From Clostridia bacterium (GTDB taxonomy: Bacteria > Bacillota > Clostridia > Christensenellales > Pumilibacteraceae): a stretch of DNA of 49,737 bases. Under the pieces are notes generated by a model. It was not told where the DNA came from and did no database searches. It worked only from the letters and a program-made list of their open reading frames with translations. Within the stretch, counting starts at the first letter, position 1. Each line of letters begins with the position of its first letter. A program made the translations under genes and the position numbers. Below are positions 1-49,737 of this stretch, piece by piece. The stretch covers positions 1 to 49,737 of the forward strand of contig JAFQMX010000048.1 of NCBI GenBank assembly GCA_017396125.1, read 5' to 3'.

Positions 1-1099
1 AAAAAACGTCAAAAGCGTTACCGTTCCCAACACCAAGGGGCTCAAGGGTATCGAAGCAGCACTTTGCGCTGGAATTGCGCTGGGTAACGCCGAAAAAGAG
101 CTTTCGGTGCTATCCGAAATCAAAGAAAACGAGACACTTCTCGTTGCTGAATTTATGCGCGAGTTTCCCGTAACGGTCAAGCGCTCGTGCTCCGACGAAA
201 TTTTCGAAATAGCAGTTACCCTGCTCTCTCACGATCACTCGGCTTTCGTAAAGCTGGTAGGAAACCACACCAATATCGTAGAAATCCGCCTTGACAACGA
301 AATTTTGCTCAAAAATCAAAACACTGCTGTAAGCAAAAAAACCGATCGCAGTTGTCTGTCGGTAGAAAAAATTATCGAATTCGCTTCCGAAGTGGAAATC
401 GACGAGGTTTGCGAAACTTTGGAGCGACAAATAGATTACAACATGGCAATCGCAAAAGAGGGACTAAAAAACTCCTACGGTGCAAATATCGGCAAGGTGT
501 ATCTCAACGAAGAGCCCGACAGCGTAAAAGAACGCGCCAAGGCCTACGCCGCGGCAGGTAGCGACGCGCGTATGAACGGTTGCGAGCTGCCCGTTATTAT
601 CAATAGCGGAAGCGGAAACCAAGGCATAACCGCCTCTATTCCCGTCGTAGTATACGCCGAATATCTCGGTTCTAGTCACGAACAGCTTTTGCGCGCGCTG
701 TGCGTTTCCAACCTAATCACCATACATCTAAAAACGGGCATCGGTACTTTGTCGGCTTACTGCGGAGTAATTTCAGCAGGCGCGGCTGCGGCTTGCGGAA
801 TAGTGTATCTCAAGGGCGGACGAAAGGAAGAAATCGCTCACACTCTCGTCAACACCCTTGCCATCAGCAGCGGAGTTATTTGCGACGGAGCAAAGGCGTC
901 GTGCGCGGCAAAGATCTCTCTCGCGATAGAGAGCGGATTTTTGGGCATGGCTATGTACTACAGCGGATGTGAATTTTACGCAGGCGAAGGTATCGTAAAA
1001 AAGGGCGTAGAAGAAACGATAAAATCCGTATCCCGCCTCGCCTACAAGGGTATGAGAGAAACGGACAAGGAAATTATCGACATTATGATAGAAAAATAG
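1..1099 (+). CDS. L-cysteine desulfidase / serine dehydratase-like protein (UPF0597), 5' truncated by the window
   Basis: The reading frame is open from base 2, so the true start lies upstream; a Met at 107 is internal. The first visible residues (VTVPNTKGLKGIEAA) are typical of the UPF0597 family (CyuA/YhaM). That family resembles the iron-sulfur-dependent serine dehydratase alpha chain and releases ammonia, sulfide and pyruvate from cysteine. Other family signatures visible are SGSGNQGITASIPV and the Cys-bearing stretches GTLSAYCGVISAG and ICDGAKASC, whose cysteines would hold a 4Fe-4S cluster. About 366 codons are visible, close to most of the usual ~430 residues. No gene precedes it in the window, so operon context is unknown. 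The family is clear; the exact substrate (cysteine or serine) is inferred from homology. Confidence 0.88.
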   Translation, partial: KNVKSVTVPNTKGLKGIEAALCAGIALGNAEKELSVLSEIKENETLLVAEFMREFPVTVKRSCSDEIFEIAVTLLSHDHSAFVKLVGNHTNIVEIRLDNEILLKNQNTAVSKKTDRSCLSVEKIIEFASEVEIDEVCETLERQIDYNMAIAKEGLKNSYGANIGKVYLNEEPDSVKERAKAYAAAGSDARMNGCELPVIINSGSGNQGITASIPVVVYAEYLGSSHEQLLRALCVSNLITIHLKTGIGTLSAYCGVISAGAAAACGIVYLKGGRKEEIAHTLVNTLAISSGVICDGAKASCAAKISLAIESGFLGMAMYYSGCEFYAGEGIVKKGVEETIKSVSRLAYKGMRETDKEIIDIMIEK

Positions 1100-1256
1100 C
1101 CTTGTAGAATATAGCAGACTTTCGGCACATTATCGCAAGGTGTTTGGCGCAAAAAAGCATGTACGTTGTCGAAATTTTGTGACCGCAAGGCATTTGCCCT
1201 CATATCATATAACAAAACTTAATGCAAACTAAACTAATATATTGAGAGGTAACATT

Positions 1257-1703
1257 ATGGAAGAAAAACAAATCAACGAGGTAACCCCCGTCGAAGTTCC
1301 AGTAGGCGCACCTACTGCACCGCCCGCGCTGAATATCAAAAACTACGCGGATTTGCCCGTCCGCCATATGTGGTCAGATACGCAGTTTGACATAATCCGA
1401 AAATACATCCAAGCCTACGAGCAAACGCTAAATCCCGACGAGGAGCTGGGCGTGTGCCTGACTCAGTTCGGGCAATCCGTAATGATGCAGGTTACCGAAA
1501 TCACCTACGAAAAATCTGTTACGCTCGTATTTCGCGGACTCGTCAACGGCGTGGACAGCGTGTTGATTCAGCACATTAGCCAGCTCAATTTCCTTCTCAC
1601 CAAGCTCAAAAAGCAGGTGGAAGAGCCACCTAAGCCTCGCCGTCCTATCGGCTTCGTAATGCACGACCCTGATGACGACGAAAAAGAGCCCGACCAAAAA
1701 TAA
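1257..1703 (+). CDS. Conserved hypothetical protein, DUF6173-like
   Basis: A 148-residue soluble protein. The ATG at 1257 is chosen over an upstream in-frame TTG because GAGAGG sits seven bases before it. The N-terminal ~45 residues are Pro/Ala-rich and probably flexible. The middle carries IRKYIQAYEQTLNPDEELGV, LTQFGQSVMMQVTEITYE and LIQHISQLNFLL, a pattern I associate with the DUF6173 family of clostridial proteins; that assignment is from memory and is moderate. The C-terminus is charged (DPDDDEKEPDQK). It is flanked upstream by about 155 non-coding bases and downstream by a strong bidirectional terminator, so it is probably monocistronic. No function can be assigned. Confidence 0.75.
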   Translation: MEEKQINEVTPVEVPVGAPTAPPALNIKNYADLPVRHMWSDTQFDIIRKYIQAYEQTLNPDEELGVCLTQFGQSVMMQVTEITYEKSVTLVFRGLVNGVDSVLIQHISQLNFLLTKLKKQVEEPPKPRRPIGFVMHDPDDDEKEPDQK

Positions 1704-1765
1704 TTTTCGCCCCACGCGAATCCAAAGAAAAATAAATTTATTAGGAAAACTAATTTTACGCATAC

Positions 1766-1800
1766 AAAAAACCGTCGATTTTCACCGACGGTTTTTATTT
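1766..1800. terminator. Bidirectional intrinsic terminator
   Basis: Seven-base stem ACCGTCG/CGACGGT (1771-1777 with 1786-1792) flanked by an A-run on the left and a T-run on the right. It serves the DUF6173-like gene on the plus strand and plausibly the DUF1015 gene arriving on the minus strand. Confidence 0.85.
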
Positions 1801-1833
1801 TTCTATTTAGCGCAAAATCAAATTGATAGATAA

Positions 1834-3015
1834 TTATTTGATCTTTCTTGCCTCAATATAATAACGCTTTTCGCAAGCTTCACCCATAGAGAAGGTTTTG
1901 CGTGGAAGAACGCCGTTCTTAACTACGTAGTCAAAGAGTTCGCCCTTGTCCATACCCTTGAGGATAATACCTACGCCGTTGGTCTCTGCGCAAATCTTGC
2001 GGAGATCTTCTTCGCCGTGAATATAGTCGAGCTCGCCGCCGAATTCTTTGAGGTACTTGTCAAGGAACTTTTGAACGACGTCAACGCCTTCGATTGCAGA
2101 AGCAGGAAGAGTGAGAACTTCTTCGCTAGCGTCCACAAAGAGCTTGGTGGAAACAGGTCCGTTAACTTCCTTCTTGAGAGCAGCAAGGAAATGAGCCTTA
2201 TCCTTAGGATAAACTACTCTGTGGATAGGCTCGAACAAAATTCCCTCGTCATAAACGTTTTCTACTTCTACCAAAGCGTACTTGGACTTAGGGTTTTCAG
2301 GGTTGTAGCAAGCCTGAGCGGTAGCAAGAGAGTGGTTTCCGTCGCCTACTGCAAAAAGAAGTGGCTCGCCGTATTTAGCGGTGCTCTTTTCGAGCAGCTT
2401 AGTAAGCGCCTTTTCTACGAAAGCGGTATCCTTAACGTGATAGCCCTTTACGTGTCCGCCGTCACCCATAAGGTCGGTATCGTAAACAACTTCCAAATCC
2501 ATATTCTTGAGTGGCTCGATAACGCTACGCTCGTCATCGTCAATCAAAAGAAGGATGTGTGGAAGCTCGAGCGGGCAGTTTTTACGGATAGCAACGCGAG
2601 GCGGAATACGCTCTACAACGGTGCCTTCGGTAGCACGGATAAGCGCCTTGTCCTTTGGATCAAAGCTGTACTGGGTAAGGTCAACGATCATAGTAAGACC
2701 GTATCTAACGTTGCCCATAGGAGTTTTTCTCTCGATAAGAATAAGACCGTTGTCGATAGTACGGAAAAGGTCCTTGTCGAGATAATCGTTCATGTTGTCG
2801 ATAATCTTAGCGATACGCTTTTCGGTGTTATCAGTAAGATAGCACTCTGGGTAGATAAGGTTGAGGGTGGAAGGTGCGTCGCCGATTTTGTCAGCCAAAT
2901 CTTCCCAGTACTCAGGCTGAGAAGTAAACTGGTCACAAGCAACTACGCCCCACTTACTCATATCAAGGTTCTCTTTCGGCAAAAGAATTTCGTCGAAATT
3001 AACAGGCAATTTCAT
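1834..3015 (-). CDS. DUF1015 family protein
   Basis: A 393-residue soluble protein of the DUF1015 family, recognised from the N-terminal ILLPKENLDMSKWGVVACDQ and the central VGDGNHSLATAQ stretch, both hallmarks of the family. Its length matches the usual ~400 residues. The biochemical role of the family is not established, although the conserved DGNHS motif suggests a catalytic or ligand site. AAGGAGA precedes the ATG. A promoter lies immediately upstream (3041-3069), separating it from the cdaA pair that is transcribed in the same direction. Confidence 0.85.
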   Translation of the reverse strand: MKLPVNFDEILLPKENLDMSKWGVVACDQFTSQPEYWEDLADKIGDAPSTLNLIYPECYLTDNTEKRIAKIIDNMNDYLDKDLFRTIDNGLILIERKTPMGNVRYGLTMIVDLTQYSFDPKDKALIRATEGTVVERIPPRVAIRKNCPLELPHILLLIDDDERSVIEPLKNMDLEVVYDTDLMGDGGHVKGYHVKDTAFVEKALTKLLEKSTAKYGEPLLFAVGDGNHSLATAQACYNPENPKSKYALVEVENVYDEGILFEPIHRVVYPKDKAHFLAALKKEVNGPVSTKLFVDASEEVLTLPASAIEGVDVVQKFLDKYLKEFGGELDYIHGEEDLRKICAETNGVGIILKGMDKGELFDYVVKNGVLPRKTFSMGEACEKRYYIEARKIK

Positions 3016-3040
3016 AAGTCAGTTTCTCCTTAAAAAATAT

Positions 3041-3069
3041 AATATACGCTTTTTCAGCGCAAATTCCAA
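3041..3069 (-). promoter_or_regulatory. SigmaA-type promoter of the DUF1015 gene
   Basis: Reading on the minus strand, TTGGAA (3069-3064), a 17-base spacer, then TATATT (3046-3041). The start codon is 26 bases downstream of the -10, leaving room for a short leader with AAGGAGA. Confidence 0.6.
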
Positions 3070-3116
3070 AAATTATCTCTAAATCTTACGGTTTAAACCA
3101 AAAGTATTGCGACAAA

Positions 3117-3254
3117 TTACAAAATAGTAATTATCATCCAAATAGCAACCGCCATAAAAATCGCGCCTATCTTGAGCCCGATATTCTTGACGAACGCCCA
3201 TTTCAAAAATCTTACCAAAGGATTCCCCTTTTTTTCAGCAGCTTTCTTTGCCAT
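3117..3254 (-). CDS. 45-residue single-helix membrane protein resembling the N-terminus of CdaR/YbbR
   Basis: A short frame starting three bases after the cdaA stop codon (TAA TTT ATG on the minus strand), with GAGGAGG about 12 bases upstream inside the end of cdaA, so translation is probably coupled. The protein has a basic N-terminus (MAKKAAEKKGNPLVRFLKW) and then a hydrophobic helix containing NIGLKIGAIFMAVAIWM. This order, basic start then N-x-x-L-K-I followed by a helix ending in a Trp-rich edge, is how CdaR (YbbR) begins. CdaR is the membrane regulator normally encoded directly after cdaA, but here the extracellular YbbR repeats are absent and a stop follows the helix. That it is a CdaR remnant or minimal partner is my inference. 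It could also be an unrelated small membrane protein. Confidence 0.7.
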   Translation of the reverse strand: MAKKAAEKKGNPLVRFLKWAFVKNIGLKIGAIFMAVAIWMIITIL

Positions 3255-3257
3255 AAA

Positions 3258-4130
3258 TTAGCGGTGCCTCCTCATAAACTTCGATTCCTTTTCGCTCGTA
3301 ACGGCTTTGAGTCCGTAAACCTGCTCGAGCTTGTCGGTAAGCGCAACTGCGTCGAAATATCTCTCCAACTCTCCGCGGATTGCCACCGAAATAACCCCTG
3401 TCTCCTCCGAAACGACTATCGCCATAACGTTGCTCTCCTCGGTTATACCGATTGCCGCACGGTGACGGGTTCCGAGTTCCTTGTCCACGTCAGGGTTTTG
3501 GGTGAGTGGCAAAAAGCAACCTGCCGCGATAATGCGGTTTGCTCTTACTATTACCGCACCGTCGTGAAGCGGTGCTTTGGTATTGAACAAGCATTCGATA
3601 AGCGGACAAGAAAGTTTACTGTCCATCTTGGTGCCGCTGTCGATAACGCTGTCCGGAATATCGTTAGGCGCAATAAGCATAAGCGCGCCCACGTCTTTTT
3701 TTGCCATATTAATGGTGGCGCGGACAATTTCCGAAATAGTATGACGAAGCTCCTGGTCGGAAACGTCGTAAGTCGTAGTAAAGTTCTCCTCTGCTTCCTT
3801 TGGCGAAGAAAGCTTCCACAAGGTTCTCTTGATTTCCGAGCGGAAAAGTATAGTGCAACAAATCACCGTCGCAAGCATAACGAATTTTGACAAATACGCC
3901 AGCATTGGGAGCGGAAAGAATCCCGCCGAAAGAATAAGCGAAACGAAAGTTCCCACAACGAGATATTTTATCAATCTCGTGCAGTTGTATTTTTTGAGGA
4001 ACGCAAAGATAATGTAAATGAGTAGCGCAACGGCAAGCACGTCTATGATGTTATAGACTAACTCCTTGCCCTGTAACTCAAGCAATAAGCGTTCTTTGCA
4101 TTGCAATAAATAATTTTTGAACTTTTCCAT
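3258..4130 (-). CDS. cdaA: Diadenylate cyclase CdaA
   Basis: Makes cyclic di-AMP from two ATP at the membrane; c-di-AMP controls potassium and osmolyte uptake and wall homeostasis in Gram-positives. The 290-residue protein has three N-terminal membrane helices (about residues 25-45, 55-70 and 74-94) and then a DAC domain with both catalytic motifs, DGA at 190-192 and GTRHR at 220-224. The start at 4130 is preferred over an upstream ATG at 4166 because GGGGAAAGG lies just before it. It is followed, three bases after its stop, by a tiny membrane protein in the slot usually held by cdaR. glmM, the common third gene, is not adjacent. The family and activity are very secure. Confidence 0.95.
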   Translation of the reverse strand: MEKFKNYLLQCKERLLLELQGKELVYNIIDVLAVALLIYIIFAFLKKYNCTRLIKYLVVGTFVSLILSAGFFPLPMLAYLSKFVMLATVICCTILFRSEIKRTLWKLSSPKEAEENFTTTYDVSDQELRHTISEIVRATINMAKKDVGALMLIAPNDIPDSVIDSGTKMDSKLSCPLIECLFNTKAPLHDGAVIVRANRIIAAGCFLPLTQNPDVDKELGTRHRAAIGITEESNVMAIVVSEETGVISVAIRGELERYFDAVALTDKLEQVYGLKAVTSEKESKFMRRHR

Positions 4131-4157
4131 ATCCTTTCCCCGTTGCAGTCTTATTAC

Positions 4158-4186
4158 ATTATACATTGATTAGCAAAAATTAGCAA
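4158..4186 (-). promoter_or_regulatory. SigmaA-type promoter of cdaA
   Basis: On the minus strand TTGCTA (4186-4181), a 17-base spacer and TATAAT (4163-4158), about 28 bases before the chosen ATG. Confidence 0.65.
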
Positions 4187-4483
4187 TAATTTCCGCTGAA
4201 TTTTTTATAATTTTTTTAATTTTGCGCATATTCCGTGCGAAAATCCCGCTTTCCACAAACTTGTCTGCTTTGTAGGTACAAAATTTGGAGCAAAACGCAA
4301 AAACGACGGTTTCCGCCCGCAACGCCAACGCGCTATTGCCGCTTGCCCGTTAGCCTAGCAAAGATCTCTCGCTTTTACCAAAAAACCGCTCGCTTATTAT
4401 AGCAAACGGTTCTTTTTTACACCATATTCTTTTCGAAACAAAACGCTTTACGTCACGAAACGCGGGGTACGTTGTTGAAATTT
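4187..4483. other. Intergenic region between cdaA and ferritin
   Basis: No gene seen. It holds the ferritin terminator (about 4379-4414), and its right edge (4467-4484) is an 18-base near-match to spacer sequence at 1161-1178, listed separately. Confidence 0.6.
4379..4414 (-). terminator. Intrinsic terminator of the ferritin gene
   Basis: On the minus strand AACCG...CGGTT with an inner GCT/AGC pairing, followed by a run of T (plus-strand A-run 4379-4386). It lies ~70 bases downstream of the ferritin stop codon. Confidence 0.7.
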
Positions 4484-4999
4484 TTAGTCCAAAATCAAGG
4501 ACGGTGCGGTATAAACTCTTGCTTTGAGTTCGTTGTCGAGCATATAAAGTCCTTTGGCGTCAGTCCCAAACAACTCCATTTTCTTAATCATATCGTCAGC
4601 GTTTTTCTCTTCTTCGCCCTGTTCTTTAATGAACCAATCAAGGAACTGCATGGTACGGAAATCCGAAATTTCATACGCAGCCTTGTAGATGGTATTGATG
4701 AGCGAAGTAACGTAAATTTCGTGCTTCATACCCTCTCTTAGCGGGTCCATATTGCATTTAAGCTCCTTGTCCGGCTGATCGACAGCGTAAAGCTTAACCT
4801 TTTCGCCGTTGTTTTGCAAAAACTTCATAAACAGCATAGCATGGTCACGCTCTTCCTGCGCTTGAACGTAGTACCAGTTGGCAAATCCGTCAAGACCTGC
4901 GTCCTTGTAATAGTTCGAAAAATCCAAATAAAGATATGCAGAATACAATTCTTTTGTAATCTGTTCTTCGAGTAATTTTGCCACCTTTCTATCCAACAT
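4484..4999 (-). CDS. Bacterial non-haem ferritin
   Basis: Stores iron as a mineral core inside a 24-subunit shell and oxidises Fe(II) at a di-iron ferroxidase site. The 171-residue protein has the four-helix ferritin fold of the FtnA type. The ligand motifs EEQITKELYSAYLYL, EERDHAM and KEQGEEE are all in place. The ATG at 4999 follows GGAGGAGA; 42 further upstream codons lie in the leader and do not look like protein. It is divergent from the ClC gene and has its own promoter with a palindrome around the -10. With perR, reverse rubrerythrin, the DtxR regulator and feoB elsewhere in the window it forms the iron and peroxide theme. Confidence 0.95.
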   Translation of the reverse strand: MLDRKVAKLLEEQITKELYSAYLYLDFSNYYKDAGLDGFANWYYVQAQEERDHAMLFMKFLQNNGEKVKLYAVDQPDKELKCNMDPLREGMKHEIYVTSLINTIYKAAYEISDFRTMQFLDWFIKEQGEEEKNADDMIKKMELFGTDAKGLYMLDNELKARVYTAPSLILD

Positions 5000-5068
5000 T
5001 GTTTCTCTCCTCCAATAATAGTAAAAATTAATTATAAAATTATTTTCGTTCGGGCAAAATGCCCTTAT

Positions 5069-5104
5069 CGATAGTATTATACCACTATCGTACAAAAATC
5101 GCAA
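5069..5104 (-). promoter_or_regulatory. Ferritin promoter with an inverted repeat around the -10
   Basis: On the minus strand TTGCGA (5104-5099), a 17-base spacer and TATAAT (5081-5076), with a TG one base ahead of the -10. A perfect 7-base inverted repeat, CGATAGT/ACTATCG (5069-5075 and 5084-5090), brackets the -10 box, which is the geometry of a repressor operator. A second small hairpin, GGGC/GCCC (5052-5064), lies in the leader. Confidence 0.65.
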
Positions 5105-5151
5105 TAAATTTCGTCCAAATGTCAAAATTTACTTGTAATCAACGCAATCCC

Positions 5152-5180
5152 TTGACAAAAACCGCGGTTTTATTTACAAT
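5152..5180 (+). promoter_or_regulatory. Promoter of the ClC gene with a palindromic spacer
   Basis: TTGACA (5152-5157), a 17-base spacer and TACAAT (5175-5180). The spacer contains the perfect 14-base palindrome AAAACCGCGGTTTT (5157-5170), which sits between the two boxes. Confidence 0.7.
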
Positions 5181-5221
5181 ACCAATGCTTAACGACAACT
5201 AAATTCTTTAGGACAACGGCT

Positions 5222-6817
5222 ATGAACAAAAAACAAAAGAATTTCTTGCTTAATTTAGTATTTCCCGTCTTTATTTTCGGCGCAATTACGGGTATATTCA
5301 CCGCAGTAATCATCGTTTTGTACAAATACTGCGCAAAACATATAATTCACTTATCCGAAAAAGGCTATCACTTTATGGGCGAGCATTTGTATATGCTGGC
5401 AGTAGCAATTCCGCTCTTTATACTCTTTGCCATCGTCTTGAGCTTGGTCTACAAAAAATATTCCGACCTTAAGGGTGGCGGAATTCCTTCTTCCATCGGA
5501 ATTTTGCGTGGGCTTCTCCCACTCAGCTGGCCACGCTCCATAATCGGAACTTTCGTGCTGTCGTTGGGCTCGTTTTTGTTTGGCGTACCTCTCGGAAACG
5601 AAGGTCCGTCGGTACAAATGGGTACGGCTACGGGTGCGGCAAGCCTGTACTTTGCCGGCAAAAAACGCAAGGCTTGGAAACGCTATCTCATGACGGGCGG
5701 AGCGTGTGCAGGCTTTTCGGCAGCAACGGGCGCGCCTATTTCGGGAGTGCTATTCGCAATCGAAGAAGCACACCAGCGAATCTCTCCAATGATAATTCTC
5801 GTTTCGGCAGTGTCGGTAATGTTCTGTAGACTCACCACCGAAATTTTAGCGCCTATTTTCAAAGTTTCGGTAACGCTTTTCCCGGACCTTGTTCTCGTTT
5901 CGCTCGTGCCAAAGGAAATTTGGTTGCCTCTCGTAGTTGGCGTGATTATGGGATTGTTTGCGGTAATTTTTCTTAATTACTTCAAGCTCATCAACGCTTT
6001 CATTTCCCGCACTCTCAAAAAAGTTCCTACTTACATCAAGCTGTCGGCAATACTTTTGCTCACGCTCTTTATGGGAATAATTTCTTATGACTTTATCTCC
6101 ACCGGTCACGAAACCATACTGCACTTGTTTGACGGCAACAACGCCATCCATATGCTTATTCTTATACTCATCGTGCGCTCCACCCTCACCGTTTCGGCAA
6201 ACACCAGCGGAATTACGGGCGGAATATTCTTGCCGACTCTCGCAATCGGTGGCGTAATGTCTGCAATCATCGCCGAAGTTTTGACAAGATATTGCTCGGT
6301 TAGCGAGCAGTATTACTCCACAATATTGGTGCTGGGCATCACCGCGTGTATCGCAGGTATGATGAAAATGCCTCTCACCGCTATCGTATTCGCAGTCGAA
6401 GCGCTGTCATGTCACAATAATGTTCTGTACGTAATCGTCGTAGCAGCGGTGTCCTTCGTAATAACCGAAATTTTCTTTACCAAATCCACCAACGACAACG
6501 TTCTCGAAGCAAGAGTGGAATCGCAAAACAAGCACCGCGAGCATCAGGTAATCGACACCTTCGTTACCGTAAAGGCAGGCTCGTTTGCGGTGGGCAAGCA
6601 AATTCGCGACATTTTGTGGCCGTCCAACCTCTTCGTTCTCTCGCTCACGCACCAAAAAGAAGGCGCGGAAGTGGACGAGCACGGAGGAACTTATTTGCGA
6701 GAAAACGACGTTTTGCACATCCGTTATCTCACCTACGACGAAGAAACTAGCAAGTCGGAAATTCACAATATCGTGGGTCAGCAGGACTACGATGAAACCG
6801 CAACCGAAGTAATTTAG
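5222..6817 (+). CDS. ClC-family chloride channel/antiporter with C-terminal TrkA-C (RCK_C) domain
   Basis: A 531-residue membrane transporter. The ClC core (about 1-420) shows GGGIP at 85-89 (the anion-binding loop, with Gly where GSGIP has Ser), GNEGPSV with gating glutamate E127, the E181/E182 pair that matches the internal proton glutamate region of antiporters, and GGIFLP in the second half. These support H+/Cl- exchange rather than a passive channel. Residues ~440-520 form a TrkA-C-like ligand-binding domain, as in many firmicute ClC proteins. In related transporters RCK_C domains bind nucleotides such as c-di-AMP, so a link to the nearby cdaA is possible but is only an inference. The start follows a weak AGGA. 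A terminator follows at 6918. Confidence 0.92.
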   Translation: MNKKQKNFLLNLVFPVFIFGAITGIFTAVIIVLYKYCAKHIIHLSEKGYHFMGEHLYMLAVAIPLFILFAIVLSLVYKKYSDLKGGGIPSSIGILRGLLPLSWPRSIIGTFVLSLGSFLFGVPLGNEGPSVQMGTATGAASLYFAGKKRKAWKRYLMTGGACAGFSAATGAPISGVLFAIEEAHQRISPMIILVSAVSVMFCRLTTEILAPIFKVSVTLFPDLVLVSLVPKEIWLPLVVGVIMGLFAVIFLNYFKLINAFISRTLKKVPTYIKLSAILLLTLFMGIISYDFISTGHETILHLFDGNNAIHMLILILIVRSTLTVSANTSGITGGIFLPTLAIGGVMSAIIAEVLTRYCSVSEQYYSTILVLGITACIAGMMKMPLTAIVFAVEALSCHNNVLYVIVVAAVSFVITEIFFTKSTNDNVLEARVESQNKHREHQVIDTFVTVKAGSFAVGKQIRDILWPSNLFVLSLTHQKEGAEVDEHGGTYLRENDVLHIRYLTYDEETSKSEIHNIVGQQDYDETATEVI

Positions 6818-6917
6818 CGCAAGATACATATAAAAACGTTTCCTACTTTAATGAGCATAAAAATAGTACAAACCATATACTACGATAAAAAATTTTCTTT
6901 AATATCAAATAAGGTAA

Positions 6918-6952
6918 TAAAAAAAGAGGTCTTCTTCGACCTCTTTTTTTAT
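6918..6952. terminator. Bidirectional intrinsic terminator
   Basis: Stem AAAAAGAGGTC/GACCTCTTTTT (about 6921-6931 and 6938-6948) with a six-base loop. It separates the convergent ClC and zinc-ribbon genes. Confidence 0.88.
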
Positions 6953-6973
6953 TAAGATATAATAACTTAGATT

Positions 6974-7774
6974 TTAATAAATCTTTATTTCTTCTTTTGT
7001 CTTCTTAACAGTTAATATTATCAACCCTACATAAAGAACCGCTACTATCGCAACATAAGAAGTCACTCCATCAAAAAAATTCATATGCCTTGTATACTTT
7101 AAAAGCTGATTCTCCCCATACTTTGTTGAGAATTTAACAATAATTTTGGTTAAAATGATATCACCTAGTACCAACACTGGAACAACACTTAAAATGTTTC
7201 GCCAGTTTCTAGCAATTCCTTTTTTTATTTTTGTTTTTCTATACTTTACATTTAATGCATGCCTATCTAACATCATAAGATTTATTATATCTTTGCATGA
7301 TCTTATTGCATACACAACACTCGCAATAATTATATATAAAAGTTCAGCAAAAGGAAGAAGCATTTCTGATAACGAGATTCTTATAATGCCCGCTTTTTGG
7401 ATGTCAACATACAACTTTATTTCATCAATCAATGAAAAAGATTTGGCATCTATTAATTCACTTTCACAAGAATATATAGGTAAAAATAATAAAAATATTA
7501 GTAGAAACACTGACACAATGTTAGTAAATAAAGACAAATACGTAATATTTAATACATTGGCTCTAAATTCGCTTGTTATACTTTTTTCTTTTGCTTCCTT
7601 AATTGTTGTTTGACCTTTAAGCGTATTTCCACAGTTACTGCATACGCTCATATAATCTTTTACTTCTTTGCCACAATAGGAACAAAATTTATCGCCCTGC
7701 TCTACATCATAATTACAAGATGTGCATTTTGATAAACCTTCTTCAATATAACTGCCACAGTTTTTACAATACAT
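6974..7774 (-). CDS. Zinc-ribbon membrane protein of unknown function
   Basis: 266 residues from the ATG at 7774, which follows AAGGAG. The N-terminal ~50 residues hold four CxxC knuckles (CKNC, CTSC, CSYC, CSNC), forming a double zinc ribbon. The rest has about four hydrophobic segments, one near residues 75-105 and others in the second half. This zinc-ribbon-plus-membrane layout is common in clostridia, but no function is known for this one. The gene is visibly more AT-rich than its neighbours. It is divergent from an XRE regulator (7885), and a 36-base perfect palindrome abuts its ribosome site. Acquisition together with the regulator is plausible but only inferred. Confidence 0.85.
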   Translation of the reverse strand: MYCKNCGSYIEEGLSKCTSCNYDVEQGDKFCSYCGKEVKDYMSVCSNCGNTLKGQTTIKEAKEKSITSEFRANVLNITYLSLFTNIVSVFLLIFLLFLPIYSCESELIDAKSFSLIDEIKLYVDIQKAGIIRISLSEMLLPFAELLYIIIASVVYAIRSCKDIINLMMLDRHALNVKYRKTKIKKGIARNWRNILSVVPVLVLGDIILTKIIVKFSTKYGENQLLKYTRHMNFFDGVTSYVAIVAVLYVGLIILTVKKTKEEIKIY

Positions 7775-7785
7775 AAATAACTCCT

Positions 7786-7821
7786 TAATAAAATTGCACT
7801 TATATAAGTGCAATTTTATTA
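7786..7821. promoter_or_regulatory. 36-bp perfect palindrome between the zinc-ribbon gene and the XRE gene
   Basis: The arms 7786-7803 and 7804-7821 are exact reverse complements; the core reads TGCACTTATATAAGTGCA. The left edge overlaps the AAGGAG ribosome site of the zinc-ribbon gene. It could be the operator of the divergent XRE protein or an mRNA hairpin that hides the ribosome site. Confidence 0.8.
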
Positions 7822-7884
7822 TTACATTTTCATATAATATTGTCAAGTATTTTATACTCGTATTAAAAAATTTAATGACCGTAT

Positions 7885-8118
7885 ATGAACAAGATAATAG
7901 AAAAAAAGATAGGCAATAATATTAGAATTTTAAGAGAAAAAGCAGGGGTTACGCAAGAATATGTCGCTATTAAACTTCAAATTGAAGGTTGTGATATTAC
8001 TCGTAGTGCAGTCGCAAAAATAGAAGTAGGACAGCGCCATTTGTATCCCGATGAAATTATTCTACTTAAACAAATTCTTAACGTTTCCTACGATGAAATT
8101 TTTAATCTTAACAATTGA
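7885..8118 (+). CDS. XRE-family helix-turn-helix regulator
   Basis: A 77-residue protein that is almost entirely one Cro/C1-type HTH. Visible features are IGNNIRILREKAGVTQEYVA for helices 1-2, then TRSAVAKIEVGQRHLYPDEI for the recognition helix and turn, and LKQILNVSYDEIFNL at the end. It is divergent from the zinc-ribbon membrane gene, with the 36-bp palindrome between them, so auto- and cross-regulation is likely. No Shine-Dalgarno sequence is visible before the ATG (the bases are GACCGTAT), unlike most genes here. AT-rich. Confidence 0.88.
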   Translation: MNKIIEKKIGNNIRILREKAGVTQEYVAIKLQIEGCDITRSAVAKIEVGQRHLYPDEIILLKQILNVSYDEIFNLNN

Positions 8119-8341
8119 TACAATATCAATACTTAAAAACTCTCAAAATTTGATATCGTATTGTTTGACAAGCAAAATTACTATTCAAAAAAATATAGCA
8201 GTTAAAGTAATAAAACCTTTGACAAATAGTTTTTTTGCAATCTCAAAGGTATTTTTAACCAAAAACAAAACTCCCGATTTTTTGGTCGGGAGTTTTTTTC
8301 ACCTTTTTACGCCAATCCGCATAAAAAGTTCATTGACCATC
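8119..8341. other. AT-rich intergenic stretch between the XRE gene and ade
   Basis: No convincing gene. It contains the terminator at 8266-8299 and is followed by the ade promoter. Confidence 0.6.
8266..8299. terminator. Intrinsic terminator
   Basis: Stem AAACTCCCGA/TCGGGAGTTT (8268-8277 and 8286-8295) with an eight-base loop and a T-run. It terminates the XRE transcript. Confidence 0.88.
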
Positions 8342-8380
8342 GCAAAATTTATAGTACATTTGCAAAATTTATGGTATAAT
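8342..8380 (+). promoter_or_regulatory. ade promoter with 20-bp-spaced direct repeats
   Basis: TATAAT at 8375-8380 with an extended TG at 8372-8373, but no good -35. The segment GCAAAATTTATRGTA occurs twice, at 8342-8356 and 8362-8376, exactly 20 bases apart, and the second copy overlaps the -10. This fits an activator or repressor binding two turns on one DNA face. Confidence 0.6.
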
Positions 8381-8422
8381 TAACTTGAACCAAATAATAT
8401 CTTTTTTTTGGGAGAAAAAACT

Positions 8423-10114
8423 ATGACTACCTTACTCAAAAACGCAAACCTCATCAACGTTTTTACCAATGAGATTTACAAATCCGATATACTTATCGAC
8501 GGACAAAATATCGTGGGTGTAGGCGATTATTCCGACTACCTTGCCGACGTTACGGTAGAAGCGGAGGGCAAATTCGTTTGTCCGGGGCTTATCGACGGAC
8601 ATATTCATATCGAAAGCACTATGCTAATGCCTTACGCGTTGTCCCGCGCTTGCATTCCGCACGGAACGACCGCTATCGTTGCTGACCCGCACGAAATCGC
8701 CAACGTTTGTGGCAAAGACGGCATCCGTTTTATGATAGAATCCAGCGTTGGACTGCCGTTTGACGTGTACGTTGCGTTGCCGTCCTGCGTCCCTGCAACT
8801 CCGTTCGACGAGGCAGGCGCAGTTCTCTCCGCCGAGGATCTCGAGGAGTTTTACTCTCATCCGCGCGTCGTTGCTCTAGGCGAAATGATGAACTACGTGG
8901 GCGTTAACTTTGGCTTTAAGGAAGTTCACCAAAAGATTATCCACGCAAAAATCAACAAAAAAATTATCAACGGTCACGCACCGCTACTCTCAGGCAAGGA
9001 TCTGGACAAATACATTTCAGCAGGAATCCGCGACGATCACGAGTGCTCCAATATTGACGAAGCGCTGGAAAAATTGCGCAAAGGACAAAAAATCATGATA
9101 CGTCAGGGCTCGGCAGCGACCAACCTTATGGATTTGCTTGACCTTTTTGACGGCGCGTACGCGGACAGATGCATGCTGGTCAGCGATGACAAGCACCCGT
9201 CCGATCTCCTCAAAAACGGCCATCTCGATAACTCTATCAAAATGGCGATTCACGCAGGCAAAGACCCTGTTACCGCTATCAAAATGGCGACTATCGTGCC
9301 GGCACAGCACTTTGGCTTGAGCGACGTAGGCGCAGTTGCCCCAGGCTACAAAGCAGACGTTTTGATTCTCGACGACCTTAACGATTTCAAAATAAACACC
9401 GTTATTAAAAACGGCGAAGTCGTATTCGAAAACGGCGACCTAAAGCCTTACTCTGCGCCTGTTGCGCCGGAGTCTTTGCAAGCCAAGGTTACTTCGTCGG
9501 TAAAAGTCGCTCCTCTCACCCGCAAAAACTTCAAGGTTCGCCCAACCGCTAGCAAAACTCGCGTAATAAACTTGAGCAAGGGCAGCATCCTTACCACCGA
9601 AACGCAGGAAGTTTTGAATTTTGACAAAGGCAGCGGTATTTCGGTACAAGACGATATTCTCAAGGTTGCAGTAATCGAGCGCCACCACGGCACTCAGCAC
9701 ATCGGAATCGGCTTCGTTAAAGGCGCTGGGCTCAAAAAAGGCGCAATCGCCTCCACCGTTTCGCACGACTCGCACAACCTTATCGTAATCGGTGCAAGCG
9801 AAGAAGATATGGCTACAGCGTGCAACCGCATAACCGAAATCGGTGGCGGACTGGTAGCGGTAGACGGCGGTGAAATTATCGGCGAAATGGCGCTACCTAT
9901 AGCAGGTCTTATGACCGAGGTTTCGGCAAAGGAAGCAGCGGAGCAACACGAAAAAATGGTAAACAGCGTACAAAAGTTGGGTGTACCTAACGACTCCGCA
10001 CCGTTTATGAATATGGCGTTTTTGAGTTTGCCGGTTATTCCGCACATCAAAATCACCACCCTCGGTCTCGTGGACGTAAACAGCCAAAGCATAGTGGATT
10101 TGTTCGTGGACTAA
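8423..10114 (+). CDS. ade: Adenine deaminase
   Basis: Converts adenine to hypoxanthine plus ammonia for purine salvage. It belongs to the amidohydrolase-type adenine deaminases that use Fe/Mn. 563 residues, the usual size. Visible: PGLIDGHIHIES with metal ligands H60 and H62, ADPHEIANVCG, NGHAPLLSGKDL, DDHECS, and the C-terminal domain with VSHDSHNLIVIG. The ATG at 8423 is chosen over an upstream TTG because GGGAG precedes it. It is monocistronic by layout, with its own promoter. With prs, uraA and upp it gives the window several nucleobase-salvage steps. Confidence 0.95.
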   Translation: MTTLLKNANLINVFTNEIYKSDILIDGQNIVGVGDYSDYLADVTVEAEGKFVCPGLIDGHIHIESTMLMPYALSRACIPHGTTAIVADPHEIANVCGKDGIRFMIESSVGLPFDVYVALPSCVPATPFDEAGAVLSAEDLEEFYSHPRVVALGEMMNYVGVNFGFKEVHQKIIHAKINKKIINGHAPLLSGKDLDKYISAGIRDDHECSNIDEALEKLRKGQKIMIRQGSAATNLMDLLDLFDGAYADRCMLVSDDKHPSDLLKNGHLDNSIKMAIHAGKDPVTAIKMATIVPAQHFGLSDVGAVAPGYKADVLILDDLNDFKINTVIKNGEVVFENGDLKPYSAPVAPESLQAKVTSSVKVAPLTRKNFKVRPTASKTRVINLSKGSILTTETQEVLNFDKGSGISVQDDILKVAVIERHHGTQHIGIGFVKGAGLKKGAIASTVSHDSHNLIVIGASEEDMATACNRITEIGGGLVAVDGGEIIGEMALPIAGLMTEVSAKEAAEQHEKMVNSVQKLGVPNDSAPFMNMAFLSLPVIPHIKITTLGLVDVNSQSIVDLFVD

Positions 10115-10293
10115 AAATTTTCCATATCAATAAATTATTTACCATGAAACTACCAACTAGAAAGAAAAATCGATTAAGCAACTATGATTACAATTCTATT
10201 GGCGTGTATTTCATAACAATTTGTACTACGGACAGAAAATGCATTTTTTGGAAGGATTATCACTTTTCTACTGATGCTGTTTCGGGCAACTCC

Positions 10294-10315
10294 GTAGGGG
10301 CGAGCATTGCTCGCC
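10294..10315 (+). repeat. REP-like hairpin, left copy, inside the RAYT gene
   Basis: Begins GTAGGGGCGAGC and folds on GGCGAGC/GCTCGCC. It is the exact reverse complement of 10460-10481. Confidence 0.85.
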
Positions 10316-10459
10316 AGCAAGAGCATCTTTCAAGTTACGGGCAAGTTGTTTTGAGCGCTATAAAAAATATTCCAACATATTACCCTTGCGTCAACGTTGA
10401 CAACTATGCAATTATGCCAAATCACGTTCACCTGCTTTTATCTTTGAACGAAGCAGGCG

Positions 10460-10481
10460 GGCGAGCAATGCTCGCCCCTAC
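10460..10481 (-). repeat. REP-like hairpin, right inverted copy, inside the RAYT gene
   Basis: Ends GCTCGCCCCTAC, the reverse complement of the copy at 10294-10315. In protein it encodes part of GGRAMLAPT. Confidence 0.85.
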
Positions 10482-10728
10482 AATTTCTACCGTAGTTGCC
10501 CAAACAAAAGGTTTCGTAACTAAACAATTAGGTTTTAGCATTTGGCAAAAACTTTTCACGATCACATTGTTCGTAACCAAAATGACTACGATTCCATTTG
10601 GCAATATATCCAAGACAACCCTTTCAAATGGGATGAAGATGAATTCTTTATCGTGGATTAAATCCCTTTTGTGTAAGGAATTTGCGATGACGTATTGCAA
10701 ATTTTGTTATCACAATATATTTTACAAG

Positions 10729-10766
10729 CAAAAAAAGCGAATCGTTTTTGATTCGCTTTTTTGTTA
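10729..10766. terminator. Bidirectional intrinsic terminator
   Basis: Stem AAAAAAGCGAATC/GATTCGCTTTTTT (10731-10762), between the transposase remnant and the convergent galT gene. Confidence 0.88.
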
Positions 10767-10812
10767 TTCCGTTTATTTTTTCAGCGCAAAAAATCTAAAA
10801 AATTTTCGCCGA

Positions 10813-12156
10813 TTAGATATGCTTTTTAATATCCAACGTCTGCTCGAACAACACAAGCAACTCCTCGCTTCCAACAGGGAACACGGCAACGTCCTTGAGC
10901 GCTTCTTCGAGAGTGTGGTTGATAATTTCCTTTACGTCCAACGCAGCCTCGATAGGCGAAAGCTTGGCGGTACCCACTTCCTTCATAAGCTTTTGAATCA
11001 TCTGCTCGAGGTGGTCGAGATTGCCCGCAGTCTTGAGGTTAAGCTCCTTAGTCAAAAGCTTTTCTATCTTGAGAGCGTCCTCGTAAATTTCATTGTCGAG
11101 AGCAAACGCACCCATAAACGCAGCAAAATCGAGTTTTCCGCGAATAAGTCCTGCATTTTTTGCCTTAACTTCCTTGTTTCCGGTCAAAATGAGATCCAAA
11201 ACGTAAATATTATCGTGCTTGCGCATAGCCACGCCACAAGGCAAATTCCACGCTGAAATGGTCTTTAACGCAAACTCAATAAGCTTGTCCGGAGTGGAAC
11301 TGCTCATACGAATAGTAGGCACGTACCAATCCACCAGCCAAAGCGTAATATACGGATATTCCTTATTTTTGAGCTGAGTGAGTCCCTCTGCCTTCATAAT
11401 CGGCAAAAGTTTTTCGCCCACCACGAGATGTCCGTGCTTTTTCTGACAATCACAAGGCTTAAATGCGACGAAGTGTCCTGCGGTGCTTGCCAAAAATTTA
11501 ACCATAAGTCCAAGCGTCTTTTCGTTAAGCGCAAGCGGTTTGTGTTCGGCGAGCGCAAGATAACCCTGTCCGTTGAACTTAGGATACTTGCTAGGAATAT
11601 AATAAGTTTCGGTGCCGTCGATTTCGAGCGGAGCAACGCGAAGGTTTCGATAAATTCCGTGACCCTCTATGTCATGGCAGAACTTGCAAACTTCCGCCTT
11701 GGATTTTTGTGGCAAAAAGCTAACCTCAAGCTTGCCCTTGGTGGAACGAGCCTCCCATCTTTTTATAGGGTCGGAGGTGAATCCGCTCTTTACGTTGTAG
11801 TCCTGAATCCACGAAACAGCCTTGCCCGCATTTTTCGCAGCAATCGAAGTGAAAATTTCCTGAATTTCGCTCGGTCTTTTAACAAAGCAGTCCATAAGGC
11901 GCGCCTTAAAAAGCTCGGTTTCTTCTGCCGAAACTATGCCGCTCTCCAACGCGTAATTCATAATTTTGTTAACGATAAGCGCAGGGGACGCCATTTCTTC
12001 CAAATCCTCTACGTCTACGGTCATTTCTTCATCGGGGTATCCCAAATTGAGCAAGGAATACGCTCTCTCTCTAATATAACTTTCGTCCAAAGAGTCGAGC
12101 AAAAGAAATTCCTCTGCATACTTGAGCAACGCTTCTACGTACGAATGTATTGTCAT
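10813..12156 (-). CDS. galT: Divergent class II galactose-1-phosphate uridylyltransferase (GalT2-like)
   Basis: Would exchange UMP between UDP-glucose and hexose-1-phosphate in the Leloir pathway. 447 residues, shorter than the usual ~490 of class II GalT. Segments that align with the family are VCKFCH (residues 156-161), YIPSKYPKFNGQGYLALAEH, HGH at 241-243 where class II enzymes have the H-x-H of SHEHYQGG, and the following VDWYVPTIRM. The canonical glycine-rich QGG and the preceding LPIVGGSILS are replaced, and an extra Cys pair (PCDC, 234-237) is present. Activity on galactose is therefore uncertain. No galK or galE is adjacent. It is followed on the same strand, after an ~87-base gap, by nothing related. 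Confidence 0.72.
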   Translation of the reverse strand: MTIHSYVEALLKYAEEFLLLDSLDESYIRERAYSLLNLGYPDEEMTVDVEDLEEMASPALIVNKIMNYALESGIVSAEETELFKARLMDCFVKRPSEIQEIFTSIAAKNAGKAVSWIQDYNVKSGFTSDPIKRWEARSTKGKLEVSFLPQKSKAEVCKFCHDIEGHGIYRNLRVAPLEIDGTETYYIPSKYPKFNGQGYLALAEHKPLALNEKTLGLMVKFLASTAGHFVAFKPCDCQKKHGHLVVGEKLLPIMKAEGLTQLKNKEYPYITLWLVDWYVPTIRMSSSTPDKLIEFALKTISAWNLPCGVAMRKHDNIYVLDLILTGNKEVKAKNAGLIRGKLDFAAFMGAFALDNEIYEDALKIEKLLTKELNLKTAGNLDHLEQMIQKLMKEVGTAKLSPIEAALDVKEIINHTLEEALKDVAVFPVGSEELLVLFEQTLDIKKHI

Positions 12157-12242
12157 ATAAATTCTCCTATCTAGGTAAATTTTATCAGTTAATCGCCCAC
12201 CTGCCCCAAAAAATTAATTTTCGTGGCAACCGCTTCGATTTT

Positions 12243-12956
12243 TTAGTCCGGCTTGACTACGTTGATGTATTTTGGCACGTTAAAGAACTTCCACGGCGAA
12301 TTTTCCACCGGCGGAAACACCTTAAAGGTCATAATTTCCTTGGTGGTAGGATGAGCAAAACGCAAAGAATATGCAAACAGCGCGAGATTTGCGCCCTTTT
12401 TGAGACTATCTCCGCCGTACTTTGCGTCACCGTAAATCGGACAGCCGATTCCCATAAGCTGAACTCTCGCCTGATGCGAGCGTCCGGTAATAAGCCTTAC
12501 GTCCACCAGCGAAACCTGCCCTGCACTCTCGAGAGTGTTGTAGTCAAGAACGGCTTTTTTTGCGCCCTCAATCATAGCGGGAGCAATCTTGACCATATTG
12601 TTAGCCTCATCCTTTACGAGGTAGTTGGTAAGTCTACTGCGTCTGTCGCGAGGCGTACCCACTACTACCGCAAGATACTTCTTTTCGAACTCGCCCTCTT
12701 TCATCTGCTCGGTAAGACGCGCCGCCGCCTTGGAGGTCTTGGCAAAAACCATAACGCCTGCGGTAGGTCTATCCAATCTATGCACCAGCCCGACGAACGC
12801 CTCGCCAGGCTTATCGTATTTCGTTTTGATATAATCCTTTACGGCAGTCAAAAGATCCCTATCCTTGGAGCTGTCCTCCTGGGTGGGCATATTATGTGGC
12901 TTTACCACCACGATAATGTGATTGTCTTCGTAAAGAACTACCAATTCTTCGTTCAT
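12243..12956 (-). CDS. RluA-family pseudouridine synthase
   Basis: Isomerises specific uridines to pseudouridine in rRNA or tRNA. 237 residues from the ATG at 12956, which follows GGAGA. The catalytic motif HRLDRPTAGVMVFAK has the nucleophilic Asp at residue 62. Other family stretches are VVVKPHNMP, LVDVRLITGRSHQARVQ and GDAKYGG. There is no N-terminal S4 domain, so it resembles the short RluA/YhcT-like enzymes; the target site cannot be predicted. It lies 66 bases downstream of the methyltransferase in an apparent RNA-modification block with ileS. Confidence 0.92.
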   Translation of the reverse strand: MNEELVVLYEDNHIIVVVKPHNMPTQEDSSKDRDLLTAVKDYIKTKYDKPGEAFVGLVHRLDRPTAGVMVFAKTSKAAARLTEQMKEGEFEKKYLAVVVGTPRDRRSRLTNYLVKDEANNMVKIAPAMIEGAKKAVLDYNTLESAGQVSLVDVRLITGRSHQARVQLMGIGCPIYGDAKYGGDSLKKGANLALFAYSLRFAHPTTKEIMTFKVFPPVENSPWKFFNVPKYINVVKPD

Positions 12957-13022
12957 AATTATCTCCGATTGCAGGCAATTGCACCACAATTTTTAGTAAC
13001 TGAGTCGTTAATAATCTACTCG

Positions 13023-13865
13023 CTATCTTTGCCACAGCCCCGAGCAGCCGCAAGGAAGAACTATTCCCTCTTCCGTCGGCAAGCATACCTCGTAGCTGTC
13101 AAACTTTCCGCCAAACGCCTTGAGATTGAGACGCAAAATATTTTCTATAACTGACGGTTGCAACCCCGTAGTATAACTATTAATAAGATAGAAAACAGGA
13201 TTTTCCAACACTTTGGTGGTAAGCTCCACCAAATCGTACAGGCTGTCCTCTATTTTCCACAGCTCTCCGCCCGGACCACGGCCATAGCTAGGTGGGTCCA
13301 TAATAACTGCGTTGTACTTTTTTCCGCGCTTAATCTCGCGCAAAACAAACTTTTTGCAGTCGTCAATAATGTAGCGGATTCGGTCTTTGGGAATCTCCGA
13401 CAAGGTTGCGTTTTGTCCCGCGCGCTCTACCATACCCTTGGCTGCGTCCACGTGCGTAACCTTTGCTCCTGCCTTGGCACAAGCCACTGTTGCTCCGCCC
13501 GTATAGGCAAAAAGGTTGAGAACGTTGACCTGTTCGGGTGTTTTTTTGATAATGTCCGTCATCAACGCCCAGTTAACCGATTGCTCCGGAAACAATCCCA
13601 CGTGCTTAAATCCCATAGGACGTATAAGGAATTTTAGATCCTTCCACTCCACCGTCCACTCGTCGGGGATTCGTTTAAAGTACTTCCACTCACCGCCGCC
13701 GCTGGAATTACGGATATATCTCGCGTGAGCTTTTTTTGCATCGATATTGCCTTTCCAAATGACCTGCGGATCGGGACGAAGCAAGCAAACGTCCTTCCAC
13801 ATTTCCAGCTTTTCGCCGTCTGCCGTGGCCAAAATTTTATAATCCTTCCAGCCCGTCGCTATCAT
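13023..13865 (-). CDS. Class I SAM-dependent methyltransferase, RlmI-like
   Basis: 280 residues. The SAM-binding motif I is VLNLFAYTGGATVACAKAGA, followed by VDAAKGMVERAGQN (motif II) and the catalytic-type DPPSYGRGP (motif IV), which resembles the NPPY/DPPxF loop of base methyltransferases that modify 23S rRNA. It lacks the N-terminal PUA domain of RlmI, so the substrate is only inferred to be RNA. Its ATG overlaps the ileS stop codon as ATGA, so translation is coupled to ileS. Confidence 0.85.
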   Translation of the reverse strand: MIATGWKDYKILATADGEKLEMWKDVCLLRPDPQVIWKGNIDAKKAHARYIRNSSGGGEWKYFKRIPDEWTVEWKDLKFLIRPMGFKHVGLFPEQSVNWALMTDIIKKTPEQVNVLNLFAYTGGATVACAKAGAKVTHVDAAKGMVERAGQNATLSEIPKDRIRYIIDDCKKFVLREIKRGKKYNAVIMDPPSYGRGPGGELWKIEDSLYDLVELTTKVLENPVFYLINSYTTGLQPSVIENILRLNLKAFGGKFDSYEVCLPTEEGIVLPCGCSGLWQR

Positions 13866-16800
13866 GCTTTAACTACCGAAAGAACGGCGTCGTAGCCGTT
13901 GATATTGCACTTTTCGCCTTCGGCACAAGCCTTGATTTCGCGTGCAAGAACTTCTTTTTTGAGGTCGCCGGCAAATTTACCAAACACCTTGTTGATAATT
14001 TCCGCGTCCGAAGAATATCCAAGCACGATATGATCGGTAACCTCGAATCCGCTGTCCTTACGCATGGTCTGAATCTTGCTCACGATTTCACGCAAAATTC
14101 CCTCTTCGATAAGCTCGTCGGTGAGCGTGGTAACCAAAACTGCGGTTATGCCCTTGTCGCTCGCCGCCACAAAGCCCTCTTTGTTGTTGAATCCGATGAG
14201 CAAATCTTCTTTGGTAAGAGCAACCTGCTCGCCGTCAAGCTCGAATATATATTCCGCTCCCGAATTTACGGTAGTCGCAATTTTATCAGCGTTTTCCGCC
14301 AAATGCGCGCGTACCTTGCCAAGCTTTGCGCCAAAGCGAGGTCCGAGAGTTTTGAGCTGAGGCTTTACCTCGTAGGATGCGAATTCACCTGCGTCAGCAA
14401 CGAACTCGACTTCCTTGACGTTGAGCTCGTCTTTTATAACTTCCATCATGCCCGCGCTCATATTTTTGAGACCATCACCGCTCAAAATCAACCTTTGGAG
14501 AGGCTGGCGGTTCTTGATCGTAGCAGCGTTTCGAGCCGCTCTGCCGCACTCAGCCGCAACCACGGCGGTGTCCATTTCCTTTTCGATTTCGCTGTCAATA
14601 AGACTCTCGTCCACCTCAGGATACTTAGTTAGATGCACCGAAACAGGCGCGTTTTTGTCCACGCTCTTGACGATATTGCGGTAAATGCACTCCGAAACGA
14701 ACGGAACGAACGGCGCGCACAATCTCGTCAAGGTCTCAAGCACGGTATAAAGCGTCATATAAGCCGCTTTCTTGTCCTCGGTCATATCGCTGCCCCAATA
14801 TCTTTCACGGCAACGGCGGATGTACCAGTTGGACAGCAAATCGGTAAAGTCAGCAATCGCTCTTGCCGACTCAGTAATTTTATACTCGTCCAACCACTCC
14901 ATAACATTACCGATAAGCGTATTGAGCTTAGAAAGAACCCACTTGTCCATTACCGACAAGTCGCAGTCCTTGAGATTGTACTTAGTAGGATCAAACTTAT
15001 CGATTTCTGCGTACAAAACGTAGAACGAATAGGTGTTCCACAGCGTACCGAGGAACTTTCTCTGCGCCTCGCTAACTGCGTCAGCCGAGAATCTCGAAGG
15101 GAGCCAAGGCATGGACGAGGTGTAGAAATACCATCTAACCGCATCAGCGCCCTGCTTGTCGAGTACGCTCCAAGGATCAACTACGTTGCCCTTGTGCTTG
15201 CTCATCTTCACGCCGTTTTTGTCGTTAACGTGACCGAGAACGATACAGTTCTTAAACGGTGCCTTGTCAAAAAGCAAGGTAGAAATGGTGAGCAATGTAT
15301 AGAACCAGCCTCTGGTCTGGTCAACCGCCTCGGAAATAAAGTCTGCAGGGAAGGTTTTTTCGAACACGTCCTTGTTTTCGAACGGATAGTGGTACTGTGC
15401 AAACGGCATAGATCCCGAGTCGTACCAGCAGTCAATAACCTCAGGGGTACGGTGCATAGTGCCACCGCACTCACACTCAAAGGTAATTTCGTCCACGAAC
15501 GGCTTGTGAAGCTCAATATCGCCCTCGATTTTGCCCAATTCCTTGAGCTCAGCCTTGGAGCCTACGACGTGGATTTTTCCGCACTTTTCGCATACCCAAA
15601 CAGGAAGCGGAGTTCCCCAATATCTGTCACGGGACAAGCCCCAATCCACGGTGTTTTCCAAGAAATTGCCCATGCGTCCCTTGCCGATAGAGTCAGGAAT
15701 CCAATTTACCGACGCGTTGTTTTTGAGCAGTCTGTCGCGGATTGCGGTAACCTTAATAAACCAAGTGGACTTTGCGTAATAAAGTAGCGGAGTGTCACAG
15801 CGCCAACAGAAAGGATAGCTGTGCGTTACGTCCAGAACGGCCTTGAGCAGTCCTCTCTCCTTGAGATCTTTCAAAATAAGCTTGTCCGCGTCTTTACAGA
15901 AAATTCCGGTCAGTCCCGTAGCATCCTCGATAAACTTTCCGTCTTCGGCAATCATTTGTACGAACGGCAAACCGTATCTGCGACCGACCTTTGCGTCGTC
16001 CTCACCAAACGCAGGCGCAATATGAACTACGCCCGTACCGTCGGTAAGCGTAACGTATCCGTCGCAAACGACGTAACCGTACTTTTCCTCTCCCTTGTAG
16101 AACGGATAAAGCGGTTCGTATTCCATCTTCTCGTATTCAATACCCTTTTTGGTGCTGATTACGGTATACGTACCCTCGTCAAAATGATTTTTTATTAGTT
16201 CGTGAGCGAGAATAAATCTCTCACCCTCGCATTCTATCATAGAATAATCGTATTCTGGATGCATACAAAGCGCAACGTTGCTAGGAAGAGTCCAAGGCGT
16301 AGTCGTCCAAGCAAGAATAAACAGATTGTCCTCGCCCTTTACCTTAAACTTAACTACTGCGGTCTTTTCCTTAACGTCCTTGTAGCCCTGCGCAACCTCG
16401 TGGCTGGACAAAGCAGTTCCGCAACGTGGGCAGTACGGAACGATTTTATGTCCTTTATAAAGCAGTCCCTGATCGGCGATAGTCTTTATCGACCACCAAA
16501 CGGACTCGATATACTTGTCGTCGTAAGTAATATACGGGTTGTCCATATCGGCCCAGTAGCCTACGCGCTCACTCATGCGCTCCCACTCGCCCTTGTACTT
16601 CCAAACGCTTTCCTTGCACTTGGCAATAAAAGGCTTTACGCCGTACTTTTCTATATCTTTTTTGCCGTCCATGCCGAGGATTTTTTCCACCTCAAGCTCT
16701 ACCGGCAAGCCGTGAGTATCCCAGCCCGCTTTACGCAAAACGTGACAGCCACGCATAGTCTTGTAGCGCGGAATAATATCTTTCATAACTCTAGTCAAAA

Positions 16801-16975
16801 TATGACCGATATGCGGTTTACCGTTGGCGGTAGGAGGGCCGTCGTAAAAAGCGAATTCATCTCCGCCCTCGTTTTGAGTCATGCTCTTTTCAAAAATCTG
16901 GTTCTCTTTCCAGAACTCAACTATTTCTTTTTCTCTGTCGACAAAATCTAATTTTGGACTAACTTTTTCGTACAT
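13862..16975 (-). CDS. ileS: Isoleucine-tRNA ligase, eukaryote-like (type 2) form
   Basis: Charges tRNA-Ile and edits valine. 1,037 residues from the ATG at 16975, which follows GGAGAC. HIGH signature as GKPHIGHIL, KMSKS as GVKMSKHKG, the CP1 editing domain between them, and an anticodon-binding C-terminus. The length and the KMSKH form fit the long type 2 enzymes found in clostridia, some of which tolerate mupirocin. An upstream in-frame start at 17038 was rejected because it overlaps the promoter. Its short leader (~28 bases) leaves no room for a T-box, which is unusual for a firmicute ileS. It is translationally coupled to the methyltransferase downstream. Confidence 0.96.
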   Translation of the reverse strand: MYEKVSPKLDFVDREKEIVEFWKENQIFEKSMTQNEGGDEFAFYDGPPTANGKPHIGHILTRVMKDIIPRYKTMRGCHVLRKAGWDTHGLPVELEVEKILGMDGKKDIEKYGVKPFIAKCKESVWKYKGEWERMSERVGYWADMDNPYITYDDKYIESVWWSIKTIADQGLLYKGHKIVPYCPRCGTALSSHEVAQGYKDVKEKTAVVKFKVKGEDNLFILAWTTTPWTLPSNVALCMHPEYDYSMIECEGERFILAHELIKNHFDEGTYTVISTKKGIEYEKMEYEPLYPFYKGEEKYGYVVCDGYVTLTDGTGVVHIAPAFGEDDAKVGRRYGLPFVQMIAEDGKFIEDATGLTGIFCKDADKLILKDLKERGLLKAVLDVTHSYPFCWRCDTPLLYYAKSTWFIKVTAIRDRLLKNNASVNWIPDSIGKGRMGNFLENTVDWGLSRDRYWGTPLPVWVCEKCGKIHVVGSKAELKELGKIEGDIELHKPFVDEITFECECGGTMHRTPEVIDCWYDSGSMPFAQYHYPFENKDVFEKTFPADFISEAVDQTRGWFYTLLTISTLLFDKAPFKNCIVLGHVNDKNGVKMSKHKGNVVDPWSVLDKQGADAVRWYFYTSSMPWLPSRFSADAVSEAQRKFLGTLWNTYSFYVLYAEIDKFDPTKYNLKDCDLSVMDKWVLSKLNTLIGNVMEWLDEYKITESARAIADFTDLLSNWYIRRCRERYWGSDMTEDKKAAYMTLYTVLETLTRLCAPFVPFVSECIYRNIVKSVDKNAPVSVHLTKYPEVDESLIDSEIEKEMDTAVVAAECGRAARNAATIKNRQPLQRLILSGDGLKNMSAGMMEVIKDELNVKEVEFVADAGEFASYEVKPQLKTLGPRFGAKLGKVRAHLAENADKIATTVNSGAEYIFELDGEQVALTKEDLLIGFNNKEGFVAASDKGITAVLVTTLTDELIEEGILREIVSKIQTMRKDSGFEVTDHIVLGYSSDAEIINKVFGKFAGDLKKEVLAREIKACAEGEKCNINGYDAVLSVVKA

Positions 16976-17009
16976 AAAATTCGTCTCCGAAAAATAATTA
17001 TCACGCTTT

Positions 17010-17038
17010 ATTATAAACAATATTCGCCGTTTAGTCAA
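17010..17038 (-). promoter_or_regulatory. SigmaA-type promoter of ileS
   Basis: On the minus strand TTGACT (17038-17033), a 17-base spacer and TATAAT (17015-17010). The predicted transcript start is ~28 bases before the ATG. Confidence 0.78.
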
Positions 17039-17154
17039 TCAATAAAAAAACATCTTTAGCATTTTTTAGAAAAACGCCTACATTTAGCCAAAAAGCAATA
17101 CAAAAACGTCAACTTTTTTCGCCAAAATCACACGCTCTGCAAGCGGATGAAACA

Positions 17155-17188
17155 ACAAAAAAGCGGATAAATCTTACGCTCATCCGCC
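17155..17188 (-). terminator. Intrinsic terminator of the four-paralogue operon
   Basis: On the minus strand GCGGAT/ATCCGC (17182-17187 with 17163-17168) followed by a T-run. It lies 27 bases after the last gene of the cluster. Confidence 0.8.
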
Positions 17189-17213
17189 TATAGTTTGCTT
17201 TGCCGTCAAATTG

Positions 17214-17813
17214 CTATGCAGGCAGTATTACCCCGTATCCGGGAAGTTTATCCGGATCAATGCTGTCCCAACTGCTTCCCAATGATTTAGGCGGCTTGTG
17301 TGCGTTCACGTCCCCAAATCCACTCACCAAAACAACTTTGTGCACTCTACGCTTGCAGCTGTCCACACATGGATCAAAGATTGTATTAACATAAAACTCA
17401 CGAGTAATTGAGCCACTATAAGGCTTACCATCATATGAGATTTTATATTCCCAATCTTTTATCAATGCACTCCACGAGTCGTTGTATTTAAAATTGTTAT
17501 CACAATCACTGACATAACTCGTGCGCTCCAGCATTTTTTTAAAATCCTCAATCTCTTCGTCAGAAAGCGTATAATGCCTATAGGAGCCGTCACGCAAATG
17601 AATACAAAACAGTACGTCTACAATGTTTTGCGTCGAAATCAAGGAAGTCAACGGCTTGCGTTGTGCATTTTGCACCATAGAGCAGCTAACCATCAAACCG
17701 ATTAGCACGACAAACCAAACAACCAACGCTATCGCCTTTTTCTTTGGATCGATACCTATTTGCCTACCCCTATTGCTCTCAACCCTTTCCATAATCTTTG
17801 CCTGTATTTCCAT
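17214..17813 (-). CDS. Membrane-anchored protein, fourth member of a tandem family
   Basis: 199 residues from the ATG at 17813, preceded by TAAGGAGGTAGGC. A charged ~30-residue N-terminus precedes one hydrophobic helix (IALVVWFVVLIGLMVSC). The rest is predicted to be outside the membrane. It shares with its three upstream neighbours a block of the form YTLSDEEIEDFKKMLERTSY, which in the others reads YDLNESEIQQFVDLI, HTLDEDELKQFKSWV or ITAEEREELSEIV, followed by a stretch in beta pattern. Four Cys in the C-terminal half (CDNN, CVDSC) may form disulfides. Function unknown; last gene of the operon. Confidence 0.8.
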   Translation of the reverse strand: MEIQAKIMERVESNRGRQIGIDPKKKAIALVVWFVVLIGLMVSCSMVQNAQRKPLTSLISTQNIVDVLFCIHLRDGSYRHYTLSDEEIEDFKKMLERTSYVSDCDNNFKYNDSWSALIKDWEYKISYDGKPYSGSITREFYVNTIFDPCVDSCKRRVHKVVLVSGFGDVNAHKPPKSLGSSWDSIDPDKLPGYGVILPA

Positions 17814-17815
17814 GC

Positions 17816-17880
17816 CTACCTCCTTATAGTGCAAATGTCCGCATAATCTATCTCACTACCATCGTAAAGATTGGTGCAAA
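17816..17880. repeat. 65-bp direct repeat, copy A
   Basis: Matches 18435-18499 with three mismatches. It includes the ribosome site of the 17214 gene and the spacer after the 17881 gene. Confidence 0.85.
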
Positions 17881-18429
17881 TCAATCTTGCAAAAAGAACG
17901 TTTCTTCATTGAAGTCTATTGGATATTCAATTTTTTCTCTAACACTAACAAACTTTTTTAAAGCACCGGACAAAATATACTGACCGCTAGGCGCCCCGAT
18001 ATATCCAGTTTCTTCAAAATGCTCTTGTCCTTTTCTTTCCAAGCCCAAATCACCAAATCTTATCCTAGTACCGTCAGTATACCATACGTCAAAAACCCAC
18101 CTATTTGTTCCCAGCGTCAACTCCCCTTTTTTTCTGAACCTATATTTACTGTTTTTTACCCAGCTTTTAAATTGTTTCAGCTCATCTTCATCCAACGTAT
18201 GTACGTAATGTTTCCAAATTCCGATTTCATCCTCACTCTCTTTTACTAAAACACCGTATTTATCAATTACAAAATCTACCTTTTCTATGTTTTTTAGCGG
18301 AACAATTTTGGTAAAATCCTTCTTGAACTGAGGCAAACCGGTGAATGATACAATAACAATACCTATCGCCAAAACGGCAACAACTACGAATGAAATAAGA
18401 ATTAATAAATTTTTCTTTTTCTCTTCCAT
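17881..18429 (-). CDS. Membrane-anchored protein, third member of the tandem family
   Basis: 182 residues from the ATG at 18429, with TAAGGAGGTAG upstream. The N-terminus MEEKKKNLLILISFVVVAVL is identical over its first 20 residues to the first gene of the array (19006-19536), and the C-termini also match (YPIDFNEETFFLQD against FPIEFNEETFHLQ), so these two are close paralogues. One N-terminal signal-anchor helix; the extracytoplasmic part contains HTLDEDELKQFKSWVKNSKY and WYTDGTRIRFGD. Function unknown. Confidence 0.82.
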   Translation of the reverse strand: MEEKKKNLLILISFVVVAVLAIGIVIVSFTGLPQFKKDFTKIVPLKNIEKVDFVIDKYGVLVKESEDEIGIWKHYVHTLDEDELKQFKSWVKNSKYRFRKKGELTLGTNRWVFDVWYTDGTRIRFGDLGLERKGQEHFEETGYIGAPSGQYILSGALKKFVSVREKIEYPIDFNEETFFLQD

Positions 18430-18434
18430 ATTTT

Positions 18435-18499
18435 CTACCTCCTTATGGTGCAAATGTCCGCAAAATCTATCTCACTACCATCGTTAAGATTGGTGCAAA
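18435..18499. repeat. 65-bp direct repeat, copy B
   Basis: Partner of 17816-17880, offset by 619 bases. It overlaps the last codons of the 18484 gene and the ribosome site of the 17881 gene, marking a tandem duplication edge. Confidence 0.85.
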
Positions 18500-18987
18500 A
18501 TATCCTTACTTAGATCTATCGGCACGTTTTTGGATTCAATATCGAAATTCTTCATTTCCCCATAAAAAACCACTTGCCCTTTATTAATTTCATTTCCTTG
18601 CTCGTCATATTTTTTTATATACAATTCACCAAGCTCCACGGAAGTTCCATCTGTATAGTAAATCGTATAAAAAAACATAGTATTATTAGGGGTTTGATAA
18701 AGTTCATTTTGGCTTCTTCTGAGTCTATAGCTTGAATTATTAACTATTTCGCTTAATTCCTCTCTTTCTTCAGCAGTAATTTCTCTGGTTTTTTCTACAG
18801 GAACGGTTACGTCCACGTAAAAATCATGACGTACTCTGATGTGAGTATACGTTATCATCTCGACGTTTTCGAACGAAACGTATCCACTAAGCTTTTCATT
18901 AGCATCATTTTTGCAAGCAACAGCACAAAATGCTACTACCAAAATAAGCAATATACTTGCTATAGCTCTCTTTTTTGTTGCTTTCAT
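18484..18987 (-). CDS. Small lipoprotein, second member of the tandem family
   Basis: 167 residues from the ATG at 18987, preceded by TAAGGAGGTAG. A lipoprotein signal ends in the lipobox AVAC (Cys25), so the mature protein should be tethered outside the membrane. It shares the family blocks ITAEEREELSEIVNNSSY and YYTDGTSVELGE with its neighbours but has a lipid anchor where they have a helix. Function unknown. Confidence 0.83.
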   Translation of the reverse strand: MKATKKRAIASILLILVVAFCAVACKNDANEKLSGYVSFENVEMITYTHIRVRHDFYVDVTVPVEKTREITAEEREELSEIVNNSSYRLRRSQNELYQTPNNTMFFYTIYYTDGTSVELGELYIKKYDEQGNEINKGQVVFYGEMKNFDIESKNVPIDLSKDILHQS

Positions 18988-19005
18988 TTTTCTACCTCCT
19001 TATAA

Positions 19006-19536
19006 TTAAAGCTCAAGCTCCTCTTGCAAATGGAACGTCTCTTCATTAAACTCTATAGGAAAAGCATTTATAAATTTTGCAAGCTCACCATAAAGAATAT
19101 AATCGTTTCCACCAGTGTAGGTCCTATAGTACACATTGATTTTAGAGGTATTTATGTGATAATTTCCAAAACGCACTACGGTACCGTCTTCATAAATAAC
19201 CTCGTAGCACCACGTATTAACCTTAGGCAAATTACCGTTTACAGGCATAGTAATTCTCTTGGTGTTTTTGTATTTAGTTTTTTTGATCAAATCAACAAAT
19301 TGCTGAATCTCGCTCTCGTTAAGATCATACTCATAATATCTTTGATAATTATCCGGATCCTCATGAGTCAAATCAACGTATGCGACACTCTTAATTCCTT
19401 TTACGGGAACTATTTTGGCCAGATCATGCTTTACATTAGGAATTATTCCCATACAAACAACAACGGCTGTTGTAGCCAAAACGGCAACAACTACGAATGA
19501 AATAAGAATTAGTAAATTTTTCTTTTTCTCTTCCAT
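19006..19536 (-). CDS. Membrane-anchored protein, first member of the tandem family
   Basis: 176 residues from the ATG at 19536, with TAAGGAGGTAG upstream. N-terminal signal-anchor helix identical over its first ~20 residues to the 17881 gene, followed by the family blocks YDLNESEIQQFVDLIKKTKY and VIYEDGTVVRFGN. It is first in the operon, ~180 bases from the shared promoter. Function unknown; the family looks like small extracytoplasmic beta-rich modules. Confidence 0.82.
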   Translation of the reverse strand: MEEKKKNLLILISFVVVAVLATTAVVVCMGIIPNVKHDLAKIVPVKGIKSVAYVDLTHEDPDNYQRYYEYDLNESEIQQFVDLIKKTKYKNTKRITMPVNGNLPKVNTWCYEVIYEDGTVVRFGNYHINTSKINVYYRTYTGGNDYILYGELAKFINAFPIEFNEETFHLQEELEL

Positions 19537-19861
19537 ATCCCCTACCTCCTTATGGCACTAGGTTTTTCAAATTTTACACCATCTACTATATACATAAAAT
19601 CTTTAGAGAAAAATTAACCAAAATCAAAAAATTTTTGCTCAAAACGTAATTTTTTTGGATTATATCCTATTAACTTTTTATCTTACACAATCGCAAATTT
19701 ATATCTTCATTTCCATTATACCACATATTTTCCATTTGTCAAGGGGTTTTTAAAAAAATATTATAAATTTTACCCCCCCCCATGAAATTATGCGTAAAAT
19801 TATTTCAATTATTTACACATCTTTTTTACGCTTCGCCGTCGAATTTGCTTGTGGAAACAAA
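19537..19861. other. AT-rich leader between the promoter and the four-paralogue operon
   Basis: No gene found. It holds the operon promoter (19715-19742), a long AT-rich 5' leader of about 170 bases and a run of nine C at 19772-19781. Confidence 0.6.
19715..19742 (-). promoter_or_regulatory. Strong promoter of the four-paralogue operon
   Basis: On the minus strand TTGACA (19742-19737), a 16-base spacer and TATAAT (19720-19715) with an extended TG. Both boxes match the sigmaA consensus exactly. Confidence 0.8.
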
Positions 19862-19896
19862 CAAAAAAGACGGTGCAATAATTCACACCGTCTTTA
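19862..19896 (-). terminator. Intrinsic terminator of SRP RNA
   Basis: On the minus strand AAGACGGTG/CACCGTCTT followed by TTTTTTG. Confidence 0.85.
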
Positions 19897-19907
19897 CTTG
19901 CAAAAAA

Positions 19908-20176
19908 TACCGCGCAACCGTCTCCGATACGACATACCGAAGCGTTCGTCCGTCAGTTAACTCCTCTAAAGCTACCTTGCATCACACGCCGGAATCCGCT
20001 TAGTGCTGCTGCGGTCAGGCCCTGACACGGTTCACAGCCCAACGTTGCACAAGACCTTAAAATCAACGTCACTTAACGGCAACTGCCTTCCATACGACGC
20101 ACCTCGGACGGTATTCTGTCCTACTGTAGCGGCTTGTAGGCGACAGGGCACCGCTAGCTCCCCACATAGCGCGGCT
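19908..20176 (-). ncRNA. ffs: Signal recognition particle RNA, bacterial large type
   Basis: Scaffold of the signal recognition particle, which binds Ffh and targets membrane proteins co-translationally. On the minus strand the 5' end GCCGCGCTATGTGGGGAGCT and the following AGCGGTGCCCTGT are typical of the Alu domain of clostridial large SRP RNA. The S-domain motif GTGAACCGTGTCAGG and the opposite strand GCAGCAGCACTAAG are present. The 5' GCCGCGC pairs with the 3' GCGCGGT, closing the long helix at ~270 nt. The tip of helix 8 is unusual: where the canonical form is UCC-GGAA-GGA it reads GCC-UGAC-CGC, leaving a C:C mismatch at the closing pair. The exact ends are estimated. Confidence 0.9.
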
Positions 20177-20181
20177 AAATA

Positions 20182-20210
20182 AATATACCACATAAGTGAA
20201 TTTTGCGCAA
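20182..20210 (-). promoter_or_regulatory. Promoter of SRP RNA
   Basis: On the minus strand TTGCGC (20210-20205), a 17-base spacer and TATATT (20187-20182) with an extended TG, ~6 bases before the predicted RNA start. Confidence 0.7.
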
Positions 20211-20342
20211 GTGATTGAATAAAATTTTATGCAAATAATCTATAATTTTTTGTCTGTTTAGCGCAAAAAGCTTATTTATTTCGGAGTTTTCATACTGTTA
20301 TAAAAAAGCAGAATTTTTAGATTACTCTTTTAATACCGTTTT

Positions 20343-21434
20343 TTACTGTTGCAAAGAACTTCCCCAAACAACATTTATCGAAGAATTTACCCAATTATCC
20401 ATCCAATCATTTGGTTTTTGAGCTGCTTCGCAATACACCGTCAAATTTTCGTTTCCATGAGAGAATATATTATGCCCCATAGTTGTTACGTTTTTTGGAA
20501 TAAATATATCACTTAACGAAGTACAACCCATAAATGCGCCGCTGTCAATTTTTTTCAAGCCTTTACCTAATTTAACCTCACTCAAATTTATGCAATCATA
20601 GAACGCATTGACACCAATATACGTTACGGACTTTGGAATAGTGATTGATGGCAACGCTGTGCACTTTTCAAACGCTCTTTCCGCAATATGAGTCAACGTA
20701 TTCGGCAAAACAACGTCAATAAGCGAAGAACAATTCAAAAAAGCTTCCATTCCTATGTTTGTTATGCTACCATTCAATATCATGCTTTTTAACGAAGTAC
20801 AATCACAAAACATCTTACTATTAATTGTTTGCAACGTCGCAGAAACTCTTACGTAAAGCATGCTGGAACAAGAATAAAATGCACCGAAGCCAAGTGATGT
20901 TACCGAATTGGGTATATCAATGGCTTTCAGAGAAAGGCAACGATAAAATGCGTAACTTTCTATAGTCTTTACAGTTTTGGGGATTGTTATATTTTCCAAT
21001 TTTGAGCATCTAGAAAAAGCCGCATACTTTATCTCTTCCAAGTTCTTTGACAAGATTATAATTTTTAGCGAAATACAGCTTTCAAATGCATATCTACCTA
21101 TACTAGTAATAGTATTAGGCATGATTACTTCTTCTATTTCATCATTTTCTTTAAAAACGTTATTTTCTATCCTTGTAACTGGCATATTATTGAATTTTTC
21201 CGGAATTACTATTTTTTTCATTTTTAGTCCAATAAATCCAATCAATGCATACTCGTCTTTATCATCTATTTTTTCGAAAACAAGAGCTTCTTTGCCATCG
21301 TCTTCTCTGTCCGTTACGTTTTCAACATCGATCAAGCGATCCGTAAATTTTTCACCATTGCTCACACATCCCATAAAAATTGATGAGGTTGCAATAATAA
21401 AAAATAGCAACATTGAATAAACAAATTTTTTCAT
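20343..21434 (-). CDS. BspA-like leucine-rich-repeat (LRR_5) lipoprotein
   Basis: 363 residues. A lipoprotein signal ends in FMGC (Cys23), so it is anchored outside the cell membrane. After a ~60-residue linker the protein is a run of about ten LRR_5 repeats of ~23 residues with the pattern xxIxxxAFxxCxxLxxIxIP. The C-terminus (VYCEAAQKPNDWMDNWV) is the cap often seen in this class. BspA-like proteins act in adhesion and host or matrix binding in several gut and oral bacteria; the role here is unknown. GGAGGAAA precedes the ATG. It belongs to a group of three such lipoproteins within 16 kb. Confidence 0.9.
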   Translation of the reverse strand: MKKFVYSMLLFFIIATSSIFMGCVSNGEKFTDRLIDVENVTDREDDGKEALVFEKIDDKDEYALIGFIGLKMKKIVIPEKFNNMPVTRIENNVFKENDEIEEVIMPNTITSIGRYAFESCISLKIIILSKNLEEIKYAAFSRCSKLENITIPKTVKTIESYAFYRCLSLKAIDIPNSVTSLGFGAFYSCSSMLYVRVSATLQTINSKMFCDCTSLKSMILNGSITNIGMEAFLNCSSLIDVVLPNTLTHIAERAFEKCTALPSITIPKSVTYIGVNAFYDCINLSEVKLGKGLKKIDSGAFMGCTSLSDIFIPKNVTTMGHNIFSHGNENLTVYCEAAQKPNDWMDNWVNSSINVVWGSSLQQ

Positions 21435-21497
21435 TTTCCTCCTTTTTGGACACTTCGTGTCTTTAGTAGGTTATTCTCACTATTAAAAAACAAAATT

Positions 21498-21671
21498 TTT
21501 ACTCAGGTTTCTTTTGCTTACTTTTCTTTCCAAAAGATTAAAGACTGTTATTCAGACTCCCAAGTTACTCAAGTTTCTTTTGCTTTCTTTTCTTTCCAAA
21601 AGATTAAAGACTGTTATTCAGACTCCCAAGTTACTCAAGTTTCTTTTGCTTTCTTTTCTTTCCAAAAGAAA
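21498..21671. repeat. 66-bp tandem repeat, about 2.6 copies
   Basis: Units begin at 21501, 21567 and 21633, each starting ACTCARGTTTCTTTTGCTT; the first two copies differ at about two positions and the third is partial. The last copy ends in the hairpin CTTTTCTT/AAGAAAAG, which may terminate nadE. The period is a multiple of three, which creates a meaningless repetitive reading frame. Confidence 0.9.
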
Positions 21672-21677
21672 AGTAAG

Positions 21678-22415
21678 TTATCCCTCATACTCAAAGCACG
21701 GCATAAGCTGAAGCTTGTGCAGATTATTACGGTGACGGCGGTCAATATTTTGCTTAACCGCATCGTCATCGATTATGCCTTCTCTAATATATCTGTCAAG
21801 AGTTGCGTAACTAAACCCGAGATTATCCTCGTCAGTCTTTCCGCTCAGCCCATCGATAGGCGTTTTTTCCACGAACTTGTCAGGTAGTCCCAAAGCCTTG
21901 CCAATAGCCTTAACCTCAGTCACGGTAAATCTCGACAACGGACTAAAATCGCCTGCAGCATCACCAAACTTGGTGGAATATCCCACCCAGTCCTCGCTGA
22001 GATTGCAGGTATTGGCTACGCGCCCCGAAAATATCGCCGAAACTGCGTACAAAACGGTCATACGAATTCGCGCAGGCGTGTTGATAGTCGCCACGTCGTT
22101 AAACTCCAGCCCGGTACTCTGCACCGCGCCCTTAAGCGCCGAAACAGCCTCGCCCACGTTAACCTCGAATTTTTTGATTCCAAGAAAATCGCAAAGGTCG
22201 CGCGCAACGTCAATATCGCTCTGCACCCCCGACGGCATCATAACACCAATAACTCTATCTTTTCCCAACGCCTCGGCGCAAAGCGCAGCTACGATAGAGC
22301 TGTCCTTGCCCCCACTAATCCCAATAACGCAGGGCGTAGTCGGCGAAGCCGTAGCGTCAAAATAATCTCTTATCCATTTAATTACGTCCTTGGTAACCTT
22401 TTGCGCGTCAAACAT
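21678..22415 (-). CDS. nadE: Ammonia-dependent NAD+ synthetase
   Basis: Last step of NAD synthesis: amidates deamido-NAD using ATP and ammonia. 245 residues, the size of the single-domain enzyme without the glutaminase part. The PP-loop IGISGGKDSS lies at residues 31-40. NLSEDWVGYSTKFGDAAGDF and TPIDGLSGKTDEDNLGFSY are the other active-site stretches. Ribosome site GGAGAG. No NAD biosynthesis partner is adjacent. Confidence 0.94.
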   Translation of the reverse strand: MFDAQKVTKDVIKWIRDYFDATASPTTPCVIGISGGKDSSIVAALCAEALGKDRVIGVMMPSGVQSDIDVARDLCDFLGIKKFEVNVGEAVSALKGAVQSTGLEFNDVATINTPARIRMTVLYAVSAIFSGRVANTCNLSEDWVGYSTKFGDAAGDFSPLSRFTVTEVKAIGKALGLPDKFVEKTPIDGLSGKTDEDNLGFSYATLDRYIREGIIDDDAVKQNIDRRHRNNLHKLQLMPCFEYEG

Positions 22416-22631
22416 AGCTCTCCTCCGTCACAAATTTCAACGTACGTTGCGACGAATTACTTACCACTAACGCAATCTAATACGTTTCGCTCAAAAAAAT
22501 CTGTCGCACCTTTTCAAAAAGATTTTAGCATTATATCTGCCGTTTGTCAACCCCCTTTTTCTACGATTTCAGCCCGCATCTAAGCAAAGTGAAAAAAATT
22601 TTCACAAATCCAAAAAAACATAGTCAAAACC

Positions 22632-22661
22632 TGTGACATTTCACGAAAAATATGCTATGAT
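22632..22661 (+). promoter_or_regulatory. Probable promoter of the small membrane protein gene
   Basis: TGTGAC (22632-22637), an 18-base spacer and TATGAT (22656-22661), about 33 bases before the ATG. The -35 is weak. Confidence 0.4.
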
Positions 22662-22693
22662 AATCATACAAATTTCTTTTGGAGGTAAACAAT

Positions 22694-22918
22694 ATGACTT
22701 GGTTTAACAAACAGAGCCGTTTGGTTCAAATTATCTTACTTTTGATTCCAGGCGTTAACTGGATCACCGAAATTGTAGTAAGATGGGCAACCTGGCTCAA
22801 GAAAGGCGGACTTCTCCGTCTCATCATCTGTATCCTCGTTACTATACCATCTGGTATTATTATCGGTTGGCTCGACCTTATTTGGGTATTGCTTTTCAAA
22901 AAGCTGTTCCTACAATAA
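22694..22918 (+). CDS. Small hydrophobic membrane protein
   Basis: 74 residues starting at the ATG with GGAGGTAAAC upstream; an earlier TTG in frame is part of the leader. Two hydrophobic helices (LVQIILLLIPGVNWITEIVV and LLRLIICILVTIPSGIIIGW), the second leading into a WVLLFKK end. A strong terminator follows. Family not recognised; the architecture resembles small membrane peptides found in many clostridia. Confidence 0.75.
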   Translation: MTWFNKQSRLVQIILLLIPGVNWITEIVVRWATWLKKGGLLRLIICILVTIPSGIIIGWLDLIWVLLFKKLFLQ

Positions 22919-22954
22919 AGTCGATTTGCTTGGCAAAATTGCTATATGCAAAAT

Positions 22955-22990
22955 CAAAAGCCTCTCTCCCCGGCGGAGAGAGGCTTTTCA
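22955..22990 (+). terminator. Intrinsic terminator
   Basis: Stem AAAAGCCTCTCT/AGAGAGGCTTTT (22957-22968 and 22977-22988), terminating the small membrane protein gene. Confidence 0.9.
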
Positions 22991-23127
22991 GTTATATCAC
23001 AATAATCGATTGACTAAAGCACACAACAAACTCTTTTATACTTTCTAAAAACCATATCCATAGTCTTTACATTCTCTTTTTATTATGATATATTATAAAT
23101 ATAAAAATTAATTTCGAGAGAGTAATT

Positions 23128-23574
23128 ATGTTCAAACGATTTATTAATCCTCGTGTAATTTTAATACATGATACCGACATAAAAAATCCATTTAATGCAA
23201 ATGATTTTGTACATTGGATGAATCAAGTCGTTTATCTAGTAGACATTGATTATGAAGGCCCATCAAATGCCTATGCAAACGCTTTAATTGACGATCCCAA
23301 AAAATACAATGGCTACAACGATTTAATATGCAAAATGTGCGAGCAGTTTACATACTTATGCGGAAAGCTCAAGCAACAAGGTCTGCCCGTCTTTCTACCC
23401 GATTACAAAAGCTTTTTGGATAGATATGAAATAATCAAAACCTACAAAACAAACAATCTAGTTTTTCAGGCTATAAAAACAGAAGTTTCCGATTTGCAAG
23501 GAAGCTTTAAATACTGTATAGAGCAAAATATTGCTACCGCCAAAAAACATAACATACCTCTCAGTAAAAATTAA
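23128..23574 (+). CDS. Hypothetical protein
   Basis: 148 residues, AT-rich coding, with GAGAGAG before the ATG. Soluble, mixed alpha/beta by composition, with no recognised motif. Features visible: an early ILIHDTDI and a Tyr/Lys-rich middle with YLCGKLKQQGLPVFLPDYKS. It has its own terminator and no functional neighbours. Accessory character is suggested by its base composition. Confidence 0.65.
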   Translation: MFKRFINPRVILIHDTDIKNPFNANDFVHWMNQVVYLVDIDYEGPSNAYANALIDDPKKYNGYNDLICKMCEQFTYLCGKLKQQGLPVFLPDYKSFLDRYEIIKTYKTNNLVFQAIKTEVSDLQGSFKYCIEQNIATAKKHNIPLSKN

Positions 23575-23585
23575 TTTATAAAACA

Positions 23586-23622
23586 TCAAAAAAGGATTCT
23601 CTCGAAAGAAAGAATCCTTTTT
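23586..23622. terminator. Bidirectional intrinsic terminator
   Basis: Stem AAAAAAGGATTCT/AGAATCCTTTTTT between the convergent hypothetical and prs genes. Confidence 0.88.
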
Positions 23623-23671
23623 TTTGCTTAATATTTTCTCACGCGAAGCAAACGAAAATGTGCAACGCTTC

Positions 23672-24631
23672 TTATTCAAAAAGATTACTTACAGGCTTGT
23701 CCAAGAAAATATTGTTAATTGCCTCGGCAAATATAGGCGCAACGCTTACTTCGATAAGCTTGTCGAAACGTTTTTCCTGCGGAATCTGAATGGTGTTGAG
23801 CACGTAAAGCTTCTTGATATAAGAATTCTCAAGTCTTTCGATAGCAGGACCGCTGAGTACAGGGTGAGTACAGCAAGCGTAAACTTCCTTTGCCCCGCCT
23901 ACTTCCTTGAGAGCCTTAGCACCCTGAACGATAGTTCCGGCGGTGTCGATCATATCGTCTATCATAAGGCAGGTTTTGCCCTCTACGTCGCCGATAATAT
24001 TCATAACTTCCATAACGTTAGCCTTTGGTCTGCGCTTGTCCACGATAGCGAGCGGAGCGTTGAGTTTAGCCGCCATTTGTCTGGCACGTGCAACTGAGCC
24101 TACGTCCGGCGAAACTACTACGAATTCGTCTGCCTTAACAAACGGCTCCTTTGCGATTGCACGACGAAGAACGTTCATACCCAAAAGGTGATCTACAGGA
24201 ATATCAAAGAAGCCCTGAATCTGCGCTGCGTGAAGATCCATGGTAAGCACTCTGTCCACACCTGCGCTTGTGAGCAAATCCGCAACGAGCTTGGCGGTAA
24301 TAGGCGCTCTAGGCTCTGCCTTACGGTCCTGACGAGCGTATCCGAAGTACGGAATAACTGCGGTAATTCTATCTGCAGAAGCTCTTCTGAGTGCATCTAC
24401 CATAACAAGTAATTCCATAAGATTGTCGTTTACAGGGCTGGAAGTGGACTGAATAACGAACACTTCGCTACCTCTTACGCTTTCGCCTACGTGAACGGAA
24501 ATTTCTCCGTCGCTGAACTTTCCTACCTCCATGTCGCCCAATTCCAAGTTAAGCTGCTGCGCAATCGCTTTAGCAAGCTCCGGACAGCCGTTTCCTGCGA
24601 ACAATTTGATATTATTGCCGTGCAGATTCAT
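23672..24631 (-). CDS. prs: Ribose-phosphate pyrophosphokinase
   Basis: Makes PRPP from ribose-5-phosphate and ATP, feeding nucleotide, His, Trp and NAD synthesis, including the upp and nadE reactions in this window. 319 residues from the ATG at 24631 after GGAGGAAA. Class I features: [10 protein letters not shown], the flexible loop [18 protein letters not shown] and the PRPP-binding signature DDMIDTAGT. It is downstream of glmU in the conserved firmicute glmU-prs order. Confidence 0.96.
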
Positions 24632-24689
24632 ATTTTCCTCCAAAGTATAAGTTTTTTTTGCAACCGTTATCAAAAAAATCGTAACGGAA

Positions 24690-25781
24690 TTAATTTTCCT
24701 CTTTGTTTTTTGCCCAGTCAGGCTTGATAACCTGACGCGCTCGGGCTATTGCCAAAGCGTCCATAGGCACGTCGTCGGTAAGCGTACTGCCCGCCGCAAT
24801 ATACGCTCCGCTCTGCACCTCTATCGGCGCAATCAAGTTAGCGTTACTGCCCACGAAAACAGAGTCGCCCACCCTGCTACGCTTTTTGGTCTTGCCGTCG
24901 TAGTTAGCAAAAACCACTCCGCAACCGATATTGCAGTTTTGACCTATTTCCGCATCGCCCACGTAAGAAAGATGCGCAATTTTGGTCCTGCTACCCACAA
25001 CGCTGTTCTTTATTTCCACAAAATCACCGATTCGGCAATCGTCACCAACTAGCGTCTTTGGGCGGAGATAAGCAAAAGGCCCAACGGTAGTGTTCTTGCC
25101 CACGTAGCTCTCAAAAAGCTGAGATTCGGCAATATACGCCCCCTCGTCGATAATGCAACCGTCAATCATATTGCCTCTGCCTAGTTTTGCTCCGTCTTTT
25201 ACGATAGTCTTGCCCTTGAGCGTATTGTTAGACGCAACGACAACGCCCTTGCCGATAACGACGTCACAGCCGATAAAGGTGGACGTAGGGTCCTCAATTT
25301 GCACGCCACGCGACATGTGGTAGGACAAAATACGGTTTTTTAGTGCGTCACCCACCATCGCCGCCTGCTTAAAGCTGAACGCGGTCAAGAAATCTTCTTC
25401 GTCAAAATATTGGTGGTTTTCGGTATAAATCTTTTCGCAAGAAAGCAAAAACTGCGTGCGGAAAACGTAACCGCGAGTGAGTTTTAGCACGTTGTTGTCA
25501 CTCTGCTCCAAGCAACAAACCGCGTCAAGCACGGTTTTGCGTGTAATCAGCGGGGTGTCGGAGTACAAAATTACTGTAAAGTCACTTTCGGTATTAACGT
25601 ACGGCTTGACCAAAAGAGGCAACGCCACGTTGTCCGAATAATTGACCACGCTATACGAGCTTTCGCCCAAGCTCAACGCCACCCAATCGAGCATGGTCTT
25701 GCCCAAAATCTCAATGGTCGAGGTGTCGCCCATGGACGGATAAGACACTTTTAATATAATACCGCTGATTTTCTCTTTCAT
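24690..25781 (-). CDS. glmU: GlmU-like protein with degenerate uridylyltransferase domain and intact-looking acetyltransferase domain
   Basis: 363 residues against ~455 for standard GlmU. The C-terminal half (from ~155) is a left-handed beta-helix acetyltransferase with the family residues in place: [17 protein letters not shown], catalytic His near 269 in [12 protein letters not shown], and [10 protein letters not shown]. The N-terminal domain is recognisable (ISGIIL... and [14 protein letters not shown]) but shortened, and the signature LAAGxGTRMxSxxPK loop that binds UTP is replaced by [18 protein letters not shown]. Uridylyl transfer is therefore unlikely, while acetylation of glucosamine-1-phosphate is still plausible. 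It sits directly before prs. The promoter is so close that the message would be leaderless or nearly so, and no ribosome site is visible. Confidence 0.85.
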
Positions 25782-25789
25782 ACGATTTT

Positions 25790-25818
25790 ATTATATTCTT
25801 TACAGCCAAAAAAGTCAA
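25790..25818 (-). promoter_or_regulatory. Promoter of glmU-prs, giving a near-leaderless message
   Basis: On the minus strand TTGACT (25818-25813), a 17-base spacer and TATAAT (25795-25790). The ATG begins at 25781, only eight bases past the -10, so transcription should start at or next to the start codon. Confidence 0.7.
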
Positions 25819-26223
25819 GGAGTTACCACTTTTTACTCCTATTTCTTTAGATAATTTTATTATTGCTGCAGCCAAGCTTGCAATTTTTGTAAAATCTCCC
25901 CCACTGCTCATTTTCCGTTTGGTAAAAAGACAAAATTTTGTTACATAATAGCCCCAAGAGTACCTACCAAAGACACGACGTAACAGTGACTGTCCTTTTG
26001 AGATTCTTCGCGTTGCTTAGAATGACACGACCGTGGCAAATTTTTCTTCTCTTTACAACTTGGTTTATTTTGTAGGGGCGGGGTCGCCCCCCCGCCCGCA
26101 AAAGTACCGCTTGGAGAAAAATGAATTTTGGTTATCTACCAACCTCGGAATACCAGCAAAAGACACGAAGTGTCTGCGGCGATGTAGCGATGCAAGATTG
26201 ATGAAAAACTCGTTTTCGATGAC
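25819..26223. other. Gene-free region rich in REP-like elements
   Basis: No credible gene. Contents: AGATTCTTCGCGTTGCTTAG at 26001-26020, a variant of the widespread AGATTCTTCGC...AGAATGACA intergenic repeat; a GC-rich hairpin starting TGTAGGGGCGGGG (26070-26102) that shares the GTAGGGGCG head with the transposase REPs; and the small palindrome AAAGACACGAAGTGTC (26158-26173), also present inverted at 21449-21464. Confidence 0.7.
26070..26102. repeat. REP-like GC-rich hairpin
   Basis: Starts TGTAGGGGCGGGGTCGCC and folds back on CCCCCGCCCG. It shares the GTAGGGGCG head with the two REP copies in the RAYT gene at 10.3-10.5 kb. Confidence 0.7.
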
Positions 26224-26257
26224 GAAAAAAGGGAGCAGATTTCTCCACTCCCCCAAA
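26224..26257 (-). terminator. Intrinsic terminator of the giant LRR gene
   Basis: On the minus strand GGGAG/CTCCC (26252-26248 with 26235-26231) followed by six T. Confidence 0.78.
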
Positions 26258-26281
26258 AAAGTTTTTTTATTTTTGAAAGTT

Positions 26282-29200
26282 TTATCTTTCGTCAGAGCCA
26301 GAAGACTCTACGTAGTCATAAACTATCTTTCCGCTGCAACCGCTGTGCCAATTCTGGTCGTAGTTGTTTTCACTGCCAACCGCCCAAGTAGCGATGGTAT
26401 GATAGAACGAAGTTTCTACGTTAACGTCCACAGCGGTACCGCTGAACACTGCATGGTCAAGATACGTAGCCTTATGGATAGTTACGGACTTGAGCGAAAC
26501 GCAATCCTCAAACGCATATTGCTCGATGTTAACAACCGATGCAGGAATCACAACGTTCTTAAGCATCTTACACCCGCTAAACGCATACTCCTCGATTTTT
26601 GCAATCGACGAAGGTATGGTTACGCTTTCGAGCGCGTCACAACCATAGAACGCGTACTTGGAAATTGCGTCTACGCCCTCAGCAATAACAGCGGTCTTGA
26701 GCGACTTACAATTGATAAACGCCTTAACCCACAAATCTTCGTCGCTACACAAGCCCTTTGGAACGGTGATAGACTTAAGTCCACTGTTTTCGAATACGCC
26801 CTCGTCCATAAATGCGAGCGAATCCGGCAAGGTTATGGTCTCGAGTTTTGGACAATCCTTAAAGATATATTTACCCAAGGTGATAAGTCCGCTAGGGAGA
26901 TTTACCTGGCTGAGTTCCTTACAGCCCATAAATACGCTGTGTACCGAGGTGGAATAACTGCTTGCCTTGATGCCGATCGAAAGGTCAATCCAACCGATGT
27001 GGTATACCGACTCAGGAACGGTTATGCTCTTAAGTCCACTGTAAGCAAACGCAGAAGATTTGATGGTAGTGAGTGATTCAGGCAAAGTAATGCTCTCAAG
27101 CGAGGTACAGCCGTAGAACATTTCCTCGTTAATCTCAAGGAAGTTGTCCGACAAGGTCACGTTTTTGAGCGAGGTACAGCCGTAGAACAAGCCTTTTCCG
27201 ATAGTAACAACGGTGCTAGGAATAACGACGGTTTCGAGATCAACCATTTCAGCAAATGCGTAGTTTCCAATTGTCTCAAGCGTGCTAGGCAATACGAGAG
27301 TCTTAACGCCTCTCAAACCTCTGAGAGAGTTTGATTCCATTTTCTTAACGCCTTCAGGAATCACCAATTCTTCAGGACCTGTTGCTCCCGCAAGAGGAGT
27401 ATAGTAGGTTTCAAAAGACTTTTCGCCGATTTCAATATCATACTCCTGTCCCGCAGGATAAGCAATCATATATCCAGAAGTAATGCTGTAAATCGCGCCG
27501 TCAATCAACTCATACTCGGTATTTCCGCTGTCTATGATAAACTCTTTGAGATTATAACAGTTTCCAAACGCATAATGGTGAATATAGGTTACGCTTGCAG
27601 GAATTACCATATACTCGATTCCGCTACCGTAGAATGCACCGGTATCGATATGCGTCAAAACCTCAGGAAGAGTAAACGACTTGAGGCTTGCGCAGTTGAA
27701 GAACGCTTCGGTCTTTACGCGTGTAATATTGTTTGCTCCACTAACCTTTTCAAGCTTGGTGCAGTTATAGAACATTTTATAAGTAAGCTCCGCCATGTTG
27801 CCAGGAAGAGTTACGGTAGTAAGCTCCGTACAATTTTCGAATACCATAGACGACAAACTGCCTACTCCGCTCAAAATTTCTGCTTTTTGGAGATATCTAC
27901 AGTTAGCAAACACACTACTACCTATTATGCCGAAGTTATTGTCAATGTAAACTTCGGTAAACGCAGTATTTTCAAACGCTGAAGCACCAATGTAATACAT
28001 AGACGCAGGAAGAACGAAATTTCCTTCTCCCACGTAACCTACGTAGGTTATCTTGGAAAGGTTGATACAGTTTTTGAATACTTCGTTACCGATAGTAGTA
28101 GTGCTTGTCGAAAGAACTACTTCCGTAAGATTTGCACAGTTAGCAAACGTTCCTACCGCGTATCCATCAAAGGACTGTAGGTTACCCACACTACCGTTTG
28201 TCATACTGATATATACTACGTTGTTAGGAATAACCACCCTACTGATTGCGGTGTTTTCGAAAGTCCATTTTCCAAGATAAGATATAACGTCCGGAAGGTT
28301 AAGCTGAGTAATGCTGGTACAATTTCTGAACATTGCGTCACCAAGGAAGGTAAGCGTAGTTTTCTCTTCAAACTTGATGTCAGTAAGATTTGCACAGCTT
28401 TCGAAGATTCCTTCGCCCAATTCCTCAAAGGAGTTAGGGAGAGTTACCGTAGTGAACTGAGTGTTCTTAAACGCATAATTACCCACGATCTTTACACCGT
28501 TCAAGTCGTATTCACGCACGCCCGAATTCATAAACGCTCTGTCGCCGATACGCTCTACGTTTACAATGGTATCGTTTCTGGTAAACACTACCTTAGTAAG
28601 ACTGGTTGCGCCCTCAAACAATGATTCAGGAAGTTCAGTGATATTGCCAGGAATAGTGAACACTCCGTTGCTTTCGGAGCAAAGGCTGGTACAGCCCTTG
28701 AACGCGCCGATACCAAACTTATTGAATCCGCTGTGTAGATTTACGGTAGTAAGAGCGGTACAGCCTGCAAACATATAGTCAGGCATTTCCGTAATATCAA
28801 TAGGAAGATCGAAGGTCTTGAGCGAAGTGCAATTAGCAAACATATGATCGCCGTACGCAACGGTTCTGTTAGGGAGCGTAATGCTCACAAGCGAAGAACA
28901 GTTGGAGAATACTCCGTTACCCATTTCAAAGAGTGCACTGCTAGGCGCAAATACTACTTCTTTAAGCGAATAGCAGTTTTGGAACGCATAGTCGCCAATT
29001 CTGGTTACGGATGCAGGAATAACAACCTTGGTAATATTTATTTGGTTAGCAAAAGCCTTGTCGCTGATTACGGTTACGCCCTCTGGAATAATGATACCTC
29101 TGCCGTCATCGGTAGCCTCTTTGTAGGAGAAGTAAATGGTAGTTCCACTAGGACTAACGATATTTGGCAAATCAGCGGAAACGATATACGAGGTGTTCTC

Positions 29201-32200
29201 AGGAGAAATATTTATCTCCTTGAGTCCAACTACGCCGTTAAGCGCAAGGTCAAGTCCGGCAATTACCGATTCGGAAACGGTAATGGACGTAAGGTTTGCG
29301 CAACCAAAGAAAATATCCTTTTGGAGCACGATGTTCTTGGTACTCTCTGGAAACTCAAAGGAAGAAATTGCGCTATAACGGAACGCTGCGTATCCGATAT
29401 ATTCGAGATTGCTACCGTCCTCAAAGGTAATAGTCGCAAGGTATCTAGCTCCGTCAAACGATTGATCTCCGATATAGGTTACCGAAGCAGGAATTTCGAG
29501 GCTCTCGATGTTTGCGCCTTGGAATGCGTAATTGCCTATATTAGTAAGCTGACTGCCCTGCTCAAACTCCATACTTATGATTCCCGCATACTGGAACGCG
29601 TTGTTTCCAATCTTTTTTATCGAAGCAGGAATCTTGATGGTAGCAAGGTTACGGCAGTTCTGGAACATATTAGGTCCAAGCTCTTCGATAACGCTTCCCT
29701 CTTCAAAAATAACTTTTTCGAGGTTTGCACACTGATAGAACGTATTTGCTTTACCGGAGAAATCATCTGTCGCAAATACTTGCAAGCTCTTTGGCAAGTA
29801 AATTTCCTTGAGTCTACTGCCCTGGAATGCCGAATGTCCGATAGTTCTGAGTCTAGATCCCTCGGCAAAGGTAACTTTTTCGATATTAGTATTTCTAAAT
29901 ACGCATTGTGCGATAGAAATGAGTCTAGCCGGGAAATGAATTTCCTTAAGGCTATAGCAATTTACAAACGGAGACTGATCGCTAAGTCCCGCATCAAGCG
30001 TGAGGTTGAGTGCGTCGTTGCCTTCTTGGAAGATAACTCTGGAAAGCTTAGGGCAGTCCTCAAATGCCATGTACTTAACAGCCTCTACGGTATTAGGTAT
30101 TACTACCTCTACCAAGTTGGTACAGTTGTCAAAGAGCAAGGTGGAAACTTCCTTTATACCATGTGGCAAGCTTACCTTTTCTACCGAGTAGCAATCTTGG
30201 AATATTTTGGATCCCAGCGTACAGGTTGCGGTAACCTCACTAAAATCTACAATCTTGATATGCAAGCTGTATTGGAACGCAAACGACCATACGAAAGTTA
30301 CGGTGCTTGGAACGGTAACCTTACCGTTGTTACCCTTGTTTGCTCTAGGACAGAATATAAGTTCGACAGCTTCCCCTTTCGTACTTTTGCTATAAAGAAC
30401 GCCATCGATAGTTGCGTAATTTGCATTTCCTGTAGCAACCTCAATAGTTTCGAGCGAGATACAGGTCATAAAGGTTGCGCTGTTCTTTCCGGAGCTCTTA
30501 AGCTCTTTCAAGGTAGAAGGCAACGAAATGTACTTGAGGCTTTCGCAGTTAGCAAACGCGAGATCGCCAATAGTAAGAGTTCCCTCTGGTATAGTTATTT
30601 CTTTTAATCCGCTATAACGGAAGACAGCTTCGCCCAATTCAGTCACTCTATTAGGAAGAATCAAGCTTTGCAATTTGTACAATTTATAGAACGCTCTATC
30701 GTTGATGACCAGCGATTTAGTAGTCGTAGCACCGGACTCAATTTCTGCAAACACGATTTCCTTGAGCATGATACAGTCACGGAAAGCGTCGGATCCGATA
30801 GTCTGAATATTCTTACTGATGACAACCTTGGTCAAATTAGGCTTTTCGCAGAATACACCGTTAGGCAACTCTATTACCGAATCAGGCATTACGTACGTTC
30901 CGCTCTTATGCGAAGGGAAGAATATCAACATGGTCTTATCCTTATTAAAGAGAACCTCGTCCTCGGTTACATAATAAGGATTGTTTGGATGAACGTTGAT
31001 AACAGCAACCTTTTCACCAAACGCGTCGCCGATATTATTGATGATGGTTTCTTCTCCAATAGTAACCTCGGTTACGTCCGAACTATAACCACCGTCTGCA
31101 TTCAGGAAGCCGAACGCTCCTCTCTTGATTCTTACTTCGCCTACGCTATTGAGCGTAACCTTGCAAAGATTATTCCATCCTCCAAACGCATGATAGTCAA
31201 CGAATACGAGGTTTGCAGGAAGAACGACTTCTGTAGGCGGATTAACGTTGTTACCGCTACTGCCTGCCCAGAAAGCGTGATCGTAGATGTAAAGTTCAGG
31301 ATCGTCCTTTTTACCGGTAAATATGAGCTCTTCAAGATACAAAATTCTTCTGAACGCCCACTTTTCAATTTTTTGTACGTAACCTGGAATGGTAATCTTG
31401 GTAAGCTTGTAGCAATACTGGAACGCGTCCTCTCCGATGACGGTAACTCCCTCCGGAATTGTATATGCACCATCTGTAGCGCCGTTGTTGCCGCGCAATC
31501 CTTCCGGTGCGTAGTACGCCTTGTTTCCGCCGTCAACGCAAATGATACCGTCCTTCCAGGTGTAAGTTTCACAGCCTGCCTCGACGGTCATGGTCTCAAG
31601 ATTTGCGCACCACTTGAACGCAAATACAGGGAAATACGACAAGCGCTTAGGGAAATTAATATATTTAAGGTTAGGACTCTTGTAGAAAGCATCCTCGCCT
31701 ATGGTAAGGTCAGTAGCCTCGAAATCTGTGTTTTCTGCGATGAAATCAAATCCGAGCTGTGGCTCTTCAGGGGTAGGAAGGAACACGAGTTTTTCCAAGC
31801 CTTGATTCTCGTAAAATGCAGATGCAGCGATAGTGCTTACACTGCTAGGAAGATGCAACTCAACGAGATTGCTGTAATATTTGAATACGTTTACAGGAAT
31901 ATTCTTTACTCCGTACGGTGCTATATAAACGCCGTGTTTGTTCTCTGGATAGTACTTAAGCTCGATACCGGTGTAAGGGTTAAAGTAATACAAAACGCCT
32001 TCGTGCGAATCGTAAAGTCTTTCGTGGTTACCCTCTACGGTATAGATGTTAACCGCCTCGAGCTTGGTACAGCCCATAAACGCCGAACCTGCCTGCTTAC
32101 CGCCGCTACCCATTTCGATAAGGGATACGGTATCAGGAATATTTATGGTAACGAGATGGTCGCAATACTGGAACGCAGAGCCCTCTACCGTGGTTACAGG

Positions 32201-34672
32201 CAAGCTATTGTAGGTTACAGGAATAGTAACTACATCGGTGTAAGTAATAAATACGCCCTTGCTTACAGAATAAGCCTTTCCTTCGTTGATGGAGGTAAAG
32301 GTCAACACCTCTGCCCAGTAAGCATAAAGCTTAATCGGCGAAGTAAACATCCAGTCCTCGAGCGAAACACCGTGGTTGTCGGTCAATTTAACTCCGCCAC
32401 CATTCGACTCGGTGTACCAACCTACGAACACCTTGATTACCTCGGCGTGAGTAGGAACAGGTATAGTAAACGCCTTGCCGTAGGTTACCTTGGTGGTATT
32501 CTGCGACAAATTTCCACCTGCAAGCTCAAGCTCCAAGGTGTAGATTGCAGGAGCCCATTGTGCGTAAAGCACGAGGTTGGAGGCATCAACAAGAGTCTTT
32601 TCGGTGTACTCGTCGCCATTTTCATATGCCGACCAGTAATCAAGCGCGTAGCCTGCTACTGCGGTAATGTCCTCCGGCAAATTGAGCTTATCGCCCTGAG
32701 CCAAGTAAATTGCGTCATATTCCTTGAGTGCGGACAAGGAATGGTTATACATAAGCGAAATCTTGTAGATATCGATCTTGATTTCTTCCCAAGTCGACTG
32801 ATTGTTATCTTCGTCAAAGTAGCTTACCATAACGCTGTGCTCGCCCTCTGATTCGAAGGAAAGCGCAAACGAATTCACGTTGCCGATCTTCTGCTCGCTT
32901 CCGCCGTCTACCTTAACGGCATAACCGCTTGCTCCGTAAACATGGTGCCACGAAACTATACCGTCGCGGTACGAAACTTTGCCGGTGAGCTCAGTCGCAA
33001 TATCCACCGCGTCGCCGTAAATGGAATCTGTCGTGCCGTCTTTGCTAACTGATTTTACATAAGCCGTAATACCGTTGGAAATATCGATATCTTCTGGCAA
33101 GGTAAAATAAGTTTCGTTTGCATCGTACTCTACGTCGTTGATTTTTACCTTATAACTAACTGCTCCCTCTACCTTGTTCCAAGTAAGCGCGCCCTTTTCA
33201 AAGGTAACTTTTTCCGGAGCCGCGATAGTAGTCTTGTTGTAAACGAACTCTACCGTTTCAGAATCGTTATAACCCTTTGCCATAGCAGTAACGGTTACCC
33301 AAATAGTGCCAGCATTGTAGAACTTAAAGCTTTCGCTTCTCGGATCGTTAACTATGTAAGAGCCTACTCTCTTGAGCGAGAATTTATATTTTTCCGCGTT
33401 TTCAACCTCATCCCAAACGATTTGCTCGGTTGCCTCGTCAACGCGCACGTTTTGCGGAGCATCCAAAGTTCTTATGAGCCAGAATTCGTCGGAAACAGAT
33501 GAAATATATCCGTCTGCGCTAGCAGTTACCACAAATTTAATTCCCTCTGCTCTCATTCCACAGTCGCCAAAGTCGTAGTAATTATTAGCGCCGAGATCAA
33601 TAACCTCATTCATATGCGCTTCGTTACCACACTCAATTGCAAGAGAGTAGTTGGTCGCATTAGGAACCTTATTAAAGGTGAGTACGGTACCGTTTGCTTC
33701 AAACAAGCAAACTTTGCTCAAGCCCTTATTTTTATAGTACACGGTGCTGAAATTACCGTTATACACAACTTCTACGGTATATTCACCTGCAGGTTGCTCG
33801 GAGAAATCATAGTCATAGCTGATTTGACTGGTGCTGAAGAATATACTGCTACCGCCCTTGCGCGTAATAGTAAGGCTATATTCTCTACCAACACCTTTAG
33901 TGGTCCAACTAACGCCGTTTTCGTTAACCGAAACCGCTACTCCTTCACTTTCGTATACAGCAAACAAAGTTATATTTTGGCTAAGAACCTGACCGTTATA
34001 CTGACAAGTAAGCTTGTTTTTGTCGTTATAATCGCTCATCCACCAGCCGATAAATCCGCTTTTGCTACCTCTTGGCAAATTCTCAAGTACGCCCGCAGCA
34101 TTGGTGAGAATCGGATCAAGCTCGGTCTCTCCGTCCATAAGCGTTGCAGTAAAGGTGTACTCGATTTCCGGAAGGAACTTTGCGTACAAGGTTTTAGTGC
34201 CGGTAACTGCTTCGGAAAAGTCGTACGGAGTCTTTAATCCCGAATCCTCATACCATCCAAGAAATATCTCGCCTGTCTTGGTAGGATCTTCCGGTCTTTG
34301 CAAAGTGCTACCGTGCTGTACCGTCGCCGGGCTGACGTCGCTACCACCGTTAGTATTAAAGGTAACGGTGTACTTTTTCAATTCCCAACTTGCCTTGAGA
34401 GTGATACTCTTCTTTATCTTGGTGCTCTCAAAGTCAAAAACGTTGCCCTTGTCGTCCAACCAACCTGCAAAATCGTAGTTTTCGAGGGTTGGGTCAGCAG
34501 GCTTTTCTAAATGCTTGCCTTCTTTGACCTTAACCGCCTCAACAACGCTGCCGCCGTTGGAGTCGAAGGTTACAGTAAACACTTTGTCGCTACAAGCTGC
34601 CATTACGCTACCAAGAAGTGCGAGCACTACTACGAGCATAAGGCTAACGATAAGTTTACGTTTCTGTGCCAT
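26282..34672 (-). CDS. Giant BspA-like leucine-rich-repeat lipoprotein, 2,796 residues
   Basis: The largest gene in the window. A lipoprotein signal ends in VMAAC (Cys27). Next come two InlB B-type repeats (about 31-165; FDSNGGSVVEAVKVKEGK and FNTNGGSDVSPATVQHG), fibronectin-III-like and Ig-like segments (about 240-640), further B-like repeats to about 800, and then a very long array of LRR_5 repeats (about 830-2770) of the xxIxxxAFxxCxxLxxIxIP type. The end is short and hydrophilic, without an LPxTG motif or S-layer domain, so the lipid is the only visible anchor. It is probably a surface adhesin or carbohydrate- or host-protein-binding structure. The start follows AAGGAGAAG. The promoter is ~165 bases upstream, giving a long leader. 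Repeat-rich sequences of this size are prone to assembly collapse. Confidence 0.93.
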   Translation of the reverse strand: MAQKRKLIVSLMLVVVLALLGSVMAACSDKVFTVTFDSNGGSVVEAVKVKEGKHLEKPADPTLENYDFAGWLDDKGNVFDFESTKIKKSITLKASWELKKYTVTFNTNGGSDVSPATVQHGSTLQRPEDPTKTGEIFLGWYEDSGLKTPYDFSEAVTGTKTLYAKFLPEIEYTFTATLMDGETELDPILTNAAGVLENLPRGSKSGFIGWWMSDYNDKNKLTCQYNGQVLSQNITLFAVYESEGVAVSVNENGVSWTTKGVGREYSLTITRKGGSSIFFSTSQISYDYDFSEQPAGEYTVEVVYNGNFSTVYYKNKGLSKVCLFEANGTVLTFNKVPNATNYSLAIECGNEAHMNEVIDLGANNYYDFGDCGMRAEGIKFVVTASADGYISSVSDEFWLIRTLDAPQNVRVDEATEQIVWDEVENAEKYKFSLKRVGSYIVNDPRSESFKFYNAGTIWVTVTAMAKGYNDSETVEFVYNKTTIAAPEKVTFEKGALTWNKVEGAVSYKVKINDVEYDANETYFTLPEDIDISNGITAYVKSVSKDGTTDSIYGDAVDIATELTGKVSYRDGIVSWHHVYGASGYAVKVDGGSEQKIGNVNSFALSFESEGEHSVMVSYFDEDNNQSTWEEIKIDIYKISLMYNHSLSALKEYDAIYLAQGDKLNLPEDITAVAGYALDYWSAYENGDEYTEKTLVDASNLVLYAQWAPAIYTLELELAGGNLSQNTTKVTYGKAFTIPVPTHAEVIKVFVGWYTESNGGGVKLTDNHGVSLEDWMFTSPIKLYAYWAEVLTFTSINEGKAYSVSKGVFITYTDVVTIPVTYNSLPVTTVEGSAFQYCDHLVTINIPDTVSLIEMGSGGKQAGSAFMGCTKLEAVNIYTVEGNHERLYDSHEGVLYYFNPYTGIELKYYPENKHGVYIAPYGVKNIPVNVFKYYSNLVELHLPSSVSTIAASAFYENQGLEKLVFLPTPEEPQLGFDFIAENTDFEATDLTIGEDAFYKSPNLKYINFPKRLSYFPVFAFKWCANLETMTVEAGCETYTWKDGIICVDGGNKAYYAPEGLRGNNGATDGAYTIPEGVTVIGEDAFQYCYKLTKITIPGYVQKIEKWAFRRILYLEELIFTGKKDDPELYIYDHAFWAGSSGNNVNPPTEVVLPANLVFVDYHAFGGWNNLCKVTLNSVGEVRIKRGAFGFLNADGGYSSDVTEVTIGEETIINNIGDAFGEKVAVINVHPNNPYYVTEDEVLFNKDKTMLIFFPSHKSGTYVMPDSVIELPNGVFCEKPNLTKVVISKNIQTIGSDAFRDCIMLKEIVFAEIESGATTTKSLVINDRAFYKLYKLQSLILPNRVTELGEAVFRYSGLKEITIPEGTLTIGDLAFANCESLKYISLPSTLKELKSSGKNSATFMTCISLETIEVATGNANYATIDGVLYSKSTKGEAVELIFCPRANKGNNGKVTVPSTVTFVWSFAFQYSLHIKIVDFSEVTATCTLGSKIFQDCYSVEKVSLPHGIKEVSTLLFDNCTNLVEVVIPNTVEAVKYMAFEDCPKLSRVIFQEGNDALNLTLDAGLSDQSPFVNCYSLKEIHFPARLISIAQCVFRNTNIEKVTFAEGSRLRTIGHSAFQGSRLKEIYLPKSLQVFATDDFSGKANTFYQCANLEKVIFEEGSVIEELGPNMFQNCRNLATIKIPASIKKIGNNAFQYAGIISMEFEQGSQLTNIGNYAFQGANIESLEIPASVTYIGDQSFDGARYLATITFEDGSNLEYIGYAAFRYSAISSFEFPESTKNIVLQKDIFFGCANLTSITVSESVIAGLDLALNGVVGLKEINISPENTSYIVSADLPNIVSPSGTTIYFSYKEATDDGRGIIIPEGVTVISDKAFANQINITKVVIPASVTRIGDYAFQNCYSLKEVVFAPSSALFEMGNGVFSNCSSLVSITLPNRTVAYGDHMFANCTSLKTFDLPIDITEMPDYMFAGCTALTTVNLHSGFNKFGIGAFKGCTSLCSESNGVFTIPGNITELPESLFEGATSLTKVVFTRNDTIVNVERIGDRAFMNSGVREYDLNGVKIVGNYAFKNTQFTTVTLPNSFEELGEGIFESCANLTDIKFEEKTTLTFLGDAMFRNCTSITQLNLPDVISYLGKWTFENTAISRVVIPNNVVYISMTNGSVGNLQSFDGYAVGTFANCANLTEVVLSTSTTTIGNEVFKNCINLSKITYVGYVGEGNFVLPASMYYIGASAFENTAFTEVYIDNNFGIIGSSVFANCRYLQKAEILSGVGSLSSMVFENCTELTTVTLPGNMAELTYKMFYNCTKLEKVSGANNITRVKTEAFFNCASLKSFTLPEVLTHIDTGAFYGSGIEYMVIPASVTYIHHYAFGNCYNLKEFIIDSGNTEYELIDGAIYSITSGYMIAYPAGQEYDIEIGEKSFETYYTPLAGATGPEELVIPEGVKKMESNSLRGLRGVKTLVLPSTLETIGNYAFAEMVDLETVVIPSTVVTIGKGLFYGCTSLKNVTLSDNFLEINEEMFYGCTSLESITLPESLTTIKSSAFAYSGLKSITVPESVYHIGWIDLSIGIKASSYSTSVHSVFMGCKELSQVNLPSGLITLGKYIFKDCPKLETITLPDSLAFMDEGVFENSGLKSITVPKGLCSDEDLWVKAFINCKSLKTAVIAEGVDAISKYAFYGCDALESVTIPSSIAKIEEYAFSGCKMLKNVVIPASVVNIEQYAFEDCVSLKSVTIHKATYLDHAVFSGTAVDVNVETSFYHTIATWAVGSENNYDQNWHSGCSGKIVYDYVESSGSDER

Positions 34673-34840
34673 TTTTCTTCTCCTTTAAAATTATATTTCG
34701 CATCACAGCGTCTGCCGTAACGCGCAAATTTACCGTTTTACACAAAATAAGTACATTTTTATTTTGCACGTTTATGCCGAAAAAAATATATATGTTTTGT
34801 GTTAAAAGAAAAAACTTTCACTTATAACTATCTGTCTATC

Positions 34841-34869
34841 ATATTAGCATTTAAGTCGCGTTTTGTCAA
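34841..34869 (-). promoter_or_regulatory. Promoter of the giant LRR lipoprotein gene
   Basis: On the minus strand TTGACA (34869-34864), a 17-base spacer and TAATAT (34846-34841), leaving a leader of roughly 160 bases. Confidence 0.65.
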
Positions 34870-34911
34870 TCAATGTGATTGAGTTTTTACATAGTTTTCA
34901 TAAAATTATAA

Positions 34912-34946
34912 CAAAAAAGAGAAGTAATCAATCACTTTTCTTTTTA
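34912..34946 (-). terminator. Weak intrinsic terminator of the 35011-36621 gene
   Basis: On the minus strand GAAAAGT/ACTTCTC with one mismatch, then a T-run. Confidence 0.5.
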
Positions 34947-34981
34947 ATAAGCCAATTTTAATTAATAAGCCAATTTTAATT
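34946..34981. repeat. 18-bp perfect tandem duplication
   Basis: AATAAGCCAATTTTAATT occurs twice head to tail, just downstream of the 536-residue LRR lipoprotein gene. Confidence 0.9.
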
Positions 34982-35010
34982 TTTCCTTTTTTAATAATTT
35001 GGAAAAATTA

Positions 35011-36621
35011 TTATTCCTTCTCTACCTTTGGAACGTAAACCCAAATGGTAACTACACCGTTTACGTAGTGCCAGTATTTTCCGTCGTAGTCATCCTCGGT
35101 TCTATTAAGCGGTGGCGTAGTTTCGCTGTAGCCGTATGCAGTTGCAGACAGCAAATGCTGGTTGTTAGTCTTTACCGAAGTTGCTTTCCACTCGGCAACA
35201 GTTCCCATAAAGTACACCTTTTTGAAATTGATACAGCCAAAAAATGCACTTTCTTCAACGGTTTCAAGCGTTTCAGGAATAACCAAATCAGACATTTCCG
35301 CGCATGCTTCAAACGCGCTCTTGCCGATAGTTACGAGTCCACTAGGCAAAGTCACGTTTCTAAGAAGCGTGCATTCTTTAAAGAGTTCATCCTCAAGCTT
35401 GGTAACGTTGGCGTTGATTTCTACAGTTGCCAAATTGAGACAAGACGAGAACGCCCCTTTTCCGAGAGCGGTTACGGAGCTAGGAATTCTTACGCTAGTC
35501 AAGCTACTGCAAAGCGAGAATGCCTCTTCGCCGATGCTGGTTACGGAGTTAGGAATGGTTAAGGAAGTCATTCCGTTACAGCCCTTGAAGGCGTTCTTTC
35601 CAATAGAAGTAATGAAGTTAGGAATTTCTACCTGATTAAGAGAAATACAGAACGAATACATTCCTTCACTCAAAGAGTTGATGCCAGTAGGAACTCTAAT
35701 TTCTCTTAGCGAAGTGCAGTAGGAGAAAGCATTTTTTCCGATACTGGTTACGGTAACAGGAACGTTAAAGGAAGTAACCTTTGCGCACCATGCAAACGCG
35801 TCGTCACCAATAGTTTGTACGCTGTTACCCATCAAAATTTGAGTCATATTTTTACAACCGTAAAAGGCGCTGTCACCAATGGTGGTTACACCGTTGTTAA
35901 GCTTTACGGAAACAAGGTTTTCACAAGAAGAAAAAGCGCTTTCACCAATAACAGTAGCTTTGGTCACTTCAACGGAGGTAAGAGAAGCCGGAACGGAAAA
36001 CTGTCCGCCAAAAATATACTCAAAATATGCGTTTTGCTCACTGTCTAACTTATTTCCGAGGAACGGAACTCTGATGGACTGAAGCTGATTACATCCGTTA
36101 AACGCACCGCTACCAATGCTGGTTACGTTGTTAGGAACAAGCATCGAGGTAATCTTACTCCTTGCAAACGCGATTTCGTCGATAGTGGTTACCGAAAGAG
36201 GAAGGTTGACGGTTTCGCCCTCGTAGCCCGTAAACGCGCTCTTTCCAATAGTAGTTATCGTCGAACTGGTAGCGAATTCAATTTTCGCCGTGCATTTATT
36301 AAACGCCTCTACACCGATAGAAGTTATGGTGTTAGGAATAATGATTTTGGTCAAATTAGTGCAGTTAGCAAACGCATTGTCACCAATTGCTATTACCGGT
36401 TTCTTTTTGTAAACGTCGGCAATTTCGATAATAGCACTGCTTGCGCTACCAATACCAACTACGGTGTACGCCTGTCCGTCGGCAGTCTTTTGATACTTGA
36501 GTCCTTTAGTTCCAACCTGTGGACCGTCGTCTCCACCACCTCCGCAGGCAACAAGTATCGAAAAAGATAATACTATCGCCAAAATTAAAATAAAACCTAA
36601 CCTTATTTTTGCCTTTTTCAT
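35011..36621 (-). CDS. BspA-like leucine-rich-repeat lipoprotein, 536 residues
   Basis: Lipoprotein signal ending in ILVAC (Cys26) followed by a flexible GGGGDDGP linker. Then comes a run of about eighteen LRR_5 repeats (IGxxAFxxCxxLTxIxIPxxV), closing with the cap YFMGTVAEWKATSVKTNN and a C-terminal YDGKYWHYVNGVVTIWVY seen in many clostridial BspA-like proteins. A weak G-rich ribosome site precedes the ATG. It is in the same orientation as the giant LRR gene but with separate signals. Likely a surface binding protein; the ligand is unknown. Confidence 0.92.
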   Translation of the reverse strand: MKKAKIRLGFILILAIVLSFSILVACGGGGDDGPQVGTKGLKYQKTADGQAYTVVGIGSASSAIIEIADVYKKKPVIAIGDNAFANCTNLTKIIIPNTITSIGVEAFNKCTAKIEFATSSTITTIGKSAFTGYEGETVNLPLSVTTIDEIAFARSKITSMLVPNNVTSIGSGAFNGCNQLQSIRVPFLGNKLDSEQNAYFEYIFGGQFSVPASLTSVEVTKATVIGESAFSSCENLVSVKLNNGVTTIGDSAFYGCKNMTQILMGNSVQTIGDDAFAWCAKVTSFNVPVTVTSIGKNAFSYCTSLREIRVPTGINSLSEGMYSFCISLNQVEIPNFITSIGKNAFKGCNGMTSLTIPNSVTSIGEEAFSLCSSLTSVRIPSSVTALGKGAFSSCLNLATVEINANVTKLEDELFKECTLLRNVTLPSGLVTIGKSAFEACAEMSDLVIPETLETVEESAFFGCINFKKVYFMGTVAEWKATSVKTNNQHLLSATAYGYSETTPPLNRTEDDYDGKYWHYVNGVVTIWVYVPKVEKE

Positions 36622-36919
36622 AAAATCCCCCTGAATAGTTCTATTATACGCCTAGTATAACATTTTTAATATATTATTGCAACAGTTTAACATATTAATG
36701 CGACAAAATTTGTATTATGCTCTTTCTACTCCATTTGTATGCATCTTCTCCCGTCTTTTGAACCAAACGACTCTCCCGTGTCAAAATTTTCGCTATACGT
36801 ATACCCAAAATAATGAAAGGGCGCAATGTTCTCGCACCCTTCCGTTTGATTTTTATTTTGCCGACAGTAGGCTCAATAAACAAATTACCTACTCCCCACA
36901 CCTTTAATGTTAACTAAAA
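36622..36919. other. Intergenic region with no supported gene
   Basis: Holds the upstream sequences of the 536-residue LRR gene, including a TATAAT on the minus strand near 36644, but no good -35. A 68-codon minus-strand frame at 36695-36901 lacks a ribosome site and is not called. Confidence 0.5.
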
Positions 36920-37465
36920 TTATTTGCCGAAGTATCTCTTGAGCAAGCCTTCAAATGCCTTGCCGTGACGAGCTTCGTCGCGAGCCATTTCATGAACGGT
37001 ATCGTGAATAGCGTCAAGGCCGAGCTCCTTAGCGCGCTTAGCAAGGTCGGTCTTGCCCATGGTAGCGCCGTTTTCTGCCTCTACTCTCATTTCGAGATTC
37101 TTTTTGGTGCTGTCGGTAACAACTTCGCCGAGAAGCTCTGCAAATTTTGCTGCGTGCTCAGCCTCTTCGTAAGCAGCTTTTTCCCAATACAAGCCGATTT
37201 CCGGATAGCCCTCTCTGTGTGCAACTCTAGCCATAGCAAGATACATACCCACTTCGCAGCACTCGCCGTTGAAGTTAGCGCGAAGGTCAGCGATAATATC
37301 CTCTCTTACACCTTTAGCAACTCCAATTCCATGTTCAGCAGCCCAAACTCTCTCGTCCTTTTGCTCAACAAACTTTTCCTGTGGAACCTTGCACTGTGGG
37401 CAAAAAGCAGGTGCTTCATCACCATTATGTACGTAACCACATACCGAACAAACAAATTTTTTCAT
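36920..37465 (-). CDS. Reverse rubrerythrin (NADH peroxidase type)
   Basis: Reduces hydrogen peroxide to water in anaerobes, with electrons passing from NADH through its rubredoxin centre to a di-iron site. 181 residues from the ATG at 37465 after GGAGAGAAA. The rubredoxin domain is at the N-terminus (C6, C9, C22, C25 in CSVCG and FCPQC), ahead of the ferritin-like four-helix domain with [11 protein letters not shown] and [13 protein letters not shown]. That order is reversed relative to classical rubrerythrin. It lies 32 bases after perR in one operon. Confidence 0.94.
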
Positions 37466-37497
37466 ATTTTCTCTCCTATAATTTATTATTATTTTAT

Positions 37498-37878
37498 TTA
37501 CTCCGCCGTAGCTTTTGCTTTGCACGACGGGCATTTACCGTATAAAAGTAATTTTTCGCAATCCACCTCGTAGCCGACCTGAGATAGCGTCTGTGCTACC
37601 TCGCTCTGACACGGCAGGTCGATAATTCTGTTGCACCCCCGACAAATGAAGTGCGCGTGTGGGTCAACGTTGCCGTCATAGTGCAAAACGTTGTCCTCGG
37701 TTTCCAAGGTTATCAGCTCCCCCTGCTCTACAAGCTCCTTTAAATTGCGATACACCGTGCCGAGCGAAATATTTGGTATGGACTTTTCGGCCTCTCGGTA
37801 AATCCACTCTGCGTCGGGATGCGTAATCGTGCTTTTCGTAACTTCTTTTACGACTTCTCGCTGTTTGGAATATCTCAT
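37498..37878 (-). CDS. perR: Fur-family repressor, PerR-like
   Basis: Metal-dependent peroxide sensor that would repress the downstream reverse rubrerythrin. 126 residues from the ATG at 37878 after AGGAGG. The N-terminal winged helix includes [27 protein letters not shown] provides regulatory histidines (H74, H76) and the first zinc pair (C79, C82). CPSC (C116, C119) completes the structural zinc site. The assignment to PerR rather than Fur or Zur rests on the operon partner and the promoter box. It is likely autoregulated by the inverted repeat in its promoter. Confidence 0.88.
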
Positions 37879-37895
37879 CGGCACCTCCTAAGTAG

Positions 37896-37944
37896 TAATC
37901 GTTATCATTAATCATATTATAAATGATAATCATTCCTACGTCAA
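37896..37944 (-). promoter_or_regulatory. perR promoter with Fur/PerR-type inverted repeat
   Basis: On the minus strand TTGACG (37944-37939), a 17-base spacer and TATAAT (37921-37916). AATCGTTATCATT (37897-37909) and AATGATAATCATT (37922-37934) form an imperfect inverted repeat in Fur-box style (GATAATNATTATC). One arm lies between the boxes, so a bound repressor would block RNA polymerase. Confidence 0.8.
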
Positions 37945-38068
37945 GCATTTTTACAAAGTTTTTTCAAAAATTTTTCTGACTATAAAAAAGTTTCTTTATT
38001 GATTTATATTCGTCACCTCTCTACTACTTGCTGAATAAACTGTACTATAAGACAAAGGAGGAAAACAA

Positions 38069-38476
38069 ATGTCTAGATACACTTTCGATAACGGCTACAA
38101 CGACTGCTACGACGATAATAAAGACAGTTGCGACTATAGCCCAAACGGTTATGACAAACATAGCGGATTTTATGGAAAAAACAACGCAGACGAGCACGAT
38201 AACTGCTCGCCTAGCCACAAAAAGCGTGAATACCGCTGCTTTAAGGAAATCCCTTGCCCTTGCGAGCGCGAGGAAAAGCCTCACCAAAAATGCGGTTGCA
38301 AGTACCGAGAGGACGAAAGACCTTGCAAAAAGCAGGACGACGGCTACAAAAGGCCTTGCTGGCAACACGACGACGAGTGCGACGACGAAAATCAGGATTG
38401 TGCTAGAATAAACTCTTGTCAGCGTTGTAGATGCGGATGCATATTCCCTTGCCTGTTTTGTGGAAGAAGACGCTGA
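38069..38476 (+). CDS. Cysteine-rich hydrophilic protein (18 Cys in 135 residues)
   Basis: A very strong AAGGAGG stands eight bases before the ATG, so this is probably a real, well-translated gene. The protein is charged, rich in Asp, Lys, Tyr and Asn, and carries CxC pairs (CPC, CGC, CRC, CGC) plus CxxxC groups, densest in the last 75 residues (SCQRCRCGCIFPCLFC). No signal peptide. It could be a metal-binding or spore-coat-like protein, but no family is recognised. It lies divergent from perR with a strong terminator downstream, and is monocistronic. Confidence 0.75.
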   Translation: MSRYTFDNGYNDCYDDNKDSCDYSPNGYDKHSGFYGKNNADEHDNCSPSHKKREYRCFKEIPCPCEREEKPHQKCGCKYREDERPCKKQDDGYKRPCWQHDDECDDENQDCARINSCQRCRCGCIFPCLFCGRRR

Positions 38477-38503
38477 TATGCTGACAAAAAATCAATAAAC
38501 CGC

Positions 38504-38549
38504 ACGCACCGCTTCCTTAGGTGAGGAAGCGGTGCGTTTTTCTTTTTTG
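38504..38549 (+). terminator. Strong intrinsic terminator
   Basis: Stem CGCACCGCTTCC/GGAAGCGGTGCG with an eight-base loop, followed by TTTTTCTTTTTT. Confidence 0.92.
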
Positions 38550-38643
38550 GCATGAATTTTTTAAAAATTTCTATCACAGGTCGTGTGAAATTTTTTTACC
38601 GAAATATTCACCGAAAAATCAGTACTTTTTTATCGATTTTTTG

Positions 38644-38687
38644 TTGACAAAAAATTTGATAGTGTTATAATCATCGTGGTGATTATA
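38644..38687 (+). promoter_or_regulatory. azlC promoter and adjoining palindrome
   Basis: TTGACA (38644-38649), a 16-base spacer and TATAAT (38666-38671). The inverted repeat ATAATCA/TGATTAT (38668-38674 and 38681-38687) covers the -10, the transcript start and the first base of the ATG. The leader is only ~9 bases, so either a repressor sits here or initiation is near-leaderless. Confidence 0.7.
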
Positions 38688-39475
38688 TGAAATATAATGT
38701 TAATCTACAAAATTTCAAACGCGGTGTCAAGGATGCTTTCCCGGTGGGGCTCGCTTACGTTGCCGTATCGTTTGCAATAGGCGTTTCTGCGGTTGGCATG
38801 GGGCTCAACGGATTCATCACTACGCTGATGGCGGCTACCAACATGGCGTCTGCCGGCCAGCAGGCGGGTGTATTGCTTATACTTGCGGGCAGTACCATAA
38901 TCGAGCTTATCGTGACGCAGTTGGTGGTAAACGCACGCTATTTTTTGATGAGCTTAAGCCTATCGCAAAGGCTTGACCCAAAAGTTACTACGCTGGAGCG
39001 TTGTTTAGTTGCGGTGGGCGTAACCGACGAAATTTTTGCCGTTTCGGTAACCAACAACCGCGGGTACATAAGCAAGTGGTATCTCTTGGGCGCAGAATTT
39101 ACGGCGTGGTTTTCGTGGACGTTCGGAACCTTTCTCGGCGTAATCATGGGCGATATTTTGCCCGACCTCGTGGTACGCGCATTGTCCATCGGAATTTTCG
39201 CAATGTTCATAAGTATAGTATTTTCGGCGGTGTTCAACCACCCCAAAATTTTGCCGGTAATTGCGCTCAGCGCGGTTTTAAGTTGCGTAATTTACTACGT
39301 TCCGCAACTTGACGCGCTCAGCGACCTATCCTGCGTAATTTGCGGTGTAGTCGCCAGCATTTTCGGTGCAATCTTCTTCCCGATAAAAGAAAATTCCGAC
39401 GAGAGCGACAGCGCGGAAAACGAATCTTTGGAAGCGGAGCAAAGCGACTGCTTGGAGGTGCAAAATGGACGATAA
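38687..39475 (+). CDS. azlC: AzlC-family branched-chain amino acid exporter, large subunit
   Basis: 262 residues with about six to seven membrane helices. It works with AzlD as a two-part exporter of branched-chain amino acids and analogues. Family signature FPVGLAYVAVSFAIGVSAVGMG near the N-terminus and YFLMSLSLSQRLDP in the middle. The C-terminal tail (residues ~235-262) is acidic and soluble. The ATG is supported by the family start; the ribosome site is weak. The stop overlaps the azlD start by 11 bases, so the two are co-translated. Confidence 0.93.
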   Translation: MKYNVNLQNFKRGVKDAFPVGLAYVAVSFAIGVSAVGMGLNGFITTLMAATNMASAGQQAGVLLILAGSTIIELIVTQLVVNARYFLMSLSLSQRLDPKVTTLERCLVAVGVTDEIFAVSVTNNRGYISKWYLLGAEFTAWFSWTFGTFLGVIMGDILPDLVVRALSIGIFAMFISIVFSAVFNHPKILPVIALSAVLSCVIYYVPQLDALSDLSCVICGVVASIFGAIFFPIKENSDESDSAENESLEAEQSDCLEVQNGR

Positions 39476-39791
39476 ATTTCTTTTTGCCTTGGGAATGGTT
39501 GCCGTTATGGCGGTGGTAACCTACGCGATAAGAGTTACGCCTTTCGTATTTTTCCGCAAGAAAATTACGTCGCGCTTTGTAAAAAGCTTTTTGTACTACG
39601 TTCCGTATAGCGTACTGATAGCAATGACCTTTCCGTCGGTACTGACGGTTACCGGCAACGTGATAACCTCGGTGGTGGGCACGGCGGTGGCGATAATCGC
39701 GTCGCTAAACAAAAAATCCATGATGGTTGTCGTTGCGGTTTTGGCGGTAATCTCCATACTCGTAGCCGAAGGAATTCTTATACTTATCTAA
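39465..39791 (+). CDS. azlD: AzlD-family branched-chain amino acid exporter, small subunit
   Basis: 108 residues, four helices; partner of AzlC. AIRVTPFVFFRKKI and FLYYVPYSVLIAMTFPSVL match the family. GGAGGTG inside the end of azlC serves as its ribosome site. The start overlaps azlC by 11 bases. A terminator follows at 39823. Confidence 0.93.
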   Translation: MDDKFLFALGMVAVMAVVTYAIRVTPFVFFRKKITSRFVKSFLYYVPYSVLIAMTFPSVLTVTGNVITSVVGTAVAIIASLNKKSMMVVVAVLAVISILVAEGILILI

Positions 39792-39822
39792 AATTTTCAA
39801 CGACAAACCATAAAGATAAAAA

Positions 39823-39860
39823 CAAAAAAACGACGGATTTTATTTTTCGTCGTTTTTTAT
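39823..39860. terminator. Bidirectional intrinsic terminator
   Basis: Stem AAAAAACGACG/CGTCGTTTTTT (39824-39834 and 39848-39858) between azlD and the convergent HAD gene. Confidence 0.88.
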
Positions 39861-39944
39861 TTGTCAAAAATTTTAGCATACGTTGGTGAAATTTTCATTA
39901 TCTACCCACCTTCCACACCCGCATTAATTAATTCCGTAGGACAA

Positions 39945-40601
39945 CTAAAAAATTTCATCAAAGCAGTTTATGTAAAAATCACAAGATTTTTTGAGAAGCT
40001 CCTCGTCTAGACAATGTTCGTCACGCACTCCCACGCTAAAGAACCCTGCGTCTCTTGCGGTCTTTGCACCCACGGCAATATCCTCAAAAACTGCGCATTG
40101 CTCTGGCAAGCAACCAAGCTTATTGCAAGTGACAAGGTATACGTCGGGAAATTCCTTGCCCCTAATCTCCCCGCCCGCCACGGTAAACGCGTCAAACAGG
40201 TGGTAGATTCCGTTGCGCTTAAGGCACGGGGTAGATAAATTTTCCACCAGCGAAGTGGAAACGCCCAGCTTTACTCCACGGCTCTTTAGATATTCCAGAT
40301 ACTGCTTGGCGAAAGGCTTTAGTAAAATCTCCTCCTCGTACGCCACGACGGACAGCCTGCGCCATTCGTTCATCAGCTCGTCTGCAGTGTCCGAAAACCC
40401 AAACTTTTGTATCGTGTACTCGGCAGTACGGTGAAAATCGAGATGCGCAATAGCCTTTACGTACTCGCGGTCGGGAGTAACACCCCTGTCCGAAAGAAAT
40501 TTCAAATCCACCGCCTCCCACGCTCCAAGCGAATCGAGAAGAGTGCCGTCAAGATCAAAAATCGCACATTTAATTCCCTTTTTTTGCAAAATATCTTTCA
40601 T
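39945..40601 (-). CDS. HAD-superfamily phosphatase, beta-phosphoglucomutase-like
   Basis: 218 residues. Motif I DLDGTLLDS carries the nucleophilic Asp; motif II is in LGVSTSL; motif III Lys is in EIRGKEFPDVY; motif IV is FEDIAVG. The helical cap between motifs I and II is of the phosphatase/beta-PGM type. The substrate is unknown, probably a small sugar phosphate. The ATG at 40601 is preferred to an adjacent TTG. It lies downstream of pgcA on the same strand, with a gap of ~60 bases, so co-transcription is possible. Confidence 0.88.
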   Translation of the reverse strand: MKDILQKKGIKCAIFDLDGTLLDSLGAWEAVDLKFLSDRGVTPDREYVKAIAHLDFHRTAEYTIQKFGFSDTADELMNEWRRLSVVAYEEEILLKPFAKQYLEYLKSRGVKLGVSTSLVENLSTPCLKRNGIYHLFDAFTVAGGEIRGKEFPDVYLVTCNKLGCLPEQCAVFEDIAVGAKTARDAGFFSVGVRDEHCLDEELLKKSCDFYINCFDEIF

Positions 40602-40664
40602 CAAAATTATTCCTAAGTATTAGTATTTTAATTTTAGTAGTAACCGCCCTTTTGCCGTATAATT

Positions 40665-42374
40665 TTACGAGTCAATCGACAATCTTTTGGTAAGAAAGTC
40701 TACTATCTCTCTCATAAGCTTCTCGTTAGTTTCGCGGTCGTAGGCGCAGGTAATATACGCCTTTATCAGCGGCTCGGTGCCGGACGGACGAATTATTACT
40801 CGCAGTTTGTCCGCGTGGTAGTCCAAAAGGTTGGCTTTTAGCGCATCGGTTCTCTCCAAATAATCGGTTGCAGTCACTTTATAGCCACAAAATTCCTCAA
40901 ACGGTTGCTCACGCAAATCCGCCATAATCTCCTGCATAACCTTTGCGCCCTGTGCCCCGCCAAACTTCAGCGACACGGTTTTGTGCGCGTAGCGTCCGTA
41001 ACGCTCGTAAAGACTCTCCAGTCTGTCCAGCGCGGATTGCCCCTGCTTTTTTGCCTGCGCGCACGCCGACGCAATCAGCGCCGAAGCCAAAACTCCGTCC
41101 TTGTCCTTGATATAATTTCCGCACAAGTACCCGCAGCTCTCCTCAAATCCAAGCACAAAGCAATTCATCCTGCCCTGCTCCTCAATCTTAGCCATTTCCG
41201 CACCGATATTCTTGAACCCCGTCAAAACTTCTCGCGTTTCTCCGCCGTAATCGTCCACGATTCTTCTCACGAGATCGGTGCTGACCACGCTCTTTATTAC
41301 GATAGGCTTTTTGGAAAAATCGCCCGTTGCTTTTGCGGTACTTGTCTGACTTTCTCCGCCGTTTGGTAAACAATTCGCACTACCGTACCCGTTTTTTTGA
41401 TCCCATTTGCAAAGTAGGTAGTCGGTCAAAATCGCTCCGACTTCGTTACCACTCATCAGCACGTAATCTTCTTCACTCTTTACAGCCAGTCCCATGCGGT
41501 CAGCGTCGGGATCGGTGGCAATCACGATATCCGCGTCCACCTCCTTCGCCGTTTTTATCGCCAGCGCCCATGCCTCAGGCTTTTCGGGATTAGGGTACGG
41601 GCAAGTTTCAAAGTTGCCGTCGGGATAATTTTGCCCCGGCGTTTCCACCACTTCCGCGCCTATCTTTTTCAAAACCCTAGGCACGATTTGGTATCCCGTA
41701 CCGTTAAGCGCCGAATACACTACTCGTATTCCATCTGCCCGCGCAGGAGCTAGCGACAAAACCTCCGCCTCGTAGCACTCCACCAAAGAGGCAGGGCAAA
41801 ACTTTATTTTTCCTTTTGCCAAATATTCTTCAAAAGTATCGTGACGTATTTCAAATTCATCGGCGCTTTGTATAAAAGAAGTGATTTTTCGCGCAACCTC
41901 CTCGCCTATCTGACAGCCGTCACCGTCGTAAACCTTGTAGCCGTTGTAGATTTTCGGGTTGTGCGAAGCGGTAATCACAACACCTGCGTCCGCCCCCAGC
42001 GCCTTTACGCTATACGCCAAAAACGGCGTAGGCATAAGCGTTTCGGTGATGAAAACCTCAAGATTTTGCCAAGCAAAAACCTCGGCGGTAACGCGTGCCA
42101 GCGCCTCGGAGTTAAGCCTACAATCGTAACTTATTACCACTCGGCGCTTTCCCTCGCTCAAAAGATAGTCTCCCACGCCTTTCGTAGCTTTTTTGACGGT
42201 ATATTCGTTGAGCCTGTTAGTGCCCACGCCCATTTCACCGCGCAGTCCCGCCGTTCCAAACTGCAATTCTCTAAAAAAAGCGTCAAGGATTTGTTGCTCA
42301 CTCATTCCCAAAAGCTCTTTTTTGATAGCGTCGTCCGCGTTTTTTAACCATGTCTCATAACGTTTTTCGTGCAT
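40665..42374 (-). CDS. pgcA: Alpha-phosphoglucomutase / phospho-sugar mutase
   Basis: Interconverts glucose-6-phosphate and glucose-1-phosphate, feeding UDP-glucose and polysaccharide synthesis. 569 residues from the ATG at 42374. Signature parts: TASHNPKIYNGYKVYDGDG with the phosphoserine, DPDADRMG binding Mg, GFKNIGAEM/GFEESCGYL for substrate recognition, and RPSGTEPLIKAY as the phosphate-binding loop. Length and motifs match the PgcA/ManB-like clostridial enzymes. No UTP-glucose uridylyltransferase is adjacent. Confidence 0.94.
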   Translation of the reverse strand: MHEKRYETWLKNADDAIKKELLGMSEQQILDAFFRELQFGTAGLRGEMGVGTNRLNEYTVKKATKGVGDYLLSEGKRRVVISYDCRLNSEALARVTAEVFAWQNLEVFITETLMPTPFLAYSVKALGADAGVVITASHNPKIYNGYKVYDGDGCQIGEEVARKITSFIQSADEFEIRHDTFEEYLAKGKIKFCPASLVECYEAEVLSLAPARADGIRVVYSALNGTGYQIVPRVLKKIGAEVVETPGQNYPDGNFETCPYPNPEKPEAWALAIKTAKEVDADIVIATDPDADRMGLAVKSEEDYVLMSGNEVGAILTDYLLCKWDQKNGYGSANCLPNGGESQTSTAKATGDFSKKPIVIKSVVSTDLVRRIVDDYGGETREVLTGFKNIGAEMAKIEEQGRMNCFVLGFEESCGYLCGNYIKDKDGVLASALIASACAQAKKQGQSALDRLESLYERYGRYAHKTVSLKFGGAQGAKVMQEIMADLREQPFEEFCGYKVTATDYLERTDALKANLLDYHADKLRVIIRPSGTEPLIKAYITCAYDRETNEKLMREIVDFLTKRLSIDS

Positions 42375-42486
42375 ATCCGTCCTCACTAATACGTTTTTTA
42401 TATTATACCCTTTTGTGCAATTTGTCAAACCGTATTTATTTTGGGTTTAAAAAATAAAAATTTTGTTATGAATCACGAAAAAAACA

Positions 42487-42515
42487 TTGATTTTTAGCTT
42501 CTTATTTGGTATAAC
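42487..42515 (+). promoter_or_regulatory. Promoter of the uraA-upp operon
   Basis: TTGATT (42487-42492), a 17-base spacer and TATAAC (42510-42515) with an extended TG. Transcription should start near 42522, leaving a ~160-base leader before uraA. Confidence 0.7.
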
Positions 42516-42548
42516 GAATCAAATGTGATAAAACGATGGAGGAAAGTT

Positions 42549-42620
42549 ATGAAAGTATTCACTTTGGGCAACAATGCAAACACCACAAATGCTTTCCTCG
42601 TGCAATATTTAAGTAGTTAA
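42549..42620 (+). CDS. 23-codon leader peptide upstream of uraA
   Basis: A short frame with one of the best ribosome sites in the window (GGAGG, six bases, ATG) encoding MKVFTLGNNANTTNAFLVQY plus LSS. It lies between the operon promoter and a weak hairpin-T-run (42629-42653) that precedes uraA. GAGGAAAG at its ribosome site is complementary to CTTTCCTC at 42593-42600 near its end, so the ribosome site could be sequestered. The placement suggests a regulatory leader peptide of translation-coupled attenuation; that role is inferred. Confidence 0.6.
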   Translation: MKVFTLGNNANTTNAFLVQYLSS

Positions 42621-42628
42621 GTAATTAA

Positions 42629-42653
42629 ATGGAGCTTTTGACTTCATTTTTTT
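42629..42653 (+). terminator. Candidate attenuator hairpin before uraA
   Basis: ATGGAG/CTTCAT (42629-42634 and 42642-42647, one G-T pair) with a seven-base loop, followed by a run of T. The stem is weak. Confidence 0.5.
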
Positions 42654-42682
42654 ATTATAAAAATTTTTTAAGGAGTTTACCA

Positions 42683-44128
42683 ATGAAAAGCGTTAATTTG
42701 GTTTACGGAGTAAAAGACAAACCGGGTGCAATCAAAACCATCCTGTTTGCGTTTCAGCAAGTTCTTGCAATTTTGGCAGCTACCATCGTTGTTCCTGTAA
42801 TTATCAACGGTTCAACCGGCTCTCAGATGTCGCAATCTGCAGCTCTTTTTGGTGCAGGAATAGGAACTATCGTATACTTATTGTTTACAAAATTTAAGAG
42901 TCCCGTATTTTTAGGTTCTTCGTTTGCATTCATAGGTTCGATGTGCGCGGCTTTTGCAGGCGCATCAAGTGCAGCAGCTGGCTATGCAGGATTTATTATC
43001 GGTGCACTTTTGGCTGGGTTAGTTTATGTCGTTATAGCTATCGTAGTTAAATTCGTGGGCGTAGGTTGGATAAACAAAATTATGCCACTTGCGGTTATCG
43101 GACCAACCGTTGCAATCATAGGTTTATCCCTTTCGGTTAACGCAGTTGGCGACTTGTTTAAGGGTAACGTTACCAAAGAAGTTATTGATTACGTTATCAA
43201 TTTCAACAACGGCATTCCAGAAATAGCACAAATCGCAAGCTACGTTCCTACGGCAAACACGTGGCTTTGTCTTCTTTGTGGATTGGTAACGCTCGCTACC
43301 GTCATCATCTGCTCCGTTTACGGCAAGAAAATGATAAAAATCATTCCGTTTATTATCGGTATCGGTGCAGGATACGTTTTGGCAGCTATATTTACACTTA
43401 TCGGTAGAGCTACCCAAAATCCATCGCTCGTAATCGTCAACTTTGATCTTTTCAAAGACATGGCTTGGTTACCTGACTTTACTTTCGTTAAAGCATTCAA
43501 GGGCTTCTCTGACATAAACTTGTCTTATATCGGAACTGTGGCAGTTGCTTATATCCCTGTTGCTTTCGTAGTTTTTGCTGAGCATCTTGCCGACCACAAA
43601 AACATTTCGTCCATCATCGATACCGACCTCACGCAAGACCCAGGTTTGCATAGAACTCTTCTTGGTGACGGTGTAGGTTCTATGGCGGGCGCGTTCTTCG
43701 GTGGTTGCCCTAACACTACTTACGGAGAATCCGTTGGATGCGTTGCAATTTCGGGTAACGCGTCGGTAGTTACGATTATCGTAGCAGCAATCATTTGTAT
43801 CATTTCCGCATTTTTCGCACCATTCATGACCTTGCTCGCAACCATTCCTTCTTGTGTAATGGGCGGCGTGTGCGTATCGCTTTACGGCTTTATCGCAGTA
43901 TCCGGATTGAAGATGATTCAAAAAGTTGACCTCAACAAAAACTACAACCTCTTCACTGTATCCGTAATTTTGATTTCCGGTGTGGGCGGAATGGTATTGA
44001 ACATCGGATCTGTCACTATTACTTCCGTTGCTTGTGCTCTTATTTTGGGTATCTTGACCAACCTCTTGACCTCAAGAGCAGCCAAAAAAGACCAACAAGA
44101 AACAGAGCCTACTGAAACCGCAGAATAA
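42683..44128 (+). CDS. uraA: Uracil-xanthine permease (NCS2 family)
   Basis: Proton-coupled nucleobase uptake. 481 residues with about 12-14 helices, starting at the ATG after AAGGAG. The NCS2 signature appears as FFGGCPNTTYGESVG, and FAFIGSMCAAFAGAS and VVFAEHLADHKN align with substrate-site regions of the family. Uracil is the inferred substrate because upp follows directly (19 bases). Controlled by the leader region upstream. Confidence 0.94.
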   Translation: MKSVNLVYGVKDKPGAIKTILFAFQQVLAILAATIVVPVIINGSTGSQMSQSAALFGAGIGTIVYLLFTKFKSPVFLGSSFAFIGSMCAAFAGASSAAAGYAGFIIGALLAGLVYVVIAIVVKFVGVGWINKIMPLAVIGPTVAIIGLSLSVNAVGDLFKGNVTKEVIDYVINFNNGIPEIAQIASYVPTANTWLCLLCGLVTLATVIICSVYGKKMIKIIPFIIGIGAGYVLAAIFTLIGRATQNPSLVIVNFDLFKDMAWLPDFTFVKAFKGFSDINLSYIGTVAVAYIPVAFVVFAEHLADHKNISSIIDTDLTQDPGLHRTLLGDGVGSMAGAFFGGCPNTTYGESVGCVAISGNASVVTIIVAAIICIISAFFAPFMTLLATIPSCVMGGVCVSLYGFIAVSGLKMIQKVDLNKNYNLFTVSVILISGVGGMVLNIGSVTITSVACALILGILTNLLTSRAAKKDQQETEPTETAE

Positions 44129-44147
44129 GAACAAAAGAGGATCGATT

Positions 44148-44783
44148 ATGGAAAATAACAAAGTTCACATTTTAGACCACCCTCTTATTAGACACAAGCT
44201 TGCCATAATAAGAAATAAAGAAACCAACACCAAGCAGTTCCGCGAAATTATCAAAGAAATTGCTATGCTTATGGCTTATGAAAGCTTCAAGGACGTTCCT
44301 ACCCAAGAGGTTACCGTTCAAACCCCACTAGAAAGCATTCAGCAAACGATAGTTAAGGAAAATTCTATAGCAATCGTTCCTATTCTCCGCGCCGGACTCG
44401 GCATGGTAGACGGCATACTTTCATTGTTCCCGGCAGCAAAAATTGGTCATATCGGACTAGCTCGTAACGAAAAAACTTTAGAGCCTGAAGAATATTATTG
44501 TAAGCTTCCAGCTGATATCGAAGAAAAAATAGTTATGGTAGTCGATCCAATGCTTGCAACGGGCGGTAGCGCGGTTGACGCAATCAAAATGCTAAAAAAA
44601 CGCGGTTGCAAAAAAATAAAGCTTTTGTCAATTATCGCAGCGCCTGAGGGCGTCGAAAAGGTTGCCAAAGAGCATCCAGACGTTGAAATCTTTATTTCCA
44701 CTCTAGACCGTTGCCTAAACGAACACGGATATATTTTGCCGGGCTTAGGTGACGCCGGCGATCGTATTTTCGGCACTAAATAA
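44148..44783 (+). CDS. upp: Uracil phosphoribosyltransferase
   Basis: Converts uracil and PRPP to UMP in salvage, using uracil from the adjacent permease and PRPP from Prs. 211 residues, the normal size. PRPP-binding loop VDPMLATGGS and the uracil-site stretch YILPGLGDAGDRIFGT are both intact. AGAGGA precedes the ATG. Two terminators follow. Confidence 0.97.
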   Translation: MENNKVHILDHPLIRHKLAIIRNKETNTKQFREIIKEIAMLMAYESFKDVPTQEVTVQTPLESIQQTIVKENSIAIVPILRAGLGMVDGILSLFPAAKIGHIGLARNEKTLEPEEYYCKLPADIEEKIVMVVDPMLATGGSAVDAIKMLKKRGCKKIKLLSIIAAPEGVEKVAKEHPDVEIFISTLDRCLNEHGYILPGLGDAGDRIFGTK

Positions 44784-44787
44784 CTAA

Positions 44788-44828
44788 CAAAACACACTGC
44801 TCGCTATTTGATGCAGTGTGTTTTTTCA
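44788..44828 (+). terminator. Intrinsic terminator of uraA-upp
   Basis: Stem ACACACTGC/GCAGTGTGT (44792-44800 and 44813-44821) then six T. Confidence 0.9.
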
Positions 44829-44837
44829 ATTATCAAA

Positions 44838-44877
44838 CAAAAAAAGCACACTGTATATTTACAATGTGCTTTTGTTT
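44838..44877. terminator. Second hairpin terminator
   Basis: Stem AAAGCACA/TGTGCTTT with flanking A- and T-runs; a backup terminator or one for the minus strand. Confidence 0.7.
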
Positions 44878-45070
44878 TATAATAATTATGTAGCAATACA
44901 GAAGGTCATATTTGAAATATCCCCCTACACCTACAAAAATGTGTGGCTATAATTTTGGCATTAATCTCATTTTTTAATGAAATTTTTGCAAACCTATACA
45001 AATATCATTGAGAAGCTTTGCCGACTTAAAACTGCCAACTTATTTAACCTGTAGTTAACTTTACGTTAAA
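44878..45070. other. AT-rich spacer, nothing recognised
   Basis: No gene, promoter or strong hairpin seen between the upp terminators and the Cys-rich peptide gene. Confidence 0.5.
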
Positions 45071-45262
45071 TTATTTTGCAGGAATATTAACGTATTTTGG
45101 GCAATCACTACTGCTTGTTGCATTTGGATTGATTTTGTAGTTGCAACTGCATTTTCCACACGTTGTGTTGCTTGGGGCTACCCATTTGCCAAATTCTGCC
45201 GTTCTTTCCCCCTGCCAATATGCACATGTTAGGCAACATTTACTTGTTGTTTTCCAGCTCAT
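45071..45262 (-). CDS. 63-residue cysteine-rich protein
   Basis: Strong AAGGAGGAA before the ATG supports a real gene. Seven Cys (C9, C10, C13, C35, C38, C40, C54) in the pattern CCxxCAYWxGER...CGKCSC...C, which looks like a small zinc- or metal-binding fold; no known family is claimed. Third gene of a minus-strand set with the coiled-coil and FNTRQ-repeat proteins; the ribosome sites of the set share a CAAAGGAG core. AT-rich. Confidence 0.75.
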   Translation of the reverse strand: MSWKTTSKCCLTCAYWQGERTAEFGKWVAPSNTTCGKCSCNYKINPNATSSSDCPKYVNIPAK

Positions 45263-45292
45263 ACCTTCCTCCTTTGTTGATATTTTTAATTT

Positions 45293-45961
45293 TTATTCTT
45301 GAATATATAGTCTGATTCCTTCCTCTAAATACATTTTCATTACTTCTTTATTGCAAGCAATTTCCGGAAGGCGATCTTTAAGTTCTAACAAAAAGTTGCG
45401 TTTGTCACCAATCCAAGTCTTTGCAGGAATTGAAAACAATGCATTTTTATGTTTGTAAAGAAACATTTCAAAGTCAATTTCGTCTTCTCCTGCCATGTGC
45501 AAGGTAATTTCCCACAAGGTTTCCAGTAAAGTAAGTTTTATTTTTTCATCGTCGTTTTCTCTTATAGAAACAAAGTTTTTAATAAGCGCCACAAAAATGT
45601 TGCTATCGCCAAAACACAGGCGTGGCTTGTGGCATCTATATAAATCAATTAAGTCCATTCTGCTTCTCTCATAGCCACCAAAATATCGAGATTCAGCAAA
45701 GAAATCAACAATGCTATTAAGTGGTGCTCCCCAAAAATCCTCATCGTTAGCATAAGCGCGATAAATATCATCATAAGTATATGGCGAATCCCACTTTTTG
45801 TTGTCATATGCTTCGTCATATCCAAGTTTTTTTATTTCTTCATATGCAATTTTTGCTCTTTCTGCTTCCAATCTAATCTTTTCTGCTTCCTCTGCTGCTT
45901 TTTGAGCGGCCAGTTTTGCTTCTTTTTCGGCTTTTCTTTTCTTAAATCCAAATAAGTCCAT
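45293..45961 (-). CDS. Hypothetical protein with N-terminal coiled coil
   Basis: 222 residues. Residues ~7-45 form a charged Ala/Glu/Lys coiled coil (KRKAEKEAKLAAQKAAEEAE). The rest is soluble and mostly helical, rich in Tyr, Asp and Trp, with YTYDDIYRAYANDEDFWG and LLETLWEITLHMAGEDEIDF. No known motif. Strong CAAAGGAG ribosome site. Middle gene of the putative FNTRQ operon, 53 bases after the repeat-protein gene. Confidence 0.75.
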   Translation of the reverse strand: MDLFGFKKRKAEKEAKLAAQKAAEEAEKIRLEAERAKIAYEEIKKLGYDEAYDNKKWDSPYTYDDIYRAYANDEDFWGAPLNSIVDFFAESRYFGGYERSRMDLIDLYRCHKPRLCFGDSNIFVALIKNFVSIRENDDEKIKLTLLETLWEITLHMAGEDEIDFEMFLYKHKNALFSIPAKTWIGDKRNFLLELKDRLPEIACNKEVMKMYLEEGIRLYIQE

Positions 45962-46013
45962 GTCTTTACTCTCCTTTGTTTTTATTTTAAGTCATAAAAA
46001 AGCTTGGTAGCCT

Positions 46014-46223
46014 TTACCTTTTGTTGTAAATAAAGGACACTGCTACGTTTCCTTTTGCTACTACTTGCCTTGTGTTAAACTCGATTGTGTCGTCATATGC
46101 TTTGCGATAGATTGCAAGGATTTGACGGGTATTGAAATCAATCGCATAAACGTCGCCATTGGGCTTATGTTCCAAAATACCAACAATTTGACGGGTGTTG
46201 AAATCTTTGACGTACTCTTGCAT
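46014..46223 (-). CDS. Small repeat protein with three FNTRQ motifs
   Basis: 69 residues from the ATG at 46223, with CAAAGGAGAAAGGT upstream. Three tandem units each open with [DE]FNTRQ followed by a hydrophobic pair: DFNTRQIVGILEHKPNGDVY, DFNTRQILAIYRKAYDDT and EFNTRQVVAKGNVAVSFIY. Spacing is 22 and 19 residues. The pattern suggests three short beta-hairpins. The corresponding DNA is also repeated (TTGACGGGTRTTGAAATC). Function unknown. First gene of the operon facing the XRE regulator. Confidence 0.72.
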   Translation of the reverse strand: MQEYVKDFNTRQIVGILEHKPNGDVYAIDFNTRQILAIYRKAYDDTIEFNTRQVVAKGNVAVSFIYNKR

Positions 46224-46275
46224 ACCTTTCTCCTTTGCATAACAATTAGATTATTTAGCATACTAGACACATCTA

Positions 46276-46304
46276 TATTATACAGAACATTTTGTTCCAA
46301 GTCA
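46276..46304 (-). promoter_or_regulatory. Promoter of the FNTRQ operon with an operator palindrome in the spacer
   Basis: On the minus strand TTGACT (46304-46299), a 17-base spacer and TATAAT (46281-46276). The palindrome GAACATTTTGTTC (46285-46297) fills the spacer, so a bound regulator would exclude polymerase. Confidence 0.75.
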
Positions 46305-46326
46305 ACAATTTAGGAACAAATTGTTC
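46285..46326. promoter_or_regulatory. Paired GAACA-N3-TGTTC operators
   Basis: Two perfect 13-base palindromes of the same half-site, GAACATTTTGTTC (46285-46297) and GAACAAATTGTTC (46314-46326), with centres 29 bases apart in the divergent region. They are the likely binding sites of the XRE protein encoded next to them. The five-base gap in GAAC-N5-GTTC differs from the GAAC-N4-GTTC of Gram-positive LexA boxes. Confidence 0.7.
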
Positions 46327-46338
46327 TAAAATATAATT

Positions 46339-46548
46339 ATGAAAAATTTATTTCATAAAAGATTGTCCTCATTGCGAATAGAGTCCGCCTTGACCAGAAT
46401 ACAGCTTGCAGAAAAATTAAACGTTTCTGTAAGATTGATTTCATATTGGGAAAATGGCGAAAGAGAGTGCAGTTTTGATATGCTTATGTCTATAGCGGAC
46501 ATTTTTGGCGTAAGCACGGATTACCTTCTGGGAAAAACAGAATACTGA
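46339..46548 (+). CDS. XRE-family regulator of the FNTRQ module
   Basis: 69 residues forming one Cro/C1 HTH: HKRLSSLRIESALTRIQLAE for helices 1-2, NVSVRLISYWENGERE for the recognition helix, then MLMSIADIFGVSTDYLLGK. No ribosome site is visible before the ATG (the upstream bases are AAAATATAATT). A TATAAT ends one base before the start codon, so it cannot serve as a conventional -10 for this start. The gene is divergent from the FNTRQ operon and next to the paired operators, consistent with a local repressor that also controls itself. Confidence 0.85.
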   Translation: MKNLFHKRLSSLRIESALTRIQLAEKLNVSVRLISYWENGERECSFDMLMSIADIFGVSTDYLLGKTEY

Positions 46549-46552
46549 TCAA

Positions 46553-46590
46553 CAAAAAAGAATCACCATTAATGGTGATTCTTTTTTTAT
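46553..46590. terminator. Bidirectional intrinsic terminator
   Basis: Perfect palindrome AATCACCATTAATGGTGATT flanked by A- and T-runs. Confidence 0.88.
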
Positions 46591-46689
46591 TTTTATTTTG
46601 TTTTTGTCGTTATAAAATTTAATATGCCTAAGGCTTAAAGTTTTTGTAACTTCTGCTTTGGATCATTTTGTTTTATAACAATTATTTGA

Positions 46690-46965
46690 TTACTCTGCTT
46701 TGAAAGGGAGCAAAGCCATCTGTCTAGCGCGCTTTATCGCGGTAGTGAGCGCTCTTTGATGTTCTGCGCAAACTCCGGAAGTACGTCTAGGAATAATTTT
46801 ACCCTTTTCGGTAATGAAGCGCTTGAGTTTAGCAACGTCCTTGTAATCAATTTCGCTAGCCTTTTCTACGCAGTAAGGACAAACCTTTTTCTTTTGGGTT
46901 CTTCTTACTTTTTTGATTTTATCGTCGCCTTCAGCGTTCTTATTATAAGATGCTTTCTTATCCAT
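46690..46965 (-). CDS. rpsR: Ribosomal protein bS18
   Basis: 91 residues; small-subunit protein that pairs with S6. The conserved core [19 protein letters not shown] and [20 protein letters not shown] is intact. Zinc-type cysteines CPYC at ~29-32 plus CxxH near 66 mark it as the zinc-binding form. Third gene of rpsF-ssb-rpsR, 18 bases after ssb. Confidence 0.97.
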
Positions 46966-46983
46966 AATTAACCTCCTGTTAAA

Positions 46984-47379
46984 TTAAAAGGGCAGGTCGT
47001 CGTTATCGACAGGCGCCATATCAACCTTTTTGGATGCAGACGGTCTTTCTCCATCACTGCTACCCATTGCTGTCAAGAATTCAACGTCTTCAGCTACGAT
47101 ATCGGTAGAAAATCTCTTGTTTCCATCCTTGTCCTCATAGCTACGGTTTTGAATATTGCCCACGATAGCAACCTTTCGGCCCTTAGATAAATATTTGCTA
47201 CAATTTTCCGCCAGTCCTCTCCAAGTAACGATATTGAAGAAGTCCGCCTCTCTCTCGCCGTTTTGATTAGCGTAAGCTCTGTTTACGGCGATGGAAAATC
47301 TGCAAAGAGACACTCCCGAAGCAGTAGTAGTAAGCTCGGGATCTCTAGTGAGATTGCCTATAAGTATACATTTATTCAT
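46984..47379 (-). CDS. ssb: Single-stranded DNA-binding protein
   Basis: 131 residues. N-terminal OB fold (MNKCILIGNLTRDPELTTTA through FLTAMGS), a short linker, and the acidic C-terminal tip DNDDLPF that recruits replication and repair proteins. Sits between rpsF and rpsR, nine bases after rpsF; the linker is short relative to many SSBs. Confidence 0.97.
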   Translation of the reverse strand: MNKCILIGNLTRDPELTTTASGVSLCRFSIAVNRAYANQNGEREADFFNIVTWRGLAENCSKYLSKGRKVAIVGNIQNRSYEDKDGNKRFSTDIVAEDVEFLTAMGSSDGERPSASKKVDMAPVDNDDLPF

Positions 47380-47388
47380 AGGTCACCT

Positions 47389-47676
47389 CTAACCTTTACG
47401 CGTAACCAAAAATCTAACGACTTCGTCCGCGATTCTCATCTGACGCTCAAGCTCTTTGGTGAAAAGATTGTCGTCGATGGCAAAATTCATAAGCACATAG
47501 TATCCTTCGGTCTTGTAGTTGACAGGGTAAGCGAGTTTTTTGAGACCCCACTTGTTAACCGATTCAACCTCTCCGCCGCTGGTCTTAACGAGCTCAGCAA
47601 ACTTTTCGGTCTGAGCGTTGATAGCAGCTTCGTCTAATCCGGACGATAAAATGTACAAAACTTCGTACTTTGTCAT
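47389..47676 (-). CDS. rpsF: Ribosomal protein bS6
   Basis: 95 residues from the ATG at 47676 after AAGGAGG; the further upstream in-frame codons belong to the leader. Typical stretches: YEVLYILSSGLDE, WGLKKLAYPVNYKTEGYYVLMNF and MRIADEVVRFLVTRKG. The leader contains two hairpins that could carry S6:S18 autoregulation. Confidence 0.96.
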   Translation of the reverse strand: MTKYEVLYILSSGLDEAAINAQTEKFAELVKTSGGEVESVNKWGLKKLAYPVNYKTEGYYVLMNFAIDDNLFTKELERQMRIADEVVRFLVTRKG

Positions 47677-47703
47677 TTTTTTGCACCTCCTTGTGGACTT
47701 ATG

Positions 47704-47750
47704 ACTCCCGAAAATCAACGGGAGTAAGGAATTCGCTTAATTTAAGCGAA
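47704..47750 (-). promoter_or_regulatory. Hairpin pair in the rpsF leader
   Basis: ACTCCCG/CGGGAGT (47704-47710 and 47719-47725) close to the ribosome site, and TTCGCTTA/TAAGCGAA (47732-47739 and 47743-47750) upstream. In firmicutes S6:S18 binds a CCG-containing leader stem; whether this is that element cannot be shown here. Confidence 0.5.
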
Positions 47751-47754
47751 GACA

Positions 47755-47783
47755 ATTTTAACACATATTACCACAAAAATCAA
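47755..47783 (-). promoter_or_regulatory. Promoter of rpsF-ssb-rpsR
   Basis: On the minus strand TTGATT (47783-47778), a 17-base spacer and TAAAAT (47760-47755). Confidence 0.65.
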
Positions 47784-47803
47784 GCGATTTGTTGGCAAAG
47801 GGC

Positions 47804-47846
47804 ACAAAAAAACAGGCTTTTTGCAAAATTTACAGCCTGTTTTTGA
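47804..47846 (-). terminator. Intrinsic terminator of the DtxR-type gene
   Basis: On the minus strand AAACAGGCT/AGCCTGTTT followed by a long T-run. Confidence 0.85.
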
Positions 47847-47865
47847 TAATTTCGTTTGCTTTTTG

Positions 47866-48237
47866 TCAGTTCTTGTGGCTTTCCACAAAGCTTTTCATAA
47901 TCTCAAACATTTCCTCCGAAATGACGTGCTCGATACGGCAAGCATTTTCTTCTGCCAATTCCTTGTCCGCGCCCACTACCTCAAGCAGCGCAGTAATGAT
48001 GCGGTGGCGCTCGTAAATATGCGTAGCTTTTTTCAGTCCCGACTCAGTAAACCTGATTTCGCCCGACTCGCTACGGGTAATATAGCCATTTTTTTCTAGT
48101 AGCCCTACTGCGCGCGACACGCTGGGCTTGGAAAAATTGAGTTCCGCAGCAATATCGATAGAGTGAATATCTGTTTTTTGCTTGGAAAGGAGCAATATCG
48201 TTTCGAGATACATTTCTTCGGACTCACGGTATTTCAT
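47866..48237 (-). CDS. DtxR/MntR-family metal-dependent regulator
   Basis: 123 residues from the ATG at 48237 after GGGGAT; upstream in-frame codons are leader. The N-terminal winged helix (SIDIAAELNFSKPSVSRAVG) is followed by the metal-binding dimer domain with RHRIITALLEVVGAD, ENACRIEHVISEEMFEIM. There is no C-terminal SH3-like domain, so it is of the short MntR/TroR class. Placement after feoB and the FeoB-associated gene suggests it senses iron and controls iron uptake, but manganese cannot be excluded. Confidence 0.88.
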   Translation of the reverse strand: MKYRESEEMYLETILLLSKQKTDIHSIDIAAELNFSKPSVSRAVGLLEKNGYITRSESGEIRFTESGLKKATHIYERHRIITALLEVVGADKELAEENACRIEHVISEEMFEIMKSFVESHKN

Positions 48238-48315
48238 AAAAATCCCCTTTGCGTTTTTCACGCCTACGTTAGTATAATTATATACAACTTTTGCTCTTTT
48301 GTAAAGTGCCTCGCG

Positions 48316-48374
48316 ACCAAAACAACAAAAGCGAGTGCATTTTTTGCCGCTCGCCTTTTGCACTGTTGTTTTAA
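48316..48374 (-). terminator. Imperfect hairpin terminator after the feo genes
   Basis: Long imperfect stem around GCGAG/CTCGC with flanking AACAAC/GTTGTT arms, ending in TTTT on the minus strand. Confidence 0.5.
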
Positions 48375-48445
48375 TTAATACTTGAATAGCCAGTTATTTT
48401 ACAATTAGCGACTATGCTACTATTCGTTAATTAAGCGATTACACG

Positions 48446-48631
48446 TCAATCGTCGTGCTTACAGCAACAGCAAAGCTTAGTCTTTTCTGATTCTTCCTGC
48501 GCTTTTTTTGCGCAGTCACGCCTGTTTGGACAGCCAATACATTTTACCCCGCTCTTTTTTGCCTTAACGATATATCCGATTGCCCCACCAATTATCAGCA
48601 CGATTGCTACTATTGCAATAATTTCTACCAT
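48446..48631 (-). CDS. FeoB-associated Cys-rich membrane protein
   Basis: 61 residues: one N-terminal helix (IIAIVAIVLIIGGAIGYIV), then a Cys-rich cytoplasmic tail (CIGCPNRRDC and CCCC). This small protein commonly follows feoB in clostridia and is thought to assist ferrous iron transport in place of FeoC. It starts nine bases after feoB. Confidence 0.93.
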   Translation of the reverse strand: MVEIIAIVAIVLIIGGAIGYIVKAKKSGVKCIGCPNRRDCAKKAQEESEKTKLCCCCKHDD

Positions 48632-48640
48632 ACTGCCTCC

Positions 48641-49737
48641 TTACGCCTTTTTGGAAAGCTGATATTCGGATTTGAGCTGTTTTTGCTTTTTGATGACCAT
48701 AAAGGTAATGATTGCCACGATGGCAAGCACTATTGCCCAGCCCAAAATTGGCATCCAAGCCGAACCGAAGCTACCGCCGGTAAACAAGGTTCCAAAGAAG
48801 AACACCGCAAAGCCCACGGTATAACCCACCGCAAACTGCAAGCCGATTCCTGCCCACAACCACTTTCTGCTCTTGATTTCGGAATTCATTGCACCAATTG
48901 CAGCAAAGCACGGCGGACTAAATAGATTAAACATAAGGAACGCAAGCGCTGCAACCTTGGTTATTCCAAACACGGCTGCAACCTCTACGCCCACGCCGTC
49001 TACGAGAACGAGATCGTCAACATTGATAAGGTTGGTTATGCCAAAGCACACCGCCAACGTTCCGACTACGTTTTCCTTGGCGATAAAGCCAGTAACCGTA
49101 GCTGCAGCAAGCTGCCAAGCGCACACGCCGATTATAGGCGCAATCACGAATGCAAACGGAGTTGCGATATCGTGGAGAATAGATTCGCTCGCCTCAACCG
49201 CCTTAAATGTCCAGTCGAAGGTTTGCATAACGTGTACGGCAAAGTTGCACACGAGAATAATAGTTCCTGCCTTTACTATGTACGCCCAGCCACGGGAAAT
49301 CATGGATTTGCACGCGCCCCAAAGGCTAGGAAGCTTGTATTCAGGAAGTTCAATGATAAAGTACGATTTGCGATTTTTGTGTCCAGTGAGGAGATTAATG
49401 AGCAACGCACAACCAAGTATGATTGCGATTCCGGCAAAGTACATCATCGTTCCCACCCACGGCGAATCGCCAAAGAACGCGCCCGCAAACAACGCGATTA
49501 CCGGCAGCTTTGCACCGCACGGCATAAACGGAGTGAGCATTGCGGTTGCTCTGCGCTCTCTTTCGTTACGGATGGTACGGCAAGCCATTACGCCCGGAAT
49601 TGCACAGCCCGTTCCGATAACGAAAGCAATTATGGATTTGCCCGACAATCCCACTTTTTTGAATATAGGGTCAAGCACCACCGAAACACGTGCCATATAT
49701 CCGCAGTCCTCAAGTAGCGCGATTAGGAAATACATTA
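48641..49737 (-). CDS. feoB: Ferrous iron transport protein B, C-terminal part (5' end beyond the window)
   Basis: About 365 residues of the membrane part of FeoB are visible, covering Gate domains and the C-terminal helices; the N-terminal GTPase lies outside the window. FeoB signatures: LLEDCGYMARVSVVLD, GTGCAIPGVMACRTI and TPFMPCGAKLPV, each with conserved Cys. The C-terminus (IKKQKQLKSEYQLSKKA) is basic. Followed by the FeoB-associated gene, and upstream in transcription of a DtxR-type regulator. Confidence 0.95.
   Translation of the reverse strand, partial: MYFLIALLEDCGYMARVSVVLDPIFKKVGLSGKSIIAFVIGTGCAIPGVMACRTIRNERERRATAMLTPFMPCGAKLPVIALFAGAFFGDSPWVGTMMYFAGIAIILGCALLINLLTGHKNRKSYFIIELPEYKLPSLWGACKSMISRGWAYIVKAGTIILVCNFAVHVMQTFDWTFKAVEASESILHDIATPFAFVIAPIIGVCAWQLAAATVTGFIAKENVVGTLAVCFGITNLINVDDLVLVDGVGVEVAAVFGITKVAALAFLMFNLFSPPCFAAIGAMNSEIKSRKWLWAGIGLQFAVGYTVGFAVFFFGTLFTGGSFGSAWMPILGWAIVLAIVAIITFMVIKKQKQLKSEYQLSKKA

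Follow-up and report, generated by a model that had tools for sequence, protein, structure and literature searches.

A Shortened glmU Gene Beside prs

The stretch of DNA analyzed here (the window), 49,737 nucleotides from a Clostridia bacterium, carries at 24690–25781 on the minus strand a glmU orthologue of 363 amino acids which, from profile, genome and locus comparisons and an AlphaFold2 model, appears to encode an acetyltransferase-only GlmU with a pseudo-uridylyltransferase domain. In bacteria, UDP-GlcNAc is generally taken to come from GlmU, the standard bifunctional enzyme, which is regarded as essential and as a drug target. Its conserved downstream neighbor is prs (ribose-phosphate pyrophosphokinase; 23672–24631, minus strand), so that the glmU-prs order, which an earlier sequence-only reading of the window had described as kept, is indeed maintained, and prs lies beside glmU in nearly all loci compared. 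A related family has two more conserved genes after glmU-prs, which from the canonical locus we take to be pth-mfd. Around glmU in the window we identified by eye a tadA-like deaminase, an M14-type peptidase, RlmH and prs; inspection of these neighbors revealed no partner gene adjoining glmU.

Several other genes of the window and its genome were noted in passing. Directly upstream of glmU (26282–34672, minus strand) lies a gene for a BspA-type leucine-rich repeat lipoprotein of 2796 amino acids containing 14 LRR_5 stretches as well as Listeria-Bacteroides repeats, and a second LRR-like lipoprotein is encoded at 35011–36621. Small lipoprotein-like genes stand in a row at 17214–19536 (minus strand), two of which (17881–18429 and 19006–19536) are paralogues with almost identical N-termini. 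Elsewhere in the genome (L001, G000:C1), inspection by eye revealed phosphonate genes: an apparent phosphonopyruvate decarboxylase followed by a fused nucleotidyltransferase/PEP mutase-like protein.

The NCBIfam GlmU models align the short GlmU solely from profile position ~212 to the end, with scores of 298.8 and 275.2 bits that fall under both curated equivalog cut-offs (450 and 366.85 bits, respectively), and a Pfam search matched hexapeptide repeats and no nucleotidyltransferase domain. The genome assembly (1.11 Mb in 66 contigs, 67.6% complete) contains a single GlmU. A second GlmU was sought and ruled out, none being found in this assembly or in near-complete relatives; since the gene is the syntenic glmU, the earlier argument that a sole GlmU of this kind calls for another uridylyltransferase is upheld.

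A Complete Acetyltransferase Half and a Reduced N-Terminal Domain

Alignments place the reduced N-terminal (uridylyltransferase) domain at residues 1–134 (25380–25781, minus strand). Residues 11–26 (25704–25751, minus strand) occupy the place of the GxGTRMxSxxPK nucleotide-binding loop, in agreement with the sequence-only reading, which had the GxGTRM-type UTP-binding loop replaced; its estimate of an N-terminal domain short by some 90 residues also fits, the protein being 93 residues below a full-length GlmU of the order (363 versus 456 amino acids in G037). An alignment with 15 full-length GlmUs from this order shows that the short GlmU is missing GxGxRM, K25, Q76, G81-T82, the G140-E154-N169 segment, YYLTD and N227. 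The sole uridylyltransferase-site motif position left is D105, within a family-invariant DTPL motif. The retention of this position and of the core strands shows that the domain is reduced, not absent. Family-invariant residues within it are G27, W33, L72, D75 (the D105 position), T76, P77, L78, R103, G104 and F131, and new lineage motifs, KMTRGYVFKT and EEDFxTA, are conserved in the short forms.

A long helix (residues 137–157; 25311–25373, minus strand), seen in the AlphaFold2 model, links this domain to the left-handed beta-helix acetyltransferase domain (residues 158–350; 24732–25310, minus strand), which was delimited from invariant or nearly invariant alignment columns. The acetyltransferase half had been called complete, and in two alignments R240, K258, H270, Y273, N284, N293-Y294, K299 and R347 are invariant or nearly so; these occupy the positions of E. 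coli R333, K351, H363, Y366, N377, N386-Y387, K392 and R440. The AlphaFold2 model (pLDDT 93.6) superposes 346 of 363 residues on Streptococcus pneumoniae GlmU (Z 37.4, rmsd 2.5), the fold of the reduced domain being homology-informed in that the input alignment included full-length GlmUs. The reduced domain is under purifying selection, with omega values of 0.05–0.18 in 10 of 11 close pairs and 0.41 in the remaining one, mostly like those of the acetyltransferase half.

The protein resembles bifunctional GlmU (TIGR01173/PRK14354; PDB 4ac3, 1hm0) in its orthologous locus, whole-length structural match and complete acetyltransferase half, and differs from it in a uridylyltransferase half of ~134 residues that lacks the substrate-binding motifs. 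One could argue from the purifying selection, the confident predicted fold and the preserved D105 position that the short GlmU is still bifunctional, its reduced domain binding the substrates in a new way. We regard this as very improbable: the nucleotide-binding loop, catalytic lysine, uracil-binding Gln, sugar-binding segment and N227 metal-ligand region are all lost, and in many relatives within the order the domain is missing entirely. Judged by its sequence, the short GlmU acts almost certainly as an acetyltransferase whose N-terminal domain is dead but conserved. The description as a pseudoenzyme, offered as an option by the sequence-only reading, thus suits the N-terminal domain and not the rest of the protein, whose acetyltransferase half is intact.

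Distribution in the Family and the Order

We sampled 36 other genomes, representing 17 further genera, from the window's family (f1) of uncultured gut-type clostridia, and every one has a short glmU at 40–65% identity; three copies are fragmentary (G002, G004 and G014), and an intact GlmU was found in none of the 36. The 30 sequences aligned (the window's and 29 others) start at almost one place, and every aligned member lacks all uridylyltransferase substrate-binding motifs except the D105 position. The fragmented, 67.6% complete assembly of the window's genome might suggest an ordinary pseudogene or an assembly artefact, and an error at 25700–25781 hiding an intact N-terminus, or relatives with a normal GlmU at the same place, had been named as grounds for abandoning the idea. 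Neither is borne out: an artefact is ruled out by the same short N-terminus in the independent assemblies of the 36 other genomes, and the family-wide architecture and the low omega values, together with an intact reading frame and a conserved neighbor, refute the pseudogene or artefact reading to the point where we give it practically no credence.

An order-wide survey of 151 genomes, all at least 85% complete except the window's own, revealed several forms of GlmU. Some families have a full-length protein. A short form with a pseudo-domain occurs in f1, f19, f14, f8, f21, f25, f29, f3 and others, an acetyltransferase-only form (~200–240 amino acids) occurs in f6, f9, f20, f28 and parts of f10, f11 and f15, and in further families GlmU was not detected. 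The window's gene shares with the acetyltransferase-only form a full beta-helix domain and, by sequence, the lack of a working N-terminal domain, while being the syntenic glmU. Fusions of the acetyltransferase with GlmM occur in different families; four frames of 597–671 amino acids were read, two in each domain order (L327 and L351 in G108 and G196; L328 and L329 in G115 and G038), and these fusions support the remaining GlmU half acting directly after GlmM. Together with the intact catalytic residues and the acetyltransferase-only relatives, they make a dedicated acetyltransferase the best supported of the options that the sequence-only reading had listed.

Other arrangements were also observed. 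In f28, whose genomes measure 0.8–1.1 Mb, the pseudo-domain and a partial beta-helix form a separate gene for 254–282 amino acids beside an acetyltransferase-only gene (L346 and L348; G141 and G127), and most of these f28 genomes yielded no GalU. G048 encodes a stand-alone GlmU-type uridylyltransferase domain of 259 amino acids with GTGHA (L376), and a GlmU acetyltransferase was not found in this genome. The cultured Ruminiclostridium papyrosolvens C7 has a 390-amino-acid GlmU with a degenerate N-terminal domain (L163:5995–7164). The uridylyltransferase half of GlmU has thus been dismantled in graded steps in a large clade of uncultured clostridia, with several apparent replacements, providing a natural series for the disassembly of a fused enzyme; lineages appear to differ in the uridylyltransferase replacement that they have used.

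A GalU-Like Protein as the Candidate Replacement

MurB, MurD, MurE, MurG, MraY and a GlmM are encoded in the closest relative, G016, as judged by motifs and similarity, and this organism therefore needs UDP-GlcNAc. The window's genome also encodes a 300-amino-acid RmlA-like protein (G000:C4), which was considered as the replacement and rejected, since it was not found in G002, G005, G006 and G012. A PF00483 protein is present in 61 of 61 f1 genomes, and in three of them (G005, G006 and G012; 87–90% complete) PF00483 and PF12804 match only IspDF and a GalU-like protein, which is homologous to GalU over its length.

Alignment of 86 GalU sequences, 23 of them from f1 genomes, revealed changes that accompany the state of GlmU. 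The GLGHA motif is canonical in all 17 GalUs from genomes with a full-length GlmU, while its L is replaced by S, T, N, M or G in 65 of 68 from genomes with a degenerate one. When columns were ranked by how well they separate these two groups, column 111 came first (L in 17/17 against S41, T15, N6, M2, G1 and L3) and column 204 second (I/V in 17/17 against S40, A13, C5, P3, T2, N1 and I/V in 4); such a ranking is less affected by relatedness than raw counts because all columns share one phylogeny. Q105, G110, D133, E191 and K192 are kept in every GalU aligned, including all 68 from genomes with a degenerate GlmU, and D134 in 67 of these 68.

Both changed positions point to the sugar pocket. An analysis of YngB has V204 contacting glucose and G110, beside L111, contacting uridine (PMC7961091). 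By motif alignment GalU L111 corresponds to GlmU T82, and position 204 aligns with GlmU N169. At the L111 position GlmU has T or S; Mycobacterium tuberculosis GlmU has Thr89 there, whose counterpart in human AGX1 is Asn223 (PMC9105790), an Asn where the variant GalUs have S, T or N. Canonical UGPases are described as having a pocket too small to take GlcNAc-1-P or its N-acetyl group (PMC3888555). The f1 proteins share homology and catalytic residues with the UTP–glucose-1-phosphate uridylyltransferases GalU, GtaB and YngB (TIGR01099) and differ from them at sugar-pocket positions 111 and 204. All seven f1 GalUs scored (220–288 bits) are also under the curated GalU cut-off of 326.8 bits, the window's own at 220.5 and the six others at 242–288, while all 11 scored from genomes with an intact GlmU exceed it (372–396 bits); in other variant families the scores are mixed relative to the cut-off. 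The GalU of the window's genome is divergent, with GIPDVI replacing QLTDAI.

These observations suggest a model in which GlmM supplies GlcN-1-P, which the beta-helix half of the short GlmU would acetylate to GlcNAc-1-P, the N-terminal domain, its UTP site lost, persisting as a conserved, structurally retained pseudo-domain. UDP-GlcNAc would then be formed by the GalU-like protein, with its catalytic machinery kept and a sugar pocket predicted to be larger and more polar (L111 to S/T/N, I/V204 to S/A/C). From the sequence comparisons, the best explanation is that the short GlmU serves solely as a GlcN-1-P acetyltransferase and that the lineage's GalU-like protein carries out uridylyltransfer; as the supplier of the missing step this protein is the best supported, with a probability of about 0.7. 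We infer that the protein uses GlcNAc-1-P in the cell, and the change in GalU may have allowed the GlmU domain to decay. The pseudo-domain could also serve as a docking or regulatory module, for example recruiting the GalU-like enzyme for handover of GlcNAc-1-P, an idea that we hold to be rather unlikely; if true, GlmU would have been rebuilt as two proteins with the dead domain as adaptor.

Other Possible Sources of UDP-GlcNAc

A third, unrecognized nucleotidyltransferase might instead make UDP-GlcNAc in f1, the GalU-like protein having been altered for another sugar such as GalNAc-1-P or GlcN-1-P. Pocket residues do not define the sugar, and other families of the order with lost GlmU domains do offer other enzymes, including the stand-alone domain of G048. 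Many genomes in which GlmU is absent or acetyltransferase-only encode a 300-amino-acid nucleotidyltransferase with the motif KPxLVVLAAGxGSRYGGLKQ (L143, L147, L149, L383 and L390), which occurs in f4, f9, f11 and f17, has no specific NCBIfam model and is a candidate alternative UDP-GlcNAc pyrophosphorylase. It was found in none of 10 f1 genomes searched, however, and G005, G006 and G012 have no PF00483 or PF12804 proteins beyond IspDF and GalU. UAP1-type PF01704 matched none of 61 f1 genomes, which is weak evidence in that control genomes gave no match either. We consider a third enzyme unlikely.

In Firmicutes, GlmR (YvcK) has been proven to act as an accessory UTP:GlcNAc-1-P uridyltransferase, and the proteins of Listeria, Staphylococcus aureus and Bacillus subtilis make UDP-GlcNAc in vitro (PMC10128056). 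It is a known bacterial source of UDP-GlcNAc other than GlmU, from a protein family distinct from both GlmU and GalU. Were it promoted to the main UDP-GlcNAc enzyme, the acetyltransferase role of the short GlmU would hold. A motif search of one genome, covering ~1.08 of the 1.3 Mb (~83%) of G016, detected no GlmR motif. The G016 cluster murB-PHP-whiA-dnaE, presumably the usual site of glmR, contains neither rapZ nor glmR. A role for GlmR would also leave the changed GalU pocket unexplained, and we judge it improbable.

Scope of the GalU–GlmU Association

On the GalU tree there are two changes in GlmU state, three in the motif and two independent pairs, so that the association amounts essentially to one event, with possibly another in f29. 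With two to three state changes it has no statistical force as repeated evolution, and counting genomes as independent support was therefore dropped. Exceptions occur within the order: G110 combines a degenerate GlmU with a fully canonical GalU, and no other uridylyltransferase candidate was found there; the GalU of G088 is half-changed; that of G100 is canonical at both 111 and 204; and G057 has a canonical GalU and carries the alternative KPxLVVLAAGxGSRYGGLKQ enzyme. Neither protein was found in G047 (86% complete), and GalU is absent from several acetyltransferase-only genomes (f15, f28 and part of f20); searches of G047, much of f20, f28 and parts of f15 yielded no replacement candidate. 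A degenerate GlmU paired with a canonical GalU is also seen outside the order, in R. papyrosolvens and G208; the alternative enzyme occurs there in G207 and G209. We therefore propose the GalU model for f1 and its relatives.

The proposed pathway recalls the eukaryotic one, in which GNA1 and UAP1/AGX1 likewise place acetyltransfer and uridylyltransfer on two proteins; unlike there, the f1 genomes gave no UAP1 homologue in the PF01704 search, where control genomes also gave no match, and GlcN-1-P presumably remains the compound that is acetylated. Searches of the literature for truncated or pseudo-GlmU proteins returned nothing on point. The annotation "glmU present" does not imply both activities, and the comparison of GalU sequences provides a specific two-residue hypothesis for converting a glucose enzyme into a GlcNAc enzyme.
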